Source of the DNA: Sedimenticola selenatireducens DSM 17993
GTDB taxonomy: Bacteria > Pseudomonadota > Gammaproteobacteria > Chromatiales > Chromatiaceae
Assembly (NCBI RefSeq): GCF_000428045.1
Contig: NZ_ATZE01000016.1
Location: 1-64,000, forward strand
Length of the DNA stretch: 64,000 nucleotides
Direction: 5' to 3'
The translations under genes and the position numbers were made by a program. The notes beneath the pieces are model-generated. The model was given only the letters and a program-made list of their open reading frames with translations, made no database searches and was not told the DNA's origin. Below are positions 1 to 64,000 of this stretch, one piece after another (the first letter of the stretch is position 1; the number at the start of each line of letters is the position of its first letter).

Positions 1-312
1 CACCGCCTTGAGCAACTTCGCCACCGCCAGCGGCTGCAGCTCCGCCTCACTCTCCACCAGCACGCCCCGGTCCGCTCCCAGCGCCAGCGCGTTGCGGATC
101 GTCTCCTGGCACTGCTTCGCACCCAACGACACCACCACAATCTCTTCCGCCTTCCCCGCTTCCTTGATCCGTACCGCCTCTTCCACCGCGATCTCGTCAA
201 ACGGGTTCATCGACATCTTCACGTTGGCTAACTCCACCCCCGTCTCATCCGCCTTCACGCGGACCTTTACGTTGTAATCCACAACGCGCTTTACTGCGAC
301 CAGTACTTTCAT
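1..312 (-). CDS. etfB: Electron transfer flavoprotein beta subunit, N-terminal part (cut by window edge)
   Basis: The first 104 residues of EtfB are present; the rest lies beyond the left edge. The N-terminus begins [19 protein letters not shown] and continues through [14 protein letters not shown] and [20 protein letters not shown], which are the conserved strands and the AMP/FAD-side motifs of the beta subunit. EtfAB takes electrons from acyl-CoA dehydrogenases and hands them to ETF-ubiquinone oxidoreductase, encoded divergently next door. The ATG at 312 has a GAAGGTGG ribosome binding site 5 bases upstream. A minus-strand promoter with a LiuR-type operator lies at 641-668, which would give a leader of about 320 bases. 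etfA is presumably next, outside the window. Confidence 0.95.
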
Positions 313-640
313 ACACCACCTTCGATTGGTTTGGCTGCCGCCCTAATACGGATATTCTAATTCACACAGAAAAACAAAAAATGAATTATTTTTCCTGTTT
401 GAATTATACTAGCTGAACTATTTTGCCTATTTTCTTGTGGAAATCAAATAAAACCCGAGTTTAACTGTTCTCATAAGTCACTTTTTATTGGGTTACATTT
501 AGGGTGTCTACGTATCTATAGGTTAGATAGTAAACTACGCCACTGATCAGAACCGGGTCGGGAAGCCGGGGTGCACTACACTTCAGCGACCAATGGAGCA
601 GACTCAGATATTGAAGGAAATTGACCCGTCTGCCTGACTC

Positions 641-668
641 AGTATAATGACGTTTACGTAAACGTCAA
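641..668. promoter_or_regulatory. LiuR-type operator with divergent etfB / ETF-QO promoters
   Basis: The perfect 20-bp palindrome TGACGTTTACGTAAACGTCA lies at 648-667. On the minus strand TTGACG (668-663) and TATACT (646-641) are 16 bases apart and enclose it, pointing at etfB. On the plus strand TTGACC (621-626) and TATAAT (643-648) are 16 bases apart and point at ETF-QO, so the operator covers the start site. This is what a repressor site would look like. Three relatives of this palindrome lie near liuA, liuR and icmF. The rest of 313-728 is AT-rich and holds no gene that I can support. Confidence 0.8.
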
Positions 669-728
669 CCTAGCTACCTTAGACTACCGGAAACAATAAC
701 CGGAACTAACACCAAAGGGGGTGTCGCT

Positions 729-2357
729 GTGGAACGCGAAGCGATGGAATTTGATGTTGTGATAGTTGGCGCAGGCCCATCAGGCCTCTCCGCGGCCATT
801 CGACTGGCCCAATTGGCCAACCAGAATGAGCAGGAATTGACGATCTGCGTCGTGGAAAAAGGTTCCGAGGTGGGAGCCCATATCCTCTCTGGCGCCGTCC
901 TGGAACCCCGGGCGCTAAATGAGCTGATACCGGACTGGAAAGAGCGTGGCGCACCGCTGGATACCCCCGCCAGCGAGGACCGCTTCGTTTACCTGACAGA
1001 AAAAAAATCCATCTCCATGCCCAATCCGCCGCAGATGCACAATGCGGGCAACTACATTATCAGTCTCGGCAACTTCTGCCGTTGGCTGGCAGAACAGGCG
1101 GAACAGCTTGGTATCGAGATCTTCCCCGGTTTTGCCGCCGCCGAAGTACTCTATGACGAAAACGGTGCAGTGCGTGGTATTGCCACCGGCGATATGGGCG
1201 TTGGCCGTTCCGGCGAAAAGACCGACAATTATGAGCCTGGCATTGAACTGCACGCCAAACAGACCATCTTCTCCGAGGGCTGCCGCGGTTCACTGACCAA
1301 GGAGTTGATGGAACGCTTTAATCTGCGCGAGGGTGTGGATCCGCAGACCTACGGCATCGGAATCAAGGAGCTGTGGGAGATCGATCCGGCGAAGGTCAAA
1401 CCTGGCACCATCATGCACAGCATCGGCTGGCCCCTGGACAGTCAGACCTATGGCGGTTCATTCCTGTACCACCTGTCGGAGAACCAGGTGGTGGTCGGTT
1501 TTGTGGTCGGCCTGGATTATAAAAACCCGCACCTCAGCCCGTTTGAAGAGTTCCAGCGATTCAAGACCCATCCGGATATTCGGCCACTGTTCGAGGGCGG
1601 CCGCAGGGTCAGCTATGGCGCCAGAGCCCTCTCGGAAGGCGGGCTGCAGTCGATTCCAGAACTCACATTTCCGGGTGGACTACTGGTAGGTGATACCGCC
1701 GGTTTTCTCAACGTGCCCAAGATCAAGGGCACTCACACCGCAATGAAGAGCGCCATGGTGGCCGCGGAAGCAATCTTTGAGCAGATCAGCGATGAGGGTC
1801 ACAAAGAGATCAAGACCTATCCTGAACGCTTGCGCCAGAGCTGGTTGTGGGAAGAGCTGAACCAAGTGAGGAATATCCGCCCGGGCTTCAGCAAAGGGCT
1901 CTGGTTCGGCCTGTTCAATGCCGCCCTCGAGACCTACCTGTTTCGCGGCAAGGCACCCTGGACGCTGCACCATCATCCCGATCATGAACAACTTGGCAAG
2001 GCGGCGGATTACCCACGGATCGACTACCCGAAGCCGGACGGCAAAATCACTTTTGACCGCCTCTCCTCGGTATTCATATCCAATACCAACCATGAAGAGG
2101 ATCAGCCGATCCATCTGAAGCTGAAGGACCCGGAAGTCCCGATCAAGGTCAATCTGGCCCTCTATGATGCGCCGGAGCAGCGCTACTGCCCCGCCGGCGT
2201 GTATGAGATTCTGCAGGAAGAGGGGCAACAACCTCAGCTGCAAATCAATGCCCAGAACTGCGTGCACTGCAAGACCTGCGACATCAAGGACCCGACACAG
2301 AACATCAACTGGACCGTACCGGAGGGCGGTGGCGGGCCCAACTACCCCAACATGTAA
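729..2357 (+). CDS. etfD: Electron transfer flavoprotein-ubiquinone oxidoreductase
   Basis: This inner-membrane-associated flavo-iron-sulfur protein passes electrons from reduced ETF to ubiquinone. The 542 residues match the family length. An FAD-binding [14 protein letters not shown] lies near the N-terminus, and the 4Fe-4S ligands Cys487, Cys511, Cys514 and Cys517 are near the end, in a CPAGVYE...[12 protein letters not shown] arrangement. I chose GTG 729 because AAGGGGG lies 8 bases upstream and family members start MERE-MEFDVV; ATG 744 is the alternative. The gene is divergent from etfB, shares its operator, and is followed by an acyl-CoA dehydrogenase that would supply electrons. Confidence 0.96.
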
Positions 2358-2372
2358 CTGACGGCTGTGCTT

Positions 2373-2399
2373 TGTGGCGCCACCACGTGGGGCGCCACA
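2373..2399 (+). other. Intergenic hairpin between ETF-QO and the acyl-CoA dehydrogenase
   Basis: TGTGGCGCC and GGCGCCACA form a 9-bp stem, and the loop can also pair. No T-run follows, so this is not a classic terminator. It may protect mRNA ends or be a REP-like element. Confidence 0.4.
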
Positions 2400-2449
2400 C
2401 GGAATTCACCGCCGTCTACTGAACCAGTCCTATCAAGAGGTATCGATCC

Positions 2450-4237
2450 ATGCCCAGTTACAAAGCCCCTATCCGTGACTTGCAGTTTGTATTCCATGAA
2501 CTGCTTGAGGCCGATGAGACCCTAGGCAGTCTCCCCGGTTTCGATGAGGTGAGCCCGGACCTGGTGGATGCGATTCTGGAAGAAGGGGGCAAGATCTGCG
2601 AGGAGTTGTTGCATCCGCTGAACCAGAGCGGCGACCAGGAGGGGTGTCGCTTCGAGGATGGCCAGGTGACCACACCGAAAGGCTTCAAAGAGGCCTACCG
2701 GACCTTTATCGAGGGCGGCTGGCCATCACTGGCGGCCGATCCGGAACTGGGCGGACAGGGCCTGCCGGAAACTATCAGCTTTATGCTGGAGGAGATGCTC
2801 TGCTCGGCCAACGTCTCCTTCAGCCTCTATCCCGGCCTGACCCGGGGCGCCATCACGGCCCTCAGCCATCACGCCAACGATGAACTGAAACAGCAGTATT
2901 TGCCCAAGATGGTGGAAGGTACCTGGAGCGGCACCATGTGCCTTACCGAACCGCACTGCGGCACCGATCTTGGCCTGGTGCGCTCCCGTGCAGTACCAAA
3001 TGACGATGGCAGCTACGCGATCAGCGGCACCAAGATCTTTATCACCGGCGGTGAACATGACCTGACCGACAATATCATCCACCTGGTGCTGGCCCGGCTG
3101 CCGGATGCCCCGGAAGGGGTGCGCGGCATCAGCCTGTTTCTGGTGCCGAAACGGCTACCCGATGCGAATAATGAGCCGGGAGAAAACAACGGCGTCAGCT
3201 GTGGTTCCATCGAGCACAAGATGGGCATCAAGGCCTCCGCTACCTGCGTGATGAACTTTGACGGCGCTACCGGGTTTCTGGTGGGTCCGGAGAACAAGGG
3301 CCTCGCCTGCATGTTCACCATGATGAACTCCGAACGTCTGGCCATCGGCATGCAGGGGTTGGGACTGGGAGAAGTGGCTTATCAGAATGCCGTCGCGTAT
3401 GCCAAGGAGCGTATTCAGAGCCGTTCGGCGACCGGCATCAAGGCCCCGGACAAGGCCGCCGACCCCCTGCTGGTACACCCGGATATCCGCCGCATGCTGC
3501 TCACTACCCGCGCCTACAATGAGGGTGCCCGTGCTCTGGCCACCTGGACCGCTATCAATATCGACTTGGCGCATCGGCATCAGGATCCGCAAATACGTGA
3601 AGAGGCGGATGACTATGTCGCCTTGATTACGCCGATTATCAAGGCCTTCTTCTCAGACTACGGTTACGAAACCACCACCCTCTGCCAACAGGTCTATGGA
3701 GGTCATGGCTATATCCAGGAGTGGGGTATGGAACAGTTTGTACGGGATGCCCGCATCGCCCAGATCTACGAAGGCACCAACGGCATTCAGGCACTGGACT
3801 TGGTGCGTCGCAAGCTGTTCATCAATGACGGCAGATTACCGAAACGCTTCTTCAGCCTGCTGGACAGCTACATTGCTGAAAACAGGGATGATGCAGCGCT
3901 GGCTGAATTTATCGACCCCTTACGCGAAGCCAACACCCTGTTGCAGGAACTGACCGCCTGGCTGGTTGCCGAGAGTCACAAAAACCCAGATGAACTCGGA
4001 GCTGCCGCTACCGATTATCTGCGTATATTCGCGCTGACCACCTTTGCCTGGTTGTGGGCACGCATGGCTCAGGTGGCGCAGAACAAGCAGGATAACGACA
4101 ACAGCGGTTTCTACCAGACCAAGATCAAAACCGCACGTTTTTTCATGGGTCGACTGCTGCCCCAAATACAGGGATTGAATATCAGCATTCGTTCAGGTTC
4201 CGACCTGATGATGGCGCTTGATGAAAGTGCGTTCTGA
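2450..4237 (+). CDS. Acyl-CoA dehydrogenase, long (about 600 aa) DmdC/FadE-like type
   Basis: This FAD enzyme catalyses alpha,beta-dehydrogenation of an acyl-CoA and gives electrons to ETF. The 595 residues exceed the 380-400 of ordinary members; the extra part is an N-terminal segment starting MPSYKAPIRD and a C-terminal helical extension after about residue 460. Core motifs are present: MCLTEPHCGTDLG, the substrate/FAD loop GTKIFITGGEHD, and QIYEGTNGIQ with Glu441 at the usual catalytic-base position. The type resembles the 3-methylmercaptopropionyl-CoA dehydrogenase DmdC and pseudomonad FadE-like proteins, so the chain length used cannot be fixed from sequence. The position after ETF-QO and before a thioesterase suggests an acyl-CoA oxidation operon. 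Confidence 0.92.
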   Translation: MPSYKAPIRDLQFVFHELLEADETLGSLPGFDEVSPDLVDAILEEGGKICEELLHPLNQSGDQEGCRFEDGQVTTPKGFKEAYRTFIEGGWPSLAADPELGGQGLPETISFMLEEMLCSANVSFSLYPGLTRGAITALSHHANDELKQQYLPKMVEGTWSGTMCLTEPHCGTDLGLVRSRAVPNDDGSYAISGTKIFITGGEHDLTDNIIHLVLARLPDAPEGVRGISLFLVPKRLPDANNEPGENNGVSCGSIEHKMGIKASATCVMNFDGATGFLVGPENKGLACMFTMMNSERLAIGMQGLGLGEVAYQNAVAYAKERIQSRSATGIKAPDKAADPLLVHPDIRRMLLTTRAYNEGARALATWTAINIDLAHRHQDPQIREEADDYVALITPIIKAFFSDYGYETTTLCQQVYGGHGYIQEWGMEQFVRDARIAQIYEGTNGIQALDLVRRKLFINDGRLPKRFFSLLDSYIAENRDDAALAEFIDPLREANTLLQELTAWLVAESHKNPDELGAAATDYLRIFALTTFAWLWARMAQVAQNKQDNDNSGFYQTKIKTARFFMGRLLPQIQGLNISIRSGSDLMMALDESAF

Positions 4238-4318
4238 TCAACAGTGAAGCGGTGTGGTTGGTGAGTCCACCGACACCAAACATCCCAACAATATTTTCGT
4301 CCAGCGTCTGGAGGCCGT

Positions 4319-4744
4319 ATGCCAAAAATAACCTGCCAGGATTTCAATCATATACTGGAGAGTGAAATGTCCTGGGCCAGCGACCTTGAGATGCGGCTTG
4401 AACGTATCGAGCCTGGTCTGGCAATCATGCGCCTGCCCTATCACCATAACAGCACCCGACCGGGCGGCACTATCTCCGGACCCCACATGATGATGCTGGC
4501 AGATGCCTGCATGTATGCCGTTGTGCTGGGCCTGATTGGGCAGGTAAAACTGGCTGTCACCACCAACTTCAACATCAACTTTCTGCGCAAACCGGAACAG
4601 ACAGATCTCCTCGCCGAGGGGAAAATCATCAAGCTGGGTAAGCGGCTGGCCATTATGGAGGTCTCCATCACGGCTGAGGCATCAGGAAAACTGGTGGCCC
4701 ACGCCACCGGAACCTATTCAATCCCCCCTTCCGAGGACGAATAA
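4319..4744 (+). CDS. PaaI-type hotdog-fold thioesterase
   Basis: This 141-residue single hotdog domain should hydrolyse an acyl-CoA thioester in the cytoplasm. The stretch NSTRPGGTISGPHMMMLADACMYAV carries the family pattern of a catalytic-loop Gly-Gly followed by the long hot-dog helix, and AVTTNFNINFLRKP is the typical beta strand. The substrate is unknown. It follows the acyl-CoA dehydrogenase by about 80 bases on the same strand and probably belongs to the same operon, where it could release CoA from dead-end products. Confidence 0.88.
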   Translation: MPKITCQDFNHILESEMSWASDLEMRLERIEPGLAIMRLPYHHNSTRPGGTISGPHMMMLADACMYAVVLGLIGQVKLAVTTNFNINFLRKPEQTDLLAEGKIIKLGKRLAIMEVSITAEASGKLVAHATGTYSIPPSEDE

Positions 4745-4791
4745 TTCAGCGATAAAGCCCCATGAATATGAGTATATTATAATTTTATTGA

Positions 4792-4805
4792 TTGATAATT
4801 ATCAA
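4792..4805. promoter_or_regulatory. FNR/ANR-type box
   Basis: TTGATAATTATCAA matches the FNR consensus TTGAT-N4-ATCAA perfectly and extends to a 16-bp palindrome at 4791-4806. Its centre (4798.5) is 41.5 bases upstream of a possible start at 4840, which has the weak -10 TTCAAT at 4829-4834; this is class II activator geometry. Alternatively, TTGATT (4788-4793) and CATACT (4811-4816), 17 bases apart, form a promoter that the box would overlap and repress. A Fur site is less likely because the 7-1-7 Fur pattern is not complete. Confidence 0.65.
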
Positions 4806-4822
4806 TGTGGCATACTCCTTCC

Positions 4823-4973
4823 GTGTGCTTCAATAGGCACAGGTCAGCGGGACTTGGCCAAATGCAGTATCGTAGTAGTGTCAAGTCCTGCTGTGCCTTC
4901 TAAATCCCCATCCTCCTTTGGTGGTTTTAAAACGGTAACTTCAGCCTGACTTCCCCTGTCAGGCTTTTTTTTT
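4823..4973 (+). ncRNA. Candidate FNR-controlled small regulatory RNA
   Basis: No open frame lies between the thioesterase and cheX, yet the region has an FNR box, promoter elements, a strong hairpin and an intrinsic terminator. The arms AGCGGGACTTG (4846-4856) and CAAGTCCTGCT (4882-4892) pair, extended by AGGCAC/GTGCCT at 4835-4840 and 4893-4898. An unpaired C-rich stretch (4906-4917, CCCCATCCTCCT) could pair with Shine-Dalgarno sequences. The start is uncertain (4823 or about 4840), so the RNA would be about 130-150 nt. The plan resembles FnrS, but I see no sequence match to it. Confidence 0.5.
4943..4973 (+). terminator. Rho-independent terminator
   Basis: AGCCTGAC (4943-4950) pairs with GTCAGGCT (4958-4965) around a 7-base loop, and a run of nine T follows. 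It ends the candidate small RNA and separates it from cheX. Confidence 0.9.
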
Positions 4974-4993
4974 CATTATATTTTTGGCTGACA

Positions 4994-4999
4994 TATAAT
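4994..4999 (+). promoter_or_regulatory. -10 element implying a leaderless cheX mRNA
   Basis: A perfect TATAAT ends 7 bases before the cheX ATG at 5007, so transcription would start at or within a base of the ATG. No Shine-Dalgarno sequence precedes the start (CCGCAAC). The -35 is poor (TTTCAT at 4971-4976, 17-base spacing). Confidence 0.5.
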
Positions 5000-5006
5000 C
5001 CGCAAC

Positions 5007-5471
5007 ATGAAAGCGGAATTCGTCAATCCATTCCTTAATGCCATTCTCGATGTCCTCTCCACCATGGCACGCATTGATGCCAAACCAGGTAAGCCATACC
5101 TTAAAAAGGAACGTACCTCATTGGGTGACGTCAGTGGGCTGATCGGTCTGACGGGAAAACAGATGAAAGGGTCTCTCGCCATTTCATTTACCGAACCCGT
5201 CATATTGCAGATCGCCGAAAATATGCTGGGCGAAAAAGCGGAATCAGTAAATGATACGGTGACCGACCTGGTGGGGGAGATCACCAATATGGTAACCGGT
5301 GGTGCCAAGCGTATTTTTAGCGAAATGGGCTATGACTTTGATCTGGCGATTCCCGGAGTCGTGGCAGGAAAGAATCACGCAATTACCCATAAAACCAGTG
5401 GCCAGACTATTATTCTCCCGTTCCACACCGAGAATGGTGATTTTTTCGTTGAAATCTGCTTTGAAGGCTGA
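5007..5471 (+). CDS. cheX: CheX-like chemotaxis phosphatase
   Basis: The 154-residue protein has the CheC/CheX/FliY fold pattern. The active-site helix DLVGEITNMVTGGAK carries the Glu91-x2-Asn94 pair that CheX uses to dephosphorylate CheY-P. The hydrophobic strands GLIGLTG and GSLAISF and the C-terminal FFVEICF fit CheX. It stands alone, with no chemotaxis genes nearby, so it may act on another response regulator. An intrinsic terminator lies just upstream, and the start looks leaderless. Confidence 0.85.
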   Translation: MKAEFVNPFLNAILDVLSTMARIDAKPGKPYLKKERTSLGDVSGLIGLTGKQMKGSLAISFTEPVILQIAENMLGEKAESVNDTVTDLVGEITNMVTGGAKRIFSEMGYDFDLAIPGVVAGKNHAITHKTSGQTIILPFHTENGDFFVEICFEG

Positions 5472-5639
5472 TCAATACCTGCTCTATGCACAATTGTCCA
5501 ATCCAGTTACCCTGCATCGATTAAAATACCTGCAATCCTGTCGTTGTATACTGTTGTGCAGCGGTATCATAAGGTGCTGTTTCCTGACACCAGCCGCCGC
5601 CCCACATCCCGGATCAACCCTTAAACAGGAAGCTATCTC

Positions 5640-6362
5640 GTGGAAAACAGTCTGCCGCAGAAACTCCGGCCTGGCATAGAAAACCTCAAGAACGAAGGGC
5701 TGAATCTTTTTGCCATTATGGATATCCAACGGCTGCCTGATCAGGCGGTAACCCTTCTCACTAAATTCAACCTTCCGGTTTCCGACCAGACGCGTATTAT
5801 CCTCATCGGCAATGGTGGCCGGGCATTGTGGGAATCCATACCGCCCTCCCAGTGGCTACAAGCCGATCCAGTTGATCAGCACAGTAGTGCCGCCGCTTGC
5901 CGCTTTGCCCAGCAAGTACTGACACCGGATAACTATCAGATTGTCTACCCCGGCGAAACACCGGTAGCGCTGCAGCAATTTGGAACAGTCGCCGGATGGC
6001 ATACCCCATCACCACTCGGTATCGGTATCAATCCGCAATGGGGGCTCTGGTACGCCTATCGGGTGGCGGTAATAACCAATGATCCGTTACCGGAAATATT
6101 GCAACCGGCACCACCATCTCCCTGTGAGACCTGCGCTGAGAAACCCTGTCTTTCCGTCTGCCCCGCCGGCGCACTAAGTGCAACGTCCACAATTAGCATG
6201 GAGATATGCGCCAGTTACCGACTAGCTCCCAAATCCAGCTGTGCCGATCGTTGTCGGGCCCGCATGAGTTGTCCTGTAGCAACAGAACAGCGTTATACTT
6301 TGGATCAGATCCAGTACCACTATCGACTCTCGCTTGAAACATTGCGACACTACTTTGGTTAA
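5640..6362 (+). CDS. Ferredoxin-like double 4Fe-4S protein, QueG-related C-terminal part
   Basis: The protein has 240 residues. Cys162, Cys165, Cys170 and Cys174 in CETCAEKPCLSVCP form a ferredoxin-type set, and Cys190, Cys201, Cys205 and Cys211 could complete a second cluster. The layout recalls the iron-sulfur half of epoxyqueuosine reductase (QueG), but the length and the missing cobalamin-binding part argue against that enzyme. The first 150 residues have no motif I recognise. The GTG start at 5640 has AGGAAG about 8 bases upstream. The redox partner and reaction are unknown. ppk1 follows after 34 bases. Confidence 0.7.
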   Translation: MENSLPQKLRPGIENLKNEGLNLFAIMDIQRLPDQAVTLLTKFNLPVSDQTRIILIGNGGRALWESIPPSQWLQADPVDQHSSAAACRFAQQVLTPDNYQIVYPGETPVALQQFGTVAGWHTPSPLGIGINPQWGLWYAYRVAVITNDPLPEILQPAPPSPCETCAEKPCLSVCPAGALSATSTISMEICASYRLAPKSSCADRCRARMSCPVATEQRYTLDQIQYHYRLSLETLRHYFG

Positions 6363-6396
6363 GTAGCAAATTGAAAGCAGCTGCCCATTCGCACCC

Positions 6397-8613
6397 ATGG
6401 AAATCACGATGTCAGATACCGCAAAAAAAATGGATACCGAATCAACAAAGCCGGTCAAACCCGTGGCTGAAGCCGAAACCCCGGAGATCAACCTGGATCT
6501 GGATGCCAGCGAATATTATCTCAACCGTGAGCTGACCTGGCTGGAATTCAACAAACGGGTATTGCACGAAGCTGCGGATGAACGCACCCCGCTGCTGGAA
6601 CGGCTCAAATTCATCGCTATCGTCAGTGCCAATATGGACGAGTTTTTCATGAAAAGGCTGGGTGGCCTGAAGCAGCAGGTCGGCGCCGGCGTTACCACTT
6701 TGACGGTGGATGGCCGGACTCCCCAGCAACAGATCGACGAATCAAGCCTGGTGGTGCGGGATATTGAAGTTCAGATGCGCGAAAACTATCTGGCGGTTAC
6801 CGCGATGTTAAGAGAACATGACATTGCGATCCTCAGCTATGATGAACTGAGCAAGACAGACAGAAGCGATCTACGCACCTACTATTACGAAAATATCTAT
6901 CCACTGGTCACCCCCCAATCCATCGACCCGGCCCACCCGTTCCCGTTCATCTCGAATCTTTCACTGAACCTGCTGGTGCTGGTGCGCTACCCGGGAGACT
7001 CCAACAAGACCTCCCTGACCCGCATCAAGGTGCCGGTAGGAGCTGGAATCCCACGCTTTCTCAAGCTCAAGGATCGGCGCCATTACGTTCCGCTGGAATA
7101 TGTCATCGCCAACAATCTGGATATGTTATTGCCGGAGATGGAGATACTCTCATGCGAAGTGTTCCGGGTTACCCGGAACGCCAACACCGAGCGCAGTGAG
7201 GAGCACGCCGACGACCTGCTCTCGTTAATTGAGTCAGAGCTGCGGGAACGCCGTTTTGCCCCGATTGTACGTCTGCAGGTGCAGCGAGACATGACACCGG
7301 TCCACCGGGGCATGCTAGCCGCCGAACTGTTCCTGGATGAAGAGAGTGACGTCTACGAAATCATCAGCATGCCGGCCATGCGGGATCTGTTCGAACTCTC
7401 CTCACTGGATGTGCCGGAACTGCGTGACCCTCCCCATAAACCGATTGATCACCCCGAACTGGGCGATACCCGAAACATTTTTCATATCATTCGGGAACGG
7501 GGGCCACTGCTGTTGCAGCATCCCTATGAGTCTTTTGGCACCTCGGTAGAACGCTTCCTGAAAGAAGCCAGCATCGACCCCAAAGTGCGCGCCATCAAGA
7601 TGACCCTGTATAGAACCTCGAGCGACACCAAGGTGGTCGATTACCTGATCAGTGCCGCCCGCAACGGCAAGCAGGTGGCGGTAGTAGTCGAACTGAAGGC
7701 GCGCTTTGATGAGGCGGCCAATATCCGTTGGGCAAACCGCATGGAAGAGGCCGGCATACATGTTACCTATGGCGTGGTCGGACTTAAAACCCATTCAAAG
7801 ATTATCCTGGTGGTACGCAACGACTATAGTGGCATCAAGCGCTATCTGCATATCGGCACCGGCAACTACCATGCCGGCACGGCGCGACTCTATTCCGATC
7901 TCGGCATACTGACTAACGATGAGGAACTGGGTCGGGACGCTACCGAACTGTTCAACTATCTGACCACCGGGTACACCCAGGAGCGCAGTTACCGCAAGTT
8001 GCTGCCCTCACCAAAGATGCTCAAGTACGCCCTGCTGGCGAAGATCAAACGGGAGCGCAAACTGCATAGCAGTGAAACACCGGGGCTGATCCAGTTCAAG
8101 ATGAATGCACTGGAAGATGTCGATATCACCCGAGCTCTCTATGAAGCGGCACGGGATGGTGTGCGCATCGATCTGATTGTTCGTGACACATGCCGATTCA
8201 GGCCCGGCATACCCGGCTTGAGCGAGACCACACGGGTTATTGGTATCGTCGGCCGGTTTCTGGAGCATACCCGGATATACTATTTTCACAATGGTGGCGA
8301 GGAGGAGTATTTCATCGGTTCGGCCGATGCGATGAAGCGCAACCTGGAGTCGCGGGTGGAAGTGGTTACCCCGGTAACCGACAAGAAACTGTGTGATGAA
8401 CTCCGCTTTATCCTCGATACCCAGATCAATGATCAACGCAGTGCCTGGGAGATGCAGTCCGATGGCAGCTTTGTGCAACGCCAACCCTCCAGCGAGGCAG
8501 AAGCTATTGGCTGTCAGCAACTGCTCATTCAGTCTGCTGAAAAGCGATCCAAGCAGGCGACCAAAGTGGTCAAGGGAAAGAAAAAACGCCGTCTCAGGAG
8601 AAATCTGCGCTAG
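6397..8613 (+). CDS. ppk1: Polyphosphate kinase 1
   Basis: PPK1 reversibly polymerises the gamma-phosphate of ATP into inorganic polyphosphate. The 738 residues cover the N domain (YYLNRELTWLEFNKRVLHEA, then MDEFFMKRLGGLKQQV), the head domain, and the two phospholipase-D-like catalytic domains. The histidines in LKTHSKIILV and RYLHIGTGNYHAGTA are the autophosphorylated and acid-base residues. The C-terminus ends in a very basic tail (KKKRRLRRNLR). ATG 6409, with GGAAA 5 bases upstream, is as likely a start as ATG 6397. No ppx follows. Confidence 0.97.
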   Translation: MEITMSDTAKKMDTESTKPVKPVAEAETPEINLDLDASEYYLNRELTWLEFNKRVLHEAADERTPLLERLKFIAIVSANMDEFFMKRLGGLKQQVGAGVTTLTVDGRTPQQQIDESSLVVRDIEVQMRENYLAVTAMLREHDIAILSYDELSKTDRSDLRTYYYENIYPLVTPQSIDPAHPFPFISNLSLNLLVLVRYPGDSNKTSLTRIKVPVGAGIPRFLKLKDRRHYVPLEYVIANNLDMLLPEMEILSCEVFRVTRNANTERSEEHADDLLSLIESELRERRFAPIVRLQVQRDMTPVHRGMLAAELFLDEESDVYEIISMPAMRDLFELSSLDVPELRDPPHKPIDHPELGDTRNIFHIIRERGPLLLQHPYESFGTSVERFLKEASIDPKVRAIKMTLYRTSSDTKVVDYLISAARNGKQVAVVVELKARFDEAANIRWANRMEEAGIHVTYGVVGLKTHSKIILVVRNDYSGIKRYLHIGTGNYHAGTARLYSDLGILTNDEELGRDATELFNYLTTGYTQERSYRKLLPSPKMLKYALLAKIKRERKLHSSETPGLIQFKMNALEDVDITRALYEAARDGVRIDLIVRDTCRFRPGIPGLSETTRVIGIVGRFLEHTRIYYFHNGGEEEYFIGSADAMKRNLESRVEVVTPVTDKKLCDELRFILDTQINDQRSAWEMQSDGSFVQRQPSSEAEAIGCQQLLIQSAEKRSKQATKVVKGKKKRRLRRNLR

Positions 8614-8653
8614 CCTGAACTGCCTTGCCTGACGGGGTCCGCGGAGCACGGAA

Positions 8654-8672
8654 TCCCCCAGACGCCTGGGGG
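8654..8672 (+). terminator. Possible terminator hairpin after ppk1
   Basis: CCCCCAG and CTGGGGG enclose a short loop just after ppk1. No T-run follows, so this may be a weak terminator or a pausing hairpin. Confidence 0.35.
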
Positions 8673-8842
8673 TCATCCATGACATACAATCCATCCAAAT
8701 GAAACCGCTTAAAAGGTGCGTTTATCGGAGTATTAGTGGTTTCATTTCTTAGCGTCTGACAGTAGTATTATCCAATTAAGTGGGGGCTTTTATGCTCACA
8801 CCAAATCCAACTGGAAAAATAACTAACCGGGGATACAGCGAT

Positions 8843-9970
8843 ATGAAATCGATCATTGTGAAGAAGTTACTTGCTGCCACAGTGGGATTGTCACTGGCCA
8901 TACCGACCATGGCGATAGCGGCAGATGATACGATCAAGCTTGGCGTTGCAGGCGCCCATAGTGGTGACCTCGCCTCATATGGCCTACCGACTGTCAACGC
9001 GGCAAAACTGGTGGTAGCCGATGTTAATGCCCGTGGTGGAATCAATGGCAAACAAGTAGAACTATTGGTTGAAGATGATGTTTGCAAACCGGAAGTTGCA
9101 ACCAATACCGCAACCAAGCTGGTTTCCAGTGGCGTGCATGTCGTACTGGGCCATATCTGCTCGGGCGCAACCAAGGCGGCACTGCCTATCTATAAGAATG
9201 CGGGAGTCATAGTCATGTCTCCCTCTGCAACCAATCCGGAACTGACCCAGAGCGGTGACTATCCAAACTTTTTCCGCACCATCGCATCCGATGACGCCCA
9301 GGCCAAGACCCAGGTTGATTTTGCCCTGGATAACCGCAACCTGAAGAAGATTGCCGTCATTCATGACAAGGGCGACTATGGCAAGGGTCTGGCTGAGTTT
9401 GCCAAACAGTTCATTGAAAAATCCGGTAATGCTGAAGTCGTCCTGTTCGAAGGTGTCACCCCTGGTGCGGTTGACTACTCCGCGGTGGTGCAGAAGATAA
9501 AACGCTCCGGTGCCGACGGTGTTATCTATGGTGGCTATCACCCCGAAGCATCAAAGATCGTCACCCAGATGCGTAAGAAACGCATCGACATTGACTTTAT
9601 CTCGGGTGATGGCGTGAAAGATGACACCTTTATTAAGGTAGCCGGCAAGAGTGCCGAGGGTGTCTACGCAACCGGCGCCAAAGACAACTCCAGCAACCCC
9701 CTCTATACCGCTGCAATTGAGGCCCACAAGAAGACCTATGGCGAAGATCCCGGAGCCTTCTTTGATAGCGCGCACGCAGCCGCTGCAGCACTGTTGAATG
9801 CCGTAGAAAAAGCCGGTTCAACCGATACGGCGGCTATTACCAACGCGCTTCAAGCCAACGATGTTGCCACTACTGTTGGCAATATTCACTTTGATGAACG
9901 CGGTGATGCGGTTGGCGTAGGCTTCGCAGTCTACCAGGTGCAGAACGGTCAGTACGTCGAAGTAAAGTAA
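8843..9970 (+). CDS. livJ: Branched-chain amino acid/amide ABC transporter, periplasmic binding protein
   Basis: This 375-residue periplasmic receptor carries a signal peptide (MKSIIVKKLLAATVGLSLAIPTMAIAA) and a type I periplasmic-binding fold. VCKPEVA and HICSGATK hold the paired cysteines, and VMSPSATNPELTQ and AVIHDKGDYGKGLAEF are LivJ motifs. I chose ATG 8843 because it begins the signal peptide; the open frame extends to 8780 but adds a non-signal stretch. It heads livJHMGF. The ligand may be leucine, isoleucine, valine or a short amide. Confidence 0.93.
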   Translation: MKSIIVKKLLAATVGLSLAIPTMAIAADDTIKLGVAGAHSGDLASYGLPTVNAAKLVVADVNARGGINGKQVELLVEDDVCKPEVATNTATKLVSSGVHVVLGHICSGATKAALPIYKNAGVIVMSPSATNPELTQSGDYPNFFRTIASDDAQAKTQVDFALDNRNLKKIAVIHDKGDYGKGLAEFAKQFIEKSGNAEVVLFEGVTPGAVDYSAVVQKIKRSGADGVIYGGYHPEASKIVTQMRKKRIDIDFISGDGVKDDTFIKVAGKSAEGVYATGAKDNSSNPLYTAAIEAHKKTYGEDPGAFFDSAHAAAAALLNAVEKAGSTDTAAITNALQANDVATTVGNIHFDERGDAVGVGFAVYQVQNGQYVEVK

Positions 9971-9983
9971 ACCCGAGGACATA

Positions 9984-10025
9984 GGGGCCTGGATTTCGGG
10001 ATTCACATCCCAGAATCCAGGCCCC
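9984..10025 (+). other. Large mRNA hairpin between livJ and livH
   Basis: Twelve bases (9984-9995, GGGGCCTGGATT) pair perfectly with 10014-10025, and GGGAT/ATCCC extend the stem inside. A weak T-rich run follows. Such stems usually stabilise the abundant binding-protein mRNA and lower expression of the downstream permease genes. Confidence 0.7.
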
Positions 10026-10036
10026 TTGTATTATTT

Positions 10037-10939
10037 ATGGAATACTTCATTGAACTCCTTTTCAGTGGTCTGACCAGAGGCGCGATATATGCGCTTATCG
10101 CATTGGGTTATACCATGGTATACGGCATCATCGGGCTGATTAACTTTGCCCATGGCGAGATATACATGATCGGTGCATTTACCGCATTTATTGTCTCTAC
10201 CGTATTATCGATCCTGGGTTTTCCACTGCTGGCAATTATTGTGCTGGCAGGTCTGGCGGCTGCCGTCTGGTCCAGTGCCTACGGTTATACTGTTGAGAAA
10301 CTGGCCTATAAACCACTACGACATGCTCCCAGGCTCTCACCGCTGATCAGTGCAATCGGCATGTCAATTTTCCTGCAAAACTATGTCCTGCTGGCCCAGA
10401 CTTCCGATTTTCAGCCCTTTCCCGAGTTGATTCCGGAATTTGATTTCATGGAACCTTTTGTCCACATTGTGGGATCTTCCGACATGGTTATCCTGGTGGT
10501 CACTACCCTGATGATGGTCGGACTCACCCTGCTGATCAAATTTACCCGTATCGGCAAGGCGATGCGTGCCACTTCACAGGATCGCAAAATGGCGATGCTG
10601 GTGGGCATTAATGTCGACCGGGTAATATCGGCCACATTCATTGTCGGCTCAGCACTCGCCGCGGTCGGCGGGCTGTTAATCGCATCCCATATCGGTCAAA
10701 TCAATTTTTTTATCGGGTTCATCGCCGGCATCAAAGCCTTCACCGCAGCTGTGCTCGGCGGGATCGGCTCGATTCCCGGTGCGGTACTGGGTGGCGTCAT
10801 ACTTGGACTGACCGAAAGCTTCGCCACCGGATATGTCTCCAGTGACTACGAGGATGTGTTCGCGTTCTCTTTGCTGGTTCTGATCCTGATATTCAAACCT
10901 TCCGGCCTGCTGGGTAAGGCTGAGATTCAGAAAGTATAG
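10037..10939 (+). CDS. livH: Branched-chain amino acid ABC transporter permease LivH
   Basis: This 300-residue inner-membrane permease spans the membrane about eight times. It opens with MEYFIELLFSGLTRGAIYAL, and YGIIGLINFAHGEIYMIGAF is the LivH signature. [23 protein letters not shown] is the conserved loop that contacts the ATPases. It would form a heterodimer with LivM, encoded 8 bases downstream. Confidence 0.95.
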   Translation: MEYFIELLFSGLTRGAIYALIALGYTMVYGIIGLINFAHGEIYMIGAFTAFIVSTVLSILGFPLLAIIVLAGLAAAVWSSAYGYTVEKLAYKPLRHAPRLSPLISAIGMSIFLQNYVLLAQTSDFQPFPELIPEFDFMEPFVHIVGSSDMVILVVTTLMMVGLTLLIKFTRIGKAMRATSQDRKMAMLVGINVDRVISATFIVGSALAAVGGLLIASHIGQINFFIGFIAGIKAFTAAVLGGIGSIPGAVLGGVILGLTESFATGYVSSDYEDVFAFSLLVLILIFKPSGLLGKAEIQKV

Positions 10940-10947
10940 GGACGGAA

Positions 10948-12180
10948 ATGATCTCATTTGAAGAACTGAAACGTTCATTTTTGGTATCGCTCTGGTTTGT
11001 ATTCCTTACCTTTCCGATCCTGGTCATTAAGGCCAATCCCATCGAGCGGACCATCATCTGGCGATGGGAAAACATGTTTTTCGTGGCCATTGGCAGCTTT
11101 GTTCTCTCCATTTTGATTCGGGTTGTTAATACACAGAAAACAAAGCGCCTTGAAAGACGTTCCGCCAGTGACTCGGATACGACGACGAGCGAACCACTGA
11201 TACAGGTTATTCTGCAAAATCCAAGATATCTCTATCCACTGGCAGGGGCAGTGACGGTATTCGCACTGGTGTTTCCTTACCTGTTCGATACCTACCAGAC
11301 CAACATCATGACAACCGCCCTGATGTATGTGGTATTGGGGCTGGGGTTAAATATCGTGGTCGGCATGGCGGGTCTGCTTGATCTGGGATTCGTCGCCTTC
11401 TATGCCGTTGGCGCCTACAGTTACGCACTGTTGAATGCGCATTTCGGTATCGGGTTCTGGATGGCATTACCCATTGGCGCCCTGTTTGCGGCCAGCTTCG
11501 GAATCATACTGGGTTTTCCGGTATTGCGTTTACGGGGAGATTATCTGGCCATTGTGACCCTTGGGTTTGGCGAAATCATCCGCCTGATACTGGAGAACTG
11601 GAATGAATTCTCCCAGGGCCCAAGCGGTATATCCAACATACCCCGCCCGGGCATGTTCGGTATTGAACTGTCGCTGGAGGCAGCCATTCTTTATATTTAC
11701 TACATCATGGTGGCACTGGTCATTGTCACTATCTTCGTGGTGAACCGATTACAGGACTCCCGGCTTGGGCGGGCGTGGATCGCCTTGCGCGAGGATGAGA
11801 TCGCCTGCCAGGCTATGGGCATAGACAAGACCAAAACCAAACTGACCGCCTTTGCCCTCGGTGCAACCTGGGCCGGTATGATGGGTGTTATCTTTGCCGC
11901 TAAGACCACCTTCATAAACCCCGCAAGTTTTACGTTTCTGGAGTCAGCGATCATCCTCTCTATCGTGGTACTGGGTGGAATGGGCTCGATTCTGGGTGTG
12001 ATCGTCGGTGCGCTGGTGCTGATCCTGCTGCCCGAATATCTGCGGGCACTCTCCGATTACCGGATGCTTGCCTTCGGTGCCATTCTGGTGGTCATGATGA
12101 TATTCAAACCGCAGGGTATCATCTCCAATGTACGGCGAACCTATAAGTATCAGAAACAGAAGTCGGGTGATGTCCAATGA
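10948..12180 (+). CDS. livM: Branched-chain amino acid ABC transporter permease LivM
   Basis: This 410-residue permease is the partner of Liv[28 protein letters not shown] and [23 protein letters not shown] are LivM signatures, and [18 protein letters not shown] is the coupling loop. About 110 residues precede the core and include extra membrane segments, as in proteobacterial LivM. The stop codon overlaps the livG start (ATGA). Confidence 0.95.
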   Translation: MISFEELKRSFLVSLWFVFLTFPILVIKANPIERTIIWRWENMFFVAIGSFVLSILIRVVNTQKTKRLERRSASDSDTTTSEPLIQVILQNPRYLYPLAGAVTVFALVFPYLFDTYQTNIMTTALMYVVLGLGLNIVVGMAGLLDLGFVAFYAVGAYSYALLNAHFGIGFWMALPIGALFAASFGIILGFPVLRLRGDYLAIVTLGFGEIIRLILENWNEFSQGPSGISNIPRPGMFGIELSLEAAILYIYYIMVALVIVTIFVVNRLQDSRLGRAWIALREDEIACQAMGIDKTKTKLTAFALGATWAGMMGVIFAAKTTFINPASFTFLESAIILSIVVLGGMGSILGVIVGALVLILLPEYLRALSDYRMLAFGAILVVMMIFKPQGIISNVRRTYKYQKQKSGDVQ

Positions 12181-12965
12181 ACAACACCATCCTTAAAGTC
12201 AGTGGACTCTCGATGCATTTTGGGGGCATTCAGGCTCTCAAACAGCTTGATCTGGAAGTCAATCGCGGAGAGATCGTCGCCCTGATTGGTCCCAACGGTG
12301 CTGGCAAAACCACCTTTTTCAATTGCGTGACCGGTATCTACAACCCGACCGAAGGAGACGTAATACTGCATACTCTCCAGGGAAAAACCAGCCGGCTCAA
12401 TGGGCTAAAACCGAACAAAGTCACTGAAAAAGGCATGGCACGAACCTTCCAGAACATTCGTCTGTTTCAAAGCATGACGGTGTTGGAAAATGTGATGATC
12501 GGACGGCACTGCCGCACACATTCGTTCATTCTGGGAGCCATCCTTCGCACTCCGGGAAATCGTCAGGAGGAGCAGGCGATTATTGAGCGCAGCCACGAAA
12601 TCCTGGAAATTGTCGGCCTGGCCGACGAGGTGGACAACTATGCGCGAAATCTCTCCTATGGCGCTCAGCGACGCCTTGAGATTGCCCGCGCACTGGCGAC
12701 TGATCCGTCACTCCTGCTGCTGGATGAACCGGCGGCGGGGATGAACCCCCAGGAAACCCAGGAACTGGTGCAACTCATTCTGCGGCTCCGTGATCAGGGT
12801 TACTCAATCCTGCTGATTGAACATGACATGAAGCTGGTAATGACACTTTCCAACAGAATTTACGTGATGGATTATGGAGAGAAAATCGCCCAGGGAACAC
12901 CGGAAGAGATCCAGTCCAATCCGGTGGTGATCAAGGCCTACCTGGGGGAAGATCTCGATGCTTGA
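12177..12965 (+). CDS. livG: Branched-chain amino acid ABC transporter ATPase LivG
   Basis: This 262-residue cytoplasmic ATPase powers the LivHM channel. It shows Walker [10 protein letters not shown], the signature [15 protein letters not shown], Walker B LLLLDEPAAGMNP and the H-loop LIEHDMKLV. It overlaps livM by 4 bases and livF by 8, so translation is probably coupled. Confidence 0.96.
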   Translation: MNNTILKVSGLSMHFGGIQALKQLDLEVNRGEIVALIGPNGAGKTTFFNCVTGIYNPTEGDVILHTLQGKTSRLNGLKPNKVTEKGMARTFQNIRLFQSMTVLENVMIGRHCRTHSFILGAILRTPGNRQEEQAIIERSHEILEIVGLADEVDNYARNLSYGAQRRLEIARALATDPSLLLLDEPAAGMNPQETQELVQLILRLRDQGYSILLIEHDMKLVMTLSNRIYVMDYGEKIAQGTPEEIQSNPVVIKAYLGEDLDA

Positions 12966-13665
12966 ATTACGTAACGTGGACGCTTATTACGGCAATATCC
13001 AGGCGCTGAAAGGGATCAATCTTGAGGTTCGCGAGGGTGAGATCATTACCCTAATCGGTGCTAATGGCGCCGGCAAGAGCACAACACTGATGTCGATTTC
13101 GGGCATTGTGCCGCCGCGTAATGGTCAGGTTCTTTACAAGGGCGAACCAATCCACAATGTAGCCCCGGACAAGATTGTCGCCATGGGAATCTGTCAAGTG
13201 CCTGAAGGTCGGCATATCTTTCCGCAACTCACGGTGCAGGAAAATCTGGACATGGGTGCCTTTCTCCGTTCCGACAAGAGAGGCATCCAAAAAGATCTTG
13301 ACTACGTCTTCTCACTCTTCCCGATCCTGGACGAGCGCCGACACCAGGCAGGTGGCAATCTGAGCGGTGGCGAGCAGCAGATGCTGGCCATGTCGCGGGC
13401 CTTGATGGCACGCCCCGACCTGCTATTGCTCGATGAACCCTCCATGGGATTGGCGCCATTGATCATCCGCCAGATTTTTGAAATTATCAAAAAGATCAAT
13501 GATGAAAATAACACCACCATTTTTCTGGTGGAGCAGAATGCCAACCAGGCACTGCATATAGCCGACCGGGGTTATGTGATTGAGAATGGCAGCATCACCA
13601 TCAGTGATGATGCCGATAAACTGCTGGCCAACCAGGACGTGCAAAAAGCCTATCTAGGGGGATAG
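12958..13665 (+). CDS. livF: Branched-chain amino acid ABC transporter ATPase LivF
   Basis: This is the second ATPase of the transporter, 235 residues. It has Walker A GANGAGKST, signature LSGGEQQMLAMSRAL, Walker B LLLLDEPSMGLAP and the LVEQNANQAL switch histidine replaced by Gln-Asn as is usual in LivF. It is the last gene of the first liv cluster and pairs with LivG as a heterodimer. Confidence 0.96.
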   Translation: MLELRNVDAYYGNIQALKGINLEVREGEIITLIGANGAGKSTTLMSISGIVPPRNGQVLYKGEPIHNVAPDKIVAMGICQVPEGRHIFPQLTVQENLDMGAFLRSDKRGIQKDLDYVFSLFPILDERRHQAGGNLSGGEQQMLAMSRALMARPDLLLLDEPSMGLAPLIIRQIFEIIKKINDENNTTIFLVEQNANQALHIADRGYVIENGSITISDDADKLLANQDVQKAYLGG

Positions 13666-13729
13666 CCGGAAACGCTGTTCTGGTTGAGCACCTCAGACCA
13701 GTTTATCGAGCTCATACAATCAGGGGTAG

Positions 13730-13789
13730 GATGGGCAAAGCATCCGCACCTCGCTCGCGCTTCACACGCAGGCGAGGGGCGTGCCCATC
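13730..13789. repeat. Intergenic inverted repeat
   Basis: GATGGGCA (13730-13737) pairs with TGCCCATC (13782-13789), and CCTCGC/GCGAGG pair inside. There is no T-run. It looks like a REP-type element after livF rather than a terminator. Confidence 0.45.
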
Positions 13790-13877
13790 AGTTTTTTCGT
13801 GTCTCCACCGGGTAATGAACGGAAAAGATCTTTGCCAATAAGAAACCGGATCATGGGCCTCCCCACCCCTATTCTGC

Positions 13878-13905
13878 TTGTCTCACCCTATCATCCCTCT
13901 ATAAT
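13878..13905 (+). promoter_or_regulatory. Predicted sigma-70 promoter of the EamA permease
   Basis: TTGTCT (13878-13883) and TATAAT (13900-13905) are 16 bases apart, about 48 bases before the permease start. Confidence 0.45.
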
Positions 13906-13953
13906 TCTCTTTTATCAGACAGCCCCAAAACTGTCCTGCCGGGGAAATCTTTG

Positions 13954-14934
13954 GTGTTCAGCCTGTTCCGAGAGTACGAAAACCGCCATATAGGTACACT
14001 TGTACTGGGCTGTCTGATGATGGGCTCGATGGGCATTTTTGCCGACCATATCGTACAGACTCATCCGGCCAATATTGTTTTCCTGCGTTTCTTCTTTTGC
14101 ACTCTCAGTTTTCCGCTGATCGCATTGATTGCGTACCCACTGTTCCCCCAAACCACCCGTGACAAGGTAATGGAGACGATCAGTTTCGCCAGAGATCACA
14201 CCGGACTCTGGGTGGTGGTCGGCATATCCATGGCACTGGTGGTCGCTCTCTATACCCTGGGGGCAGTCCTGCTGTCAGTCGGCCTAAGCGTGATACTCCT
14301 GTATACCGCCGCCATCTGGTTTCCACTCATGGAGAAACTGGCGTGTCGTTATCTGTTTCGCGATCTGCGGCCGACCCAGTTCAGCCGTGCCTACTACCTG
14401 TCCGTCAGCCTGAATCTGCTGGGGCTCCTCACCATCATCCTGGGCACCACACAGCTACCCAGTTTCGGATCACTCTCTTCCGTTTTGGGACTGATCTCCG
14501 CAGTCACTGCCAGTATGGCGTTCTCCTTCAGCATGGTGCTGGTCAGGGTAATCAAGACAAAAGGAATTAAAACCGAACAGATGATTATCACCAGTTCATT
14601 CATCGGTTCACTGATTATGCTACCAGCGCTGTTTCTGCTGCCGATTGAACTGAGCAGTGGCAATCTATACAACGCCTTCGGCATGGGCTTTATCGCTACC
14701 GCACTGGGCGGACTGATCTACTTCAAGGGTTTCGGCAGTGTACGCACAACCCTGGCACCGGTGATTGCCTACCTGGAACCTATCTTCGGATTCAGTCTTG
14801 CGATCCTGATCCTCGCGGAACAGTTCACCCCCACCCTGCTCCTGGGGATGGCGATTATTCTTGCCACCAACATCGGTTATACACTGCTTGACCTTTGGCG
14901 CAGCAGGCATTTGCTTGCCGACCTGGATCAATGA
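13954..14934 (+). CDS. EamA/DMT-family permease
   Basis: This inner-membrane protein of about 326 residues has ten hydrophobic segments in two EamA halves (residues about 10-150 and 165-315). FLRFFFCTLSFPLIALIAYPLF and AYLEPIFGFSLAILILAEQFTPTLLLGM are typical of the two repeats. The substrate is unknown; relatives export amino acids or metabolites. I chose GTG 13954 because GGGGA lies 8 bases upstream; TTG 13951 is possible. It sits alone between two convergent liv clusters, so an amino acid-related role is tempting but unproven. Confidence 0.85.
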   Translation: MFSLFREYENRHIGTLVLGCLMMGSMGIFADHIVQTHPANIVFLRFFFCTLSFPLIALIAYPLFPQTTRDKVMETISFARDHTGLWVVVGISMALVVALYTLGAVLLSVGLSVILLYTAAIWFPLMEKLACRYLFRDLRPTQFSRAYYLSVSLNLLGLLTIILGTTQLPSFGSLSSVLGLISAVTASMAFSFSMVLVRVIKTKGIKTEQMIITSSFIGSLIMLPALFLLPIELSSGNLYNAFGMGFIATALGGLIYFKGFGSVRTTLAPVIAYLEPIFGFSLAILILAEQFTPTLLLGMAIILATNIGYTLLDLWRSRHLLADLDQ

Positions 14935-14935
14935 C

Positions 14936-14966
14936 AAAAAAGCCCGGCAATCTGCCGGGCTTTTTC
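14936..14966. terminator. Bidirectional terminator between the EamA permease and livJ2
   Basis: AGCCCGGCA (14941-14949) and TGCCGGGCT (14953-14961) form a tight stem with a 3-base loop. An A-run precedes and a T-run follows, so it can stop transcription in both directions. Confidence 0.92.
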
Positions 14967-14984
14967 TTTGCCTATACGACCGGT

Positions 14985-16079
<1,095 letters not shown>

Positions 16080-16256
16080 TTCAACGATTCTCCTCTGGTA
16101 CTTTCCCAGTCATGAAATATTCCTTCTTTCTTATATTAGTCCAGTATGGGCGCACCACGCTGAACCACTCCTCAAAGCATGAGCAAACAGCATTGCCCAC
16201 TTACTTTAAGGTGACGCACAATCAACGAACACAATCGCCTGACTGCATTCGCCAGA

Positions 16257-16583
16257 TCATTTATTAATCTCCTCCCAGCCAAACAGGCCTGATCGTCGAT
16301 AAAGCCAGGGATATTGACTGACCATCCGGTTCACCCGGGTAATCCGAAATGCCAGCAAACCAATCAAGGTGATCGCCGTCGTATCGATCAGATAACCACC
16401 CAGTGAAGCCAATTCGCCGTCAAACAGGGCAAAGACCAGAAAGCGATCACCGGCTCCGAGGAGCAGCGCATAGAGAAATACTTGCCGCAGGGGCCGCCAG
16501 GTAATGGCAATCGCCTGGCCCATCATGTAGGCGGCAAGGCCGAACAACACCAGGGTAAGGCCAATAAACACCGGTAAGTTCAA
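16257..16583 (-). CDS. Small Liv-associated inner-membrane protein
   Basis: This 108-residue protein has about three hydrophobic segments (residues 4-24, 34-52 and 64-82) and a charged C-terminus (RSGLFGWEEINK). It overlaps livF2 by 4 bases (ATGA) and lies before livJ2, so it is translated with the transporter. I do not recognise a defined function. Small proteins of this kind occur in Liv clusters of other proteobacteria (possibly DUF6867, from memory), which suggests an accessory role in assembly or regulation. The first liv cluster has no counterpart. Confidence 0.75.
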   Translation of the reverse strand: MNLPVFIGLTLVLFGLAAYMMGQAIAITWRPLRQVFLYALLLGAGDRFLVFALFDGELASLGGYLIDTTAITLIGLLAFRITRVNRMVSQYPWLYRRSGLFGWEEINK

Positions 16584-17290
16584 TGTCCGCCCTCCAGATA
16601 GGCCGCCCGCACTTCCGGTCGCTCCAACAGATCCTTACTCTCACCCGACAGGGTGATTTCGCCATTCACCATCACATAGCCCCGATGCGCCAGTTTCAGT
16701 GCATGGTAGGCATTCTGTTCAACCAGCAGCACCGTCACATTATCCTCGCGATTAATCTCCTCAATCACTTTGAAAATCTGTTTTACCACCAGTGGCGCCA
16801 GACCTAATGACGGCTCATCCAGCAACAGGAGTTTAGGCCGGCTCATCATCGCTCGCGCAATCGCCAGCATCTGCTGTTCACCGCCGGAGAGGGTTCCTCC
16901 GCGCTGGTTAGCGCGCTTTTTCAGAATAGGGAACAGTGTTGTCACCCGCTCCAGATCCTGATCAAAATATTTTTCGTCAGAGACAATCGCCCCCATCAGC
17001 AGATTCTCCATTACCGACATGCGGGGAAATATACGTCGCCCTTCCGGTGCCTGTGCCAACCCCAAATGCATAATCTCGTGCGTACTCAAATGGGTGATAT
17101 CCTGCCCGAGATAATGAATGCTTCCTTTTGCGGCTTGGGGGGTGCCACAGGTAGTCATCAACAGTGTGCTCTTACCGGCACCGTTTGCACCAATCAGGGT
17201 AACGATTTCACCAGCTTTGACGGTAAGGTTCACCCCTTTCAACGCCTCAATGCTGCCGTAGAAGGTGTGCACCCCTGATATTTCCAACAT
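16580..17290 (-). CDS. livF: Branched-chain amino acid ABC transporter ATPase LivF (second system)
   Basis: This 236-residue ATPase has Walker A GANGAGKST, signature LSGGEQQMLAIARAM, Walker B LLLLDEPSLGLAP and LVEQNAYHAL. I chose ATG 17290 (MLEISGVHTFYGSIEALKG), which starts 1 base after the livG2 stop; the open frame continues 10 codons upstream into livG2. It ends overlapping the small membrane protein. Confidence 0.95.
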   Translation of the reverse strand: MLEISGVHTFYGSIEALKGVNLTVKAGEIVTLIGANGAGKSTLLMTTCGTPQAAKGSIHYLGQDITHLSTHEIMHLGLAQAPEGRRIFPRMSVMENLLMGAIVSDEKYFDQDLERVTTLFPILKKRANQRGGTLSGGEQQMLAIARAMMSRPKLLLLDEPSLGLAPLVVKQIFKVIEEINREDNVTVLLVEQNAYHALKLAHRGYVMVNGEITLSGESKDLLERPEVRAAYLEGGH

Positions 17291-17291
17291 A

Positions 17292-18203
17292 TCAGATACC
17301 CCCCCTGCTCTCTGGATCAAAATCGCTTTTAATATCCTTGACTATCTCCGGGGGTAACTCTTCCGTTTCATCCTCACCTAGATAGGCACGTATAACATTG
17401 GGATCAGAACGGACATAGAGTGACGTGCCGTCAGATATCTTGCTGCCATAGTCCAGTACGATTACATGGTCAGATATTTCCATCACCACACTCATATCAT
17501 GTTCAATCAATAGCAGTCCAATACCATGTTCATCCTTGATGTAATTTAATAGGTTATTGAGTCCGCCCGATTCCTTTGGATTCAGACCCGCTGCCGGTTC
17601 ATCCAGACAGAGTATGGTCGGTTTGATGCACATCGCCCTGGCGATCTCCAGCCGTCGCTGATCGCCATAAGGGAGATTGCCGGCATTGATATCGGCCAAC
17701 CGGGTCAGCCCTACCCTATCCAACCAGTAACGGGCCAGGTCGGTCGCTTCCTTCTCCTTGTTACGATAAGCACGAAAACCAAACAGGCCGGTAACGGTAA
17801 AACCGGACGCCTTCATCAACTCGTTGTGCTGGGCGACGATCAGGTTCTCCAGCACCGACATTTCAGAGAATAGCCGAATATTCTGAAAAGTCCTGGCCAC
17901 GTGCGCCCGCTGGGCGATGCGAAAACCATCCATTCGTTCCAACAGAAACGCTTCTCCACGGGCGCGCAGAGTTAATCTGCCAACAGTCGGTGTGTAGAAA
18001 CCGGTGATACAGTTGAACAACGTGGTTTTGCCTGCACCGTTTGGACCGATAATCGCGGTAATCTCGCCTTCACCAGCGGCAAACGAGACGTCATCAATGG
18101 CGAGCAGTCCGCCAAATCGCATGGTGAGATGCTCAACAGTGAGCAGTGGCGCGGCACCGCTGGGTATAACGAGTTCAGGTGGAATGGATGAAACCCTGTT
18201 CAT
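17292..18203 (-). CDS. livG: Branched-chain amino acid ABC transporter ATPase LivG (second system)
   Basis: This 303-residue ATPase has Walker [10 protein letters not shown], signature [15 protein letters not shown], Walker [14 protein letters not shown] and LIEHDMSVV. It is about 40 residues longer than LivG1, with an N-terminal lead ([16 protein letters not shown]) and an acidic tail ([15 protein letters not shown]). It overlaps livM2 by 4 bases. Confidence 0.95.
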
Positions 18204-19549
18204 TTCCCCTCCCCTTCAGTTACTGCCTTGATCGCTTCAGGGGGTGGTCCCTTGTCTGGATGCAATTTAATAGTGGGTTCCCGATGCGCCAGCAATCCAC
18301 GCGGTTTCCACACCATAATGGCCACCATCAGTCCACCAAAGGCCAGCATGCGATACTCCTCAAGACCACGGAACAACTCCGTTCCACCGATCAATAAAAC
18401 CGCCGCAATCGCCACGCCGACCTGAGAACCCATGCCACCCAGAACCACAATGGCCAGAATCACCGCCGATTCAATAAAAGTGAAACTCTCCGGGCTGATA
18501 AAGGCCTGCCGGGTGGCAAAGAAGGAACCGGCAAAGCCTGCAAACATGGCGCCCAGGGCAAAAGCGGTCAATTTGGTATTGGTCGGATTGATACCCAGCG
18601 AGCGACAGGCAATCTCATCTTCCCGCAACGCCTCCCAGGCACGCCCGACCGGCATCTTGCGAATGCGCAGGGTAAAGAAGTTGGTGATCAATGCCAGTAT
18701 CAGAATAAGATAATAAAGGAAAATAAGTCGGTGCATGGAGGAGTAATCGAGATCAAAGAACTGATGAAAAGTCTGGGTTCCCTCCACTGCAGTACGTTTG
18801 AACTCCAGGCCGAAGAAACTGGGGCGCGGAATACCGGAGATGCCATCGGGGCCATTGGTAAATTTATACCAGTTAAGCAGAATTATCCTAATAATCTCGC
18901 CAAAGCCCAGGGTGACAATGGCCAGATAATCACCCCGCAGGCGCAGCACCGGAAAACCGAGCAACACACCGAAACTGGCAGCACAGAGTCCGGCCAACGG
19001 CAGACAGACCCAGAACGACAGATCGAAATAGAAGGCAAACAGGGCATAAGAGTAAGCGCCCACGGCATAGAACGCCACGTAGCCGAGATCCAGTAAGCCC
19101 GCAAGTCCCACCACGATATTGAGCCCCCAGCCCAACATCACGTAGATCAACACATAGGTGGCGATATCGATCACATAACGATCGGCAAAGGGCATCAGCG
19201 GCAGCACCAGGGCAAAGGCGATAAACACCGGACCACCGATAGTGGAGAAGCGTTTAATGATGGTGGCAGCCCGATCTTCCTCTTCTTTACGATCGCGACT
19301 GACCGGCCCCTTGGAGGCCTTCCACTCACGCCTGAAAGCGAACAGCAAGCGTCCGGCGAACACCGATATCACTGCAACGGCGACCAGTGGCCAGCGTGTC
19401 GTGATGCCAAGCCCCGTGGTGGTATCTACCGTGCGCAGTCCAAGCATGACTATGGTCAGCCCCAAGGCCACCAGGGCGGCGATGGCGGATTCCTTCAACA
19501 GCCCAGCGATATCAATACCACGCGGATTATTATTGGATTCAATCATCAT
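18200..19549 (-). CDS. livM: Branched-chain amino acid ABC transporter permease LivM (second system)
   Basis: This inner-membrane permease has 449 residues (448 if the second ATG is used). [27 protein letters not shown] and [23 protein letters not shown] match LivM, and [18 protein letters not shown] is the coupling loop. A charged cytoplasmic stretch ([18 protein letters not shown]) lies between the N-terminal extension and the core. It follows livH2 by 2 bases. Confidence 0.94.
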
Positions 19550-19551
19550 GA

Positions 19552-20466
19552 TTACACCTTCTCGATTTCCGGCTTACCCAACAAACCGGTCGGTCTGAAT
19601 ATCAGCACCAGTACCAGAATCGCGAAGGCCGCCACATCCTTATACTCAATCGAGAAATAGGCCGACCAGTAGGTTTCAATCAAGCCGATCAACAGGCCAC
19701 CCAGCATGGCGCCCGGCAGTGAACCAATTCCGCCAAGCACCGCAGCGGTAAACGCCTTTATCCCGGCCAGGAAACCGATATAGAAATCAATCACACCGTA
19801 GTAGAGAACAAACATCATGCCGGCTACTGCCGCCAGCGCGGCTCCCATGACAAAGGTCAGGGAGATAGTCCGGTCCACATTGATCCCGAGCAGTGCCGAC
19901 ATGGTTCGGTCCTGTTCACAGCCGCGTTGTGCCCGACCCAATGAGGTACGGGCAATCAGCAGTGCAAAACCTGTCATCAATGCAATGGTGAGCAGAACAA
20001 TCACAATTTGCAGATAACTCACTGTGATAGGAAAGTCGCTACCCTCCAGAAAGGTGAAACCACCGGAAATCACCGGGGGCATGGGTCGAACCCGAGCCCC
20101 TTGCAACAGTTGCACATAGTTCTGCAGGAAGATCGACATGCCGATGGCGGAGATCAGCGGTGCCAGCCGGAATGAGCCGCGCAGCGGCCGGTAGGCCAGC
20201 CGTTCAACCGTCCAGCCATAAACCGAGGCGATAAGCATGGAGACCAGCAGCACCACCAGGAGCGCCAGGGGAATCCAGGTGATGCCGATAATGCCGAGAA
20301 CCAGGAAAGCGATCAACGATAGAAACGCGCCAATCATAAAGACATCGCCATGGGCGAAATTGATCATACCGATAATGCCGTAGACCATGGTGTAGCCAAT
20401 CGCGATCAGCCCATAAATCGAGCCGAGGGTAACGCCGTTGATTAACTGCTGGATAAAATATTCCAT
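19552..20466 (-). CDS. livH: Branched-chain amino acid ABC transporter permease LivH (second system)
   Basis: This 304-residue permease opens with [20 protein letters not shown], and [20 protein letters not shown] is the LivH signature. [23 protein letters not shown] contacts the ATPases. It is the first gene of the second cluster; the 349 bases upstream hold a 52-bp tandem repeat and the end of putA. Confidence 0.95.
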
Positions 20467-20611
20467 GAGCTCCTCACGCTTATATTATTTTCATCGTGCA
20501 GCTGTGAAACAACCGAACAACAATCGCTCACGCTGCACGTCTTTGGTGGCTTTAGACCATGCGCTACTCCATTGTTTTATAGTTATTAATGACAACAATA
20601 ACAACTGTCAT

Positions 20612-20786
20612 CCGCTCCCGGCCGTCCGTGGCCTCCGCGGTATAACTCGATCCATGGACAAATCCGCTGCCGGCCATCCGTGGCCTTCGCCGTATAACTC
20701 CATCCATGGACATATCCGCTCCCGGCCGTCCGTGGCCTTCGCGGTATAACTCCATCCATGGACATATCCGCTCCCGGCCATCCCGG
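20612..20786. repeat. 52-bp tandem repeat, 3.3 copies
   Basis: Units start at 20612, 20664, 20716 and 20768, exactly 52 bases apart, and the fourth stops after about 19 bases. Each unit runs CCGCTCCCGGCCGTCCGTGG, then CCTTCGCGGTATAACTCC, then ATCCATGGACATAT, with 2-4 differences between copies. Each contains the palindrome TCCATGGA. Fifty-two is not a multiple of three, so the repeat is unlikely to be coding although short minus-strand frames cross it. It fills most of the putA-livH2 gap (20467-20815), in which I see nothing else. Confidence 0.9.
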
Positions 20787-20815
20787 ACCCTGGTGGTGTA
20801 GCCCCTGCACCCGGA

Positions 20816-23800
20816 TCAGCGGATCACGCTATTCTCAAGTGACAACAGCGTGGCATTGCCACCGATGGCCGTGGTATTTGTTGTCCGTGTTCTTTCCGTG
20901 GCAAACCGCAGCAGGTAGTGTGGACCACCCGCTTTGGGTCCGGTGCCCGACAGACCGAGGCCGCCAAACGGCTGTACTCCCACCACCGCGCCAATCTGGT
21001 TCCTGTTAATGTAGACATTTCCCACCCGTACCCTGGTGTCGATATAGCGACTGGTGGTTTCATTGCGCGAGTGTATTCCCAGGGTGAGACCATATCCCGA
21101 GTTGTTGATCTGTAGAATCACATCATCCAGCCGGGAGGCCTTAAAACGAATCACATGTAAAACAGGGCCGAAGTGCTCTTTACTGAGCTGATCCATGTGC
21201 TGGATCTCAAACGCCACCGGTGCCACAAAGCAGCCCGCCTCGGCATTCAGCGGCAGCGGAGTCTCGGCAATCAGGGTGGCCTGCTCGCGCATTTCGGCAA
21301 TGTGCCGCTGCAGCGTGCGGCGCGCCTCCTCATCGATCACCGGCCCCACATCGGTATCCAGCTCGCAGGGGTCACCCACCTTCAGTTCAGCCATTGCCCC
21401 CTTGAGCAGTGCCAGTATGCGCTCCGCCACATCGTCCTGGAGAAACAGTACCCGTAGCGCGGAACAGCGTTGCCCGGCGCTGGCGAAAGCGGAGGAGATC
21501 ACATCCTTGATCACCTGCTCCGGCAGGGCCGTGCTGTCCACGACCATGGCATTCTGGCCACCGGTCTCGGCCACCAGTGTGGCGACTGGACCGTTGCGCA
21601 TGGCCAGTGAGCGATTGATCAGCCGGGCCGTCTCGGTAGAGCCGGTAAAGGCCACGCCGGCAATGCGTTCATCGGCCGTGAGCAGCGGCCCGATACGGCT
21701 GCCCTCCCCCGGCAACAAGTGCAACACGCTATCCGGAATACCGGCCTGGTGAAACAGCTCCACGGCTCGGGCGGCGATCAGGCTGGTCTGTTCCGCCGGT
21801 TTCGCAATCACACTGTTGCCGGCCGCCAGGGCCGCCATCACCTGGCCGGTAAAGATGGCCAGCGGAAAATTCCAGGGGCTGATACAGACAAACAGCCCCC
21901 GGCCCTGCAGATAGAGTTCATTGGCTTCGCCGGTCGGACCGTCCAGCAATTGCGCCGAATCAAAGTGCAGTCGCGCCTGCCAGGCATAATAGCGGCAGAA
22001 ATCCACCGCTTCCCGCACCTCGTCAATAGCATCCTGGATGGTCTTGCCGGCCTCCAGGTGGCAGAGCGCTATCAGCTCCGCCCGATGCTCCTCCAGCAGA
22101 TCGGCCGCCCGTTCAAGGGCAACCGACCGCTTGGCCACCGGCGTAGCGTTCCAGCCGGCGAATGCCTCGCAGGCTACGGCAATTGCCTGCCCGACGGTCT
22201 GTTCATCCGTCTGAATCAGACTGCCCACATGAATCACCCGATCATGTGGAGCATGAACCTGCACGACCTCACCGGACTCGATCCGTTTGCCCTTGATCAG
22301 CGGCGCGGCATGCCAGGACTGGCGGAAGAATGCCTGTACCTCGCGCTGCAGCGGCAGCCATTGATCAGCCACATTAATGTTGACTCCGCAGGAGTTAATG
22401 CGCCCTTTTCCATAGATATCCGGGGGCAACGGAATACGCTCATTGGACAGGGAACTGTACTGGCAGAGCTTGGTCAGCGGATGCTCGATCAGGGACTCCA
22501 CCGGGGTTTTTTGGTCGATCAGCCTATGCACGAAAGAGGAGTTGGCGCCGTTTTCCAGCAGCCGGCGTACCAGATAAGGCAGCAGGTCCTTGTGGCTGCC
22601 GACCGGTGCATAGATCCGGACACGGCTTGCATAGCGCTCGATAACGGCCTCATAGAGGGCGTCACCCATGCCGTGCAGGCGCTGAAATTCATACTGATCA
22701 TGGGTTGCCATGCTGACGACACTGGCCACCGTGTGGGCATTATGGCTGGCGAACTGAGGATAGATCAGACCTTTCAGCTGATCACTCAACAGGAAGCTTG
22801 CACAGGCCAGATAGGAGACATCGGTCGCCTCCTTGCGGGTAAATACCGGGTAACTTTCCAGACCCAGCTGCTGGGCATGTTTAATCTCGCTGTCCCAGTA
22901 GGCACCTTTCGCCAGGCGTAACGGGATCAGGTCGCCCTGTTTACCGGCCAGCGCCGCCAGCCAGAAGAGCACCGGCAGCGCCCGTTTTTGATAGGCCTGG
23001 ACCACCAGGCCCAGATTGCCCCAACCACGGCTGATCTGATCCCGGTAGAGCCGTTCAAACAGCTTCAGCGACAACTCCAGCCGGTCGGCCTCTTCCGCAT
23101 CAATGGTGATTCCCACATCCAGTTCCCGGGCCAGTTTGATTAGCGCCAGCATCCGGTCACCCAGTTCGCTAATCACCCGCCGCTCCTGCTGCTGTTCGTA
23201 GCGTGGATGCAGGGCGGAAAGTTTGATCGATACAGTGGAACGGAAGGAAGTGTCCGAAGGGAAGGTATCGCTGCCTATGGCCTTGATAGCGCCGCTGTAG
23301 GCTTCAAAGTAGTGCTCGGCATCCCGGTCGGTAAGCGCCGCCTCCCCGAGCATATCGTAGGAGTAGCTATAACCAGCCTCACGCTGCTTACGACTGTTGG
23401 CCAGCGCCTCGGTGATGGTACGGCCCAGCACAAACTGCCTGCCCATGATCTTCATCGCCTGGTGCATCGCCTGCCGCACCACCGGCTCACTCAGCCGGTT
23501 GACCAGCCGATTGATCACACTGGCCGGCTCATCCTCAATCCCGGCATCCAGGGTGATCACCTTGCCGGTCAGCAGCAGTCCCCAGGTTGATGCGTTCACC
23601 AACAGCGACTTGCTCTGCTTCAGGTGTTGTTTCCAGTCCGCGATACCCAGCTTGTCCTTGATCAGGGCATCGGCGGTGGCGCTGTCCGGAATACGCATCA
23701 GCGACTCGGCCAGGCACATCAACAACACCCCTTCCCGGGTATCCAGGCTGTACTCCAACAGCAAGGCATCGATCATGTGCATGGCATCATCCCGCGCCCG

Positions 23801-24001
23801 CACCGCCCTGACCAGCTCGGCACTCTCGCGGGTGGTCTTCTTCAGCAATTCGGGCGTGGGTCTGGCAAGGGGGATCAGCGTCTCCAGCAGACTTGATTCA
23901 TCCACGCAATACATGGCGCTGATGCGAGATTTGAGCAGATCAGGGTCTTGCTGAATTGTGGCAATATTTAAGGCAGCACTGGCATCAAATAGGGGCGTCA
24001 C
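20816..24001 (-). CDS. putA: Bifunctional proline dehydrogenase / P5C dehydrogenase PutA
   Basis: This enzyme oxidises proline to glutamate in two steps, with FAD then NAD. The 1061 residues carry the proline dehydrogenase barrel (RLAKGAYWDSEIKHAQ, SHNAHTVASV, RIYAPVGSHKDLLPYLVRR) and then the aldehyde dehydrogenase part (CISPWNFPLAIFTGQ, FTGSTETARLI, and the catalytic Cys in SAGQRCSALRVLFL). There is no N-terminal ribbon-helix-helix domain, so it does not regulate its own gene as E. coli PutA does. I chose GTG 24001 because AAAGGAG lies 9 bases upstream; the open frame runs 39 codons further to 24118. No putP lies nearby. Confidence 0.95.
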   Translation of the reverse strand: MTPLFDASAALNIATIQQDPDLLKSRISAMYCVDESSLLETLIPLARPTPELLKKTTRESAELVRAVRARDDAMHMIDALLLEYSLDTREGVLLMCLAESLMRIPDSATADALIKDKLGIADWKQHLKQSKSLLVNASTWGLLLTGKVITLDAGIEDEPASVINRLVNRLSEPVVRQAMHQAMKIMGRQFVLGRTITEALANSRKQREAGYSYSYDMLGEAALTDRDAEHYFEAYSGAIKAIGSDTFPSDTSFRSTVSIKLSALHPRYEQQQERRVISELGDRMLALIKLARELDVGITIDAEEADRLELSLKLFERLYRDQISRGWGNLGLVVQAYQKRALPVLFWLAALAGKQGDLIPLRLAKGAYWDSEIKHAQQLGLESYPVFTRKEATDVSYLACASFLLSDQLKGLIYPQFASHNAHTVASVVSMATHDQYEFQRLHGMGDALYEAVIERYASRVRIYAPVGSHKDLLPYLVRRLLENGANSSFVHRLIDQKTPVESLIEHPLTKLCQYSSLSNERIPLPPDIYGKGRINSCGVNINVADQWLPLQREVQAFFRQSWHAAPLIKGKRIESGEVVQVHAPHDRVIHVGSLIQTDEQTVGQAIAVACEAFAGWNATPVAKRSVALERAADLLEEHRAELIALCHLEAGKTIQDAIDEVREAVDFCRYYAWQARLHFDSAQLLDGPTGEANELYLQGRGLFVCISPWNFPLAIFTGQVMAALAAGNSVIAKPAEQTSLIAARAVELFHQAGIPDSVLHLLPGEGSRIGPLLTADERIAGVAFTGSTETARLINRSLAMRNGPVATLVAETGGQNAMVVDSTALPEQVIKDVISSAFASAGQRCSALRVLFLQDDVAERILALLKGAMAELKVGDPCELDTDVGPVIDEEARRTLQRHIAEMREQATLIAETPLPLNAEAGCFVAPVAFEIQHMDQLSKEHFGPVLHVIRFKASRLDDVILQINNSGYGLTLGIHSRNETTSRYIDTRVRVGNVYINRNQIGAVVGVQPFGGLGLSGTGPKAGGPHYLLRFATERTRTTNTTAIGGNATLLSLENSVIR

Positions 24002-24526
24002 AGCACTTGGCTCCTTTGGGTGGACCCGCAGACTCACCTGAGTAAAGCGGCCGGTTACCTCTATAAAACTGTAGCATGCAATTATTCCAGTGTTATCTAT
24101 GCTCCAGACTAACGACAAGCATGGCGTACTGCTGACAAAATGCCACGACCTTTTATTTGATTCTTACGCCTGATCGCCGAAGAAGACGAAGAACCGGCGA
24201 AAATGGTTACAAAATAATCTGTCTTCTCCATATCCGGCATTCTTGAAGAGACAGAAACCGGAGCCACCGGCTGCGAAACCGAATCGGCATCAGGTTCTAA
24301 AGAATGGCTGCATCCAGACACTTCATTCGACCTGGAGGTTTCATAGAAACAATGCTCAATACCCGGTTGCTGCAGTGCAACCCTGCAGTTAAGCTGGCAG
24401 TCCATATTTCAGGCAACTTATTGCCCCGTATGCGCTGCACACCTCGGGCTGCAGGCCGAACGCAGGTTTTGCCACATCACGGTTGGCGTACAAATAATCC
24501 TGCGGGAACGATAATCAGGTAAATCC
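24002..24526. other. Divergent intergenic region between putA and the alpha/beta hydrolase
   Basis: This 525-base gap separates two divergently read genes and must hold both promoters. I found no gene, repeat or clear operator in it. A 98-codon minus-strand frame (24109-24405) is rich in Ser, has no recognisable domain and no good ribosome binding site, so I do not call it. Confidence 0.5.
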
Positions 24527-25363
24527 ATGCAATCTGAACAAGTAATCACCGAACGGGGAACGGGCACACCACTGGTCCTGCTGCACAGTTCCCTGAGTAG
24601 CAAGACACAATGGAGCAAGCTGAGCGAGCAACTGATCACCGGATACCGGATTATCGCGATCGACCTGTATGGCTATGGCGAGAGTGAATTTCCCGACTCT
24701 CCCAATCAGTTCAGCCTCGCCAAAGAAGCAGCTCGGATAGCGCGGATTATCAGGCAATACCTGGGCAATGAGCGATTCCATCTGATCGGACACTCCTATG
24801 GTGGCGCCACCGCACTGCGACTGGCCCACGAAAATCCATCCCGCATCCTTTCTCTTGGACTGTACGAGCCGGTAGCCTTTTTCCTGCTTGACCAGAGCGA
24901 GCCGGCTTACCGGATCATGCAGCAGGTGGAACAGCAGATAGCGTCGAACCTTGCTAAGGGTGATATACCTACCGCCACCGCCCACTTTATCGACTTCTGG
25001 AGCGGCCAGGGCACCTACCAGGGACTCCCGGTGGAGAAACAGCGTATGCTGGATCGTTACATCAACAAAGTGTTGCTCGATTTTCAGGCCGTGCTGCGGG
25101 AGACCCTCAGGGCCGAAGATTACCGGAATCTGGCACTGCCTGTCTGCCTGCTGCGCAGTCAGGAAAGCCCGTTACCGACCCGTCGTGTAGCCGAAGTACT
25201 GGAACATACCCTGCCCCGACTGGAGGCCCACTTGGTCCCGGGAGGTCACTTGGCGCCGATCACAAACGCCGATGAGGTCAACCCTTACTGGGTAAACTTC
25301 CTGCGATATCTTCGTGAGCCGGCAGGACCGGAAGAGGATGAGCGAGCTAAGCTATTATTGTGA
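24527..25363 (+). CDS. Alpha/beta hydrolase
   Basis: This 278-residue cytoplasmic hydrolase has the oxyanion strand LVLLHSS, the nucleophile elbow GHSYGG (Ser90), and the catalytic histidine in VPGGHLAPI. AIDLYGYGES is the second conserved strand. The substrate is unknown; relatives cleave esters, lactones or C-C bonds. It has no operon partner: the next gene starts 169 bases on. Confidence 0.88.
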   Translation: MQSEQVITERGTGTPLVLLHSSLSSKTQWSKLSEQLITGYRIIAIDLYGYGESEFPDSPNQFSLAKEAARIARIIRQYLGNERFHLIGHSYGGATALRLAHENPSRILSLGLYEPVAFFLLDQSEPAYRIMQQVEQQIASNLAKGDIPTATAHFIDFWSGQGTYQGLPVEKQRMLDRYINKVLLDFQAVLRETLRAEDYRNLALPVCLLRSQESPLPTRRVAEVLEHTLPRLEAHLVPGGHLAPITNADEVNPYWVNFLRYLREPAGPEEDERAKLLL

Positions 25364-25532
25364 CATTGCGCAAAAAGTTTGAAATCAGTCCGCTTGAAAC
25401 GACAACGTCCAGCGTGATGGAACGGCTGCCCCGGATCGAAGTGGACCATAGTCTGATAACCCATTCCGGAAGCAACGACTGAGTGCCACCAGCTACCGGA
25501 AACCCACTACGCCGTATTGCAAGGAGAAGATA

Positions 25533-26528
25533 ATGAGCGAAACCCAATTTCGCGCCCTGGTTATTGAAGAGGCTGAACCGAAGAAATATGTCTGCGGTAT
25601 CAAGACCCGTTCCGTCGACCAACTGCCGGCTGGCGAAGTGCTGGTTAAAGTGCACTACTCGGCCCTGAACTATAAGGACGCCCTCTCTTCCATCGGCAAC
25701 AAGGGAGTGACCCGTAACTATCCTCACACCCCGGGTATCGATGCCGCCGGTATCGTCGCCGCCAGCGAACATAGCGATTTTGCGGTGGGCGACGAGGTGA
25801 TCGTCACCAGCTACGACCTGGGCATGAATACCGATGGCGCCCTGGCCGAGTACATCCGCGTACCTGCTGCCTGGGTGATCAAGCGGCCGCAGAACCTGAG
25901 CCTGAAAGAGGCCATGATGTTCGGCACCGCAGGCCTGACCGCTGGACTGATGATGGATGCCCTGGTGCGCAACGGTGTCACTGCCAATCATGGCCCGATA
26001 CTGGTCACCGGCGCCACGGGCGGGGTGGGAAGCCTGGCGGTGGCGATGCTGGCCAAGGCCGGATTTTCGGTCACTGCGGTCACCGGCAAGGCGGATGCCG
26101 CTGACTTTCTTAAGTCCCTCGGGGCCAGCGAAGTGGTCGGTCGGGATGCGATTATCGAGACCGAACGCCCGATGCTGAAGGAGCAGTGGGCCGGCGTCAT
26201 CGATGTCGTGGGCGGTGACATGCTCGCCAGTGCCATCAAGGCGACCCGCTACGGGGGCATTGTCACCTGCGCCGGGCTGGTGGGTTCTCCGGAACTAAAC
26301 ACCACGGTCTTTCCTTTCATCCTGCGCGGGGTTTCACTGATCGGCATCGACTCGGCCGAGTGCTTCATGGCGCCTCGCATGACCGCCTGGAATCGCATGG
26401 CCAGTGAATGGAAACCCGACTGCCTGAAACAACTGACCACCGAGATCACTCTGGATGAGGTGGCGGATCGACTGAAGGCGATACTCCAGGGCAAGGCCCA
26501 CGGCCACTACCTGGTCAAGATAGCCTGA
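25533..26528 (+). CDS. acuI: YhdH/AcuI-family NADPH-dependent oxidoreductase
   Basis: This 331-residue medium-chain reductase lacks the zinc ligands of alcohol dehydrogenases. It has the substrate loop SALNYKDALSSIGNKGVTRNYPHTPGIDAAGIV and the NADPH-binding VTGATGGVGSLAVAMLAKAG. The family includes acrylyl-CoA reductase AcuI, which makes propionyl-CoA; whether this copy is an acrylyl-CoA reductase is inference. Its match to YhdH is strong. A good terminator follows. Confidence 0.85.
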   Translation: MSETQFRALVIEEAEPKKYVCGIKTRSVDQLPAGEVLVKVHYSALNYKDALSSIGNKGVTRNYPHTPGIDAAGIVAASEHSDFAVGDEVIVTSYDLGMNTDGALAEYIRVPAAWVIKRPQNLSLKEAMMFGTAGLTAGLMMDALVRNGVTANHGPILVTGATGGVGSLAVAMLAKAGFSVTAVTGKADAADFLKSLGASEVVGRDAIIETERPMLKEQWAGVIDVVGGDMLASAIKATRYGGIVTCAGLVGSPELNTTVFPFILRGVSLIGIDSAECFMAPRMTAWNRMASEWKPDCLKQLTTEITLDEVADRLKAILQGKAHGHYLVKIA

Positions 26529-26546
26529 CGCCCACCGATCAGGGAT

Positions 26547-26585
26547 AATGGCCGCCCGCGGCAACGCCGCGAGTGGCCATTTTTA
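26547..26585 (+). terminator. Rho-independent terminator
   Basis: AATGGCC (26547-26553) pairs with GGCCATT (26575-26581), and CGCGGC/GCCGCG pair inside. A T-rich run follows. It ends the acuI-like gene ahead of cmoA. Confidence 0.85.
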
Positions 26586-26607
26586 TTCCAGACCATAGAC
26601 CACCACC

Positions 26608-27348
26608 ATGAAAACTGACTCAGAAAAGGACCGGGTCTACTCGGACCCCAGAGAACAGGTTGGCGAATTCGTATTCGATCAACAGGTAGCACGGGTTTTC
26701 CCCGACATGATAGGACGCTCCGTGCCGGGCTATGACAGCGTGATCAATCTCAGCAGTGTACTGGCGGCCCAGTATGTGCAACCGGCGAGTCTCTGTTATG
26801 ACCTGGGTTGTTCACTGGGCGCCACCTCGCAGGCAATCCAGCGCGGCATCCGGGTACCGGGTTGTCGCATTATTGCGGTGGACAACTCACCGGCCATGCT
26901 GGAGCAGGCGGTGAAGCGGTTGCCGGCGACCACTGACGCCACACCCATCGACTTTGTCTGCGCAGACATTGCGCAGATGGAATTTAAAAACGCCTCCATG
27001 GTAACACTCAACTTCACCCTGCAGTTCATTCCGCTTGAACAGCGGACCGCTCTGTTACAACGCATCCAGGCAGGTCTGCGACCGGGCGGCATCCTGATCC
27101 TCTCGGAAAAGATCCGCTTTGACGACCCGGTGGAGGAGCAGTTGCAGATCGAGATGCACCACGCCTTCAAACGGGCCAACGGCTATAACGACCTGGAGAT
27201 CAGCCAGAAACGCAGTGCCCTGGAAAATGTATTGATTCCGGAGAGTCTGGAGCAACACCAGACCCGGCTTGAGCAGGCCGGCTTCCAGCGCGCCGACCTC
27301 TGGTTCCAGTGTTTTAACTTCGTCTCTCTGGTAGCGCGAAAAGGATGA
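26608..27348 (+). CDS. cmoA: Carboxy-S-adenosyl-L-methionine synthase
   Basis: CmoA makes carboxy-SAM from SAM and prephenate for tRNA wobble uridine modification. The 246 residues begin DRVYSDPREQVGEFVFDQQVARVFPDMIGRSVPGY in the usual CmoA style. YDLGCSLGATS is the SAM-binding loop, and LNFTLQFIPLEQR is a family stretch. The stop overlaps the cmoB ATG by 4 bases. I see no clear ribosome binding site. Confidence 0.97.
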   Translation: MKTDSEKDRVYSDPREQVGEFVFDQQVARVFPDMIGRSVPGYDSVINLSSVLAAQYVQPASLCYDLGCSLGATSQAIQRGIRVPGCRIIAVDNSPAMLEQAVKRLPATTDATPIDFVCADIAQMEFKNASMVTLNFTLQFIPLEQRTALLQRIQAGLRPGGILILSEKIRFDDPVEEQLQIEMHHAFKRANGYNDLEISQKRSALENVLIPESLEQHQTRLEQAGFQRADLWFQCFNFVSLVARKG

Positions 27349-28322
27349 TCGACTATCAGGCACTCTATCCGTTGATGCAGTCCTACGGACTGGATGGGTG
27401 GGCGGAACGGCTACCGGGGCAGTTGGAGCAAATTTTCAAGCAGCGCCCCCATGGCGATCTGGATCGCTGGCTTTCAGCCATTGAGCAACTGCCGGCGCTG
27501 CAGCCTGGAGAGGTAACTCTGGATCAGTCACGCGTTTCCGCCGCCGGAACCCGTCCCCTGACGGAATCGGAACATAAGACGATCTATGCACTGCTCCAGC
27601 AACTGCACCCCTGGCGCAAGGGGCCGTACCAGCTCCACGGAATCCATATCGATACCGAGTGGCGCTCGGACTGGAAGTGGGACCGGCTAATCCCCCACAT
27701 CAGCCCACTTCGGGGAAGAAGCGTGCTGGACATCGGCTGCGGCAACGGCTATCACTGCTGGCGCATGGCCGGCGAAGGTGCGGGACTGGTCATCGGCATC
27801 GACTCGACCCAGCTGTTTCTGGCCCAGTTCCTCGCCATCCGTCATTTTCTGGGAGCTCACTGGCCGGTTCATCTGCTGCCGCTCGGCATCGAGGATCTCC
27901 CCCCCGATCTGCGCGCCTTCGACACGGTATTCTCCATGGGGGTGCTCTATCACCGGCGCTCCCCCATCGATCACCTCTATGAGTTGAAGGCGGCATTGCG
28001 GCCCGGGGGCGAACTGATCCTGGAGACCCTGGTGATCGAAGGCGAACAGGGCCAGGTACTGGTGCCGGAGAGCCGTTACGCCAAGATGCGCAATGTCTGG
28101 TTTATCCCCACCCCGGATACGCTTTCGGGCTGGCTGGAACGTTGCGGATTCCGGGATGTGCGGGTAGTGGATGTAACCCAGACCACCACCCAGGAGCAGC
28201 GCGCAACCGACTGGATGCGCTTTGAATCCCTGGCCGACTACCTTGACCCGGCGGACAACAGCCGCACCATAGAAGGGCATCCGGCGCCGCTACGGGCCAC
28301 CCTGCTGGCCACCGCGACATAA
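27345..28322 (+). CDS. cmoB: tRNA U34 carboxymethyltransferase
   Basis: CmoB transfers the carboxymethyl group of carboxy-SAM to 5-hydroxyuridine at tRNA position 34. The 325 residues hold the SAM motif LDIGCGNGYHCWRM and the conserved WRSDWKWDRL and GVLYHRRSPIDHL. It is coupled to cmoA. The last codons and 3' flank (28306-28335) are repeated at 28476-28505, beyond the stop. Confidence 0.97.
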   Translation: MIDYQALYPLMQSYGLDGWAERLPGQLEQIFKQRPHGDLDRWLSAIEQLPALQPGEVTLDQSRVSAAGTRPLTESEHKTIYALLQQLHPWRKGPYQLHGIHIDTEWRSDWKWDRLIPHISPLRGRSVLDIGCGNGYHCWRMAGEGAGLVIGIDSTQLFLAQFLAIRHFLGAHWPVHLLPLGIEDLPPDLRAFDTVFSMGVLYHRRSPIDHLYELKAALRPGGELILETLVIEGEQGQVLVPESRYAKMRNVWFIPTPDTLSGWLERCGFRDVRVVDVTQTTTQEQRATDWMRFESLADYLDPADNSRTIEGHPAPLRATLLATAT

Positions 28323-28505
28323 TCCAATTATTCAGTCCGCACCCTGGTGTTGGGGTCTTCCCTCACCCCATCCCACGGGCTATTCAGGCCGTAGGGTGGA
28401 TAAGCCCGGAGGGCGCATCCACCAAACACCATTGACTGGTGGATGCGCTTCGCTTATCCACCCTACGGTGTTTGGTGGCCACCGCGACATAATCCAATTA
28501 TGCAG
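28306..28505. repeat. 30-bp direct repeats flanking a palindromic element after cmoB
   Basis: The 30 bases at 28306-28335 (the last cmoB codons, its stop and flank) recur at 28476-28505 with one change, 170 bases later. Between them an imperfect inverted repeat spans 28390-28466: CGTAGGGTGGATAAGC on the left and GCTTATCCACCCTACG on the right, with GCGCATCCACCA/TGGTGGATGCGC nested inside. This may be a small mobile element, or a tandem duplication around one. Confidence 0.75.
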
Positions 28506-28521
28506 CCGCCATTTCCGGGGG

Positions 28522-29406
28522 CTACTTGCCGCCCGCCGCCATTTTCAGCGATGCCTCGATCGCATCCGGCGCATCGGATATCTTCATAAAGGTAGACATG
28601 GTCAGATCGGGAAAACTCTGGGCGATGCGAAACTTGCCGTGCAGCATGTAGACCTTGTTGCCGGAAACCAGCAGATCATAGGGCAGATGAGCAGTGTGCC
28701 GCATCTCGGCCTGATCGATAATCTGCATCACCGGCGCATCGGCACCAACCCCCTCTTTTACCGCCACATTGAACAGAGACTCTTCCTTGCCGATCACATC
28801 GACTCTGGAGATTTTACTCACCCCCCCTTTCCCGGCGGCAAGGCCCGCCTCAACGGCATCCAGCGCAGCCTGATGCGAGTCATAACTGGCCAGTTCCACC
28901 TGGTCGTCAAAATAGGGCATGAACATCATGTAGTGATATTCACGCAGATTCTCTGCCGTGCGACCACCTTCCGAGCCAAAGGTTTTCTCCCGGCCCAGGG
29001 CCGCCTGCAGACGACTTGACAACGCCTTGAAATCACCGGCCATGCGGTAGACATTGCCCATCCACTGCGGATCGGTATAACTGACCTGCACCACCCCATC
29101 CCGTTCTGTCAGGGAAACCCTGATGGCAGCCCCGTAGCCACCCATCGGAGACGCCGAAGCCTGCTTGCGCAAGCTCTCATCGGTAATAATCAGGATATGA
29201 GCCCCGGCATAGGGGGCATATTCACCGGCAATAGAAAAACCTGCCTCACCCAATGCCGCCTCGACCGTTTGTAACTTGGCATCCAGTGGGGCCGATACAG
29301 TCTCCGCCAGCACAAAGGGCCTGACCCGGTCTGCCTCCTGGGCGACAAGTGAAAGCGTGGTTAAACAGAGTGACAGCAGCACGGCTGCAAGATGGACAGT
29401 TCGCAT
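28522..29406 (-). CDS. Secreted protein of unknown function
   Basis: The 294-residue protein has a signal peptide (MRTVHLAAVLLSLCLTTLSLVAQEA). I recognise no domain. The mature part has an alpha/beta look, and the C-terminal stretch HLPYDLLVSGNKVYMLHGKFRIAQSFPDLT looks conserved, as in a ligand-binding or lipid-associated periplasmic protein. There are no cysteines in the mature part. It lies alone, with REP-like sequence downstream and nudC divergent upstream. Confidence 0.7.
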   Translation of the reverse strand: MRTVHLAAVLLSLCLTTLSLVAQEADRVRPFVLAETVSAPLDAKLQTVEAALGEAGFSIAGEYAPYAGAHILIITDESLRKQASASPMGGYGAAIRVSLTERDGVVQVSYTDPQWMGNVYRMAGDFKALSSRLQAALGREKTFGSEGGRTAENLREYHYMMFMPYFDDQVELASYDSHQAALDAVEAGLAAGKGGVSKISRVDVIGKEESLFNVAVKEGVGADAPVMQIIDQAEMRHTAHLPYDLLVSGNKVYMLHGKFRIAQSFPDLTMSTFMKISDAPDAIEASLKMAAGGK

Positions 29407-29675
29407 GGTTTCCTCCCAAAGTTGTCATGGACCTTTGTAGCGGTCTCTTTTATCTGCTCACGGGTGAGCAGTACGAATCTAGCAGATCAACCCGAAGAAT
29501 AACATTCGATCTTTTTATTTTAGTAATAAGTCGCCAACCACAGAAACCCCGGGACGAGCAGGTTTTACGACATCTTCAGAAGCCGGTTGGCTACAGACAA
29601 CGAGCGAGCAAAAATACGCTGTCCGATAATCCCGGTTTTGCTTTTGTGCCTGATATTGGCCATGCTACAAAAGTG

Positions 29676-30596
29676 ATGAAAAAACCCAACTTCTACAGCA
29701 GCCAGGGGTTTGACCGGCTGGATCGGTATCGGGATGATCCGGCATGGCTGGAGAGCATACTCAGCAGCGAAAACAGTCGCCTGCTTCCAGTATGGCGTAA
29801 TCAACACCTGGTAACCCATCAGCACCGACCGGTCTCTTTTCCCGGCAATCGGGATGGCGGACTGCTGGCGCTGTCCGGTGAACTGATTCTGCTGGGCAGC
29901 GACCCTGAAGGCGTCATCTGGCTGGCTCTGGATATCTCCCATCTGGAGCAGCCCGAGAAGATGCTGCCCGGGCGGGAGGCACAGAGTTTTCGCGATCTCC
30001 GCATCGTCGGCCCGCTTATTGACCGCCACAGAGGCGCGCTGCTTGCCCATGCCCGGGCAATGACCTACTGGCACCGGCATCACCGATTTTGTGGCGATTG
30101 CGGCAGCCCGACGGAATCGACCCGGGCCGGGCATATGCGCATCTGCGGCAACCCGGCCTGCCAGAGGGCACACCATCCCAGGACCGATCCTGCCGTGATC
30201 ATGCTGATACATGACGGGGATTACTGCCTGCTGGGCAGGCAGCCAAGCTGGCCACCCGGGATGCACTCCACCCTGGCGGGCTTCGTCGAGCCGGGAGAAA
30301 GCCTGGAGGATGCGGTAGCACGGGAAGTGAGCGAGGAGGCCGGTATCCGAGTGACCGATATCCGTTACCACTCATCCCAGCCCTGGCCATTCCCTTCATC
30401 CATCATGCTCGGTTTCTACGCCAGGGCGGCCAGTACCGATATTCAGGTGGATGGTGTGGAACTGGAGAGCGCCGGCTGGTTTCACCGGGATCAGTTATTG
30501 AATTCACCCGAGAATGAGCAGTTCCATCTGCCGAGAAGGGACTCCATCTCCTGGCGTTTGATCGAGACCTGGATGCACTCGGAACAACGGAATTAA
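29676..30596 (+). CDS. nudC: NAD+ diphosphatase / RNA NAD-decapping NudC
   Basis: NudC hydrolyses NADH to NMNH and AMP and removes NAD caps from RNA. The 306 residues contain a zinc ribbon (FCGDCGSPTE...RICGNPACQRAHHPR), the Nudix box GFVEPGESLEDAVAREVSEEAGI shape (residues about 208-230) and the NudC-specific SQPWPFPSS. I chose ATG 29676 (MKKPNFYSSQGFDRLDRYRD). The frame stays open to 29349, but that extension is unlike NudC. No strong ribosome binding site is visible. Confidence 0.93.
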   Translation: MKKPNFYSSQGFDRLDRYRDDPAWLESILSSENSRLLPVWRNQHLVTHQHRPVSFPGNRDGGLLALSGELILLGSDPEGVIWLALDISHLEQPEKMLPGREAQSFRDLRIVGPLIDRHRGALLAHARAMTYWHRHHRFCGDCGSPTESTRAGHMRICGNPACQRAHHPRTDPAVIMLIHDGDYCLLGRQPSWPPGMHSTLAGFVEPGESLEDAVAREVSEEAGIRVTDIRYHSSQPWPFPSSIMLGFYARAASTDIQVDGVELESAGWFHRDQLLNSPENEQFHLPRRDSISWRLIETWMHSEQRN

Positions 30597-30656
30597 GCAG
30601 CACAGTGACCTGTTGCATAAGGAATGTTTTTTTGTGGCACGGTGCTATCCGCGAAA

Positions 30657-30789
30657 TTCGCGGCTGAAGCCGCTCCTACCATCCGAATTACCGCCACACC
30701 ATAAGTCACAACGTAGGAGCTGCTTCAGCTGCGACCAACCCAGCACAGTGCCATCGGCATTTCGTGGCCGAAGCCGCTCCCTCGAAGCC
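30657..30789. repeat. REP-like cluster, three copies
   Basis: Copies of GTAGGAGCGGCTTCAGCCGCGA-type sequence lie at 30657-30680 (minus), 30713-30736 (plus) and 30761-30789 (minus). Neighbouring copies face each other and can form long hairpins. A relative is at 59775-59872. Confidence 0.7.
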
Positions 30790-30800
30790 AGCCGCCCGGA

Positions 30801-32258
30801 TTATTTCGGCAGATAGTCGTTCAGCGCATCAACCATCTGTTTGGCCGAGATACCGTGGGCAAACTTGGTGATGAATTCGCCGTTGGGCGCCATCAAATAG
30901 ACGCTGGCCGAGTGATCCATTATATAGAGATCGGGATCACCGCCCTCCTCGATCACCTTCTCATACTTCACCTTGTAGCCACTGGCCACCCGATCGATCA
31001 TCGTCTTGGTACCGGTCAGACCCACCAGATCCTGATTGAAGTATTTCACGTAATTTTTCATCACCTTGGCATTATCCCGCTCCGGATCCACGGTAATGAA
31101 ATAGGGCTTGATCAACGCAGCCCGCTCACCCAGCATATCCAGCGCCAGTGACATTACCTGCAACGAGGTGGGGCAGATATCAGGGCAGAAGGTGTAGCCA
31201 AAATAGACCAACTGGAACTTGCCCAGCATATCCTTCTCCGTGACCAGCTTGCCGTTATGGTCGATCAGCATGAATTTGGCGCCGACTTTGGCGGTCTCCG
31301 GCTGGAACTGATCCTCAGCGGCTAGCTGTACCGGTTCACCGCTGTACTGAAGACAGCTTTTGATGGTATCGGTGTTTTTCTCCATGAGCTCAAAATAGAG
31401 CTCCGGTCCCGCTTTCATTCCGGCTCCAAAACTGTCCAGGGTACCGACATTGATATCAACACCCTCGGTCAACAGGGGCAACTCTGGCATCGGCATACTA
31501 CGTTCAGTCAGCAGACAGGCGTAATAGCCCTCTTTCAGCTTCGCATGATTCTGCAGCAATGAAAGTGCATCTACCGGCTGTTTTGGCGATTGGGCCAACA
31601 CACCCCGAATTTTCAGTGCATAGGCTTGTTCGAAATACTGCAGGGTGTCGTAATAGGCCATTCCCACGCCACTTTTCAGTCCCCGATAGCCGTACTCCAA
31701 CTTGCGGTCCAGTTCGGCCACCCGTGCCAGCATTTGAGCACGGTTTCTCCGGTACAGATGAGCCCTGCCGTTGTCCGCATCCATCAGCGCCCTGGCGAGC
31801 TCATCCACCAGAATCAGAACATTACGGCTGTCCATCCAGAAAAACGGGTCACGTTCCGTGGAATCTTCACCCTTGCTCCAGCGGGACGGCAGGATCTTCA
31901 GTTCCGGATTATCCAGCAGCGTGACTACCCGCACACCCGACTGCAGGACCTGGGCAACCGGCTTAATCAGAAACCGTTCCAACTCCGGCCCCACCCAGAT
32001 AACCAGATTGGCCTCGGCCAGGCCAGCCTGCTGGGATGCACTCATCTGATAATCAAACGGCTGATTATCGCCATCTACCAGCAGTTCAGGACCTTCCGTG
32101 CCGACCATCAGACCGGACAGGATGGAGTGAATCGGCTTTATGCTGGCAACTACCCGGAACTTCGATTCCGCAAGCAATGACTGGCTGCCAAGCAACAGCA
32201 AGAGCGCCAGGAATACAGAGTGTCTGGAGTTAAAAAACAGTGTGGTTAACCTGTTCAC
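30801..32258 (-). CDS. ZnuA-like domain fused to an SCO1/SenC copper-type thioredoxin domain
   Basis: The 485-residue exported protein has a signal peptide (residues 1-30), a ZnuA-type metal-binding-protein domain (about 35-300) and an SCO domain (about 315-485). SCO ligands are intact: Cys358 and Cys362 in FCPDIC and His449 in MDHSAS. In the ZnuA half the three zinc histidines are replaced: Phe68 in QPFDYQMS, Phe139 in RDPFFWMD and Tyr203 in YYDTLQYF; the acidic LDSFG residue (Asp275) remains. It should act in the periplasm, perhaps in copper delivery to cytochrome oxidase, but no oxidase genes are near. A small secreted protein lies just upstream. Confidence 0.85.
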   Translation of the reverse strand: MNRLTTLFFNSRHSVFLALLLLLGSQSLLAESKFRVVASIKPIHSILSGLMVGTEGPELLVDGDNQPFDYQMSASQQAGLAEANLVIWVGPELERFLIKPVAQVLQSGVRVVTLLDNPELKILPSRWSKGEDSTERDPFFWMDSRNVLILVDELARALMDADNGRAHLYRRNRAQMLARVAELDRKLEYGYRGLKSGVGMAYYDTLQYFEQAYALKIRGVLAQSPKQPVDALSLLQNHAKLKEGYYACLLTERSMPMPELPLLTEGVDINVGTLDSFGAGMKAGPELYFELMEKNTDTIKSCLQYSGEPVQLAAEDQFQPETAKVGAKFMLIDHNGKLVTEKDMLGKFQLVYFGYTFCPDICPTSLQVMSLALDMLGERAALIKPYFITVDPERDNAKVMKNYVKYFNQDLVGLTGTKTMIDRVASGYKVKYEKVIEEGGDPDLYIMDHSASVYLMAPNGEFITKFAHGISAKQMVDALNDYLPK

Positions 32259-32301
32259 GGATATTTACCCACCTACATTTGTCACGATCCAGTGAATGGA
32301 T

Positions 32302-32658
32302 CTATTGATTGGCGAATTCAGATTCCAGTACCAGGATCGCTGCATCAACCTGCTGGCTGAATGCCGCTTCTGCCGGGCATTCCGCCTTGGTCTCAATGAA
32401 TTTCAGAAAAGCGGTATTGGTGGTGCTATCAAATGCCTCACCATATTGGCGACGTTTTGGAAGCGCCAGCACCAGTGCCTTTTTCATGCGCCGGGTTTCG
32501 TTAAGAAAATGGCAGTTAAGTGCCACACCATTCAGCTCACCCAGTTTTTGTATGGCATCGAACTGCTTGTCGTCCACGCCCTCTGCCAGCGCCAGACCAT
32601 TGACCAGCAGTGCCAACAGAAATGGAGCAGCCCATCTGATAACCATCATTGTTTTCAT
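32302..32658 (-). CDS. Small secreted protein with two cysteines
   Basis: The 118-residue protein has a signal peptide (MKTMMVIRWAAPFLLALLVNGLALA). The mature part is helical with Cys49 and Cys93, which could form a disulfide or bind a metal. I recognise no family. It lies 43 bases upstream of the ZnuA-SCO fusion on the same strand and probably shares its mRNA. Confidence 0.65.
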   Translation of the reverse strand: MKTMMVIRWAAPFLLALLVNGLALAEGVDDKQFDAIQKLGELNGVALNCHFLNETRRMKKALVLALPKRRQYGEAFDSTTNTAFLKFIETKAECPAEAAFSQQVDAAILVLESEFANQ

Positions 32659-32781
32659 CGCCTGAAGTTAAAGGAATATAAATATGCAGCGCGGATTATA
32701 AGGACATGACACTACAAGGTAATTGCTCAAAATCAATCATTGGCCTATCAACAGATCAGGCCCGCACTCCAAAATAGCCGT

Positions 32782-33345
32782 TCAGCTCTCATCATCCCTG
32801 GCACCGGTGTAGAACTCCGGCCAGCGCGCCTTGACCTCCGGCCCGTCGCTGGCCAGGGCGATACAGGTATCGAGGATGCGTGGTCGGCTGCGCACCGGCT
32901 GCTGGTTAGCACGCTCCTCGAGGGCCGAATGCATGGTCTGATAAGCCGTGGTGGCAAGCGGTCCGAGCAACTCCATCAGGTGCGTGCAGCTCAACTTGCG
33001 CTCGACCCGGTTTCTTACCTCGCGCATCCAGCCCGGCCCGATTTTCAATCCAATCAGCTTGCGCATGGTTTCTGCAGTCTGCTTGCACACCGGATACGGT
33101 GTATCGTCAGAGACGGCAATTACATCATGAATAACAAAATCGAGATCCATGGTCACCCGCAGATGCAGCCCGTGCACCGGCGCACCCGGCTGCATATAGC
33201 CGCGGTGGGTGGTGTCAAACCCAAAGGTTTTGGTATCGGTCAGATGGGCTTCCAAATCCCACAGCCCATCCTTGCGCAGATAGCCTTCACAGGTAATTTT
33301 GCGGGTGTGGAGATGTTCACGTTCAACAGGTCTGGGTAGTGGCAC
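32782..33345 (-). CDS. DUF2889 family protein
   Basis: The 187 residues match the DUF2889 pattern: MPLPRPVEREHLHTRKITCEGYLRKDGLWDLEAHLTDTKT at the start, GLKIGPGWMREVR and CTHLMELLGPLATTAYQTM near the end. The biochemical role is unknown. Members elsewhere occur near aromatic or acyl-CoA degradation genes. It lies alone here, divergent from the phytase-like esterase. Confidence 0.85.
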   Translation of the reverse strand: MPLPRPVEREHLHTRKITCEGYLRKDGLWDLEAHLTDTKTFGFDTTHRGYMQPGAPVHGLHLRVTMDLDFVIHDVIAVSDDTPYPVCKQTAETMRKLIGLKIGPGWMREVRNRVERKLSCTHLMELLGPLATTAYQTMHSALEERANQQPVRSRPRILDTCIALASDGPEVKARWPEFYTGARDDES

Positions 33346-33618
33346 GGTGGTTCAATCTCATCAGTCTACGAAGATTGGGAAAGATAATGTCAACGGCAAC
33401 GAATATCAAATCAGAAGCGTATACCTATCCAATATCGGCCGCTGTCAAGGACGGTTCACCCAACGGATTATAACTGCACACCGCTATCAATACTTGATAT
33501 AAGCCAGGTAAGAAAAGTCCGACCGGTGTATGGGTTTTAACCAGAAAGACAAAGGCCCGAAGTTTGACTTGCCTGAGTAGCTTGACGCCTCCCACGGAGC
33601 GGCATATCGTCAGCGAAT

Positions 33619-34590
33619 ATGTCACCATTTCAACGTCTTGCCTTATTCCTGATCCTCATTCCCCACTGCGCCCTGGTTGGCGCTGCGAGCTTGGTCGGAC
33701 AACCGATTAACATCGCCGATCACATCCGCAACGGGGACCGCTTCATGGGCATCGAACTGCTGGGAAGCCTGTCGCTGAGGGGAGATCCGGCACTGGCGGA
33801 ACTCTCCGGGCTGGCCTGGGACGAAGACGAACAGCTCCTGCTGGCGATCTCCGATCAGGGCCGGGTGCTGAAGCTGGCACCCCGCTTCAGCAATGGCCAT
33901 CTCAGCCAGATTGAACTGATAGCGGCTCACCCCCTGCAAGACCGGCGGGGTAAACCACTGCGTGGCGGCTGGAGCGACGCCGAGGGGCTGACCCTGGAAA
34001 ACAGTGCCAACGGCGTCCGGGGAGACAGCCGGCTGGTCATCTCGTTTGAACGGCACCACCGCATCGAGCGTTATCAACCGGACGGCGTATGGCACTCTAC
34101 CCTGCCCCTGCCGGATCTGTTGCGGCGGAGCGGTTACCGACCGAAAACCAACCGGGGCATGGAGGCCGTCACCCTGCACCCGCAACAGGGTATCATTACC
34201 GGTCCGGAATATCCGCGCGCAAACCAATCCCACTATCTCATCAGCACCTCCGGCCGGACCTGGCAATACCAGCCCAAAGAAGCTGATGGCGCCCTGGTGG
34301 CGCTGGAGGCGCTGCCCAACGGCGATCTGGTACTGCTGGAGCGGGCCTATACCTCGATCTTTTCCCCCTGGGTGATCAGCCTGACCCGCATACGGGCCGC
34401 CGACCTGGTCTCTTCGAGCAGCGTGACAACTGAATTGATCGCCCGGTTTGACAGCGGTCAGGGCTGGCTGATACAGAACATGGAGGGGCTGACCCGCCAC
34501 CAGGGGATGCATTTCTTCATGGTCAGCGATGACGGCAACAAACCCTGGGCACAGACCCAACTGGTCTATTTCAAAATCGTGGGGGAGTGA
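33619..34590 (+). CDS. Phytase-like esterase domain protein, exported
   Basis: The 323-residue protein has a signal peptide (MSPFQRLALFLILIPHCALVGAAS) and the beta-propeller pattern of the 'esterase-like activity of phytase' family: LSGLAWDEDEQLLLAISDQGR, DAEGLTLE, RGMEAVTLHP and NMEGLTRH. It would be periplasmic. The substrate is unknown. Its 3' end overlaps tesA by 25 bases on the opposite strand. Confidence 0.85.
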   Translation: MSPFQRLALFLILIPHCALVGAASLVGQPINIADHIRNGDRFMGIELLGSLSLRGDPALAELSGLAWDEDEQLLLAISDQGRVLKLAPRFSNGHLSQIELIAAHPLQDRRGKPLRGGWSDAEGLTLENSANGVRGDSRLVISFERHHRIERYQPDGVWHSTLPLPDLLRRSGYRPKTNRGMEAVTLHPQQGIITGPEYPRANQSHYLISTSGRTWQYQPKEADGALVALEALPNGDLVLLERAYTSIFSPWVISLTRIRAADLVSSSSVTTELIARFDSGQGWLIQNMEGLTRHQGMHFFMVSDDGNKPWAQTQLVYFKIVGE

Positions 34591-35219
34591 GCGCTCCCCA
34601 TACCGCCTGCCATCTCTTCGTCCAGCAGCGGCTGCAGTTGTGCCCAGACATGTTCCAGCATCAGCGGCTGACCCGCCGCGTTGGGATGAATTCCGTCCCC
34701 CTGCATCCAGTCCGGCCGATCCGCCACCCCTTCGAGAAAGAACGGCACAAGCGGTACTCTGCGCTGCTCGGCCAGATCCCGGTAGATCTGCAGGAACTTC
34801 TCGGTAAACGCCTTGCCGAAATTCGGAGGCAGCATCATCCCCAACAGCAGTGGACGGCTATGGGCAGCCCGGGCAAGTGTTATCATCTGATCGAGATGAT
34901 CGCGGGTCTGATCATTTCCGAGTCCCCGCAGGCCGTCATTGCCGCCCAGTTCGATAATCAGGATATCCGGCTGGAACTGTTCAAGCGCCTGGGGAAGACG
35001 TGAAAGACCGCCGGCGGTGGTATCACCCGATATGCTGGCGTTAACCACCCGATGGGGATAACCCGCCTGTTGCAGGCGATCTTGCAGCAGGGCGACCCAA
35101 CCGCGGCTACGTTCAATACCGTAGGCCGCGCTCAGACTGTCACCGAGAACAAGAATCACCGGCTCGGCAGCCGGCACATTGGATATAACAAACATCAGCA
35201 GCAGGAAAAGTTTTTTCAT
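34566..35219 (-). CDS. tesA: TesA-type acyl-CoA thioesterase I / lysophospholipase
   Basis: This SGNH hydrolase has 217 residues, a signal peptide (MKKLFLLLMFVISNVPAA), the GDSL block VLGDSLSAAYG, the ELGGNDGLRG block and the GDGIHPNA catalytic Asp-His. It would hydrolyse acyl thioesters and lysophospholipids in the periplasm. The ATG at 35219 overlaps the ybbA ATG on the opposite strand in one CATG. No Shine-Dalgarno sequence is visible. Confidence 0.93.
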   Translation of the reverse strand: MKKLFLLLMFVISNVPAAEPVILVLGDSLSAAYGIERSRGWVALLQDRLQQAGYPHRVVNASISGDTTAGGLSRLPQALEQFQPDILIIELGGNDGLRGLGNDQTRDHLDQMITLARAAHSRPLLLGMMLPPNFGKAFTEKFLQIYRDLAEQRRVPLVPFFLEGVADRPDWMQGDGIHPNAAGQPLMLEHVWAQLQPLLDEEMAGGMGSAHSPTILK

Positions 35220-35913
35220 GGACACAGATCATAACCCAGATAGCATCCTGGTAAAGGCCAACGGTGTCGGCAAACAAGTCAACGGTCCGGGCGGCAACCT
35301 GACCATTCTGCAGGATGTGTCACTGCAACTGGCCAGCGGTGAAGTCACCGCCATTCTGGGCGCATCAGGTTCGGGCAAGTCGACCCTGCTGGGACTGCTG
35401 GCCGGACTGGATGAGACCAGCAGCGGCGACATAGAGCTGTTCGGCACATCCCTGAACTCGCTGAATGAAGACCAGCGCGCCGCGCTGCGCGCCGGCAAGG
35501 TCGGCTTTGTATTTCAATCCTTTCAGCTACTGCCCGGCATGACTGCCCTGGAAAACGTGATGCTGCCGCTGGAACTGGCGGGCGTCTCCCACCCGGCAGA
35601 GGGCGCCACCGAGGCGTTGCGCCAGGTGGGCCTGACTGATCGACTGCACCACTATCCCGGCCAGCTCTCCGGCGGCGAGCAGCAGCGGGTGGCCATTGCC
35701 CGGGCTTTTGCCTCCGGCCCCAAGCTGCTGTTTGCCGATGAGCCGACCGGCAGTCTCGACCAGGCAACCGGCAGCCGCATAATCGACCTGCTGTTCCAGA
35801 TGCGGGAACAGACCGGCGCGGCACTGCTGCTGGTGACCCACGACGAACGGCTGGCGGCACGCTGCGACCACCGCCTGCAGATCGAAAACGGCCAACTGGA
35901 GAGCAGCGCATGA
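35218..35913 (+). CDS. ybbA: LolD-like ABC transporter ATPase YbbA
   Basis: This 231-residue ATPase has Walker A GASGSGKST, signature LSGGEQQRVAIARA and Walker B LLFADEPTGSLD. It pairs with the large permease encoded next, as in E. coli ybbAP, a system tied to lipid or lipoprotein-related export. I chose ATG 35218 because AGGAAAAG lies about 9 bases upstream. It is divergent from tesA with overlapping start codons and overlaps the permease by 4 bases. Confidence 0.93.
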   Translation: MDTDHNPDSILVKANGVGKQVNGPGGNLTILQDVSLQLASGEVTAILGASGSGKSTLLGLLAGLDETSSGDIELFGTSLNSLNEDQRAALRAGKVGFVFQSFQLLPGMTALENVMLPLELAGVSHPAEGATEALRQVGLTDRLHHYPGQLSGGEQQRVAIARAFASGPKLLFADEPTGSLDQATGSRIIDLLFQMREQTGAALLLVTHDERLAARCDHRLQIENGQLESSA

Positions 35914-38399
35914 ACACATTCGTGCTGGCCCTGCGCTTTCTGCGCCGTGACTGGCGCAGCGGGGAGCTGCGGCTGCTGGTACTGGCCCTGATCATTGCCG
36001 TATCGGCAGTAACCGCAGTGGGATTTTTTACCGATCGCGTGGAACAGGCGATGATCCTGCAGGCCAACCAGGTGATGGCGGCCGACCTGGTGCTCTCCAG
36101 CAGTCGGCCGGTGCCGGAAAGTTTCGAACAGCAGGCGGAGGCGCTCGGCCTGCGGACCGCCCACACCCTCAGCTTTCCCAGCGTGATCATGCACCGGGAC
36201 GAGACCCAACTGGTGGAGGTCAAGGCGGTAAGCCGTGGCTATCCCCTGCGGGGGGAACTGCGTGTCCGCACCCAACCCTCGGCTGAAGAACAGAGTGTCA
36301 CCGAACCGCCCATCCCCGGTAACCTGTGGGGCGAGGCGCGCCTGATGGCTGCCCTCGGGCTGCAGCCTGGCGACCAGGTCTCACTGGGCGAGACGAACCT
36401 GGCCCTGGAACAGATCCTGAGTCGCGACTCGGCTCTCGGCAACAGCTTCTTCCGACTCGGGCCGGAAGTTCTGATCGCCCTGGAGGATATTCCCAAGACC
36501 GGGCTGGTCACCCCGGCCAGCCGGGTGCGCTATCGCCTGCTGGTCGCGGGCGATCAGACCCAGGTGGAGGCATTCCAGCGCTGGACCGGATCACGGCTCC
36601 CGCGCGGGGTGCGACTGGAGCACCTGAGTAGCGCCCGTCCCGAACTGCGCAATACCCTGGACCGGGGTAGCCGCTTCCTCAGTCTGGCCGCACTGGTAGC
36701 GGTGCTGGTAGCCGGTGCCACGGTTGCGCTTTCCACCCGACGGTTCGTGGAACGTCAGTCGGACACCAGTGCCATCATGCGCTGCCTCGGGGCCAGTCAG
36801 TCACTGATCCTGCGGGTGCTGCTGCTGCGCCTGCTGCTGCTCGGCCTGCTGGCAAGCCTGCTGGGGATTGCAGGCGGCTGGCTGGCGCAATATATTCTGG
36901 CCGGCCTGCTGAGCGACTGGTTCGGTGGCACACTGCCACCCCCGACCCCGTGGCCGGTGCTGGTGGGCCTGGGCACCGGACTGATCACCCTGATCGGCTT
37001 CACCCTGCCACCGGCCCTGCGGCTCGGGGCGGTGCCACCGTTGCGGGTACTGCGGCGCGACCTGGGGGCACCACCCGCGAGCACCTGGCTGTTGGCCCTC
37101 TGCGCACTCGGCGCCATGGCGTTGCTGATGCGCTGGCAGGCCGGTGACGCCACCCTGGCCGGTTGGGTACTACTCGGCACCCTCGGCACGGTCTCTCTGC
37201 TGCTGTTGGTGGCCTGGGCGCTGATCCACCTGCTCAGACCGTTACGCCACCGCGGCGGTACCCTGTGGCGACAGGGACTCTCCGGACTGCTCCGGGACCC
37301 GGCCATGACCGCCCTGCAACTCTCCGGCTTCGGCCTCGGGATACTTGCCATGTTGTTGCTGGTAATAATCCGCGTGGATCTGCTGGATGCCTGGCAACGG
37401 ACTATCCCGGAACGGGCACCCAACCATTTTCTGATCAATATCCAGCCGGAAGATGCGGAGACGATGGGTGAGTTCTTCCGCCAACAGCAGATCGAACAGG
37501 CCGGCATCTACCCGATGCTGCGCGCCCGCCTCACCCGAATCAACGCCAGTCCGGTGTCGCCCGATCAATATCAGGATGACCGTGCCCAACGGCTGGTGGA
37601 GCGCGAATTCAATCTCTCCTGGGCGGTTGAGCCACAGAAAGAGAACCATATTGTGTCCGGTCACTGGTGGGACGCATCGAATCAGGAGTCACCGCTGTTT
37701 TCGGTAGAGACAGGGATAGCGGAAACCCTTGGCATCAAACTGGGTGACAAGCTCAGTTTCGATCTGGCCGGGGTGCCCATCGAGGCAGAGGTGTCAAATC
37801 TGCGGCAAGTGCGATGGGACTCTTTCCAACCCAACTTTTTTGTCATCGGCACGCCGGCCCTGCTCAGGGATCACCCCACCAACTACATCACCAGCTTCTA
37901 TCTGCCACCGGGTCAGGAGGCATTGCTGGCGCAACTGGTCAAACAGTATCCATCCGTCACCATTATCGATGTCAGCGCCATCATGCAGCAGATTCGGGAG
38001 ATCATGCAGCGCGGCTCGCTGGCGGTGGAGTATGTGTTTCTGTTCACCCTGGCGGCCGGCCTGCTGATGCTCTATGCCGGGATTCAGGCCAGCCGCGAAC
38101 ACCGGCGGCAGGAGTCGGTGGTGCTGCGGACCCTGGGCATGCAGCGCAAAGGGCTGATCCAGGCGGCCGGAATCGAGTTCATCACCCTCGGTATGCTGGC
38201 CGGTACCCTGGCCAGTCTCTGCGCCACCGTCACCGGCTGGTTCATTGCCACCGAGGTGTTCGGTTTTGCCTTCCAACCCAATGCCTGGACCGCCATCATC
38301 GGTATCCTCGGCAGCGGTATCGCCATCGGACTGGCCGGGGTTTTGGCCACCTGGCCACTGACCGTGCAACCGCCGTTGCGGATGCTGCAGAATCGCTGA
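35910..38399 (+). CDS. ybbP: FtsX-like ABC permease YbbP
   Basis: This 829-residue inner-membrane permease has two FtsX/MacB-type membrane units (about residues 250-520 and 690-825) and large periplasmic domains (about 50-240 and 500-690). LAGLLSDWFGGTLPPP and RPLRHRGGTLWRQGLSGLLRDPAMTALQL match YbbP. The partner ATPase is YbbA. It ends overlapping the polB start (TGATG). Confidence 0.92.
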   Translation: MNTFVLALRFLRRDWRSGELRLLVLALIIAVSAVTAVGFFTDRVEQAMILQANQVMAADLVLSSSRPVPESFEQQAEALGLRTAHTLSFPSVIMHRDETQLVEVKAVSRGYPLRGELRVRTQPSAEEQSVTEPPIPGNLWGEARLMAALGLQPGDQVSLGETNLALEQILSRDSALGNSFFRLGPEVLIALEDIPKTGLVTPASRVRYRLLVAGDQTQVEAFQRWTGSRLPRGVRLEHLSSARPELRNTLDRGSRFLSLAALVAVLVAGATVALSTRRFVERQSDTSAIMRCLGASQSLILRVLLLRLLLLGLLASLLGIAGGWLAQYILAGLLSDWFGGTLPPPTPWPVLVGLGTGLITLIGFTLPPALRLGAVPPLRVLRRDLGAPPASTWLLALCALGAMALLMRWQAGDATLAGWVLLGTLGTVSLLLLVAWALIHLLRPLRHRGGTLWRQGLSGLLRDPAMTALQLSGFGLGILAMLLLVIIRVDLLDAWQRTIPERAPNHFLINIQPEDAETMGEFFRQQQIEQAGIYPMLRARLTRINASPVSPDQYQDDRAQRLVEREFNLSWAVEPQKENHIVSGHWWDASNQESPLFSVETGIAETLGIKLGDKLSFDLAGVPIEAEVSNLRQVRWDSFQPNFFVIGTPALLRDHPTNYITSFYLPPGQEALLAQLVKQYPSVTIIDVSAIMQQIREIMQRGSLAVEYVFLFTLAAGLLMLYAGIQASREHRRQESVVLRTLGMQRKGLIQAAGIEFITLGMLAGTLASLCATVTGWFIATEVFGFAFQPNAWTAIIGILGSGIAIGLAGVLATWPLTVQPPLRMLQNR

Positions 38400-40723
38400 T
38401 GCCTCGACAACAATACAACGCCTTTCTGCTGACCCGTCACTGGCGTGACGGGCCCAATGGCGTGGAACTGCAGTTCTGGGCACATTCACCAGCCGGACCG
38501 TTGCGGCTGGTCTATCCGGAGCAGAAAGCGGTCTGCTTCATTGCACGCGATAGCGAACTGCCAATGGATGGGTTCAGGATGGAACGCAAGCCATTGAAGC
38601 TGACCGATATGCTCGGTCAGCCGGTGGATGGCCTCTATTTCCGCCAGCAGCGCCAGTTGCAGCAGTTTCGCGAGCGCACCGCCGGCAGCAGCACCCTGCT
38701 GCTGGAGTCGGATATCAAGATCGCCGACCGTTTCCTGATGGAGCGCTTTGTTACCGCGCCCTTACAGGTCACCGGCAACCCGGTTCAGCGCAACGGTTAT
38801 CTGGAGCTGGTCAATCCGCAAATCCGACCGGTCGATTTCCAGCCCGAACTCAGTTATCTGAGCCTGGACATAGAGACCGACGGTACCGCCAACCAGGTGC
38901 TGTCCATCGCCTTCTGCGGACCGGGAGTGTCCCGGATCCTGATGCAGGGAGAGGCTGCCGACTGGCCCAGCGATCTGCCGATCCACTGGGTCAGTGATGA
39001 GGCACAACTGTTGCGGCTGTTTCTGCAGCAGATGGAACAACTTGACCCGGACCTGATCCTGGGCTGGAACTTGGTCAATTTCGACCTGGACTACCTGGAG
39101 CGGCGCTGCAGGGCGCACCACATCCCCTTCAGCCTGGGCCGGGGCGGCGAACTGGCCGCCATCCTGCAACCACAACAGAGCGGGCAGGCCCGGGTGGCGA
39201 GCATTCCGGGGCGGGTGGCGCTGGACGGCATTGACAATCTGCGCGCCGCCTTCTGGTCATTTGAGAGTTTCGCGCTGAATCATGTGGCCGGCGAGCTGTT
39301 GGGGCGTAAAAAACTGATCAGTGACGGCCAGGATAAGCTGGCCGAGATACGACGCCAGTTCCGCGAAGACCGACCCGCCCTGGCCGCTTACAATCTGGAG
39401 GATTGCCGCCTGGTCGAGGATATCTTCCACAAGACCGACCTGATTAACTTTATCCGGCAGCGCGCCACCATGACCGGACTGTCACTCGGCCGGCAGGGGG
39501 GATCGGTGGCCGCATTCGACAACCTCTACCTGCCACTGTTGCATCGGGAAGGCGTGGTGGCCCATGACATCGGCGCCTTTCGTCATTCACAAACCAGCCC
39601 CGGCGGCTATGTGATGGATTCCCGGCCGGGCCTCTACCAGAATGTGCTGGTGCTGGATTTCAAGAGCCTTTATCCAAGCATCATCCGTACCTTCCGCATC
39701 GACCCGCTGGGCATGGCCTTTCCCGGCGACGACCCGGTTCCCGGTTTTCTGCAGGCCCGGTTCGCCCGAGAGCGCCACCTGCTTCCGGGCATTATTACTG
39801 AACTCTGGGCCAAGCGGGATCTGGCCAAGCAGCAGCAGGACAAGGCGCTCTCCCAGGCGATCAAGATCATCATGAACTCCTTCTACGGTGTGCTCGGTTC
39901 CAGCGGCTGCCGTTTCTACGACCCACGCCTCGCCAGCAGCATCACCCGCCGTGGTCACGAGATCATCACCCGCAGCCGCGACTGGCTGGAGTCAGCCGGC
40001 TATCCGGTGATCTATGGCGACACCGACTCGGTGTTTGTGCTGCTGGGAGAAGACTATGACGAGGCGCGCTCCCGGGAGACCGGCCAGCAGCTCGCCCGGG
40101 ATCTCAATAGCTGGTGGAACGACACCATTGCACGGGAATTTCGTGTTGAATCAGCCCTGGAGATCGAATTCGAAACCCACTTTATTCAATTCATCATGCC
40201 CACCATCCGCGGCACCGAGACCGGCAGCAAAAAGCGCTATGCCGGCGTGATCCGTAATTCCCAGGGTGAATATGACCTGGTGTTCAAAGGCCTGGAGAGC
40301 GTACGCAGCGACTGGACCCCGCTGGCCCAGCGTTTCCAGCGGGAACTCTATCGGCGCATCTTCTTCAACGAACCCTACGAGGCTTATATAAGCGATCTGG
40401 TCGGCCGGCTGAAACGCGGTGAACTGGACCGGGAACTGGTCTATCGAAAACGGTTGCGCCGCAAACTGGACGACTATCAACGCAATATCCCTCCCCACGT
40501 ACAGGCGGCGAGAAAGCTGAACAAGCCAGGTCGCACCATCAATTACCTGATCACGCTCAACGGTCCGGAACCGGTGGAGCACTATTTTAATGGCCGGAGG
40601 ACCAGCCCGATCGACTACCAACACTATATCGATCGCCAGATCGAACCGGTGGCCGATGGCATCCTGCACTTTCTCGACGACAGTTTCAAACGCATCACTG
40701 CCGATCAGATGGCACTGTTCTGA
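38399..40723 (+). CDS. polB: DNA polymerase II (family B)
   Basis: This 774-residue polymerase with proofreading acts in damage tolerance. Exonuclease residues Asp157 and Glu159 lie in LDIETDG, with GWNLVNFDLDYL and YNLEDC as Exo II and III. Polymerase motif A is DFKSLYPSII (Asp420), motif B KIIMNSFYGVLGS, and motif C YGDTDS (Asp541, Asp543). All catalytic residues are present. The ATG at 38399 overlaps the ybbP stop; the open frame extends upstream antisense-free but inside ybbP. There is no SOS box before it. Confidence 0.96.
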   Translation: MPRQQYNAFLLTRHWRDGPNGVELQFWAHSPAGPLRLVYPEQKAVCFIARDSELPMDGFRMERKPLKLTDMLGQPVDGLYFRQQRQLQQFRERTAGSSTLLLESDIKIADRFLMERFVTAPLQVTGNPVQRNGYLELVNPQIRPVDFQPELSYLSLDIETDGTANQVLSIAFCGPGVSRILMQGEAADWPSDLPIHWVSDEAQLLRLFLQQMEQLDPDLILGWNLVNFDLDYLERRCRAHHIPFSLGRGGELAAILQPQQSGQARVASIPGRVALDGIDNLRAAFWSFESFALNHVAGELLGRKKLISDGQDKLAEIRRQFREDRPALAAYNLEDCRLVEDIFHKTDLINFIRQRATMTGLSLGRQGGSVAAFDNLYLPLLHREGVVAHDIGAFRHSQTSPGGYVMDSRPGLYQNVLVLDFKSLYPSIIRTFRIDPLGMAFPGDDPVPGFLQARFARERHLLPGIITELWAKRDLAKQQQDKALSQAIKIIMNSFYGVLGSSGCRFYDPRLASSITRRGHEIITRSRDWLESAGYPVIYGDTDSVFVLLGEDYDEARSRETGQQLARDLNSWWNDTIAREFRVESALEIEFETHFIQFIMPTIRGTETGSKKRYAGVIRNSQGEYDLVFKGLESVRSDWTPLAQRFQRELYRRIFFNEPYEAYISDLVGRLKRGELDRELVYRKRLRRKLDDYQRNIPPHVQAARKLNKPGRTINYLITLNGPEPVEHYFNGRRTSPIDYQHYIDRQIEPVADGILHFLDDSFKRITADQMALF

Positions 40724-40787
40724 ACAGCAACAATCTGTTCAGCGATATCGGCGTGCGAACACCGGACCGACCTGGCAAGTACGAGCC

Positions 40788-40816
40788 ATGATAAGTCCAG
40801 GTAGAGGTGTTAAAAT
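40788..40816 (+). promoter_or_regulatory. Promoter suggesting a leaderless response-regulator mRNA
   Basis: TAAAAT at 40811-40816 lies 6 bases before the ATG at 40823, and ATGATA at 40788-40793 is a fair -35 at 17-base spacing. AGAGGTG is 13 bases from the ATG, too far for a normal ribosome binding site. Confidence 0.35.
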
Positions 40817-40822
40817 ATTTTC

Positions 40823-41503
40823 ATGTATCTGCTGCTGATTGAAGACAATCCCGACCTGATCGAAAACCTGTGTGAATTCTTTGAATCCATGGGGCACGCC
40901 GTGGATATCGCCTATAACGGCCTCACAGGTTTGGGATTTGCACTCGAAAACAGCTATGACGTGATTGTTCTCGACCTGATGCTGCCTGGCATGGATGGCC
41001 TGGAGGTCTGCTCACGGTTACGCCGGGAGGGACACGGCACCCCCGTCCTGATGCTCACCGCCCGCGATACACTCAATAACAAACTGGAAGGCTTCGCCAG
41101 TGGGGCCGACGATTATCTGGTCAAGCCTTTTGCGCTGCCGGAACTGGAAGCGCGCCTTAACGCCCTGTCCCGGCGTGGTCGCAGCGAAATTACCCGACGA
41201 CGCCTGATCGTCGGTGATCTGCAGTTTGATCCCGATACGCTGCGCGTGGAGCGCGACGGACGGCGTATCGAACTGGCGCCCATTCCACTTAAAATTCTCG
41301 CCCTGCTGATGCGCCGCTCCCCGGGTGTTGTGCGACGGGTGGAGATCGAGCGCGAGATATGGGGGGACGATCCACCCGACAGTGACACCCTGCGCGCCCA
41401 TCTGCATGCCCTGCGAACCGCCATTGACCGTAATTTCAAACCCGCCTTGCTGCACACCATTCGCGGCATGGGTTATCAGCTAACCGGCCCCGATGGCCGC
41501 TAG
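40823..41503 (+). CDS. OmpR-family response regulator
   Basis: The 226-residue protein has a receiver domain with the acidic pair Glu7/Asp8, phosphoacceptor Asp51 in IVLDLMLPG, and the conserved Lys in DYLVKPF. The C-terminal winged helix (about 130-224) contains DPDTLRVERDGRRIELAPIPLKILALLMRR and TIRGMGYQL. It should control transcription downstream of the histidine kinase, which overlaps it by 11 bases. The target is unknown. Confidence 0.93.
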   Translation: MYLLLIEDNPDLIENLCEFFESMGHAVDIAYNGLTGLGFALENSYDVIVLDLMLPGMDGLEVCSRLRREGHGTPVLMLTARDTLNNKLEGFASGADDYLVKPFALPELEARLNALSRRGRSEITRRRLIVGDLQFDPDTLRVERDGRRIELAPIPLKILALLMRRSPGVVRRVEIEREIWGDDPPDSDTLRAHLHALRTAIDRNFKPALLHTIRGMGYQLTGPDGR

Positions 41504-42767
41504 CTGGACCCTGCGCAACCGCGTTGCAATCACCCTGGCCCTGTTCGGCGCGGTGGTGAGTCTGGCGTTGGCCACCACCATTTACTTCGCCTCGCATGAT
41601 CTGGAGGCACGCCTGATTGATGACACCCTGACGGCAGAACTGGATGATTATGTCGCCCGGCGCCAACGTAATCCGCTCTCCCTGCCCGAACACACGGCCA
41701 CCATCCGTGCCTATGTGGTGGCCGCGCAGGGAGGAACCCGCCCTATTCCGGACGAGATCAAGACACTCGCCCCGGGGCGTCACAATCTCGTGGTCGATGG
41801 CATCAGCTATCGTGCCGCCGTGCGCAAGGTACGCGATCAACGCTTTGTCGTGCTCTACGACACCAGCGCGCTACACCAGCGGGAGACCAGCTTCCTCATC
41901 CTGCTGTCGGGGAGCGTGCTGATCGTTACGCTCATTTCCGCGCTGGCCGGACGCTGGCTGGCCGCACTCATCATTGCACCGGTTACCGAGCTGGCACGCC
42001 GTGTTGCACAACTTCATCCCGAAGATGAACCCACCACGCTGGCACGGGAGTTTCCCTGGGTGGAGATTCACCAGTTGGCGGGGGACTTTGATACCTATCT
42101 CCGACGTTTGCACGATTTCATTGAACGGGAGCGCCTCTTCACCGGTGATGTCAGCCACGAACTGCGTACCCCCATTGCCGTCATAAACGGCGCCACTGAA
42201 CTGATGATGCTGGATACCACGCTCGATGATAAGAACAGAAACCGTGTTGCACGAATATCCCGGGCCGCCATCGAGATGGGTGAAATCTCTGCGGCCCTGC
42301 TGGCACTTGCCCGGGAACAGGGTGATGCGGGCAGCCCGTCGACGGAATGTGATGTCCTGCCGGTTGTCAAGGAAGTCATTGAGCGCTATCGCGACCTGTT
42401 CCGCCACAAACCGGTTACCTTGGTGCTGGACGTCGGGGCGCCATCGCATATACAGGTCGATCACGCCATTCTCTCCATGGTGCTGGGTAACCTCCTGCGC
42501 AATGCCCTGAGTTTCACCGAACGGGGTGAAGTGCGCATCCGGCTTGATGCCGATAACATCCGCGTGGAAGACTCGGGTCCGGGTCTGGGTACGGAAAACC
42601 CGACTGAATTGTTCCAGCCCTATGTACGGGGTAGCCGGAGCCGCGGAGCGGGTTTGGGGCTCTCACTGGTATGGCGTCTGTGCGAACATGAAGGCTGGCG
42701 GATTATCCTGGAAAATCGTCCCGATGGCGGCACCCTGGCACAACTCTCCCTGACCTCGGGAAACTGA
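41493..42767 (+). CDS. Sensor histidine kinase
   Basis: The 424-residue membrane kinase has two membrane segments (about 11-31 and 133-160) around a periplasmic domain of about 100 residues, a HAMP-like linker, and the phospho-acceptor His222 in FTGDVSHELRTPIAV. The ATPase part has NLLRNAL, DSGPGL and GAGLGLSLVWRL. It forms a pair with the upstream regulator. The signal sensed is unknown. The 317 bases after it (42768-43084) hold no gene or clear element that I can support. Confidence 0.93.
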   Translation: MAASWTLRNRVAITLALFGAVVSLALATTIYFASHDLEARLIDDTLTAELDDYVARRQRNPLSLPEHTATIRAYVVAAQGGTRPIPDEIKTLAPGRHNLVVDGISYRAAVRKVRDQRFVVLYDTSALHQRETSFLILLSGSVLIVTLISALAGRWLAALIIAPVTELARRVAQLHPEDEPTTLAREFPWVEIHQLAGDFDTYLRRLHDFIERERLFTGDVSHELRTPIAVINGATELMMLDTTLDDKNRNRVARISRAAIEMGEISAALLALAREQGDAGSPSTECDVLPVVKEVIERYRDLFRHKPVTLVLDVGAPSHIQVDHAILSMVLGNLLRNALSFTERGEVRIRLDADNIRVEDSGPGLGTENPTELFQPYVRGSRSRGAGLGLSLVWRLCEHEGWRIILENRPDGGTLAQLSLTSGN

Positions 42768-43084
42768 ACCTGATTCGGTTTCCAGGCCGCCCTATACACT
42801 CCGTAAACATTGCCTATCCATTCGCTATACCACCGCTTCGGTAGAGTACCGCTCGAGTGAAAGCCGAGTAGTGACTCCCCTGCCCGTCTCTTTCTGGAGA
42901 GGGGCAAAATACTCCCTCTCCACCCGGTCAACGACCCGCTGAAAGTCAGGTGGGCGTTTAACCAAATTGGGAACGCTGGCCCAGTGATGAGGCGCTGTAA
43001 CGGGTATTTCCTGCAAGGCAAATATAACCGGACATGACATCTTCGCCATACCTGTCAGATGGCACTAATCAACCAGGATCTGCC

Positions 43085-43429
43085 ATGCAGTACCTTAACA
43101 CGCATCCCGACACCCGCCTGCCAGCTGGTTTGCGGTCAATCCGCATCAGATATCTATTCCTGATTCCGCTGCTACTACTGGCGGCTTTCGAACTGAGTGT
43201 TATCCAGTTGATTTTGCTCACACTGGCATTCGGGCTGGGATTGAGTTTCGTCGAGCGGCTAAATCAATTATCAAAATCCAGTCCACGGTCCAACTCCTCC
43301 GGTATGCGCAACCTGAAAGCCTTTGATGGCGGTTCATTTCCAGCAGATCGGACACCTTCGCCAGCACAGAGCAGCGGACGGGCTGTCTACGACGGCGGCA
43401 GTTTTGAGCGCGCCCACTTAACACGATGA
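43085..43429 (+). CDS. Small membrane protein upstream of SulP, unknown function
   Basis: The 114-residue protein has one hydrophobic hairpin (about residues 22-57: YLFLIPLLLLAAFELSVIQLILLTLAFGLGL) and a soluble tail with a repeated motif, AFDGGSFPADR and VYDGGSFERAH. AGGA lies 7 bases before the ATG at 43085. It overlaps the SulP start by 4 bases (ATGA), so it is probably co-translated and may be an accessory subunit. I do not recognise the family. Confidence 0.65.
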   Translation: MQYLNTHPDTRLPAGLRSIRIRYLFLIPLLLLAAFELSVIQLILLTLAFGLGLSFVERLNQLSKSSPRSNSSGMRNLKAFDGGSFPADRTPSPAQSSGRAVYDGGSFERAHLTR

Positions 43430-45234
43430 AAGCATTATCCGGAAATCCCAATCTCTTCACCGGCGCAGATCGGCCGCTGTCGATGCCTCAGCGCCTGTTG
43501 CTCCTGTTGCCTTTCCTGCAGTGGCTACCCGGTATTACACGTCAGAGCCTGCAGCGTGACCTGATGGCCGGGTTGACCGGGGCGGTCGTGGTGCTGCCTC
43601 AGGGCGTCGCATTTGCCACCATCGCTGGCATGCCGCCTCAGTACGGCCTGTATACGGCCATGATCACCCCCATCATTGCAGCGCTGTTTGGCTCATCACG
43701 TCACCTGGTTTCCGGACCGACCACAGCAATCTCAATCGTGGTCTTCTCCTCCATCAGTCAGTACGCCACCCCGGGCACACCCGAGTTTGTACAACTGGTG
43801 CTGACCATGACTTTTCTGGCGGGCATCTATCAGCTCGCCTTCGGCGTGGCACGACTGGGGGTGTTGGTAAATTTTGTTTCCCATACCGTGGTGGTCGCGT
43901 TTACCGCCGCGGCGGCCATCCTGATCGCCACCAGCCAGATCAAACATGTGCTGGGACTGGAACTGGCACGCGGACACTCATTTGCAGATACCTGGCTCGG
44001 TGTCTTCCAACATTACGACCAGAGCAATGGCTATGTACTTTTTATTGCGCTCGCCACACTGGCCGTGGCGCTGTTCAGTCGTCGCCTGTCACGCAAAATG
44101 CCACACCTGCTGCTGGGCCTGATCGTCGGCTCGCTGACCGCCTTCTTTCTCGGCGCCGACGCCCACAACGTCGCCCTGGTCGGCAGTATTCCGGCCCAAC
44201 TGCCACCCCTCACCAGCCCATTGTTCAACATGGATGCCATTCGGATGCTGGCGCCCCAGGCTTTTGCGGTAGCGCTGCTTGGCCTGATTGAGGCCGTATC
44301 AATTGCCCGTTCTGTCGCCACCCGCTCCAATCAACGTATCGACGGCAACCAGGAGTTTATCGGTCAGGGTCTCTCCAATATTGTTGGCAGTTTTTTCTCA
44401 AGCTATGCGGGTTCAGGCTCATTCACCCGCTCCGGGATCAACTACGACTCAGGGGCACAGACCCCCATGTCGGCCATCTTTGCGGCAGTTATCCTGATGG
44501 CCATTGTGTTACTGATAGCACCTCTGACCGCCTATCTCCCGGTCGCGGCAATGGGCGGGGTGATTTTACTGGTCGCCTATAACCTGGTCGATTTTCATCA
44601 CATCCGTGCAATCTTCAATACCAGCCGGCCGGAATCTGCAATCTTCCTCGTCACCTTTTTTTCCACCCTGTTCCTGGAACTGGAATTCGCTATCTATATC
44701 GGCGTACTGTTGTCCCTGGTGATCTTTCTAGCCAAGACATCAAAACCAAAAATCACCCTTTTGGCGCCAGACCTGACGCAGAAAAACCGGGCATTTACAG
44801 ATATCGAAACCAAGCCGCTTCAGGAGTGCGGACAACTCAAGGTCGTGCGCGTGGACCGCTCCATCTATTTTGGCTCAGTCAGTTACCTGCAGCTCAAATT
44901 GCAGATGATCTCCGCGACTTACGGTGTCAAACATATCCTGTTGATTGCATCCCGCATCAATTATATCGATATGGCGGGCGCCGAACTGCTCGCTCAGGAG
45001 GCCAGACGTCTGAAGGCGAATGGTGGTGGACTCTATGTCTATGGTTTAAAGGACGAGCTTTGGCAGTTTCTTGCCGAAGGCGGCTATCTGAAGATGATAG
45101 GTGCACAATATTTCTTCGATAACAAAACAGATGCCATCAGCGCCATCTACCGTAAACTTGACCACCAGACATGTCGTCAGTGCAGCAAACCGATCTTCAT
45201 CGAGTGTCAACGCGAACAAGCGGTCACATCTTGA
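43426..45234 (+). CDS. SulP-family anion permease with STAS domain
   Basis: This 602-residue inner-membrane transporter moves sulfate, bicarbonate or another anion. QRDLMAGLTGAVVVLPQGVAFATIAGMPPQYGLYTA and LFGSSRHLVSGPTTAISIVVFSSI are SulP signatures in a core of 12-14 membrane segments. A STAS domain follows (about 465-580; NYIDMAGAELLAQEARRLKANGG). The last residues hold a CRQCSKP pair of cysteines. Convergent to NhaA, 45 bases away; a sodium-coupled bicarbonate role is possible but unproven. Confidence 0.93.
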   Translation: MKALSGNPNLFTGADRPLSMPQRLLLLLPFLQWLPGITRQSLQRDLMAGLTGAVVVLPQGVAFATIAGMPPQYGLYTAMITPIIAALFGSSRHLVSGPTTAISIVVFSSISQYATPGTPEFVQLVLTMTFLAGIYQLAFGVARLGVLVNFVSHTVVVAFTAAAAILIATSQIKHVLGLELARGHSFADTWLGVFQHYDQSNGYVLFIALATLAVALFSRRLSRKMPHLLLGLIVGSLTAFFLGADAHNVALVGSIPAQLPPLTSPLFNMDAIRMLAPQAFAVALLGLIEAVSIARSVATRSNQRIDGNQEFIGQGLSNIVGSFFSSYAGSGSFTRSGINYDSGAQTPMSAIFAAVILMAIVLLIAPLTAYLPVAAMGGVILLVAYNLVDFHHIRAIFNTSRPESAIFLVTFFSTLFLELEFAIYIGVLLSLVIFLAKTSKPKITLLAPDLTQKNRAFTDIETKPLQECGQLKVVRVDRSIYFGSVSYLQLKLQMISATYGVKHILLIASRINYIDMAGAELLAQEARRLKANGGGLYVYGLKDELWQFLAEGGYLKMIGAQYFFDNKTDAISAIYRKLDHQTCRQCSKPIFIECQREQAVTS

Positions 45235-45279
45235 TTATCTTTCTCCCCTGGTAATGTGTCGGCCCTGCAATCACGTCAG

Positions 45280-46671
45280 TTATTGCGGACGGTTAGTCTT
45301 CGAGGGCATGTCACTGTTACAGCAGAAGCGCAGCCAGAGCCATCCCATGATACCGGCCAACAGGGAGGCCACCAGGATGCCCGACTTCGCCGCGATCAGC
45401 TGATCCTGCTGGGCAAAGCCAAGATCGGCAATGAAAATGGACATGGTAAAGCCCATACCACCCAACATGCCGATGCCGACAATGTGCCGGAGATCCAGGC
45501 CATCCGGGAGGCGGCCGAGTCTGAATTTAATCGCAATCCATGCCATCAGCGGGATACCGATACTTTTACCCACCACCAGCCCCAGAACAATACCCGAGGT
45601 GATACCACCATCCCAGAGGTATTCAAGCGTGTTGTAAGAGAGCGGAATACCGGCATTCACCAGGGCAAACAGCGGCAGGACGAACAGAGCCACGGGGTGT
45701 TCCAGTGCCCGCTCCCATCGGCGTAACGGAGTGGTGGCCTTTGCCGCGGCGACCTGGACCCCCTCCACAATATCGTGCTGGTCAATATTCTCGAGAATAT
45801 TCTCGCTGCTGTCGCTCTTTCGCTCCATCCGTTCAAAACGGCTCATCAGGCGATGTGTTTTCTGCAAGAACCAGCCGGTGTCACGCTTTGGGCGTGCCGG
45901 TACGGTAAATGCCACCATAATGCCGGCTACCGTGGCATGCACCCCAGACATATACAGCATGCTCCAGAGAATCACTCCGCCTGCCAGGTAAATCCAGGAG
46001 TTACGGATACCCAATAGATTGACAAGCAATAACAAGACAAACGCCAATGCCCCAGAAGCCAGGTACAGGACATCGATTGATTCAGTATAAAAAAACGCAA
46101 TCACGAGAATCGCACCGATATCATCAATAATGGCCAGTGCGGTCAGAAAGGCGAAGGCAGACGCCGGAATCTGTCGGCGCAACAGGGCCAGGATACCAAC
46201 CGCGAAGGCGGTGTCGGTTGCCATCGGAATACCCCATCCATGCTCGGTTTCGGAACCGAAGTTGAGCAACAGAAAAAGTAGCGCCGGAAACAACATGCCA
46301 CCGATTGCCGCGGCAATCACCGGCAGTGTACGGCTAAAATCCTGCAACTCTCCCGCCAACAGTTCCCGTTTTATCTCAAGGCCCAATAAAAAAAAGAATA
46401 GGGTCATGATGGCATCATTAACCCAATGGTGCAGACTCAAGCTAAAGGAATGGTCATCCACTACCAATCCAAGAGGAGTTTCGATAAAGGACTGGTAGCT
46501 GGTACTAAACTGCGAGTTGGCAAGAAAAAGTGCGACACCGGTGCAGAGAATCAGCAGTATGCTACTGGTGGTTTGATCCTTAATAAAATATTGAAACGGC
46601 GTTATTACCTTTTCAAATTGCCTTTCCAGGTCGGTTTGAACTGTACTCCTGTGTGCTGATTGTTTATCCAT
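45280..46671 (-). CDS. nhaA: NhaA-type sodium/proton antiporter
   Basis: This inner-membrane antiporter has 463 residues, against about 390 in E. coli. The core includes the essential Asp183-Asp184 in AIIDDIGAILV and GIPMATDTAFAVGILALL. The extra length is a charged insertion between membrane segments (residues about 265-330, RFERMERKSDSSENILENIDQHD) and a C-terminal tail. It should extrude sodium and help pH homeostasis. SulP lies convergently 45 bases away. Confidence 0.95.
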   Translation of the reverse strand: MDKQSAHRSTVQTDLERQFEKVITPFQYFIKDQTTSSILLILCTGVALFLANSQFSTSYQSFIETPLGLVVDDHSFSLSLHHWVNDAIMTLFFFLLGLEIKRELLAGELQDFSRTLPVIAAAIGGMLFPALLFLLLNFGSETEHGWGIPMATDTAFAVGILALLRRQIPASAFAFLTALAIIDDIGAILVIAFFYTESIDVLYLASGALAFVLLLLVNLLGIRNSWIYLAGGVILWSMLYMSGVHATVAGIMVAFTVPARPKRDTGWFLQKTHRLMSRFERMERKSDSSENILENIDQHDIVEGVQVAAAKATTPLRRWERALEHPVALFVLPLFALVNAGIPLSYNTLEYLWDGGITSGIVLGLVVGKSIGIPLMAWIAIKFRLGRLPDGLDLRHIVGIGMLGGMGFTMSIFIADLGFAQQDQLIAAKSGILVASLLAGIMGWLWLRFCCNSDMPSKTNRPQ

Positions 46672-46840
46672 AAGATAATTATTCCAGGGTATTAATCTTA
46701 AATCGCCCCTTCACCGGGTAGGGATTAACAGAAACAATCAACCTATTCGTCTGTTTGATAAGGTTGATTGCTCTCTATCATGTAGACTGAGTGCAATGCT
46801 TGTCGCATGACTATTAAAACTAATAGACAGGTTATCGCCT

Positions 46841-47611
46841 ATGCACAATCTAGTTTTAGGAATCAGTTTACCAATCCTGGCGGTCTACACATTAATGTTC
46901 GCCGGTGCGGTCCATTCATCCGATATCACTCTCGCCGCGGCCAATTCAACCTGCGCCACCATCAAAGCGGTAGGTGAACAATTTTCCCAGACCCGTGACA
47001 TTAAAATCAATTACATCTGTAAATCATCGGGACTGCTGGCCAAGGGAATTCGAGGAGGTGCAATCCAGGCCGACATCTATATCTCAGCCAATAAACATTG
47101 GATGGATTATATGATTCAAGGTGGCTTTGTGGCTGCCGATAAGGTTATTAGCCCCTGGGGCAATCGCCTGGTGGTAGGCGCACCTGCCAACAGTCCTCTG
47201 GAACTCCACGAGTGGAATGATTTGACATCGGATAAAATAAAAAAAATCCTAATTGGTGATCCATCTACCGCACCCTTTGGCCGCTATGCAAAACAGGCCA
47301 TGCAGAAGACCGGTGTCTGGGAACGGGTCAAGCAGAAAATTACCACGAAAAAGCATATCACCCTGCTGGCCGAAACGCTGGCGCAATCCGATAACAATAC
47401 CGTCGGTATACTTTTCTCAACCAATCTCAGCGACCGGGTACGACCACTCTACTCAATCGATCCTTCCTGGCATCCAGACATCCGATACTACATGGCGCCG
47501 GTTGAACAATCCGCCGGTAAATCAGCGGCAGCCGACTTGTTGGATTATATTCGCAGCGACCCCGGCATCGAGATATTCAAAACCGCCGGTTTTGATGTAA
47601 GCCTGCAGTGA
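46841..47611 (+). CDS. ModA-like periplasmic substrate-binding protein
   Basis: The 256-residue protein has a signal peptide (to about residue 26) and the ModA fold: ITLAAANSTCATIKAVGEQFSQ, SSGLLAKGIRGGAIQADIYISANKHWMDYMIQGG and ILIGDPSTAPFGRYAKQAMQKTGVWE. It may bind molybdate, tungstate or another oxyanion. No modB or modC follows; 14 bases on, a membrane PAS-GGDEF-EAL protein begins. It could be a receptor for that protein's periplasmic domain. Two cysteines (ANSTCA, NYICK) are near the N-terminus. Confidence 0.85.
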   Translation: MHNLVLGISLPILAVYTLMFAGAVHSSDITLAAANSTCATIKAVGEQFSQTRDIKINYICKSSGLLAKGIRGGAIQADIYISANKHWMDYMIQGGFVAADKVISPWGNRLVVGAPANSPLELHEWNDLTSDKIKKILIGDPSTAPFGRYAKQAMQKTGVWERVKQKITTKKHITLLAETLAQSDNNTVGILFSTNLSDRVRPLYSIDPSWHPDIRYYMAPVEQSAGKSAAADLLDYIRSDPGIEIFKTAGFDVSLQ

Positions 47612-47625
47612 ACAGATAGCAGCCT

Positions 47626-50172
47626 ATGATCGGAAAGCTGGGAAACTGTTCTCTATATCGGCAACTGATCATACCCATGTTCAGTATCGGCCTTATCTCA
47701 TTGCTCGGTACGGTCTATTTTTCCCACATCCTCAAAGAATCAGTCGCCGCACTTGATACGGTATATGTTGATGGTGACATCAGACTTCGCAATCTGGAGA
47801 AAATTGAAAAACAGGTCACCGCTTACCGTGCGCTTAGCCTCCGACACCTGACTACCGAAAGTTTCTCTGCCATGGAGGAGATCAGCCAGGAACTTGACCG
47901 GACCAGACTGGCCATCATCGACACGTTGCCGGCTTCCCGCCACCGCATTCAATTACATGAGTACACCACACCCCAGACCAATGATTATTCACTGGATCTT
48001 TCCGGTATTCTCAACACTTACTTCAGAGAGATAGGGGTTATTATCAAACTAAGTGCCGATTTTGAAAAAGAGGCGGCATTTGTCCTGCTGAGTCGCACGG
48101 AATCGGAATACATACCCCGCATCAAGGAGATCACATCACAGCTGATCCGCCATGAGTTTGGGGATATTGCTGCTTCACGCCAGGCGTTGATGTCCGTTGC
48201 CACGCATAACCTCTACATCACCATTGCCATCGGCGTTGGTGGTGGGGGCTCACTGCTGTTTATCGCATTTATTGTGATACGCAATGTTACCCGCCAGTTG
48301 TCCCAACTCCTGGTCTGGTCCCGAAAAATATCCCTAGGTGATTATTCCGCACCGCTGATCCAGGACTCCAGCAACGAGGTGGGCCAGCTCACCGACGCAA
48401 TGGCGGAGATGGCACAGAGCATTTCCGATGCCCATAACAAGCTTGAAATGTCGAAAAGAAGTGCGGAGTCGATTGCAGAAACCTTAAAAATATATGCCAA
48501 CGCCTTCGAATACAGTGGCGAGGCCATTCTCATTACAGATAGGGACAACCACATAATCAATGTCAACAGGGCCTTTACCAAGCAGACCGGTTATGAACTG
48601 TCGGATGTTGCAGGCAAAAATCCACGAATGCTGTCAGGCGGTGATACCAGCGTGGAGCTCTACCGAGAGATGTGGCGTGACCTGGAGAGAGACAGCTTCT
48701 GGCAGGGCGAGCTCTGGGACAGGAAAAAATCCGGCGAAATCTATCCCAAGTGGGCGGCGATTTCCGCCATTCGCGACCAGGATGGACAGGTACTTTTCCA
48801 CATTGCCAGCTTCACCGACATCAGCGACCGCAAAGCTGCGGAAGCCAGAATAGAACATCTCGCCCACTATGACATGCTCACCGGACTGCTCAATCGCTTC
48901 AGCCTGGAAAGCCGCATGGAGCAGGCCGTATTGGCAGCAAAAAGGGATCGGCAACAACTGGCGGTACTGTTTGTCGACCTGGATCGCTTCAAATATATCA
49001 ATGACTCGATGGGACACCATATCGGTGATCAACTACTGATAGAAGTGGCCAATCGGTTGAAAAACTGTCTCAGAGAGAGTGACATCGTTGCCCGGATCGG
49101 TGGCGACGAATTTGTCATCGTGCTTACGGGACTCAAGGAAATGAACCAGGTCCCTACCCTCGCCAGATATCTCATCGACCAGTTGTCACAGCCCTATAGC
49201 ATCAATGACAACGTCTTTGACAGCAGCCCAAGTATCGGTATCAGCATCTATCCCAATGATGGTGACAATATTGACGAACTGTTGAAAACCAGTGACATCG
49301 CCATGTATCACGCGAAAGACCAGGGCAGAAAGAACTTCCAGTTTTTCACTGAGAGCCTGCTGGTTGCCTCCGAAGAACGTCTTGATTTTGAACATCAACT
49401 GCGCAGTGCTCTCGAACTCGACCAGTTCGAACTTTATTACCAGGCGCAGGTACATACCCGGGACAGCCAAATTTATGGTATGGAGGCGTTAATACGCTGG
49501 AATCATCCGACTCGGGGATTTATCGGACCGGACAGATTTATTCCAATCGCCGAAGAGATCGATGTAATCCATGAACTGGGGGCATGGGTAATCGACAAGG
49601 CCTGCCGGCAACTGGCGATATGGAAACAGACCACCCATACCCCCCTGCAGATTTCAGTCAACCTCTCCGCAAAGCAGTTGCACTCGGATACGCTGATCCA
49701 AACCGTCCGCACCGCCATCGAAAAACATCAAATCAGGGATGGAGAACTCGAACTTGAGATTACCGAAACGGTTGCCATGTCCGATCCCGAACTGGCCGTA
49801 CAACAACTGAACGGACTGAGTCAACTCGGGGTGAGTCTGGCGATCGACGATTTTGGCACCGGCTACTCCTCCCTCGCTTATTTGAAAAAGCTCCCCATCA
49901 ATACCCTCAAACTAGACCGCGCCTTTGTCGGGGATATTGAAAATGACAGAAATGACGCCGAAATCTGCATGGCAACCATCGCCCTGGCACACAATCTAGG
50001 CCTCAAAGTGGTCGCCGAAGGAGTGGAGACCACTGTCCAGCGCGACTTTCTGACCGAGCACTGCTGTGACTACCTGCAGGGTTACCTGTTCAGCAAACCG
50101 CTGCCACCCGTTGCAGCGGGCAGATTGCTCGAGACCAGATACTGCCGCCAGCAGGCAGAGACCAGTCTGTAG
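47626..50172 (+). CDS. Membrane PAS-GGDEF-EAL cyclic-di-GMP protein
   Basis: The 848-residue protein has membrane segments at about 13-33 and 196-218, a 160-residue periplasmic domain between them, a HAMP-like part (220-270), a PAS domain (285-400), a GGDEF domain (405-570; motif GGDEF at 492-496) and an EAL domain (585-840; EAL at 620-622, DDFGTGYSSL at 741-750). Both catalytic motifs are intact, so it could make and break c-di-GMP. It follows a ModA-like protein in the same unit. Confidence 0.95.
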   Translation: MIGKLGNCSLYRQLIIPMFSIGLISLLGTVYFSHILKESVAALDTVYVDGDIRLRNLEKIEKQVTAYRALSLRHLTTESFSAMEEISQELDRTRLAIIDTLPASRHRIQLHEYTTPQTNDYSLDLSGILNTYFREIGVIIKLSADFEKEAAFVLLSRTESEYIPRIKEITSQLIRHEFGDIAASRQALMSVATHNLYITIAIGVGGGGSLLFIAFIVIRNVTRQLSQLLVWSRKISLGDYSAPLIQDSSNEVGQLTDAMAEMAQSISDAHNKLEMSKRSAESIAETLKIYANAFEYSGEAILITDRDNHIINVNRAFTKQTGYELSDVAGKNPRMLSGGDTSVELYREMWRDLERDSFWQGELWDRKKSGEIYPKWAAISAIRDQDGQVLFHIASFTDISDRKAAEARIEHLAHYDMLTGLLNRFSLESRMEQAVLAAKRDRQQLAVLFVDLDRFKYINDSMGHHIGDQLLIEVANRLKNCLRESDIVARIGGDEFVIVLTGLKEMNQVPTLARYLIDQLSQPYSINDNVFDSSPSIGISIYPNDGDNIDELLKTSDIAMYHAKDQGRKNFQFFTESLLVASEERLDFEHQLRSALELDQFELYYQAQVHTRDSQIYGMEALIRWNHPTRGFIGPDRFIPIAEEIDVIHELGAWVIDKACRQLAIWKQTTHTPLQISVNLSAKQLHSDTLIQTVRTAIEKHQIRDGELELEITETVAMSDPELAVQQLNGLSQLGVSLAIDDFGTGYSSLAYLKKLPINTLKLDRAFVGDIENDRNDAEICMATIALAHNLGLKVVAEGVETTVQRDFLTEHCCDYLQGYLFSKPLPPVAAGRLLETRYCRQQAETSL

Positions 50173-50505
50173 TTGTTCGAACCACATCAGAACGGTCACG
50201 CCGACAATCGCCTTAACACAGGTTGGGAGCACCTCCCTGACACCGCATAAAAAGTCGCAAAGATATTACAGGCGCTCTCCCGGGAACCTGGAGCCAAATA
50301 CTCTAATTCATATACTTACCAGGCCGGTGGCGCAAGTCAGGAAAAAATGCAGTTAGATTCGACCCGCTGTTATGGCAAAACGGGGAGCGCCGACACTATA
50401 TTTTTCATTTCGCAAAAATCACTGAAAGATACTCGCCAGTCTCCGGGTCTTCTACTGCAAGGACCACTACCCGGGTCCATTAACCCAAACGTCAGGAGAC
50501 TCATC
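50173..50505 (+). other. Upstream region of the first small secreted protein
   Basis: This 333-base gap lies between the PAS-GGDEF-EAL gene and the first small secreted protein. Its last 120 bases (about 50387-50505) are close to those before the second copy (about 51091-51210). This includes a leader hairpin GGACC/GGTCC (50460-50478) just before the AGGAG at 50494. The part before 50387 holds nothing I can name. Confidence 0.6.
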
Positions 50506-50742
50506 ATGAAACTTTCCAGCAAACTGTTCGCAATTGCCTTTGCATCAATCCTCTCCACGGGCGCCGTGATGGCCGAGGATATAGGCCAGGACCTGCTCTA
50601 TGGATCACAAGCTACAGAGACTGACTTCAGCCGCATGCCCGCGACCGCCGCCGGTAACGTCTCTCACCAAGCTTCTATGAATGATAGTCATGGCGTCGTC
50701 GCAATTCCGGATTATCTGGAAGGTCAGAACTTCAACCAGTAA
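50506..50742 (+). CDS. Small secreted protein, copy 1
   Basis: The 78-residue protein has a signal peptide (MKLSSKLFAIAFASILSTG, ending AVMA) and a mature chain of about 55 residues: EDIGQDLLYGSQATETDFSR, then MPATAAGNVSHQASMNDSHG, then VVAIPDYLEGQNFNQ. There is no cysteine and no membrane segment, and I do not recognise the family. AGGAG lies 7 bases before the ATG at 50506. A near copy lies 705 bases downstream with the same leader. Each copy is followed by its own terminator-like hairpin. Function unknown. Confidence 0.7.
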   Translation: MKLSSKLFAIAFASILSTGAVMAEDIGQDLLYGSQATETDFSRMPATAAGNVSHQASMNDSHGVVAIPDYLEGQNFNQ

Positions 50743-50764
50743 GCGCTAACGCCCTACCAAAAAG

Positions 50765-50792
50765 AGCCGGCTATGGAAACGTAGCCGGCTTT
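50765..50792 (+). terminator. Terminator-like hairpin after copy 1
   Basis: AGCCGGCTA (50765-50773) pairs with TAGCCGGCT (50782-50790). Only two T follow, so it is weaker than the matching hairpin after copy 2. Confidence 0.6.
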
Positions 50793-51210
50793 CCCTATGG
50801 AGACGTTCAAACGTCTGTGTCAGCCCGACTTGACGGTGCCATGTGGGCATCCAGCCGTCCCTTGAAATGAATCGCCAACGGTGACAGCGTGAGACCGGGC
50901 ATCCAGTTAGGCAGGCCAGGAGAGTGAAGATGACAAGGCGGATCACCTCACGCTAGATACTCCAACTTGCACTGGAAGTAGCCGTTGCATTCACCCAAGG
51001 CCAGGCACCAGGATAACGAGCCACCAAAACAATACAGAGTCTCTGTCGAAAACCCGGGACTGATGCTACTAATTCGGGCATTAGCCAGTAGTGCAGACAC
51101 TATTTTTTTCAAAATCCGAAAAATCAGTGAAAGATACTCACCCGCCCCCGGGTCTTTTATTGCAAGGACCACTACCCAGGTCCACTAACCAAAACATCAG
51201 GAGACTCATC
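50793..51210 (+). other. Gap between the two secreted-protein copies
   Basis: The last 120 bases repeat the leader of copy 1, including ACTGAAAGATACTC-like and AAGGACCACTACCC stretches and the AGGAGACTCATC ribosome binding site. The hairpin loop differs by one base while the stem GGACC/GGTCC is kept. The part from 50793 to about 51090 has no gene I can support. Confidence 0.6.
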
Positions 51211-51444
51211 ATGAAACTTTCCAGCAAACTGTTCGCAATAGCCTTTGCATCAATCCTCTCCACGGGCGCTGTAGTGGCCGACGATATAACCCAGGACCTG
51301 CTCTATGGATCACAAGCTACAGAGACTGACTTCAGCCGCATGCCCGCTACTGCCGCCGGCAAGGCTTCTCACGAAACACCAATGGATGAGAGTATTGGCG
51401 TCAGTGCGATTCCTGACTATCTGGAAGGCCTGAACGCCCGTTAG
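51211..51444 (+). CDS. Small secreted protein, copy 2
   Basis: The 77-residue paralogue shares the signal peptide and the stretch QDLLYGSQATETDFSRMPAT with copy 1, then diverges (KASHETPMDESIG instead of NVSHQASMNDSHG) and ends IPDYLEGLNAR. The pattern of strict and loose positions suggests that both are selected. Its AGGAG is 7 bases before the ATG. A good terminator follows. The role is unknown. Confidence 0.7.
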   Translation: MKLSSKLFAIAFASILSTGAVVADDITQDLLYGSQATETDFSRMPATAAGKASHETPMDESIGVSAIPDYLEGLNAR

Positions 51445-51469
51445 CAAGCATGGATGCTGTGACAAATAG

Positions 51470-51499
51470 AGCCGGCTATGAGCACATAGCCGGCTTTTT
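51470..51499 (+). terminator. Rho-independent terminator after copy 2
   Basis: AGCCGGCTATG (51470-51480) pairs with CATAGCCGGCT (51485-51495) around a 4-base loop, followed by TTTTT. The remaining bases to 51744 hold no gene I can support. Confidence 0.88.
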
Positions 51500-51744
51500 C
51501 TATGGAGGCATTTCACGATCTGCAGATTATTGAGTGTATAGGCCTGCCCTGTCATTGCCGCGTAGGCAGATAATGCATGCGCACAAATCCTTACGCCTGA
51601 TTGTTGATACGCCTTTATCCTCTCCTTCTCCCTGGGGGAAAAGGAAGGATCTCTCTTCCCCGTAATACCAGAGGTGTCGACGTTTCGGCAGGAAGCGAGC
51701 TAAAACTGCCGTCATTGAATTGTTGCTCCCACCTGGGTACCGGA

Positions 51745-52332
51745 TTACGTCTTCTGCTTCGGCAGCCGTCCCAGCAGATAGAACTCATCGTTGGTACGCA
51801 TGCTGGTGAGGTTGACCATGCGATTGGAGAGGCCGAAGAAGGCGGAGATAGCACCAATATCCCAGATATCCTCATCCGTGAAGCCGTGCCCCCGCAGCAG
51901 TTCATAGTCGGTATCGCCGACTTCATAGGCACGCTGGGACACCTTGATAGCGAAATCAAGCATCGCCTTCTGACGCGGGGTGATATCCGCCTTGCGGTAA
52001 TTGGCGGCAACCTGGTCGGCGATCAGCGGGTTCTTTTCCCGGATGCGCAATATGGCGCCGTGTGCCACCACGCAATAGATGCACTGATTGGCGCTGGAGG
52101 TGGCGACCACGATCATCTCGCGCTCACCTTTGCTGAGTCCGCTCTCTTTCTCCATCAGCGCGTCGTGATAGGCGAAAAAGGCTCGGAACTCATCCGGACG
52201 GTGGGCCAGAGCCAGGAAGACATTGGGGATGAAGCCGGATTTCTCTTGCACATCCAGGATGACGGTTTTGATATCTTTCGGCAGTTCATTGATATCGGGG
52301 ATGGGGAATCGGCTGATCGGTTTATCGGACAC
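51745..52332 (-). CDS. AhpD-like peroxidase-related protein
   Basis: The 195-residue protein belongs to the carboxymuconolactone decarboxylase/AhpD group. CIYCVVAHG is the redox CxxC-x3-H motif that AhpD uses to reduce peroxides. I chose GTG 52332 because GGAGGT lies 4 bases upstream. It is the last gene of the liu cluster, 160 bases after mvaB, and may be read from its own promoter. Confidence 0.85.
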   Translation of the reverse strand: MSDKPISRFPIPDINELPKDIKTVILDVQEKSGFIPNVFLALAHRPDEFRAFFAYHDALMEKESGLSKGEREMIVVATSSANQCIYCVVAHGAILRIREKNPLIADQVAANYRKADITPRQKAMLDFAIKVSQRAYEVGDTDYELLRGHGFTDEDIWDIGAISAFFGLSNRMVNLTSMRTNDEFYLLGRLPKQKT

Positions 52333-52492
52333 TTTTACCTCCGTTCTGTAGGGTGATTGTGTTATTTCCGCTGTAGGGTTCCGGCCCAGCAGGGCATCCC
52401 ACCTCCGAACAATGACTTCGGTATAGGGCGCCCTATGGGTGGCACTCTGTCGCAGAAACAACATACGTGCTCGCCCTACCAGGCCTGTCGAT

Positions 52493-53395
52493 TCAGTCTT
52501 TGCCGGTCAGGGCACGGGCGACTTTCGAGGCGGACCCCCGCTGCAGGTGATCGTTGATGTACTGACCGGCCAGCAGCAATTTATTCATATCGATACCGGT
52601 CTCGATACCGAGACCGTTGAGCATGTACAGTACGTCCTCGGTGGCGACATTACCCGAGGCCCCCTTGGCATAGGGGCAACCGCCAAGACCGGAGACAGAA
52701 CTGTCGATCACCGACACGCCTTGTTGCAGTACAGCGAACAGATTCGCCAGCGCCTGGCCATAGGTGTCGTGAAAATGAGCGGCCAGCTTCTCCACCGGAA
52801 CCAGCTGCGCCACGGCGTCGATCATCCGCTGCGCCTTCAGAGGCGTGCCGACGCCCACGGTGTCGCCCAGTGAAATTTCGTAACAACCCATGTCGTACAG
52901 TCGCCGCGCCACCCCGGCCACTTTATCGGTGGCGATCTCGCCCTCATAGGGGCACCCCAGCACGCAGGAGACATAACCGCGCACCTCCAGCTTATGTTGC
53001 CTGGCCTGCTCCATCACCTCGCTGTAACGGGTGATGCTCTCCTCGATGGAGCAGTTGATGTTCTTTTGCGTGAAGCTCTCGGAAGCAGCGGCAAAGATGG
53101 CAATCTCCTTCACACCCACCGACAGGGCGCTTTCCAGCCCCCGCAGATTGGGTACCAGCATGGGATAACTGACGCCGGGTTTCGGGTCGATGGCGCTGAA
53201 CACCTCAGCGCTGGAGGCCATCTGCGGCACCCACTTGGGGGAGACAAAACTGCCCGCCTCGATCACCGACAGCCCAGCGAGTTCCAGTCTGCGGATCAGC
53301 TCCAGCTTGACCTCGGCGGGAACCGGTGTGGATTCGTTCTGCAGTCCGTCCCGGGGTCCCACTTCGACAATCTTTACCTGTTCGGGTAGTTGCAT
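52493..53395 (-). CDS. liuE: Hydroxymethylglutaryl-CoA lyase
   Basis: This enzyme splits HMG-CoA into acetyl-CoA and acetoacetate, the last step of leucine degradation. The 300 residues contain [24 protein letters not shown] and the active-site [20 protein letters not shown] with its catalytic Cys. AGGGAAC lies before the ATG at 53395. It is separated from liuD by about 160 bases holding a palindromic repeat. Confidence 0.96.
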
Positions 53396-53457
53396 GTTTG
53401 TTCCCTTGCAGTTGGCTGCGCTATCTGACATGCGATTATTTAAAGGCCTGGGGCAAC

Positions 53458-53541
53458 TTGTTGGGTTACGGTCATTGGGTACCACTACTGTTGTTTGGTG
53501 GTTATTTGTTGGGTTACGCCCTTTGGGCTAACCCAACCTAC
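53458..53541. repeat. Palindromic repeat with a partial second copy
   Basis: GTTGGGTTA (53508-53516) pairs with TAACCCAAC (53529-53537) around CGCCCTTTGGGC. A partial copy, TTGTTGGGTTACG, lies at 53458-53470. This sequence type recurs in many proteobacterial genomes and sits here between liuD and mvaB. Confidence 0.6.
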
Positions 53542-53554
53542 ACGGGTATTCTCC

Positions 53555-55546
53555 CTATTCGATCACCAGCAACGGCTCACCATCTTCCACCTGGTCGCCC
53601 ACCGCGAAACGGATCTCCTTCACTGTCCCGTCGGTCGGGGCCGTGATGGTGTGTTCCATCTTCATGGCCTCCACAATCATCACCGCATCACCCTGTTTGA
53701 CCACATCCCCTTCGACCACGTTGATGGCAATCACGTTGCCGGTCATGGGCGCCACCAGGCTGCCTCCGGCTCCCTCGCCCTCCAGCGCTTCCAGCCGCGG
53801 ATCGGTGAGTGCGAGCTGCCAGGAACGGCCCTGATGCAGAATAGTCAGTTCCTGACCGTGCTTGATCACCGCCACCTTGAAGCGGCGCCCACCCAGATCC
53901 GCCAGCAGATCACCATTGTCCAGGATTTCGCCGGAAACCAGACACTCGCCACCCGGCAGTTCCAGCAGGAAAGCAGCGTCCCGATAGTGGGCCACCACGC
54001 TGCCATGGTCACTTTCGGTGGCCCAATGCAGGGCATGGAAGCTGTCCTGGTTCATGCGCCAGCCGGTAGTCCGGCCCCAGGGAGAGAACGGATCGTTGGA
54101 GTGGGCCTGGCGCTGTAACGTCTGCCGCTGCTCACCCAGCAGTTCGTAGAGCGCCGCGATCGCCAGGATATCATCCGACAGCACCTCGGCCGCCGGAAAC
54201 AGCTCCGCCTCATGCTTTTCAATAAAGCCGGTGTCCAGCTCGGCGTTGGCAAAGGCCGGCAGTGCGCAGAGGGTGGAGAGAAACTCAAGATTGGTAGTGA
54301 CGCCGACGACCCGGTAATCGGCCAGTGCCGCACGCAGCTTGTGCAGCGCACTGGCCCGGTCCTCGCCCCAGACAATCAGCTTGGCAATCATCGGATCGTA
54401 ATGGACACTCACTTCATCGCCCTGCTCCACTCCGGTATCGACCCGCACACAGGGGCCCTGCTCCGGGGTCTGCAGATAACGCAGCCTGCCGGTGGCGGGC
54501 AGGAAATCCTTTGCCGGATTCTCGGCGTAGACCCGTGCCTCAAAGGCGTGACCATTGATACGCAGCTCGGACTGGTTCATCGGTAACGCTTCACCGGACG
54601 CCACCTTGAGCTGCCACTCCACCAAGTCCTGTCCGGAGATCATCTCGGTTACCGGATGTTCTACCTGCAGCCGGGTATTCATCTCCATGAAGTAGAATTT
54701 ACCGTCGCTGTCGAGCAGGAATTCAACAGTTCCAGCACCGACATAGCCGATTGCCTGGGCGGCATTGGTGGCCGCTTCGCCCATCGCCGCACGCAGTTCG
54801 GGAGTCATACCGGGGGCCGGCGCCTCTTCCAGCACCTTCTGATGGCGACGTTGTACCGAACAGTCACGTTCAAACAGGTGTACCGCGTTGCCCTGGCTGT
54901 CGGCAAATACCTGCAGCTCCACATGACGTGGCGCCAGCAGATAACGCTCCAGCAGCACCTTGTCGTCGCCAAAAGAAGCAATCGCCTCTCGCCTGGCGGC
55001 ATTCAGGCCATCCATGAATCCTTCGGCGTTGTTGACTACCCGCATGCCCTTGCCTCCGCCACCGGCGGTAGCCTTGATCAGCAGTGGATAACCCATCGTG
55101 TTGGCTTCACGCTTCAGAGTCTCGGGTGACTGGTCATTGCCATGATAGCCAGGCACCAGCGGTACATTGGCCTCACTCATGATCCGTTTCGCCTCGCTCT
55201 TCGAGCCCATGGCGACAATGGCTGATGCAGGTGGGCCGATAAAGGCGATACCCGCCGCCTGGCACGCCTCGGCAAACTCGGCGTTTTCCGACAGGAAGCC
55301 ATAGCCGGGATGTACCGCCTGGGCGCCGGATGCCTTGGCCACCGCCAGGATCTTGTCGGCCCGCAGGTAACTCTCCTTGGCGGGTGCGGGCCCTATCAGA
55401 TAAGCCTCGTCACACAACGCCACATGCATCGCCTCGGCATCGGCCTCTGAGTAGACAGCAACCGTGGTGATGCCAAGGCGACGGGCGGTACGGGCGACCC
55501 TGCAGGCAATCTCGCCCCGGTTGGCAATCAGTATCTTGTCAAACAT
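53555..55546 (-). CDS. liuD: 3-Methylcrotonyl-CoA carboxylase, biotin-carrying alpha subunit
   Basis: This subunit carboxylates biotin with ATP and bicarbonate. The 663 residues hold the biotin carboxylase part (KILIANRGEIACRV, ATAGGGGKGMRVV, MEMNTRLQVEHPVTE) and the biotinyl EAMKM with Lys629 near the end. ATG 55546 overlaps the liuC stop in TGATG; GTG 55549 is an alternative. The partner is LiuB. Confidence 0.96.
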   Translation of the reverse strand: MFDKILIANRGEIACRVARTARRLGITTVAVYSEADAEAMHVALCDEAYLIGPAPAKESYLRADKILAVAKASGAQAVHPGYGFLSENAEFAEACQAAGIAFIGPPASAIVAMGSKSEAKRIMSEANVPLVPGYHGNDQSPETLKREANTMGYPLLIKATAGGGGKGMRVVNNAEGFMDGLNAARREAIASFGDDKVLLERYLLAPRHVELQVFADSQGNAVHLFERDCSVQRRHQKVLEEAPAPGMTPELRAAMGEAATNAAQAIGYVGAGTVEFLLDSDGKFYFMEMNTRLQVEHPVTEMISGQDLVEWQLKVASGEALPMNQSELRINGHAFEARVYAENPAKDFLPATGRLRYLQTPEQGPCVRVDTGVEQGDEVSVHYDPMIAKLIVWGEDRASALHKLRAALADYRVVGVTTNLEFLSTLCALPAFANAELDTGFIEKHEAELFPAAEVLSDDILAIAALYELLGEQRQTLQRQAHSNDPFSPWGRTTGWRMNQDSFHALHWATESDHGSVVAHYRDAAFLLELPGGECLVSGEILDNGDLLADLGGRRFKVAVIKHGQELTILHQGRSWQLALTDPRLEALEGEGAGGSLVAPMTGNVIAINVVEGDVVKQGDAVMIVEAMKMEHTITAPTDGTVKEIRFAVGDQVEDGEPLLVIE

Positions 55547-56349
55547 CACTGTAGATCCTCGGATATCCAGGCCGGTGTGCGTTTGTTCAGGAAGGCGCCC
55601 AACCCCTCCTTGCCCTCATCCGACGATCGGGCAGCAGTAATTCTTCTGGCGGTATCCTCAATCACTGCCTCGCTGGTCGGCTGACGCGACACAGCGAAGA
55701 TGAGGGACTTAGCGGCCGCCTGTGAACCGGGGCCACCCTTCAGCAACTCCTCAATCAAATCATCGACCTGTGCTTGTAACTGTCCTTCCGGCACCACCGC
55801 ATGCAGCAGACCCAGACGCAATGCCTCCGTGGCATCAAAGCGCTCGGCGGTGAGGAAGTAACGGCGCGCAGCGCGTTCACCCATGGCCGCAATTACATAG
55901 GGGGAGATGACTGCCGGGATCAGACCCAACCGTACTTCAGAAAGAGAGAACTTCGCCCCTGCCACCGCCACCGCCATGTCACAACAGGCCACCAGCCCGA
56001 CACCGCCGCCAAAGGCCGCGCCCTGTACCTGAGCAATGGTTGGCTTGGAGAGACCGTTAAGTTTCTCCATCAGACTGGCCAGCATGCGCGCATCAGCGAG
56101 GTTTTCCGCCTCGCTGTAATCGGCCATACGCCGCATCCAGTTCAGATCGGCACCCGCCGAGAAGCTCTTGCCTTCGGAACGCAACACGACCACCCGCACC
56201 CCGGGATCGACCTCAACCGAGTCCAGGGCCTGCAGCAGCCTCGAGATCAGGACATCATCAAATGCGTTGTGAATCTCCGGACGGTTGATGGTGAGCGTTG
56301 CGACACCGCGCTCATCCACCGCCAGTATTACCGAGTTTTCTGCCATCAT
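55546..56349 (-). CDS. liuC: Methylglutaconyl-CoA hydratase (enoyl-CoA hydratase family)
   Basis: This enzyme hydrates 3-methylglutaconyl-CoA to HMG-CoA. The 267 residues have the crotonase pattern: GKSFSAGADLNWM and VQGAAFGGGVGLVACCDMAVA, the oxyanion-hole loops, and the active-site helix SEVRLGLIPAVISPYV. I chose the first of two ATGs (56349 or 56346). It lies between liuB and liuD, the standard place for liuC. Confidence 0.94.
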   Translation of the reverse strand: MMAENSVILAVDERGVATLTINRPEIHNAFDDVLISRLLQALDSVEVDPGVRVVVLRSEGKSFSAGADLNWMRRMADYSEAENLADARMLASLMEKLNGLSKPTIAQVQGAAFGGGVGLVACCDMAVAVAGAKFSLSEVRLGLIPAVISPYVIAAMGERAARRYFLTAERFDATEALRLGLLHAVVPEGQLQAQVDDLIEELLKGGPGSQAAAKSLIFAVSRQPTSEAVIEDTARRITAARSSDEGKEGLGAFLNKRTPAWISEDLQ

Positions 56350-56365
56350 CTCTGTCAATTCCCTG

Positions 56366-57973
56366 TTACATCCTGAAGATGCCGAAAGTGGTCTTTTCCA
56401 CCGGCGCATTCAACGCTGCCGAGAGGCCCAGTCCCAGCACCGTGCGGGTATCCGCCGGGTCGATAATTCCATCATCCCACAGGCGGGCACTGGCGTAGTA
56501 AGGATGTCCCTGGTGTTCGTACTGATCACGGATGGGCGCCTTGAAGGCCTCCTCGTCCGCCGCCGCCCAGCTTTCACCACGCGCCTCCAGGGCGTCACGC
56601 TTGATCTGCCCCAGCACGTTGGCGGCCTGTTCCCCACCCATCACCGAGACCCGGGCGTTGGGCCACATCCAGAGGAAGCGGGAGCCATAGGCACGGCCAC
56701 ACATGGCGTAGTTGCCGGCACCAAAACTGCCACCGACGATAATGGTGAACTTGGGTACTTTGGCACAGGCCACGGCGGTCACCATCTTGGCCCCGTCCTT
56801 GGCGATGCCACCCGCCTCATACTTCTTGCCCACCATGAAGCCGGTGACGTTCTGCAGGAACACCAGCGGGATACCGCGCTGGGCACAGAGTTCGACAAAG
56901 TGCGCACCCTTCTGGGCCGACTCGGAAAACAGGATACCGTTGTTGGCGACAATGCCTACCGGGTAGCCGTGGATATGGGCAAAGCCGCAGATCAGGGTGG
57001 TGCCGTAGAGCTTTTTGAATTCGTCCAGCTCGCTGCCGTCCACCACCCGGGCGATCACCTCGCGGATATCGAACGGCTTGCGCAGGTCGGTGGGCACGAT
57101 GCCGTAAATATCCTCCTTCGGATAGAGCGGTTCCACCGGCTGGCGCAGCGTTACCTCGGGCCGCTTGTCACGGTTCAGGGTGTTGACCACGCGGCGGGCC
57201 AGCCCCAGCGCGTGGGAGTCGTTCATGGCGTAGTGATCGGTAACACCCGAGGTGCGCGAATGCACATCCGCCCCGCCCAGCTCCTCCGCCGTCACCACCG
57301 CGCCAGTGGCCGCCTTCACCAGCGGCGGGCCGCCGAGGAAAATGGTGCCCTGCTCCTTGACGATAATGCTCTCATCCGACATGGCCGGCACATAGGCACC
57401 ACCCGCGGTACAGGAACCCATCACCACGGCAACCTGAGGGATGCCCTGGGCCGACATGTTGGCCTGGTTATAGAAGATGCGACCAAAGTGTTCACGGTCG
57501 GGAAACACCTCGTCCTGGGTCGGCAGATTGGCGCCACCCGAGTCTACCAGGTAGATACAGGGGAGCCGGTTTTCCCGGGCGATCTCCTGCGCGCGAATAT
57601 GCTTTTTCACCGTCATCGGGAAATAGCTGCCGCCCTTCACCGTGGCGTCGTTGGCAATGATCATGCACTCCTGACCACAGACCCGGCCGATGCCGGTAAT
57701 CACCCCCGCCGCCGGCACCTCGTTGTTGTACATGCCGAAGGCGGCAAACTGGGACAGTTCCAGAAACGGCGAGCCGGTATCCAGCAGTACGCGGATACGT
57801 TCACGCGGCAGCAGTTTGCCCCGCTTCAAATGCTTTTCCCGGGCCCGCTCGCCACCACCCTCGGCAATCACCTCCACCCGCTCACGCAGATCGGCCACCA
57901 GCGCCTGCATGAACACCTGGTTCTCCCGATACTGTTCACTTTTGCGATTGATACTGCTCTTGATGACCGACAT
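56366..57973 (-). CDS. liuB: 3-Methylcrotonyl-CoA carboxylase beta subunit
   Basis: This carboxyltransferase subunit moves CO2 from biotin to 3-methylcrotonyl-CoA. The 535 residues contain [50 protein letters not shown] and [38 protein letters not shown], all characteristic of LiuB/MCCB. It starts on the stop codon of the isomerase gene (1-base overlap). Confidence 0.97.
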
Positions 57974-58575
57974 TACCAGCCTCCTGTCGCTAACCAGCGG
58001 TCGACCTGCTCCAGCCGGTCATTACCCCAGAAGGGTTCACCGTCTACAAAGATATAGGGCGAGCCAAATACCCCACGCGCCACAGCCGCCTCCGTTTCCT
58101 GTTTCAGTCGCGCCTTCACTTCCGGACTCTGCATCCCCAGCAGCAGTTGCTCCCGATCAATACCAAGTGGAACGGCCAGATCAGCCACCAGGTTGGCGTC
58201 GGTGCCATCACGCCCCTCGCCAAAGGTGGCGTGGTAGATTTTTCTGGCCAGGGCCTTCGCCTTCTCCGGCTGTGCATCCACCAGCCAGTAAAAGGCGCGG
58301 GAAGCAGCCAGGGCCGCCTTGGGAAAGTTGTCAGGCAGCTGGAATGGCAGGCCCTGTTCACGGGCGCAGCGTCGCATGTCATGCAGTGAATAGTCACCCT
58401 GCAGCGGGATATCCACCAGTGGACGGGCGCCGGTCAGGGCGAAGGTCGCCCCCACCAGAAAGGGCCGCCAGATCACCTCCCGCCCATGTTTGGTGGCAAT
58501 CTCATCAATGCGGGCACTGGCCAGATAGCCATAGGGTGAGTAGAAATCGAAATAGAACTCCAGCGGGGCACTCAT
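57973..58575 (-). CDS. DsbA-like 2-hydroxychromene-2-carboxylate isomerase family protein
   Basis: The 200-residue protein belongs to the kappa-GST/NahD group. [14 protein letters not shown] holds the catalytic Ser of the family, and [24 protein letters not shown] the conserved cis-proline loop and end motif. True isomerases act in naphthalene degradation; no such genes are here, and it sits inside the leucine operon between acd and liuB. The actual substrate is unknown. The start is 3 bases after the acd stop. Confidence 0.85.
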
Positions 58576-58578
58576 GGC

Positions 58579-59715
58579 TCACTCCTCGGCAATGGCACGG
58601 GAGATGACAATACGCTGTATGTCACTGGTGCCTTCATAAATCTGCGAGATACGCACATCACGATAGATGCGCTCCACCGGAAAATCCTTCAGATAGCCGT
58701 ATCCACCATGCACCTGAATCGCCGCCGAACAGATCTGTTCCGCCGCCTCGGAGGCAAACAGCTTCGCCATGCAGGCCTCTTTGAGACAGGGCTGAGCCGC
58801 ATCCCGCAGCACCGCCGCGTTCATCACCATCAGGTGGGCCGCCTCCAGTTGCGTGGCCATATCGGCCAGCCGGAAGGCCACCGCCTGGTGATTGATAATC
58901 GGCGTGCCAAAACTCTCCCGCTCCCGCGCATAGTCAAGTGCCGCCTGATAGGCCGCCCGTGCCATGCCGACACACTGGGCGGCAATGCCGATGCGCCCAC
59001 TCTCCAGATTGCTTAGCGCAATCTTGTAGCCCTCACCCTCCTGCCCGATCAGGTGATCCGCCGGGATGCGGCACTCGTCGAAGAAAATTTGTGCGGTATC
59101 CGAGGCGTGCTGGCCCATCTTCTGCTCGATATTGGCCACCTTGTAACCCGGGTTGTCGGTAGGTACCACGAAGGCGCTGATCCCCTTCTTTCCTGCCGCC
59201 GGATCGGTCACGGCAAACACGATCGCCACCTGGGCATACTTGCCAGAGGTAATGAACTGCTTGGTGCCGTTCAGCACATATTCATCGCCATCGCGCAGCG
59301 CACGCATCTTCAGCGCCGAGGCATCGGAACCGGCCTGGGGTTCGGTGAGACAGAAGCAGCCAAGCATCTCGCCGGAGGCGAGCGGCTTCAAATAGGTCTG
59401 CTTGAGATAGTCGCTGCCGAATTTCAGCAGCGGTCCGCAGACCACCGAGTTGTTGACACTCAGGATAGTCGAGCAGGCGCCATCACCTGCGGCAATCTCC
59501 TCGATCGCCAGGGCAAATGAGAGATAGTCGGTGCCTGCGCCACCCCACTCCTCGGGAATGGTCATACCGAACAGGCCGAGCGCCCCCAGTTCCTTCAGTT
59601 CATCGGATGGAAAGATACTCTCCCGGTCCCACTCGGCAGCATTGGGAGCAAGGCGCTCCCGGGCAAAGTCCCGTGCCATGTCACGGATCATGCGCTGTTC
59701 TTCAGTGAGGATCAT
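58579..59715 (-). CDS. Acyl-CoA dehydrogenase, short/branched-chain type
   Basis: The 378-residue flavoenzyme has [36 protein letters not shown] and [19 protein letters not shown] with the catalytic Glu at the usual C-terminal position. That distinguishes it from LiuA, whose base lies elsewhere. It could oxidise butyryl-CoA, isobutyryl-CoA or 2-methylbutyryl-CoA. AGGAG lies 7 bases before the ATG. Confidence 0.93.
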
Positions 59716-59774
59716 TCAACGGCTCCTGTGGGTCACTATTTTGTTATTCATACCAGCCCGCTCCAGGCCGGTTG

Positions 59775-59872
59775 TTCGCGGCGAGGCGCCGCTCCTACGG
59801 GCAATTTCGCGGCAGGAGGCCCGCCCCCGGGCCGATAATCACGACGGGGACGCCGCTCCTGCAGTATGTGTT
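59775..59872. repeat. REP-like repeat
   Basis: TTCGCGGCGAGGCGCCGCTC (59775-59794) starts a run that includes a second CGCCGCTCCTGCAG at 59851-59864. It belongs to the same TAGGAGCGGC family as 30657-30789. It lies between acd and the thiolase and runs into the thiolase end. Confidence 0.55.
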
Positions 59873-61055
59873 ACAGCCGCTCAATGGCAACCGCAGTGGC
59901 CTCACCGCCACCGATGCAGAGGGAAGCGACACCGCGCTTCAGCCCCTGCTCTTCCAGCGCCGCCAGCAGGGTGACGATGATACGTGCGCCGGAGGCACCG
60001 ATCGGGTGACCCAGGGCACAGGCGCCGCCGTTGATGTTCACTTTTTCATGATCCAGTCCCATCTCGCGCATGGCCGCCATGGTGACTACGGCAAATGCCT
60101 CGTTGATCTCCCACAGGTCCACATCTTGTTTGTTCCACTCCAGCCGCTGCAGCAGATTCTGCATGGCGTAGACCGGGGCGGTGGTGAACCAGCAGGGCTC
60201 GCCGGCATAACCGGCATGGCCATGGATCACTGCCCTGGGAGAGAGACCGCGTCGTTCGGCTTCCGAGGCACGCATCAGCACCAGGGCCGCCGCGCCGTCG
60301 GAGATGGAACTGGAGTTGGCCGGAGTCACGGTGCCGTCCTTGCGGAAGGCGGGACGCAGGCTGGGTATCTTCTCCGGGCGGGCCTTGCCGGGCTGCTCGT
60401 CAATGGCCACCTGGGTATCACCACCGCGCCCCGAAATGGTCACCGGGACTATTTCACGCTCGAAACGGCCCGCCTCGATCGCGGCATTGGCACGACTGAG
60501 GGAGGCAATGGCAAACTCATCCTGCTGTTCGCGGCTGAATTTGAAGTGATCGGCACACTGTTCGGCAAAGGTTCCCATCAGTGCACCCCGGTCGAAGTAG
60601 GCGTCTTCCAGACCGTCCAGGAACATATGATCCATCACCTTGCCATGGCCCAGGCGATAACCGCCTCGTGCCTTCTCCAGCAGATAGGGGGCGTTACTCA
60701 TGGATTCCATGCCACCGGCCACCATCACCTGGTTGCTGCCGGCCTTGATCAGGTCATGGGCCAGCATCACGGCCTTCATACCGGAACCGCACACCTTGCT
60801 GATACCGGCACAGGGGGTGCTCAGGGGAATACCGGCACCGAGCGCCGCCTGGCGCGTGGGCGCCTGGCCGATACCGGCGGTCAACACGTTACCCATCAGC
60901 ACCTCCTGGACATCCTCGGGACTGATACCGGCCCGCGAAACCGCTGCGGCGATGGCCGCCGAGCCGAGCTGAGGCGCGGTCAATGCAGCGAGGGCGCCCT
61001 GAAAACCGCCCATCGGGGTACGGGCGATATCAACGATGACAATTGGATCACTCAT
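59871..61055 (-). CDS. atoB: Acetyl-CoA acetyltransferase (thiolase)
   Basis: The 394-residue thiolase has the acylated Cys89 in CAGISKVCGSGMKA, the NxNGGACALGHPIGASGAR histidine loop and the end motif LCIGGGEATA. It can split acetoacetyl-CoA produced from leucine-derived acetoacetate, after CoA transfer by an enzyme not seen here. GGAG lies 7 bases before the ATG at 61055. Confidence 0.94.
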   Translation of the reverse strand: MSDPIVIVDIARTPMGGFQGALAALTAPQLGSAAIAAAVSRAGISPEDVQEVLMGNVLTAGIGQAPTRQAALGAGIPLSTPCAGISKVCGSGMKAVMLAHDLIKAGSNQVMVAGGMESMSNAPYLLEKARGGYRLGHGKVMDHMFLDGLEDAYFDRGALMGTFAEQCADHFKFSREQQDEFAIASLSRANAAIEAGRFEREIVPVTISGRGGDTQVAIDEQPGKARPEKIPSLRPAFRKDGTVTPANSSSISDGAAALVLMRASEAERRGLSPRAVIHGHAGYAGEPCWFTTAPVYAMQNLLQRLEWNKQDVDLWEINEAFAVVTMAAMREMGLDHEKVNINGGACALGHPIGASGARIIVTLLAALEEQGLKRGVASLCIGGGEATAVAIERL

Positions 61056-61114
61056 GGAATAACTCCGGTCTGTTCAAATACTCAATTTTGTGTGGGACTC
61101 TACCGGTAACAGAT

Positions 61115-61141
61115 GATGGGGTTCGCTTCGCTCACCCCATC
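61115..61141. repeat. Intergenic palindrome
   Basis: GATGGGGT (61115-61122) and ACCCCATC (61134-61141) enclose TCGCTTCGCTC. There is no T-run. It may be a REP-like element in the liuA-thiolase gap. Confidence 0.4.
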
Positions 61142-61191
61142 CTGCGACTCGCCCCTATACCTGCCGTGTCCAGGCTGCCCGTCAGTACCGG

Positions 61192-62355
61192 CTAGCGGGT
61201 CTCGTTGAACAGCTCCCGACCGATCAGCATGCGACGGATCTCCGACGTACCGGCACCGATCTCGTAGAGCTTGGCATCCCGCAGGAAGCGGCCGGTGGGA
61301 TACTCATTGATGTAGCCGTTGCCGCCCAGGGTCTGGATCGCCTCCAGGGCCATCCAGGTGGCTTTTTCCGCAGAATAGAGAATGGCACCGGCGGCATCCT
61401 TGCGGGTGGTCTCGCCGCGATCGCACGCCTTGCCGACCGCATAGACATAGGCCTTGCAGGCGTTCAGGGTGGTGTACATATCGGCCAGCTTGCCCTGCAT
61501 CAGCTCAAACTCACCGATGGGGCGACCAAACTGTTCGCGCTCGTGAACGTAAGGCACGACCACGTCCATGCACGCCTGCATGATGCCCAGCGGACCGCCG
61601 GAAAGCACGGCGCGCTCGTAATCGAGACCGCTCATCAGCACTTTGACGCCCTGATTGAGGCCACCGAGTATGTTCTCCTCCGGTACTTCCACATCCTCGA
61701 ACACCAGTTCACCGGTGTTGGAACCGCGCATGCCGAGCTTATCCAGCTTCTGGGCACTTTTGACGCCGAACTCCCGTTCGATGATAAAGGCGGTAATGCC
61801 TTTCGCACCGGCACTGGGATCGGTCTTGGCATAGACCACCATCACATGGGCATCCGGGCCATTGGTGATCCACATCTTGTTGCCGTTAAGAATATAGCGA
61901 TCCCCCCGCTTCTCGGCCTTGAGGCGCATGCCGACCACGTCGGAACCGGCATTCGGCTCGGACATGGCCAGGGCACCAATATGTTCACCGGTAATCAGTT
62001 TCGGCAGATATTTCTCTTTCTGTGCCTGATTGCCGTTACGCTTGATCTGGTTAACGCAGAGGTTGGAATGGGCGCCATAACTGAGACCGATAGAGGCGGA
62101 GGCGCGGCTGATCTCTTCCATGGCCACCATGTGAGCCAGGTAACCCATTTCACTACCGCCAAATTCTTCGGAAACAGTGATACCCAGCAGCCCCATATCA
62201 CCCAATTTTTTCCACAGATGGTTGGGGAACTCGTTCTTTTCGTCCGTTTCCGCCGCGATGGGTGCAATTTCGGCGGCGGTAAACTCCTGCACGGAATCAC
62301 GCAACATCTCTACGGTTTCACCCAGATCAAAATTCAACGAAGGCAGGTGGATCAT
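61192..62355 (-). CDS. liuA: Isovaleryl-CoA dehydrogenase
   Basis: LiuA oxidises isovaleryl-CoA to 3-methylcrotonyl-CoA. The 387 residues have the IVD-type catalytic Glu in [18 protein letters not shown]; the usual C-terminal Glu is replaced by Gly in [11 protein letters not shown], which marks isovaleryl-CoA dehydrogenases. [20 protein letters not shown] and [20 protein letters not shown] are also typical. It heads the liu operon and has a LiuR-type operator upstream at 62538-62557. Confidence 0.96.
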
Positions 62356-62529
62356 TCAGATTTCTCCTTAACAGATGCTGCCGCAGGCAGACAGCCTCTC
62401 AAAATATACGGTGTGGATACTGTCACCCGTCCGCCAAGAGATGCAGACGCGTGCCAAATGGGGCAACCACACCAAACCGGTAATCATTGGTCAAAACCGA
62501 AATCCGCCGGAACTCAACAACCGACGCAA

Positions 62530-62558
62530 AACATAACTTACGTTTACGTTAACGTCAA
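62530..62558 (-). promoter_or_regulatory. LiuR-type operator and promoter before liuA
   Basis: TTACGTTTACGTTAACGTCA (62538-62557) differs from the etf palindrome at two positions. On the minus strand TTGACG (62558-62553) and TATGTT (62535-62530) are 17 bases apart and enclose it. The leader to liuA would be about 170 bases. The rest of 62356-62818 holds nothing else I can support. Confidence 0.8.
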
Positions 62559-62818
62559 CTGCAATATATTTTTAATACCCGCTGTTACTCAACTATAGAA
62601 TGAAGAGGAAAACAGCGTTCAGAAATTCAAACAGCGGCAATTAAGTAGAACGGACAAGAGAGGGATGAAGATGAAAAGAACCGCAGCTGTATGGGGCAAG
62701 CCAGCTTTTGTCCACCCACCGGGTATTTAACTCGCTTACCTAGGGGCACGGAAGAGTTAACAGGTAATTATGGGCGATGGTTTCTGAATAACAGTGGCAG
62801 ACCAAAAAGGCGCCACCA

Positions 62819-63256
62819 TCAACCATCACTATCCAGCTCGCTGAGCACATTCAGAGCGCGCTTCTCGACGCTTTCCATCTCGTGCAGCACCGCCTCGATA
62901 TCCTGACGCTGCTGTTCCAGCATCTCGCGCCGGGCCTTGATTTTATCAATCAGAAAGCGCAACTGGCCGGACTCACCGGGCGAGGTATCGTACAGATCGA
63001 ACATCTCTTTTACTTCGGAGAGTGGAAAACCGAGCCGCTTGCCCCGCAGCACCAGTTTAAGACGCACCCGATCGCGTTCACGATAGACCCGTCGCCGTCC
63101 TTTCCGACTGGGGGAGATCAAACCCTGATCCTCATAGAAGCGGATAGCTCTTGGCGTGACATCGAACTCCTTGGCCAGTTCGGAGATGGTATAGGTGGTG
63201 CCTTTCATGGTTTCGACATCGTCAGCCGGATCGTCGTGTAGTTTATCCATTAGCAT
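62819..63256 (-). CDS. liuR: MerR-family regulator LiuR
   Basis: The 145-residue regulator has an N-terminal MerR winged helix (YTISELAKEFDVTPRAIRFYEDQGLISPSRKGRRRVY, residues about 22-58) and a coiled-coil dimer helix (about 100-135). It lies next to liuA and icmF, and four palindromes of one type occur in the window, one in front of its own gene. In other gammaproteobacteria LiuR represses branched-chain amino acid degradation. The start may be ATG 63256 or 63250. Confidence 0.9.
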   Translation of the reverse strand: MLMDKLHDDPADDVETMKGTTYTISELAKEFDVTPRAIRFYEDQGLISPSRKGRRRVYRERDRVRLKLVLRGKRLGFPLSEVKEMFDLYDTSPGESGQLRFLIDKIKARREMLEQQRQDIEAVLHEMESVEKRALNVLSELDSDG

Positions 63257-63423
63257 ATTCTATCCCAGTTAACAGTGCTTTTTATAGATCGGTACACCGT
63301 GCTGTCCGTCGCCGGCTCCTGTTTACGGTGATGATAATTTCCGGGCAAAACTGACCGCAGTTTGCTTTTATGAGTGCCATACTCAACGGTGACGACGCTG
63401 AACGGCAAAACCTGCTGCCTATT

Positions 63424-63452
63424 GTTATAACCTACGTTTACGTAAACGTCAC
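63424..63452 (-). promoter_or_regulatory. LiuR-type operator and promoter before liuR
   Basis: CTACGTTTACGTAAACGTCA lies at 63432-63451. On the minus strand GTGACG (63452-63447) and TATAAC (63429-63424) are 17 bases apart and enclose it, so liuR is probably autoregulated. The leader is about 160 bases. Confidence 0.78.
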
Positions 63453-63519
63453 TATACTTTCTATTCCTAACATGGTCGAGTCGCCCAATTTGCGACCTCC
63501 GTCGACCGAGAGCATATCA

Positions 63520-63548
63520 TTGACGTTTACGTTAACGTAAGGTAGCTT
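63520..63548 (+). promoter_or_regulatory. LiuR-type operator and promoter before icmF
   Basis: TGACGTTTACGTTAACGTAA lies at 63521-63540. On the plus strand TTGACG (63520-63525) and TAGCTT (63543-63548) are 17 bases apart around it. The leader to icmF is about 100 bases. The rest of 63257-63655 holds no other gene. Confidence 0.78.
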
Positions 63549-63655
63549 TAGTCTGAATACGATCCGAGAGAGTGCCCCGGACCGGACACCCAATCACCAG
63601 TAAAACGATATTTATTTTTATTTACAGTAAGTTACAGAATTACACCGGAGACATT

Positions 63656-64000
63656 ATGTCGAACGTCCTTCAGGCAAACAATGTGGTCGGCATTGCTCAC
63701 CAACAGAACAAAATACGCTTTGTAACGGCTGCCAGCCTGTTTGATGGCCATGACGCTTCCATTAACATCATGCGACGTATCCTTCAGGCCCAGGGCGCCG
63801 AGGTGATCCATCTGGGGCATAACCGTTCGGTTGCCGAGATAGTCAATGCCGCGCTGCAGGAGGATGTCCAGGGCATCGCCATCAGTTCCTATCAGGGCGG
63901 CCATGTCGAATACCTGAAGTACATGGTGGATATGCTGAAGGAGCGCGGCGGTCAGGAGATACGCGTCTTTGCCGGTGGTGGTGGTGTGATTGTGCCGGAA
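63656..64000 (+). CDS. icmF: Fused isobutyryl-CoA mutase IcmF, N-terminal part (cut by window edge)
   Basis: Only the first 115 residues are present. They form the B12-binding domain: [20 protein letters not shown] with the cobalamin ligand His32, then [20 protein letters not shown] and [12 protein letters not shown]. IcmF carries the B12 domain first, then a G-protein chaperone and the mutase; free-standing methylmalonyl-CoA mutases place it last. It interconverts isobutyryl-CoA and n-butyryl-CoA (or pivalyl-/isovaleryl-CoA). GGAG lies 5 bases before the ATG. The rest is outside the window. Confidence 0.93.

Follow-up and report, generated by a model that had tools for sequence, protein, structure and literature searches.

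FNR-type controlled small RNAs and anti-Shine-Dalgarno small RNAs are both kinds of RNA that are already known. The former include FnrS of Enterobacteria, AniS of Neisseria and PhrS of Pseudomonas, which are activated by FNR-type regulators. A regulator box centred at -41.5 or -42.5 represents the class II activation geometry of the FNR/CRP family, and FNR/ANR and DNR/NnrR proteins have common site preferences. The sequence UCCUCCUU is the anti-Shine-Dalgarno sequence located at the end of 16S rRNA. The RF02278 family (Betaproteobacteria toxic small RNA), with bdhR1 of Burkholderia and S17/S17S of Bordetella, displays unpaired CUCC-rich segments ahead of a terminator. In Bordetella, such a tail is present on the longer S17 precursor, which RNase E cleaves to a short form; S17/S17S are Hfq-dependent, and the tail pairs at complementary ribosome-binding sites and represses (PMC11722255).

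The locus described here lies within a 64-kb stretch of DNA, termed the window, from a genome assigned to Sedimenticola (Gammaproteobacteria, Sedimenticolaceae) by the taxonomy of the loci that share the element. Comparison with Rfam gave nothing above the gathering score anywhere in the 64-kb window, and for whichever of FnrS, PhrS and AniS are modelled in Rfam there was no match at the gathering score or at E values up to 10, bearing out the statement in the original prediction that no sequence match to these three RNAs could be seen. Like FnrS, AniS and PhrS, the small RNA of the window is predicted to be FNR-type-activated from a site near -41.5; unlike them, it is built from a long 5' hairpin and an anti-Shine-Dalgarno tail.

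Comparison between genomes identified one conserved unit comprising the box, a 57-nt hairpin, a C/U-rich tail with UCCUCC and a terminator; it very probably represents a genuine gene for a small regulatory RNA that Sedimenticola shares with related sulfur bacteria. The preferred interpretation, given a probability of about three in four, is that positions 4841-4973 constitute a free-standing gene for an anti-Shine-Dalgarno small RNA of ~133 nt, activated by an FNR/DNR-type regulator and bearing a novel 5' structured element. The interval was correctly described as gene-free, and extends over 4745-5006 between a thioesterase-family gene (4319-4744) and the CheX-family gene cheX (5007-5471). These two genes are on the same strand and about 260 bp apart, an arrangement that could also be produced by the read-through 3' untranslated region and terminator of a thioesterase operon, or by a leader or attenuator of cheX, neither of which would be a gene in its own right. 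Such an origin is very improbable, as the unit has conserved promoter elements of its own, one paralogue sits between two DAHP synthase-like genes, and the neighbours on both sides are exchanged between genera while the RNA is kept. The neighbour is cheX in the window, a QueG-like gene is next to the RNA in genome G003, and dapE/ppk are found in G017; because the neighbouring genes change in this way, the RNA is taken to be a free-standing gene.

Orthologues were present in five further Sedimenticola genomes and in sister genera. The region could be aligned over its whole length with those five genomes and, from the hairpin onward, with G017, which belongs to a sister genus. The box, the TGnTTCAATAG element, the hairpin, the CCATCCTCCTTTGGTGG tail and the terminator are conserved, while the DNA between and around them diverges. 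A covariance model recovered 28 good copies from 19 genomes, all Sedimenticolaceae, when 210 genomes of the order were searched; a twentieth genome listed (G399, locus L063) gave a weak chance match that was discarded, the loop motif being mismatched at 8 positions. The same type of search in 369 genomes of the class detected nothing beyond Sedimenticolaceae except a chance match in G185, and a plasmid search gave no match. When about 85,000 species were scanned by plain sequence, nine contigs were returned, seven in the Sedimenticola group and two by chance. Loci with the element belong to S. selenatireducens, S. hydrogenitrophicus, Sedimenticola sp., the Solemya velesiana gill symbiont and a Chromatiales MAG. 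Matches to the loop pattern in a Chitinophagales MAG and a Woesearchaeota MAG (L040, L042) and in G185 (L026) were taken as chance because the surrounding hairpin or tail is missing.

The dyad TTGATAATTATCAA at 4792-4805 (+ strand) is an FNR/ANR/DNR-type box of the form TTGAT-N4-ATCAA, perfect as originally reported and the only perfect one within the 64-kb window. Base composition predicts about 0.03 such boxes for 64 kb and about 2 for the genome; 16 were observed in the source genome. A TTK-N8-CAA dyad is located at the same place, 64-68 nt 5' of the loop motif, in 23 of 28 copies, and the four Sedimenticola orthologues besides the window and G005 have one or two mismatches in the box. A Fur box was also considered and rejected, the fit to the 19-bp Fur consensus being poor by eye and the conserved form being TTG-N8-CAA. 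The extended -10 element TGCTTCAAT (4826-4834, + strand) conforms to TGnTnnA[AC]T, and in all 23 boxed copies its hexamer begins 36 or 37 nt downstream of the first box base; the spacing is thus fixed despite a diverging spacer. With the usual 12 nt from the first base of the -10 hexamer to +1, the conserved element places the predicted transcription start at 4841 (+/-1 nt, + strand), which is also where the 5' stem begins. The box centre would then lie at -41.5 in six copies and at -42.5 in the rest, including the window. An activating geometry had been proposed from a box 41.5 bases before a start at 4840, and the geometry stands in 23/23 boxed copies, with the exact figures revised to 4841 (+/-1) and -42.5 for this copy. 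The locus therefore appears to have the site near -41.5 of a promoter that marks FNR-activated small RNAs as a class, one defined by function and not by homology. With the start slightly corrected, the initial interpretation of the sequence is largely supported.

A second possible start at about 4823, served by CATACT (4812-4817), had been put forward as an arrangement in which FNR binding would block transcription and the box would be repressive. The window sequence does contain TTGATT-N18-CATACT, with TG before the -10. This start is nevertheless unsupported because its -10 is not conserved in relatives, being missing in G005 (ACCCAC) and in the paralogues, while the competing TGnTnnA[AC]T at +36/37 is kept in 23/23. 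It would, moreover, add a 5' hairpin whose stem lacks conservation, and a repressive box is considered very improbable. Five homologues from sister genera (L050, L052, L055, L059, L064), which represent the first paralogue, have lost the FNR-type box and instead carry a consensus-like sigma70 promoter, TTGACA/TATTAT-like, upstream, so that the oxygen link is not universal and control differs between lineages. An additional 5' hairpin was seen besides the sigma70-like promoter at L050 and L052.

The predicted RNA (4841-4973) folds with an energy of -51.2 kcal/mol (z = -6.3 against shuffled sequence). The long hairpin that had been placed between box and terminator was recovered as a 57-nt 5' hairpin at 4841-4897 (+ strand) by the covariance model match. 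Ten hairpin copies align nearly gap-free with plain MAFFT, and in this alignment 92.9% of cells pair, compared with 76.6% in shuffles. The original prediction had named non-compensatory decay of the stem in relatives as evidence that would count against the RNA, and the stem passed this check: double-sided, compensatory changes occur in 12 of the 15 main-stem pairs of the ten-copy alignment, where sliding the arms of the stem gave no offset approaching the true pairing. The 28-copy alignment has double-sided changes in 14/15 stem pairs and a covariation score of 0.743 versus 0.266 in shuffles, although this alignment was made by the model and leans towards structure.

The apical motif of the hairpin, GCCAAAUGCAGUAUCGUAGUAG at 4857-4878 (+ strand), is nearly invariant over the 28 copies, with the consensus GCCAAAKGCAGUAUCGNAGUAG, also written GCCAAA(G/U)GCAGUAUCGnAGUAG. 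A nearly invariant loop on top of a freely covarying stem represents an unexplained RNA motif. This degree of conservation exceeds the need of an RNA stabilizer, and the loop may bind protein, RNA or a ligand. One extension of this idea is that the motif is a new receptor, recognizing a protein, a second RNA or a small molecule, and gates the anti-Shine-Dalgarno tail, the RNA thereby sensing a second signal besides the FNR-type one; this is decidedly unlikely. It could also be that binding by the apical loop is the main business of the RNA, and that the UCCUCC tail is only one part of a terminator module shared with other small RNAs. The loop is indeed the most conserved part over 28 copies, beyond stability needs, and two other loci of the source genome carry the tail module but no hairpin. 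Note, however, that UCCUCC is kept in 28/28 copies, even where the remaining tail has changed (L054, L072), and that a few box-bearing loci (L154, L160) keep UCCUCC without the loop motif; a primary role for the loop is on balance unlikely. A pseudoknot between loop and tail (CCAAAGG with CCUUUGG) was also examined. The loop AAAGG is able to pair with the tail CCUUU in many copies, but in the window copy (AAAUG) not fully, and the pseudoknot was rejected, the window and G005 having CCAAAUG and L054 having lost UUUGG.

The C-rich segment noticed in the original prediction as complementary to Shine-Dalgarno sequences has as its core UCCUCC at 4911-4916 (+ strand), which lies between the hairpin and the terminator in 28/28 homologues, including copies with an otherwise changed tail. 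In the predicted fold of the window copy it is displayed in the loop of a C/U-rich tail hairpin (4901-4929, + strand), with UCCUCCUU in the loop and the 16-mer CATCCTCCTTTGGTGG. The strong intrinsic terminator was also found where it had been proposed (4943-4973, + strand), folding at 4943-4965 and followed by a T-run, and a T-run terminator is present in those homologues whose contig reaches there. The Shine-Dalgarno complementarity is probably functional, in that the tail would be able to block the ribosome-binding sites of mRNAs. A strict search of the genome for AAAGGAGGA-N-ATG gave six places, one of them a plausible gene start, that of a CBS-domain-like ORF, which is a candidate target. 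The source genome encodes Hfq.

As in RF02278, the C/U-rich tail of the window RNA has CUCCUCC-type segments and a small hairpin ahead of a strong terminator, and the UCCUCC in the predicted tail-hairpin loop matches the display of unpaired CUCC-rich segments before the terminator. Unlike RF02278, the window RNA has a 5' hairpin with an invariant loop and an FNR-type promoter, and it comes from another bacterial class. The window tail scored 20.2 bits against RF02278 and the best of the scanned source-genome loci (L028) 34.9 bits, both below the gathering score of 50 and outside family membership. No Rfam model gave the window tail more than a weak score. Scores were likewise below gathering for anti-hemB (RF02837; 25.0 bits versus 49.5) and for mmgR/suhB (RF00519; 23.7 bits versus 41), to which there is a weak likeness in the tail only (UCCUCC plus terminator), those families being without the 5' hairpin. 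The 16-mer CATCCTCCTTTGGTGG occurs in 57 of 274 genomes of the class (control, 0) and at the loci read is nearly always directly 5' of a terminator. With other 5' parts attached, this tail module looks like a widespread and undescribed relative of RF02278. Two more small RNA-like loci with the CATCCTCCTTTGGTGG tail and a terminator were seen in the source genome, at G000:C8:4134-4149 (L021, L030) and G000:C6:103451-103466 (L028); these are without the hairpin and lie behind TTGAC...ATATTAGAAnAT promoters. The literature searched, which left most subscription journals outside its scope, yielded no paper on small RNAs of Sedimenticola, and a family combining the 5' hairpin with paired FNR-type promoters was found neither in that literature nor in Rfam and is likely new.

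A mechanism consistent with these features can be proposed. An FNR/DNR-type regulator of the CRP/FNR superfamily would bind 4792-4805 at the class II position and, together with the extended -10 (4826-4834), bring about transcription at low oxygen or in the presence of nitric oxide. The resulting ~133-nt RNA would start directly with the long 5' hairpin; this hairpin would shield the 5' end and expose the invariant apical loop, while the tail would show UCCUCCUU and pair with strong Shine-Dalgarno sequences. By analogy with S17S/bdhR1 in Betaproteobacteria, the most likely role of the RNA in anaerobic or denitrifying conditions is to repress, probably with Hfq, a group of mRNAs whose Shine-Dalgarno sequences are strong. 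If this is correct, FNR/DNR-type control of an anti-Shine-Dalgarno RNA would extend to facultatively anaerobic sulfur and denitrifying bacteria, including the Solemya gill symbiont, whose riboregulation is poorly known.

A second paralogue, with a TTGCGAATTCGCAA-type box and the tail CTCCTCCTTTTGGATT, is present in most Sedimenticola genomes. In the source genome it is located at G000:C36:7267-7420 between two DAHP synthase-like genes, recognized by sequence and not by family search, and such neighbours recur in G003, G017 and G002. The pattern TTGMKAATTMKCAA is found in the source genome at the two paralogues only. Within the family, TTGCGAATTnKCAATGC has 31 occurrences, and the reversed control pattern has 0. 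The majority of these sites belong to the paralogues or to additional loci that combine box, -10, UCCUCC and terminator; others lie 5' of a norC-like gene, an octaheme tetrathionate reductase-family cytochrome and a SLAC1/TehA transporter. A TTGCGAATT-type box lies 5' of the norC orthologue of another genome and of an octaheme tetrathionate reductase-family gene.

The perfect TTGAT-N4-ATCAA boxes of the source genome precede, among others, genes for a NorC-like cytochrome, NnrS, cytochrome cd1 and a NiFe hydrogenase small subunit. In G019, the orthologue of norC (76% identical) has a TTGCGAATTGTCAA box where the source-genome norC has a TTGAT box, so that genes of one kind are served by both box types. 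The source genome encodes three FNR-like proteins that carry the Cys motif, one of which (L099) is above the NCBIfam Fnr cut-off, alongside many further CRP/FNR-family proteins. Since FNR/ANR and DNR/NnrR share site preferences, the signal may be either the lack of oxygen or nitric oxide. One possible interpretation, held at rather less than even odds, is that the RNA is as described but that its activator is a nitric oxide-sensing DNR/NnrR-type paralogue, the signal being nitric oxide or denitrification and not anaerobiosis as such. This would fit the TTGCGAATTCGCAA box of the paralogue, which departs from TTGAT and is of the type found before norC in G019, the TTGAT boxes on the norC, nirS-like and nnrS genes of the source genome, and the abundance of CRP/FNR-family proteins. 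The window copy, on the other hand, matches the FNR consensus perfectly, although that site is common to DNR and FNR and sequence cannot separate the two. The different boxes of the paralogues (TTGAT, TTGCG) suggest that the sibling RNAs may divide the oxygen and nitric oxide signals between them.

Five loci (L154, L157, L160, L169, L177) have a TTGCGAATT box, UCCUCC and a terminator with the loop motif altered or absent, and the RNA family is therefore wider than the reach of the covariance model. In four genomes (L065, L068, L070 and L071; for example, L065 1440-1480), a TTGCGAATTCGCAA or TTGAGAATTCTCAA box lies inside a G+C-rich hairpin with a T-run behind it on the opposite strand, and the box hairpin of the second paralogue may therefore double as the terminator of the convergent gene.
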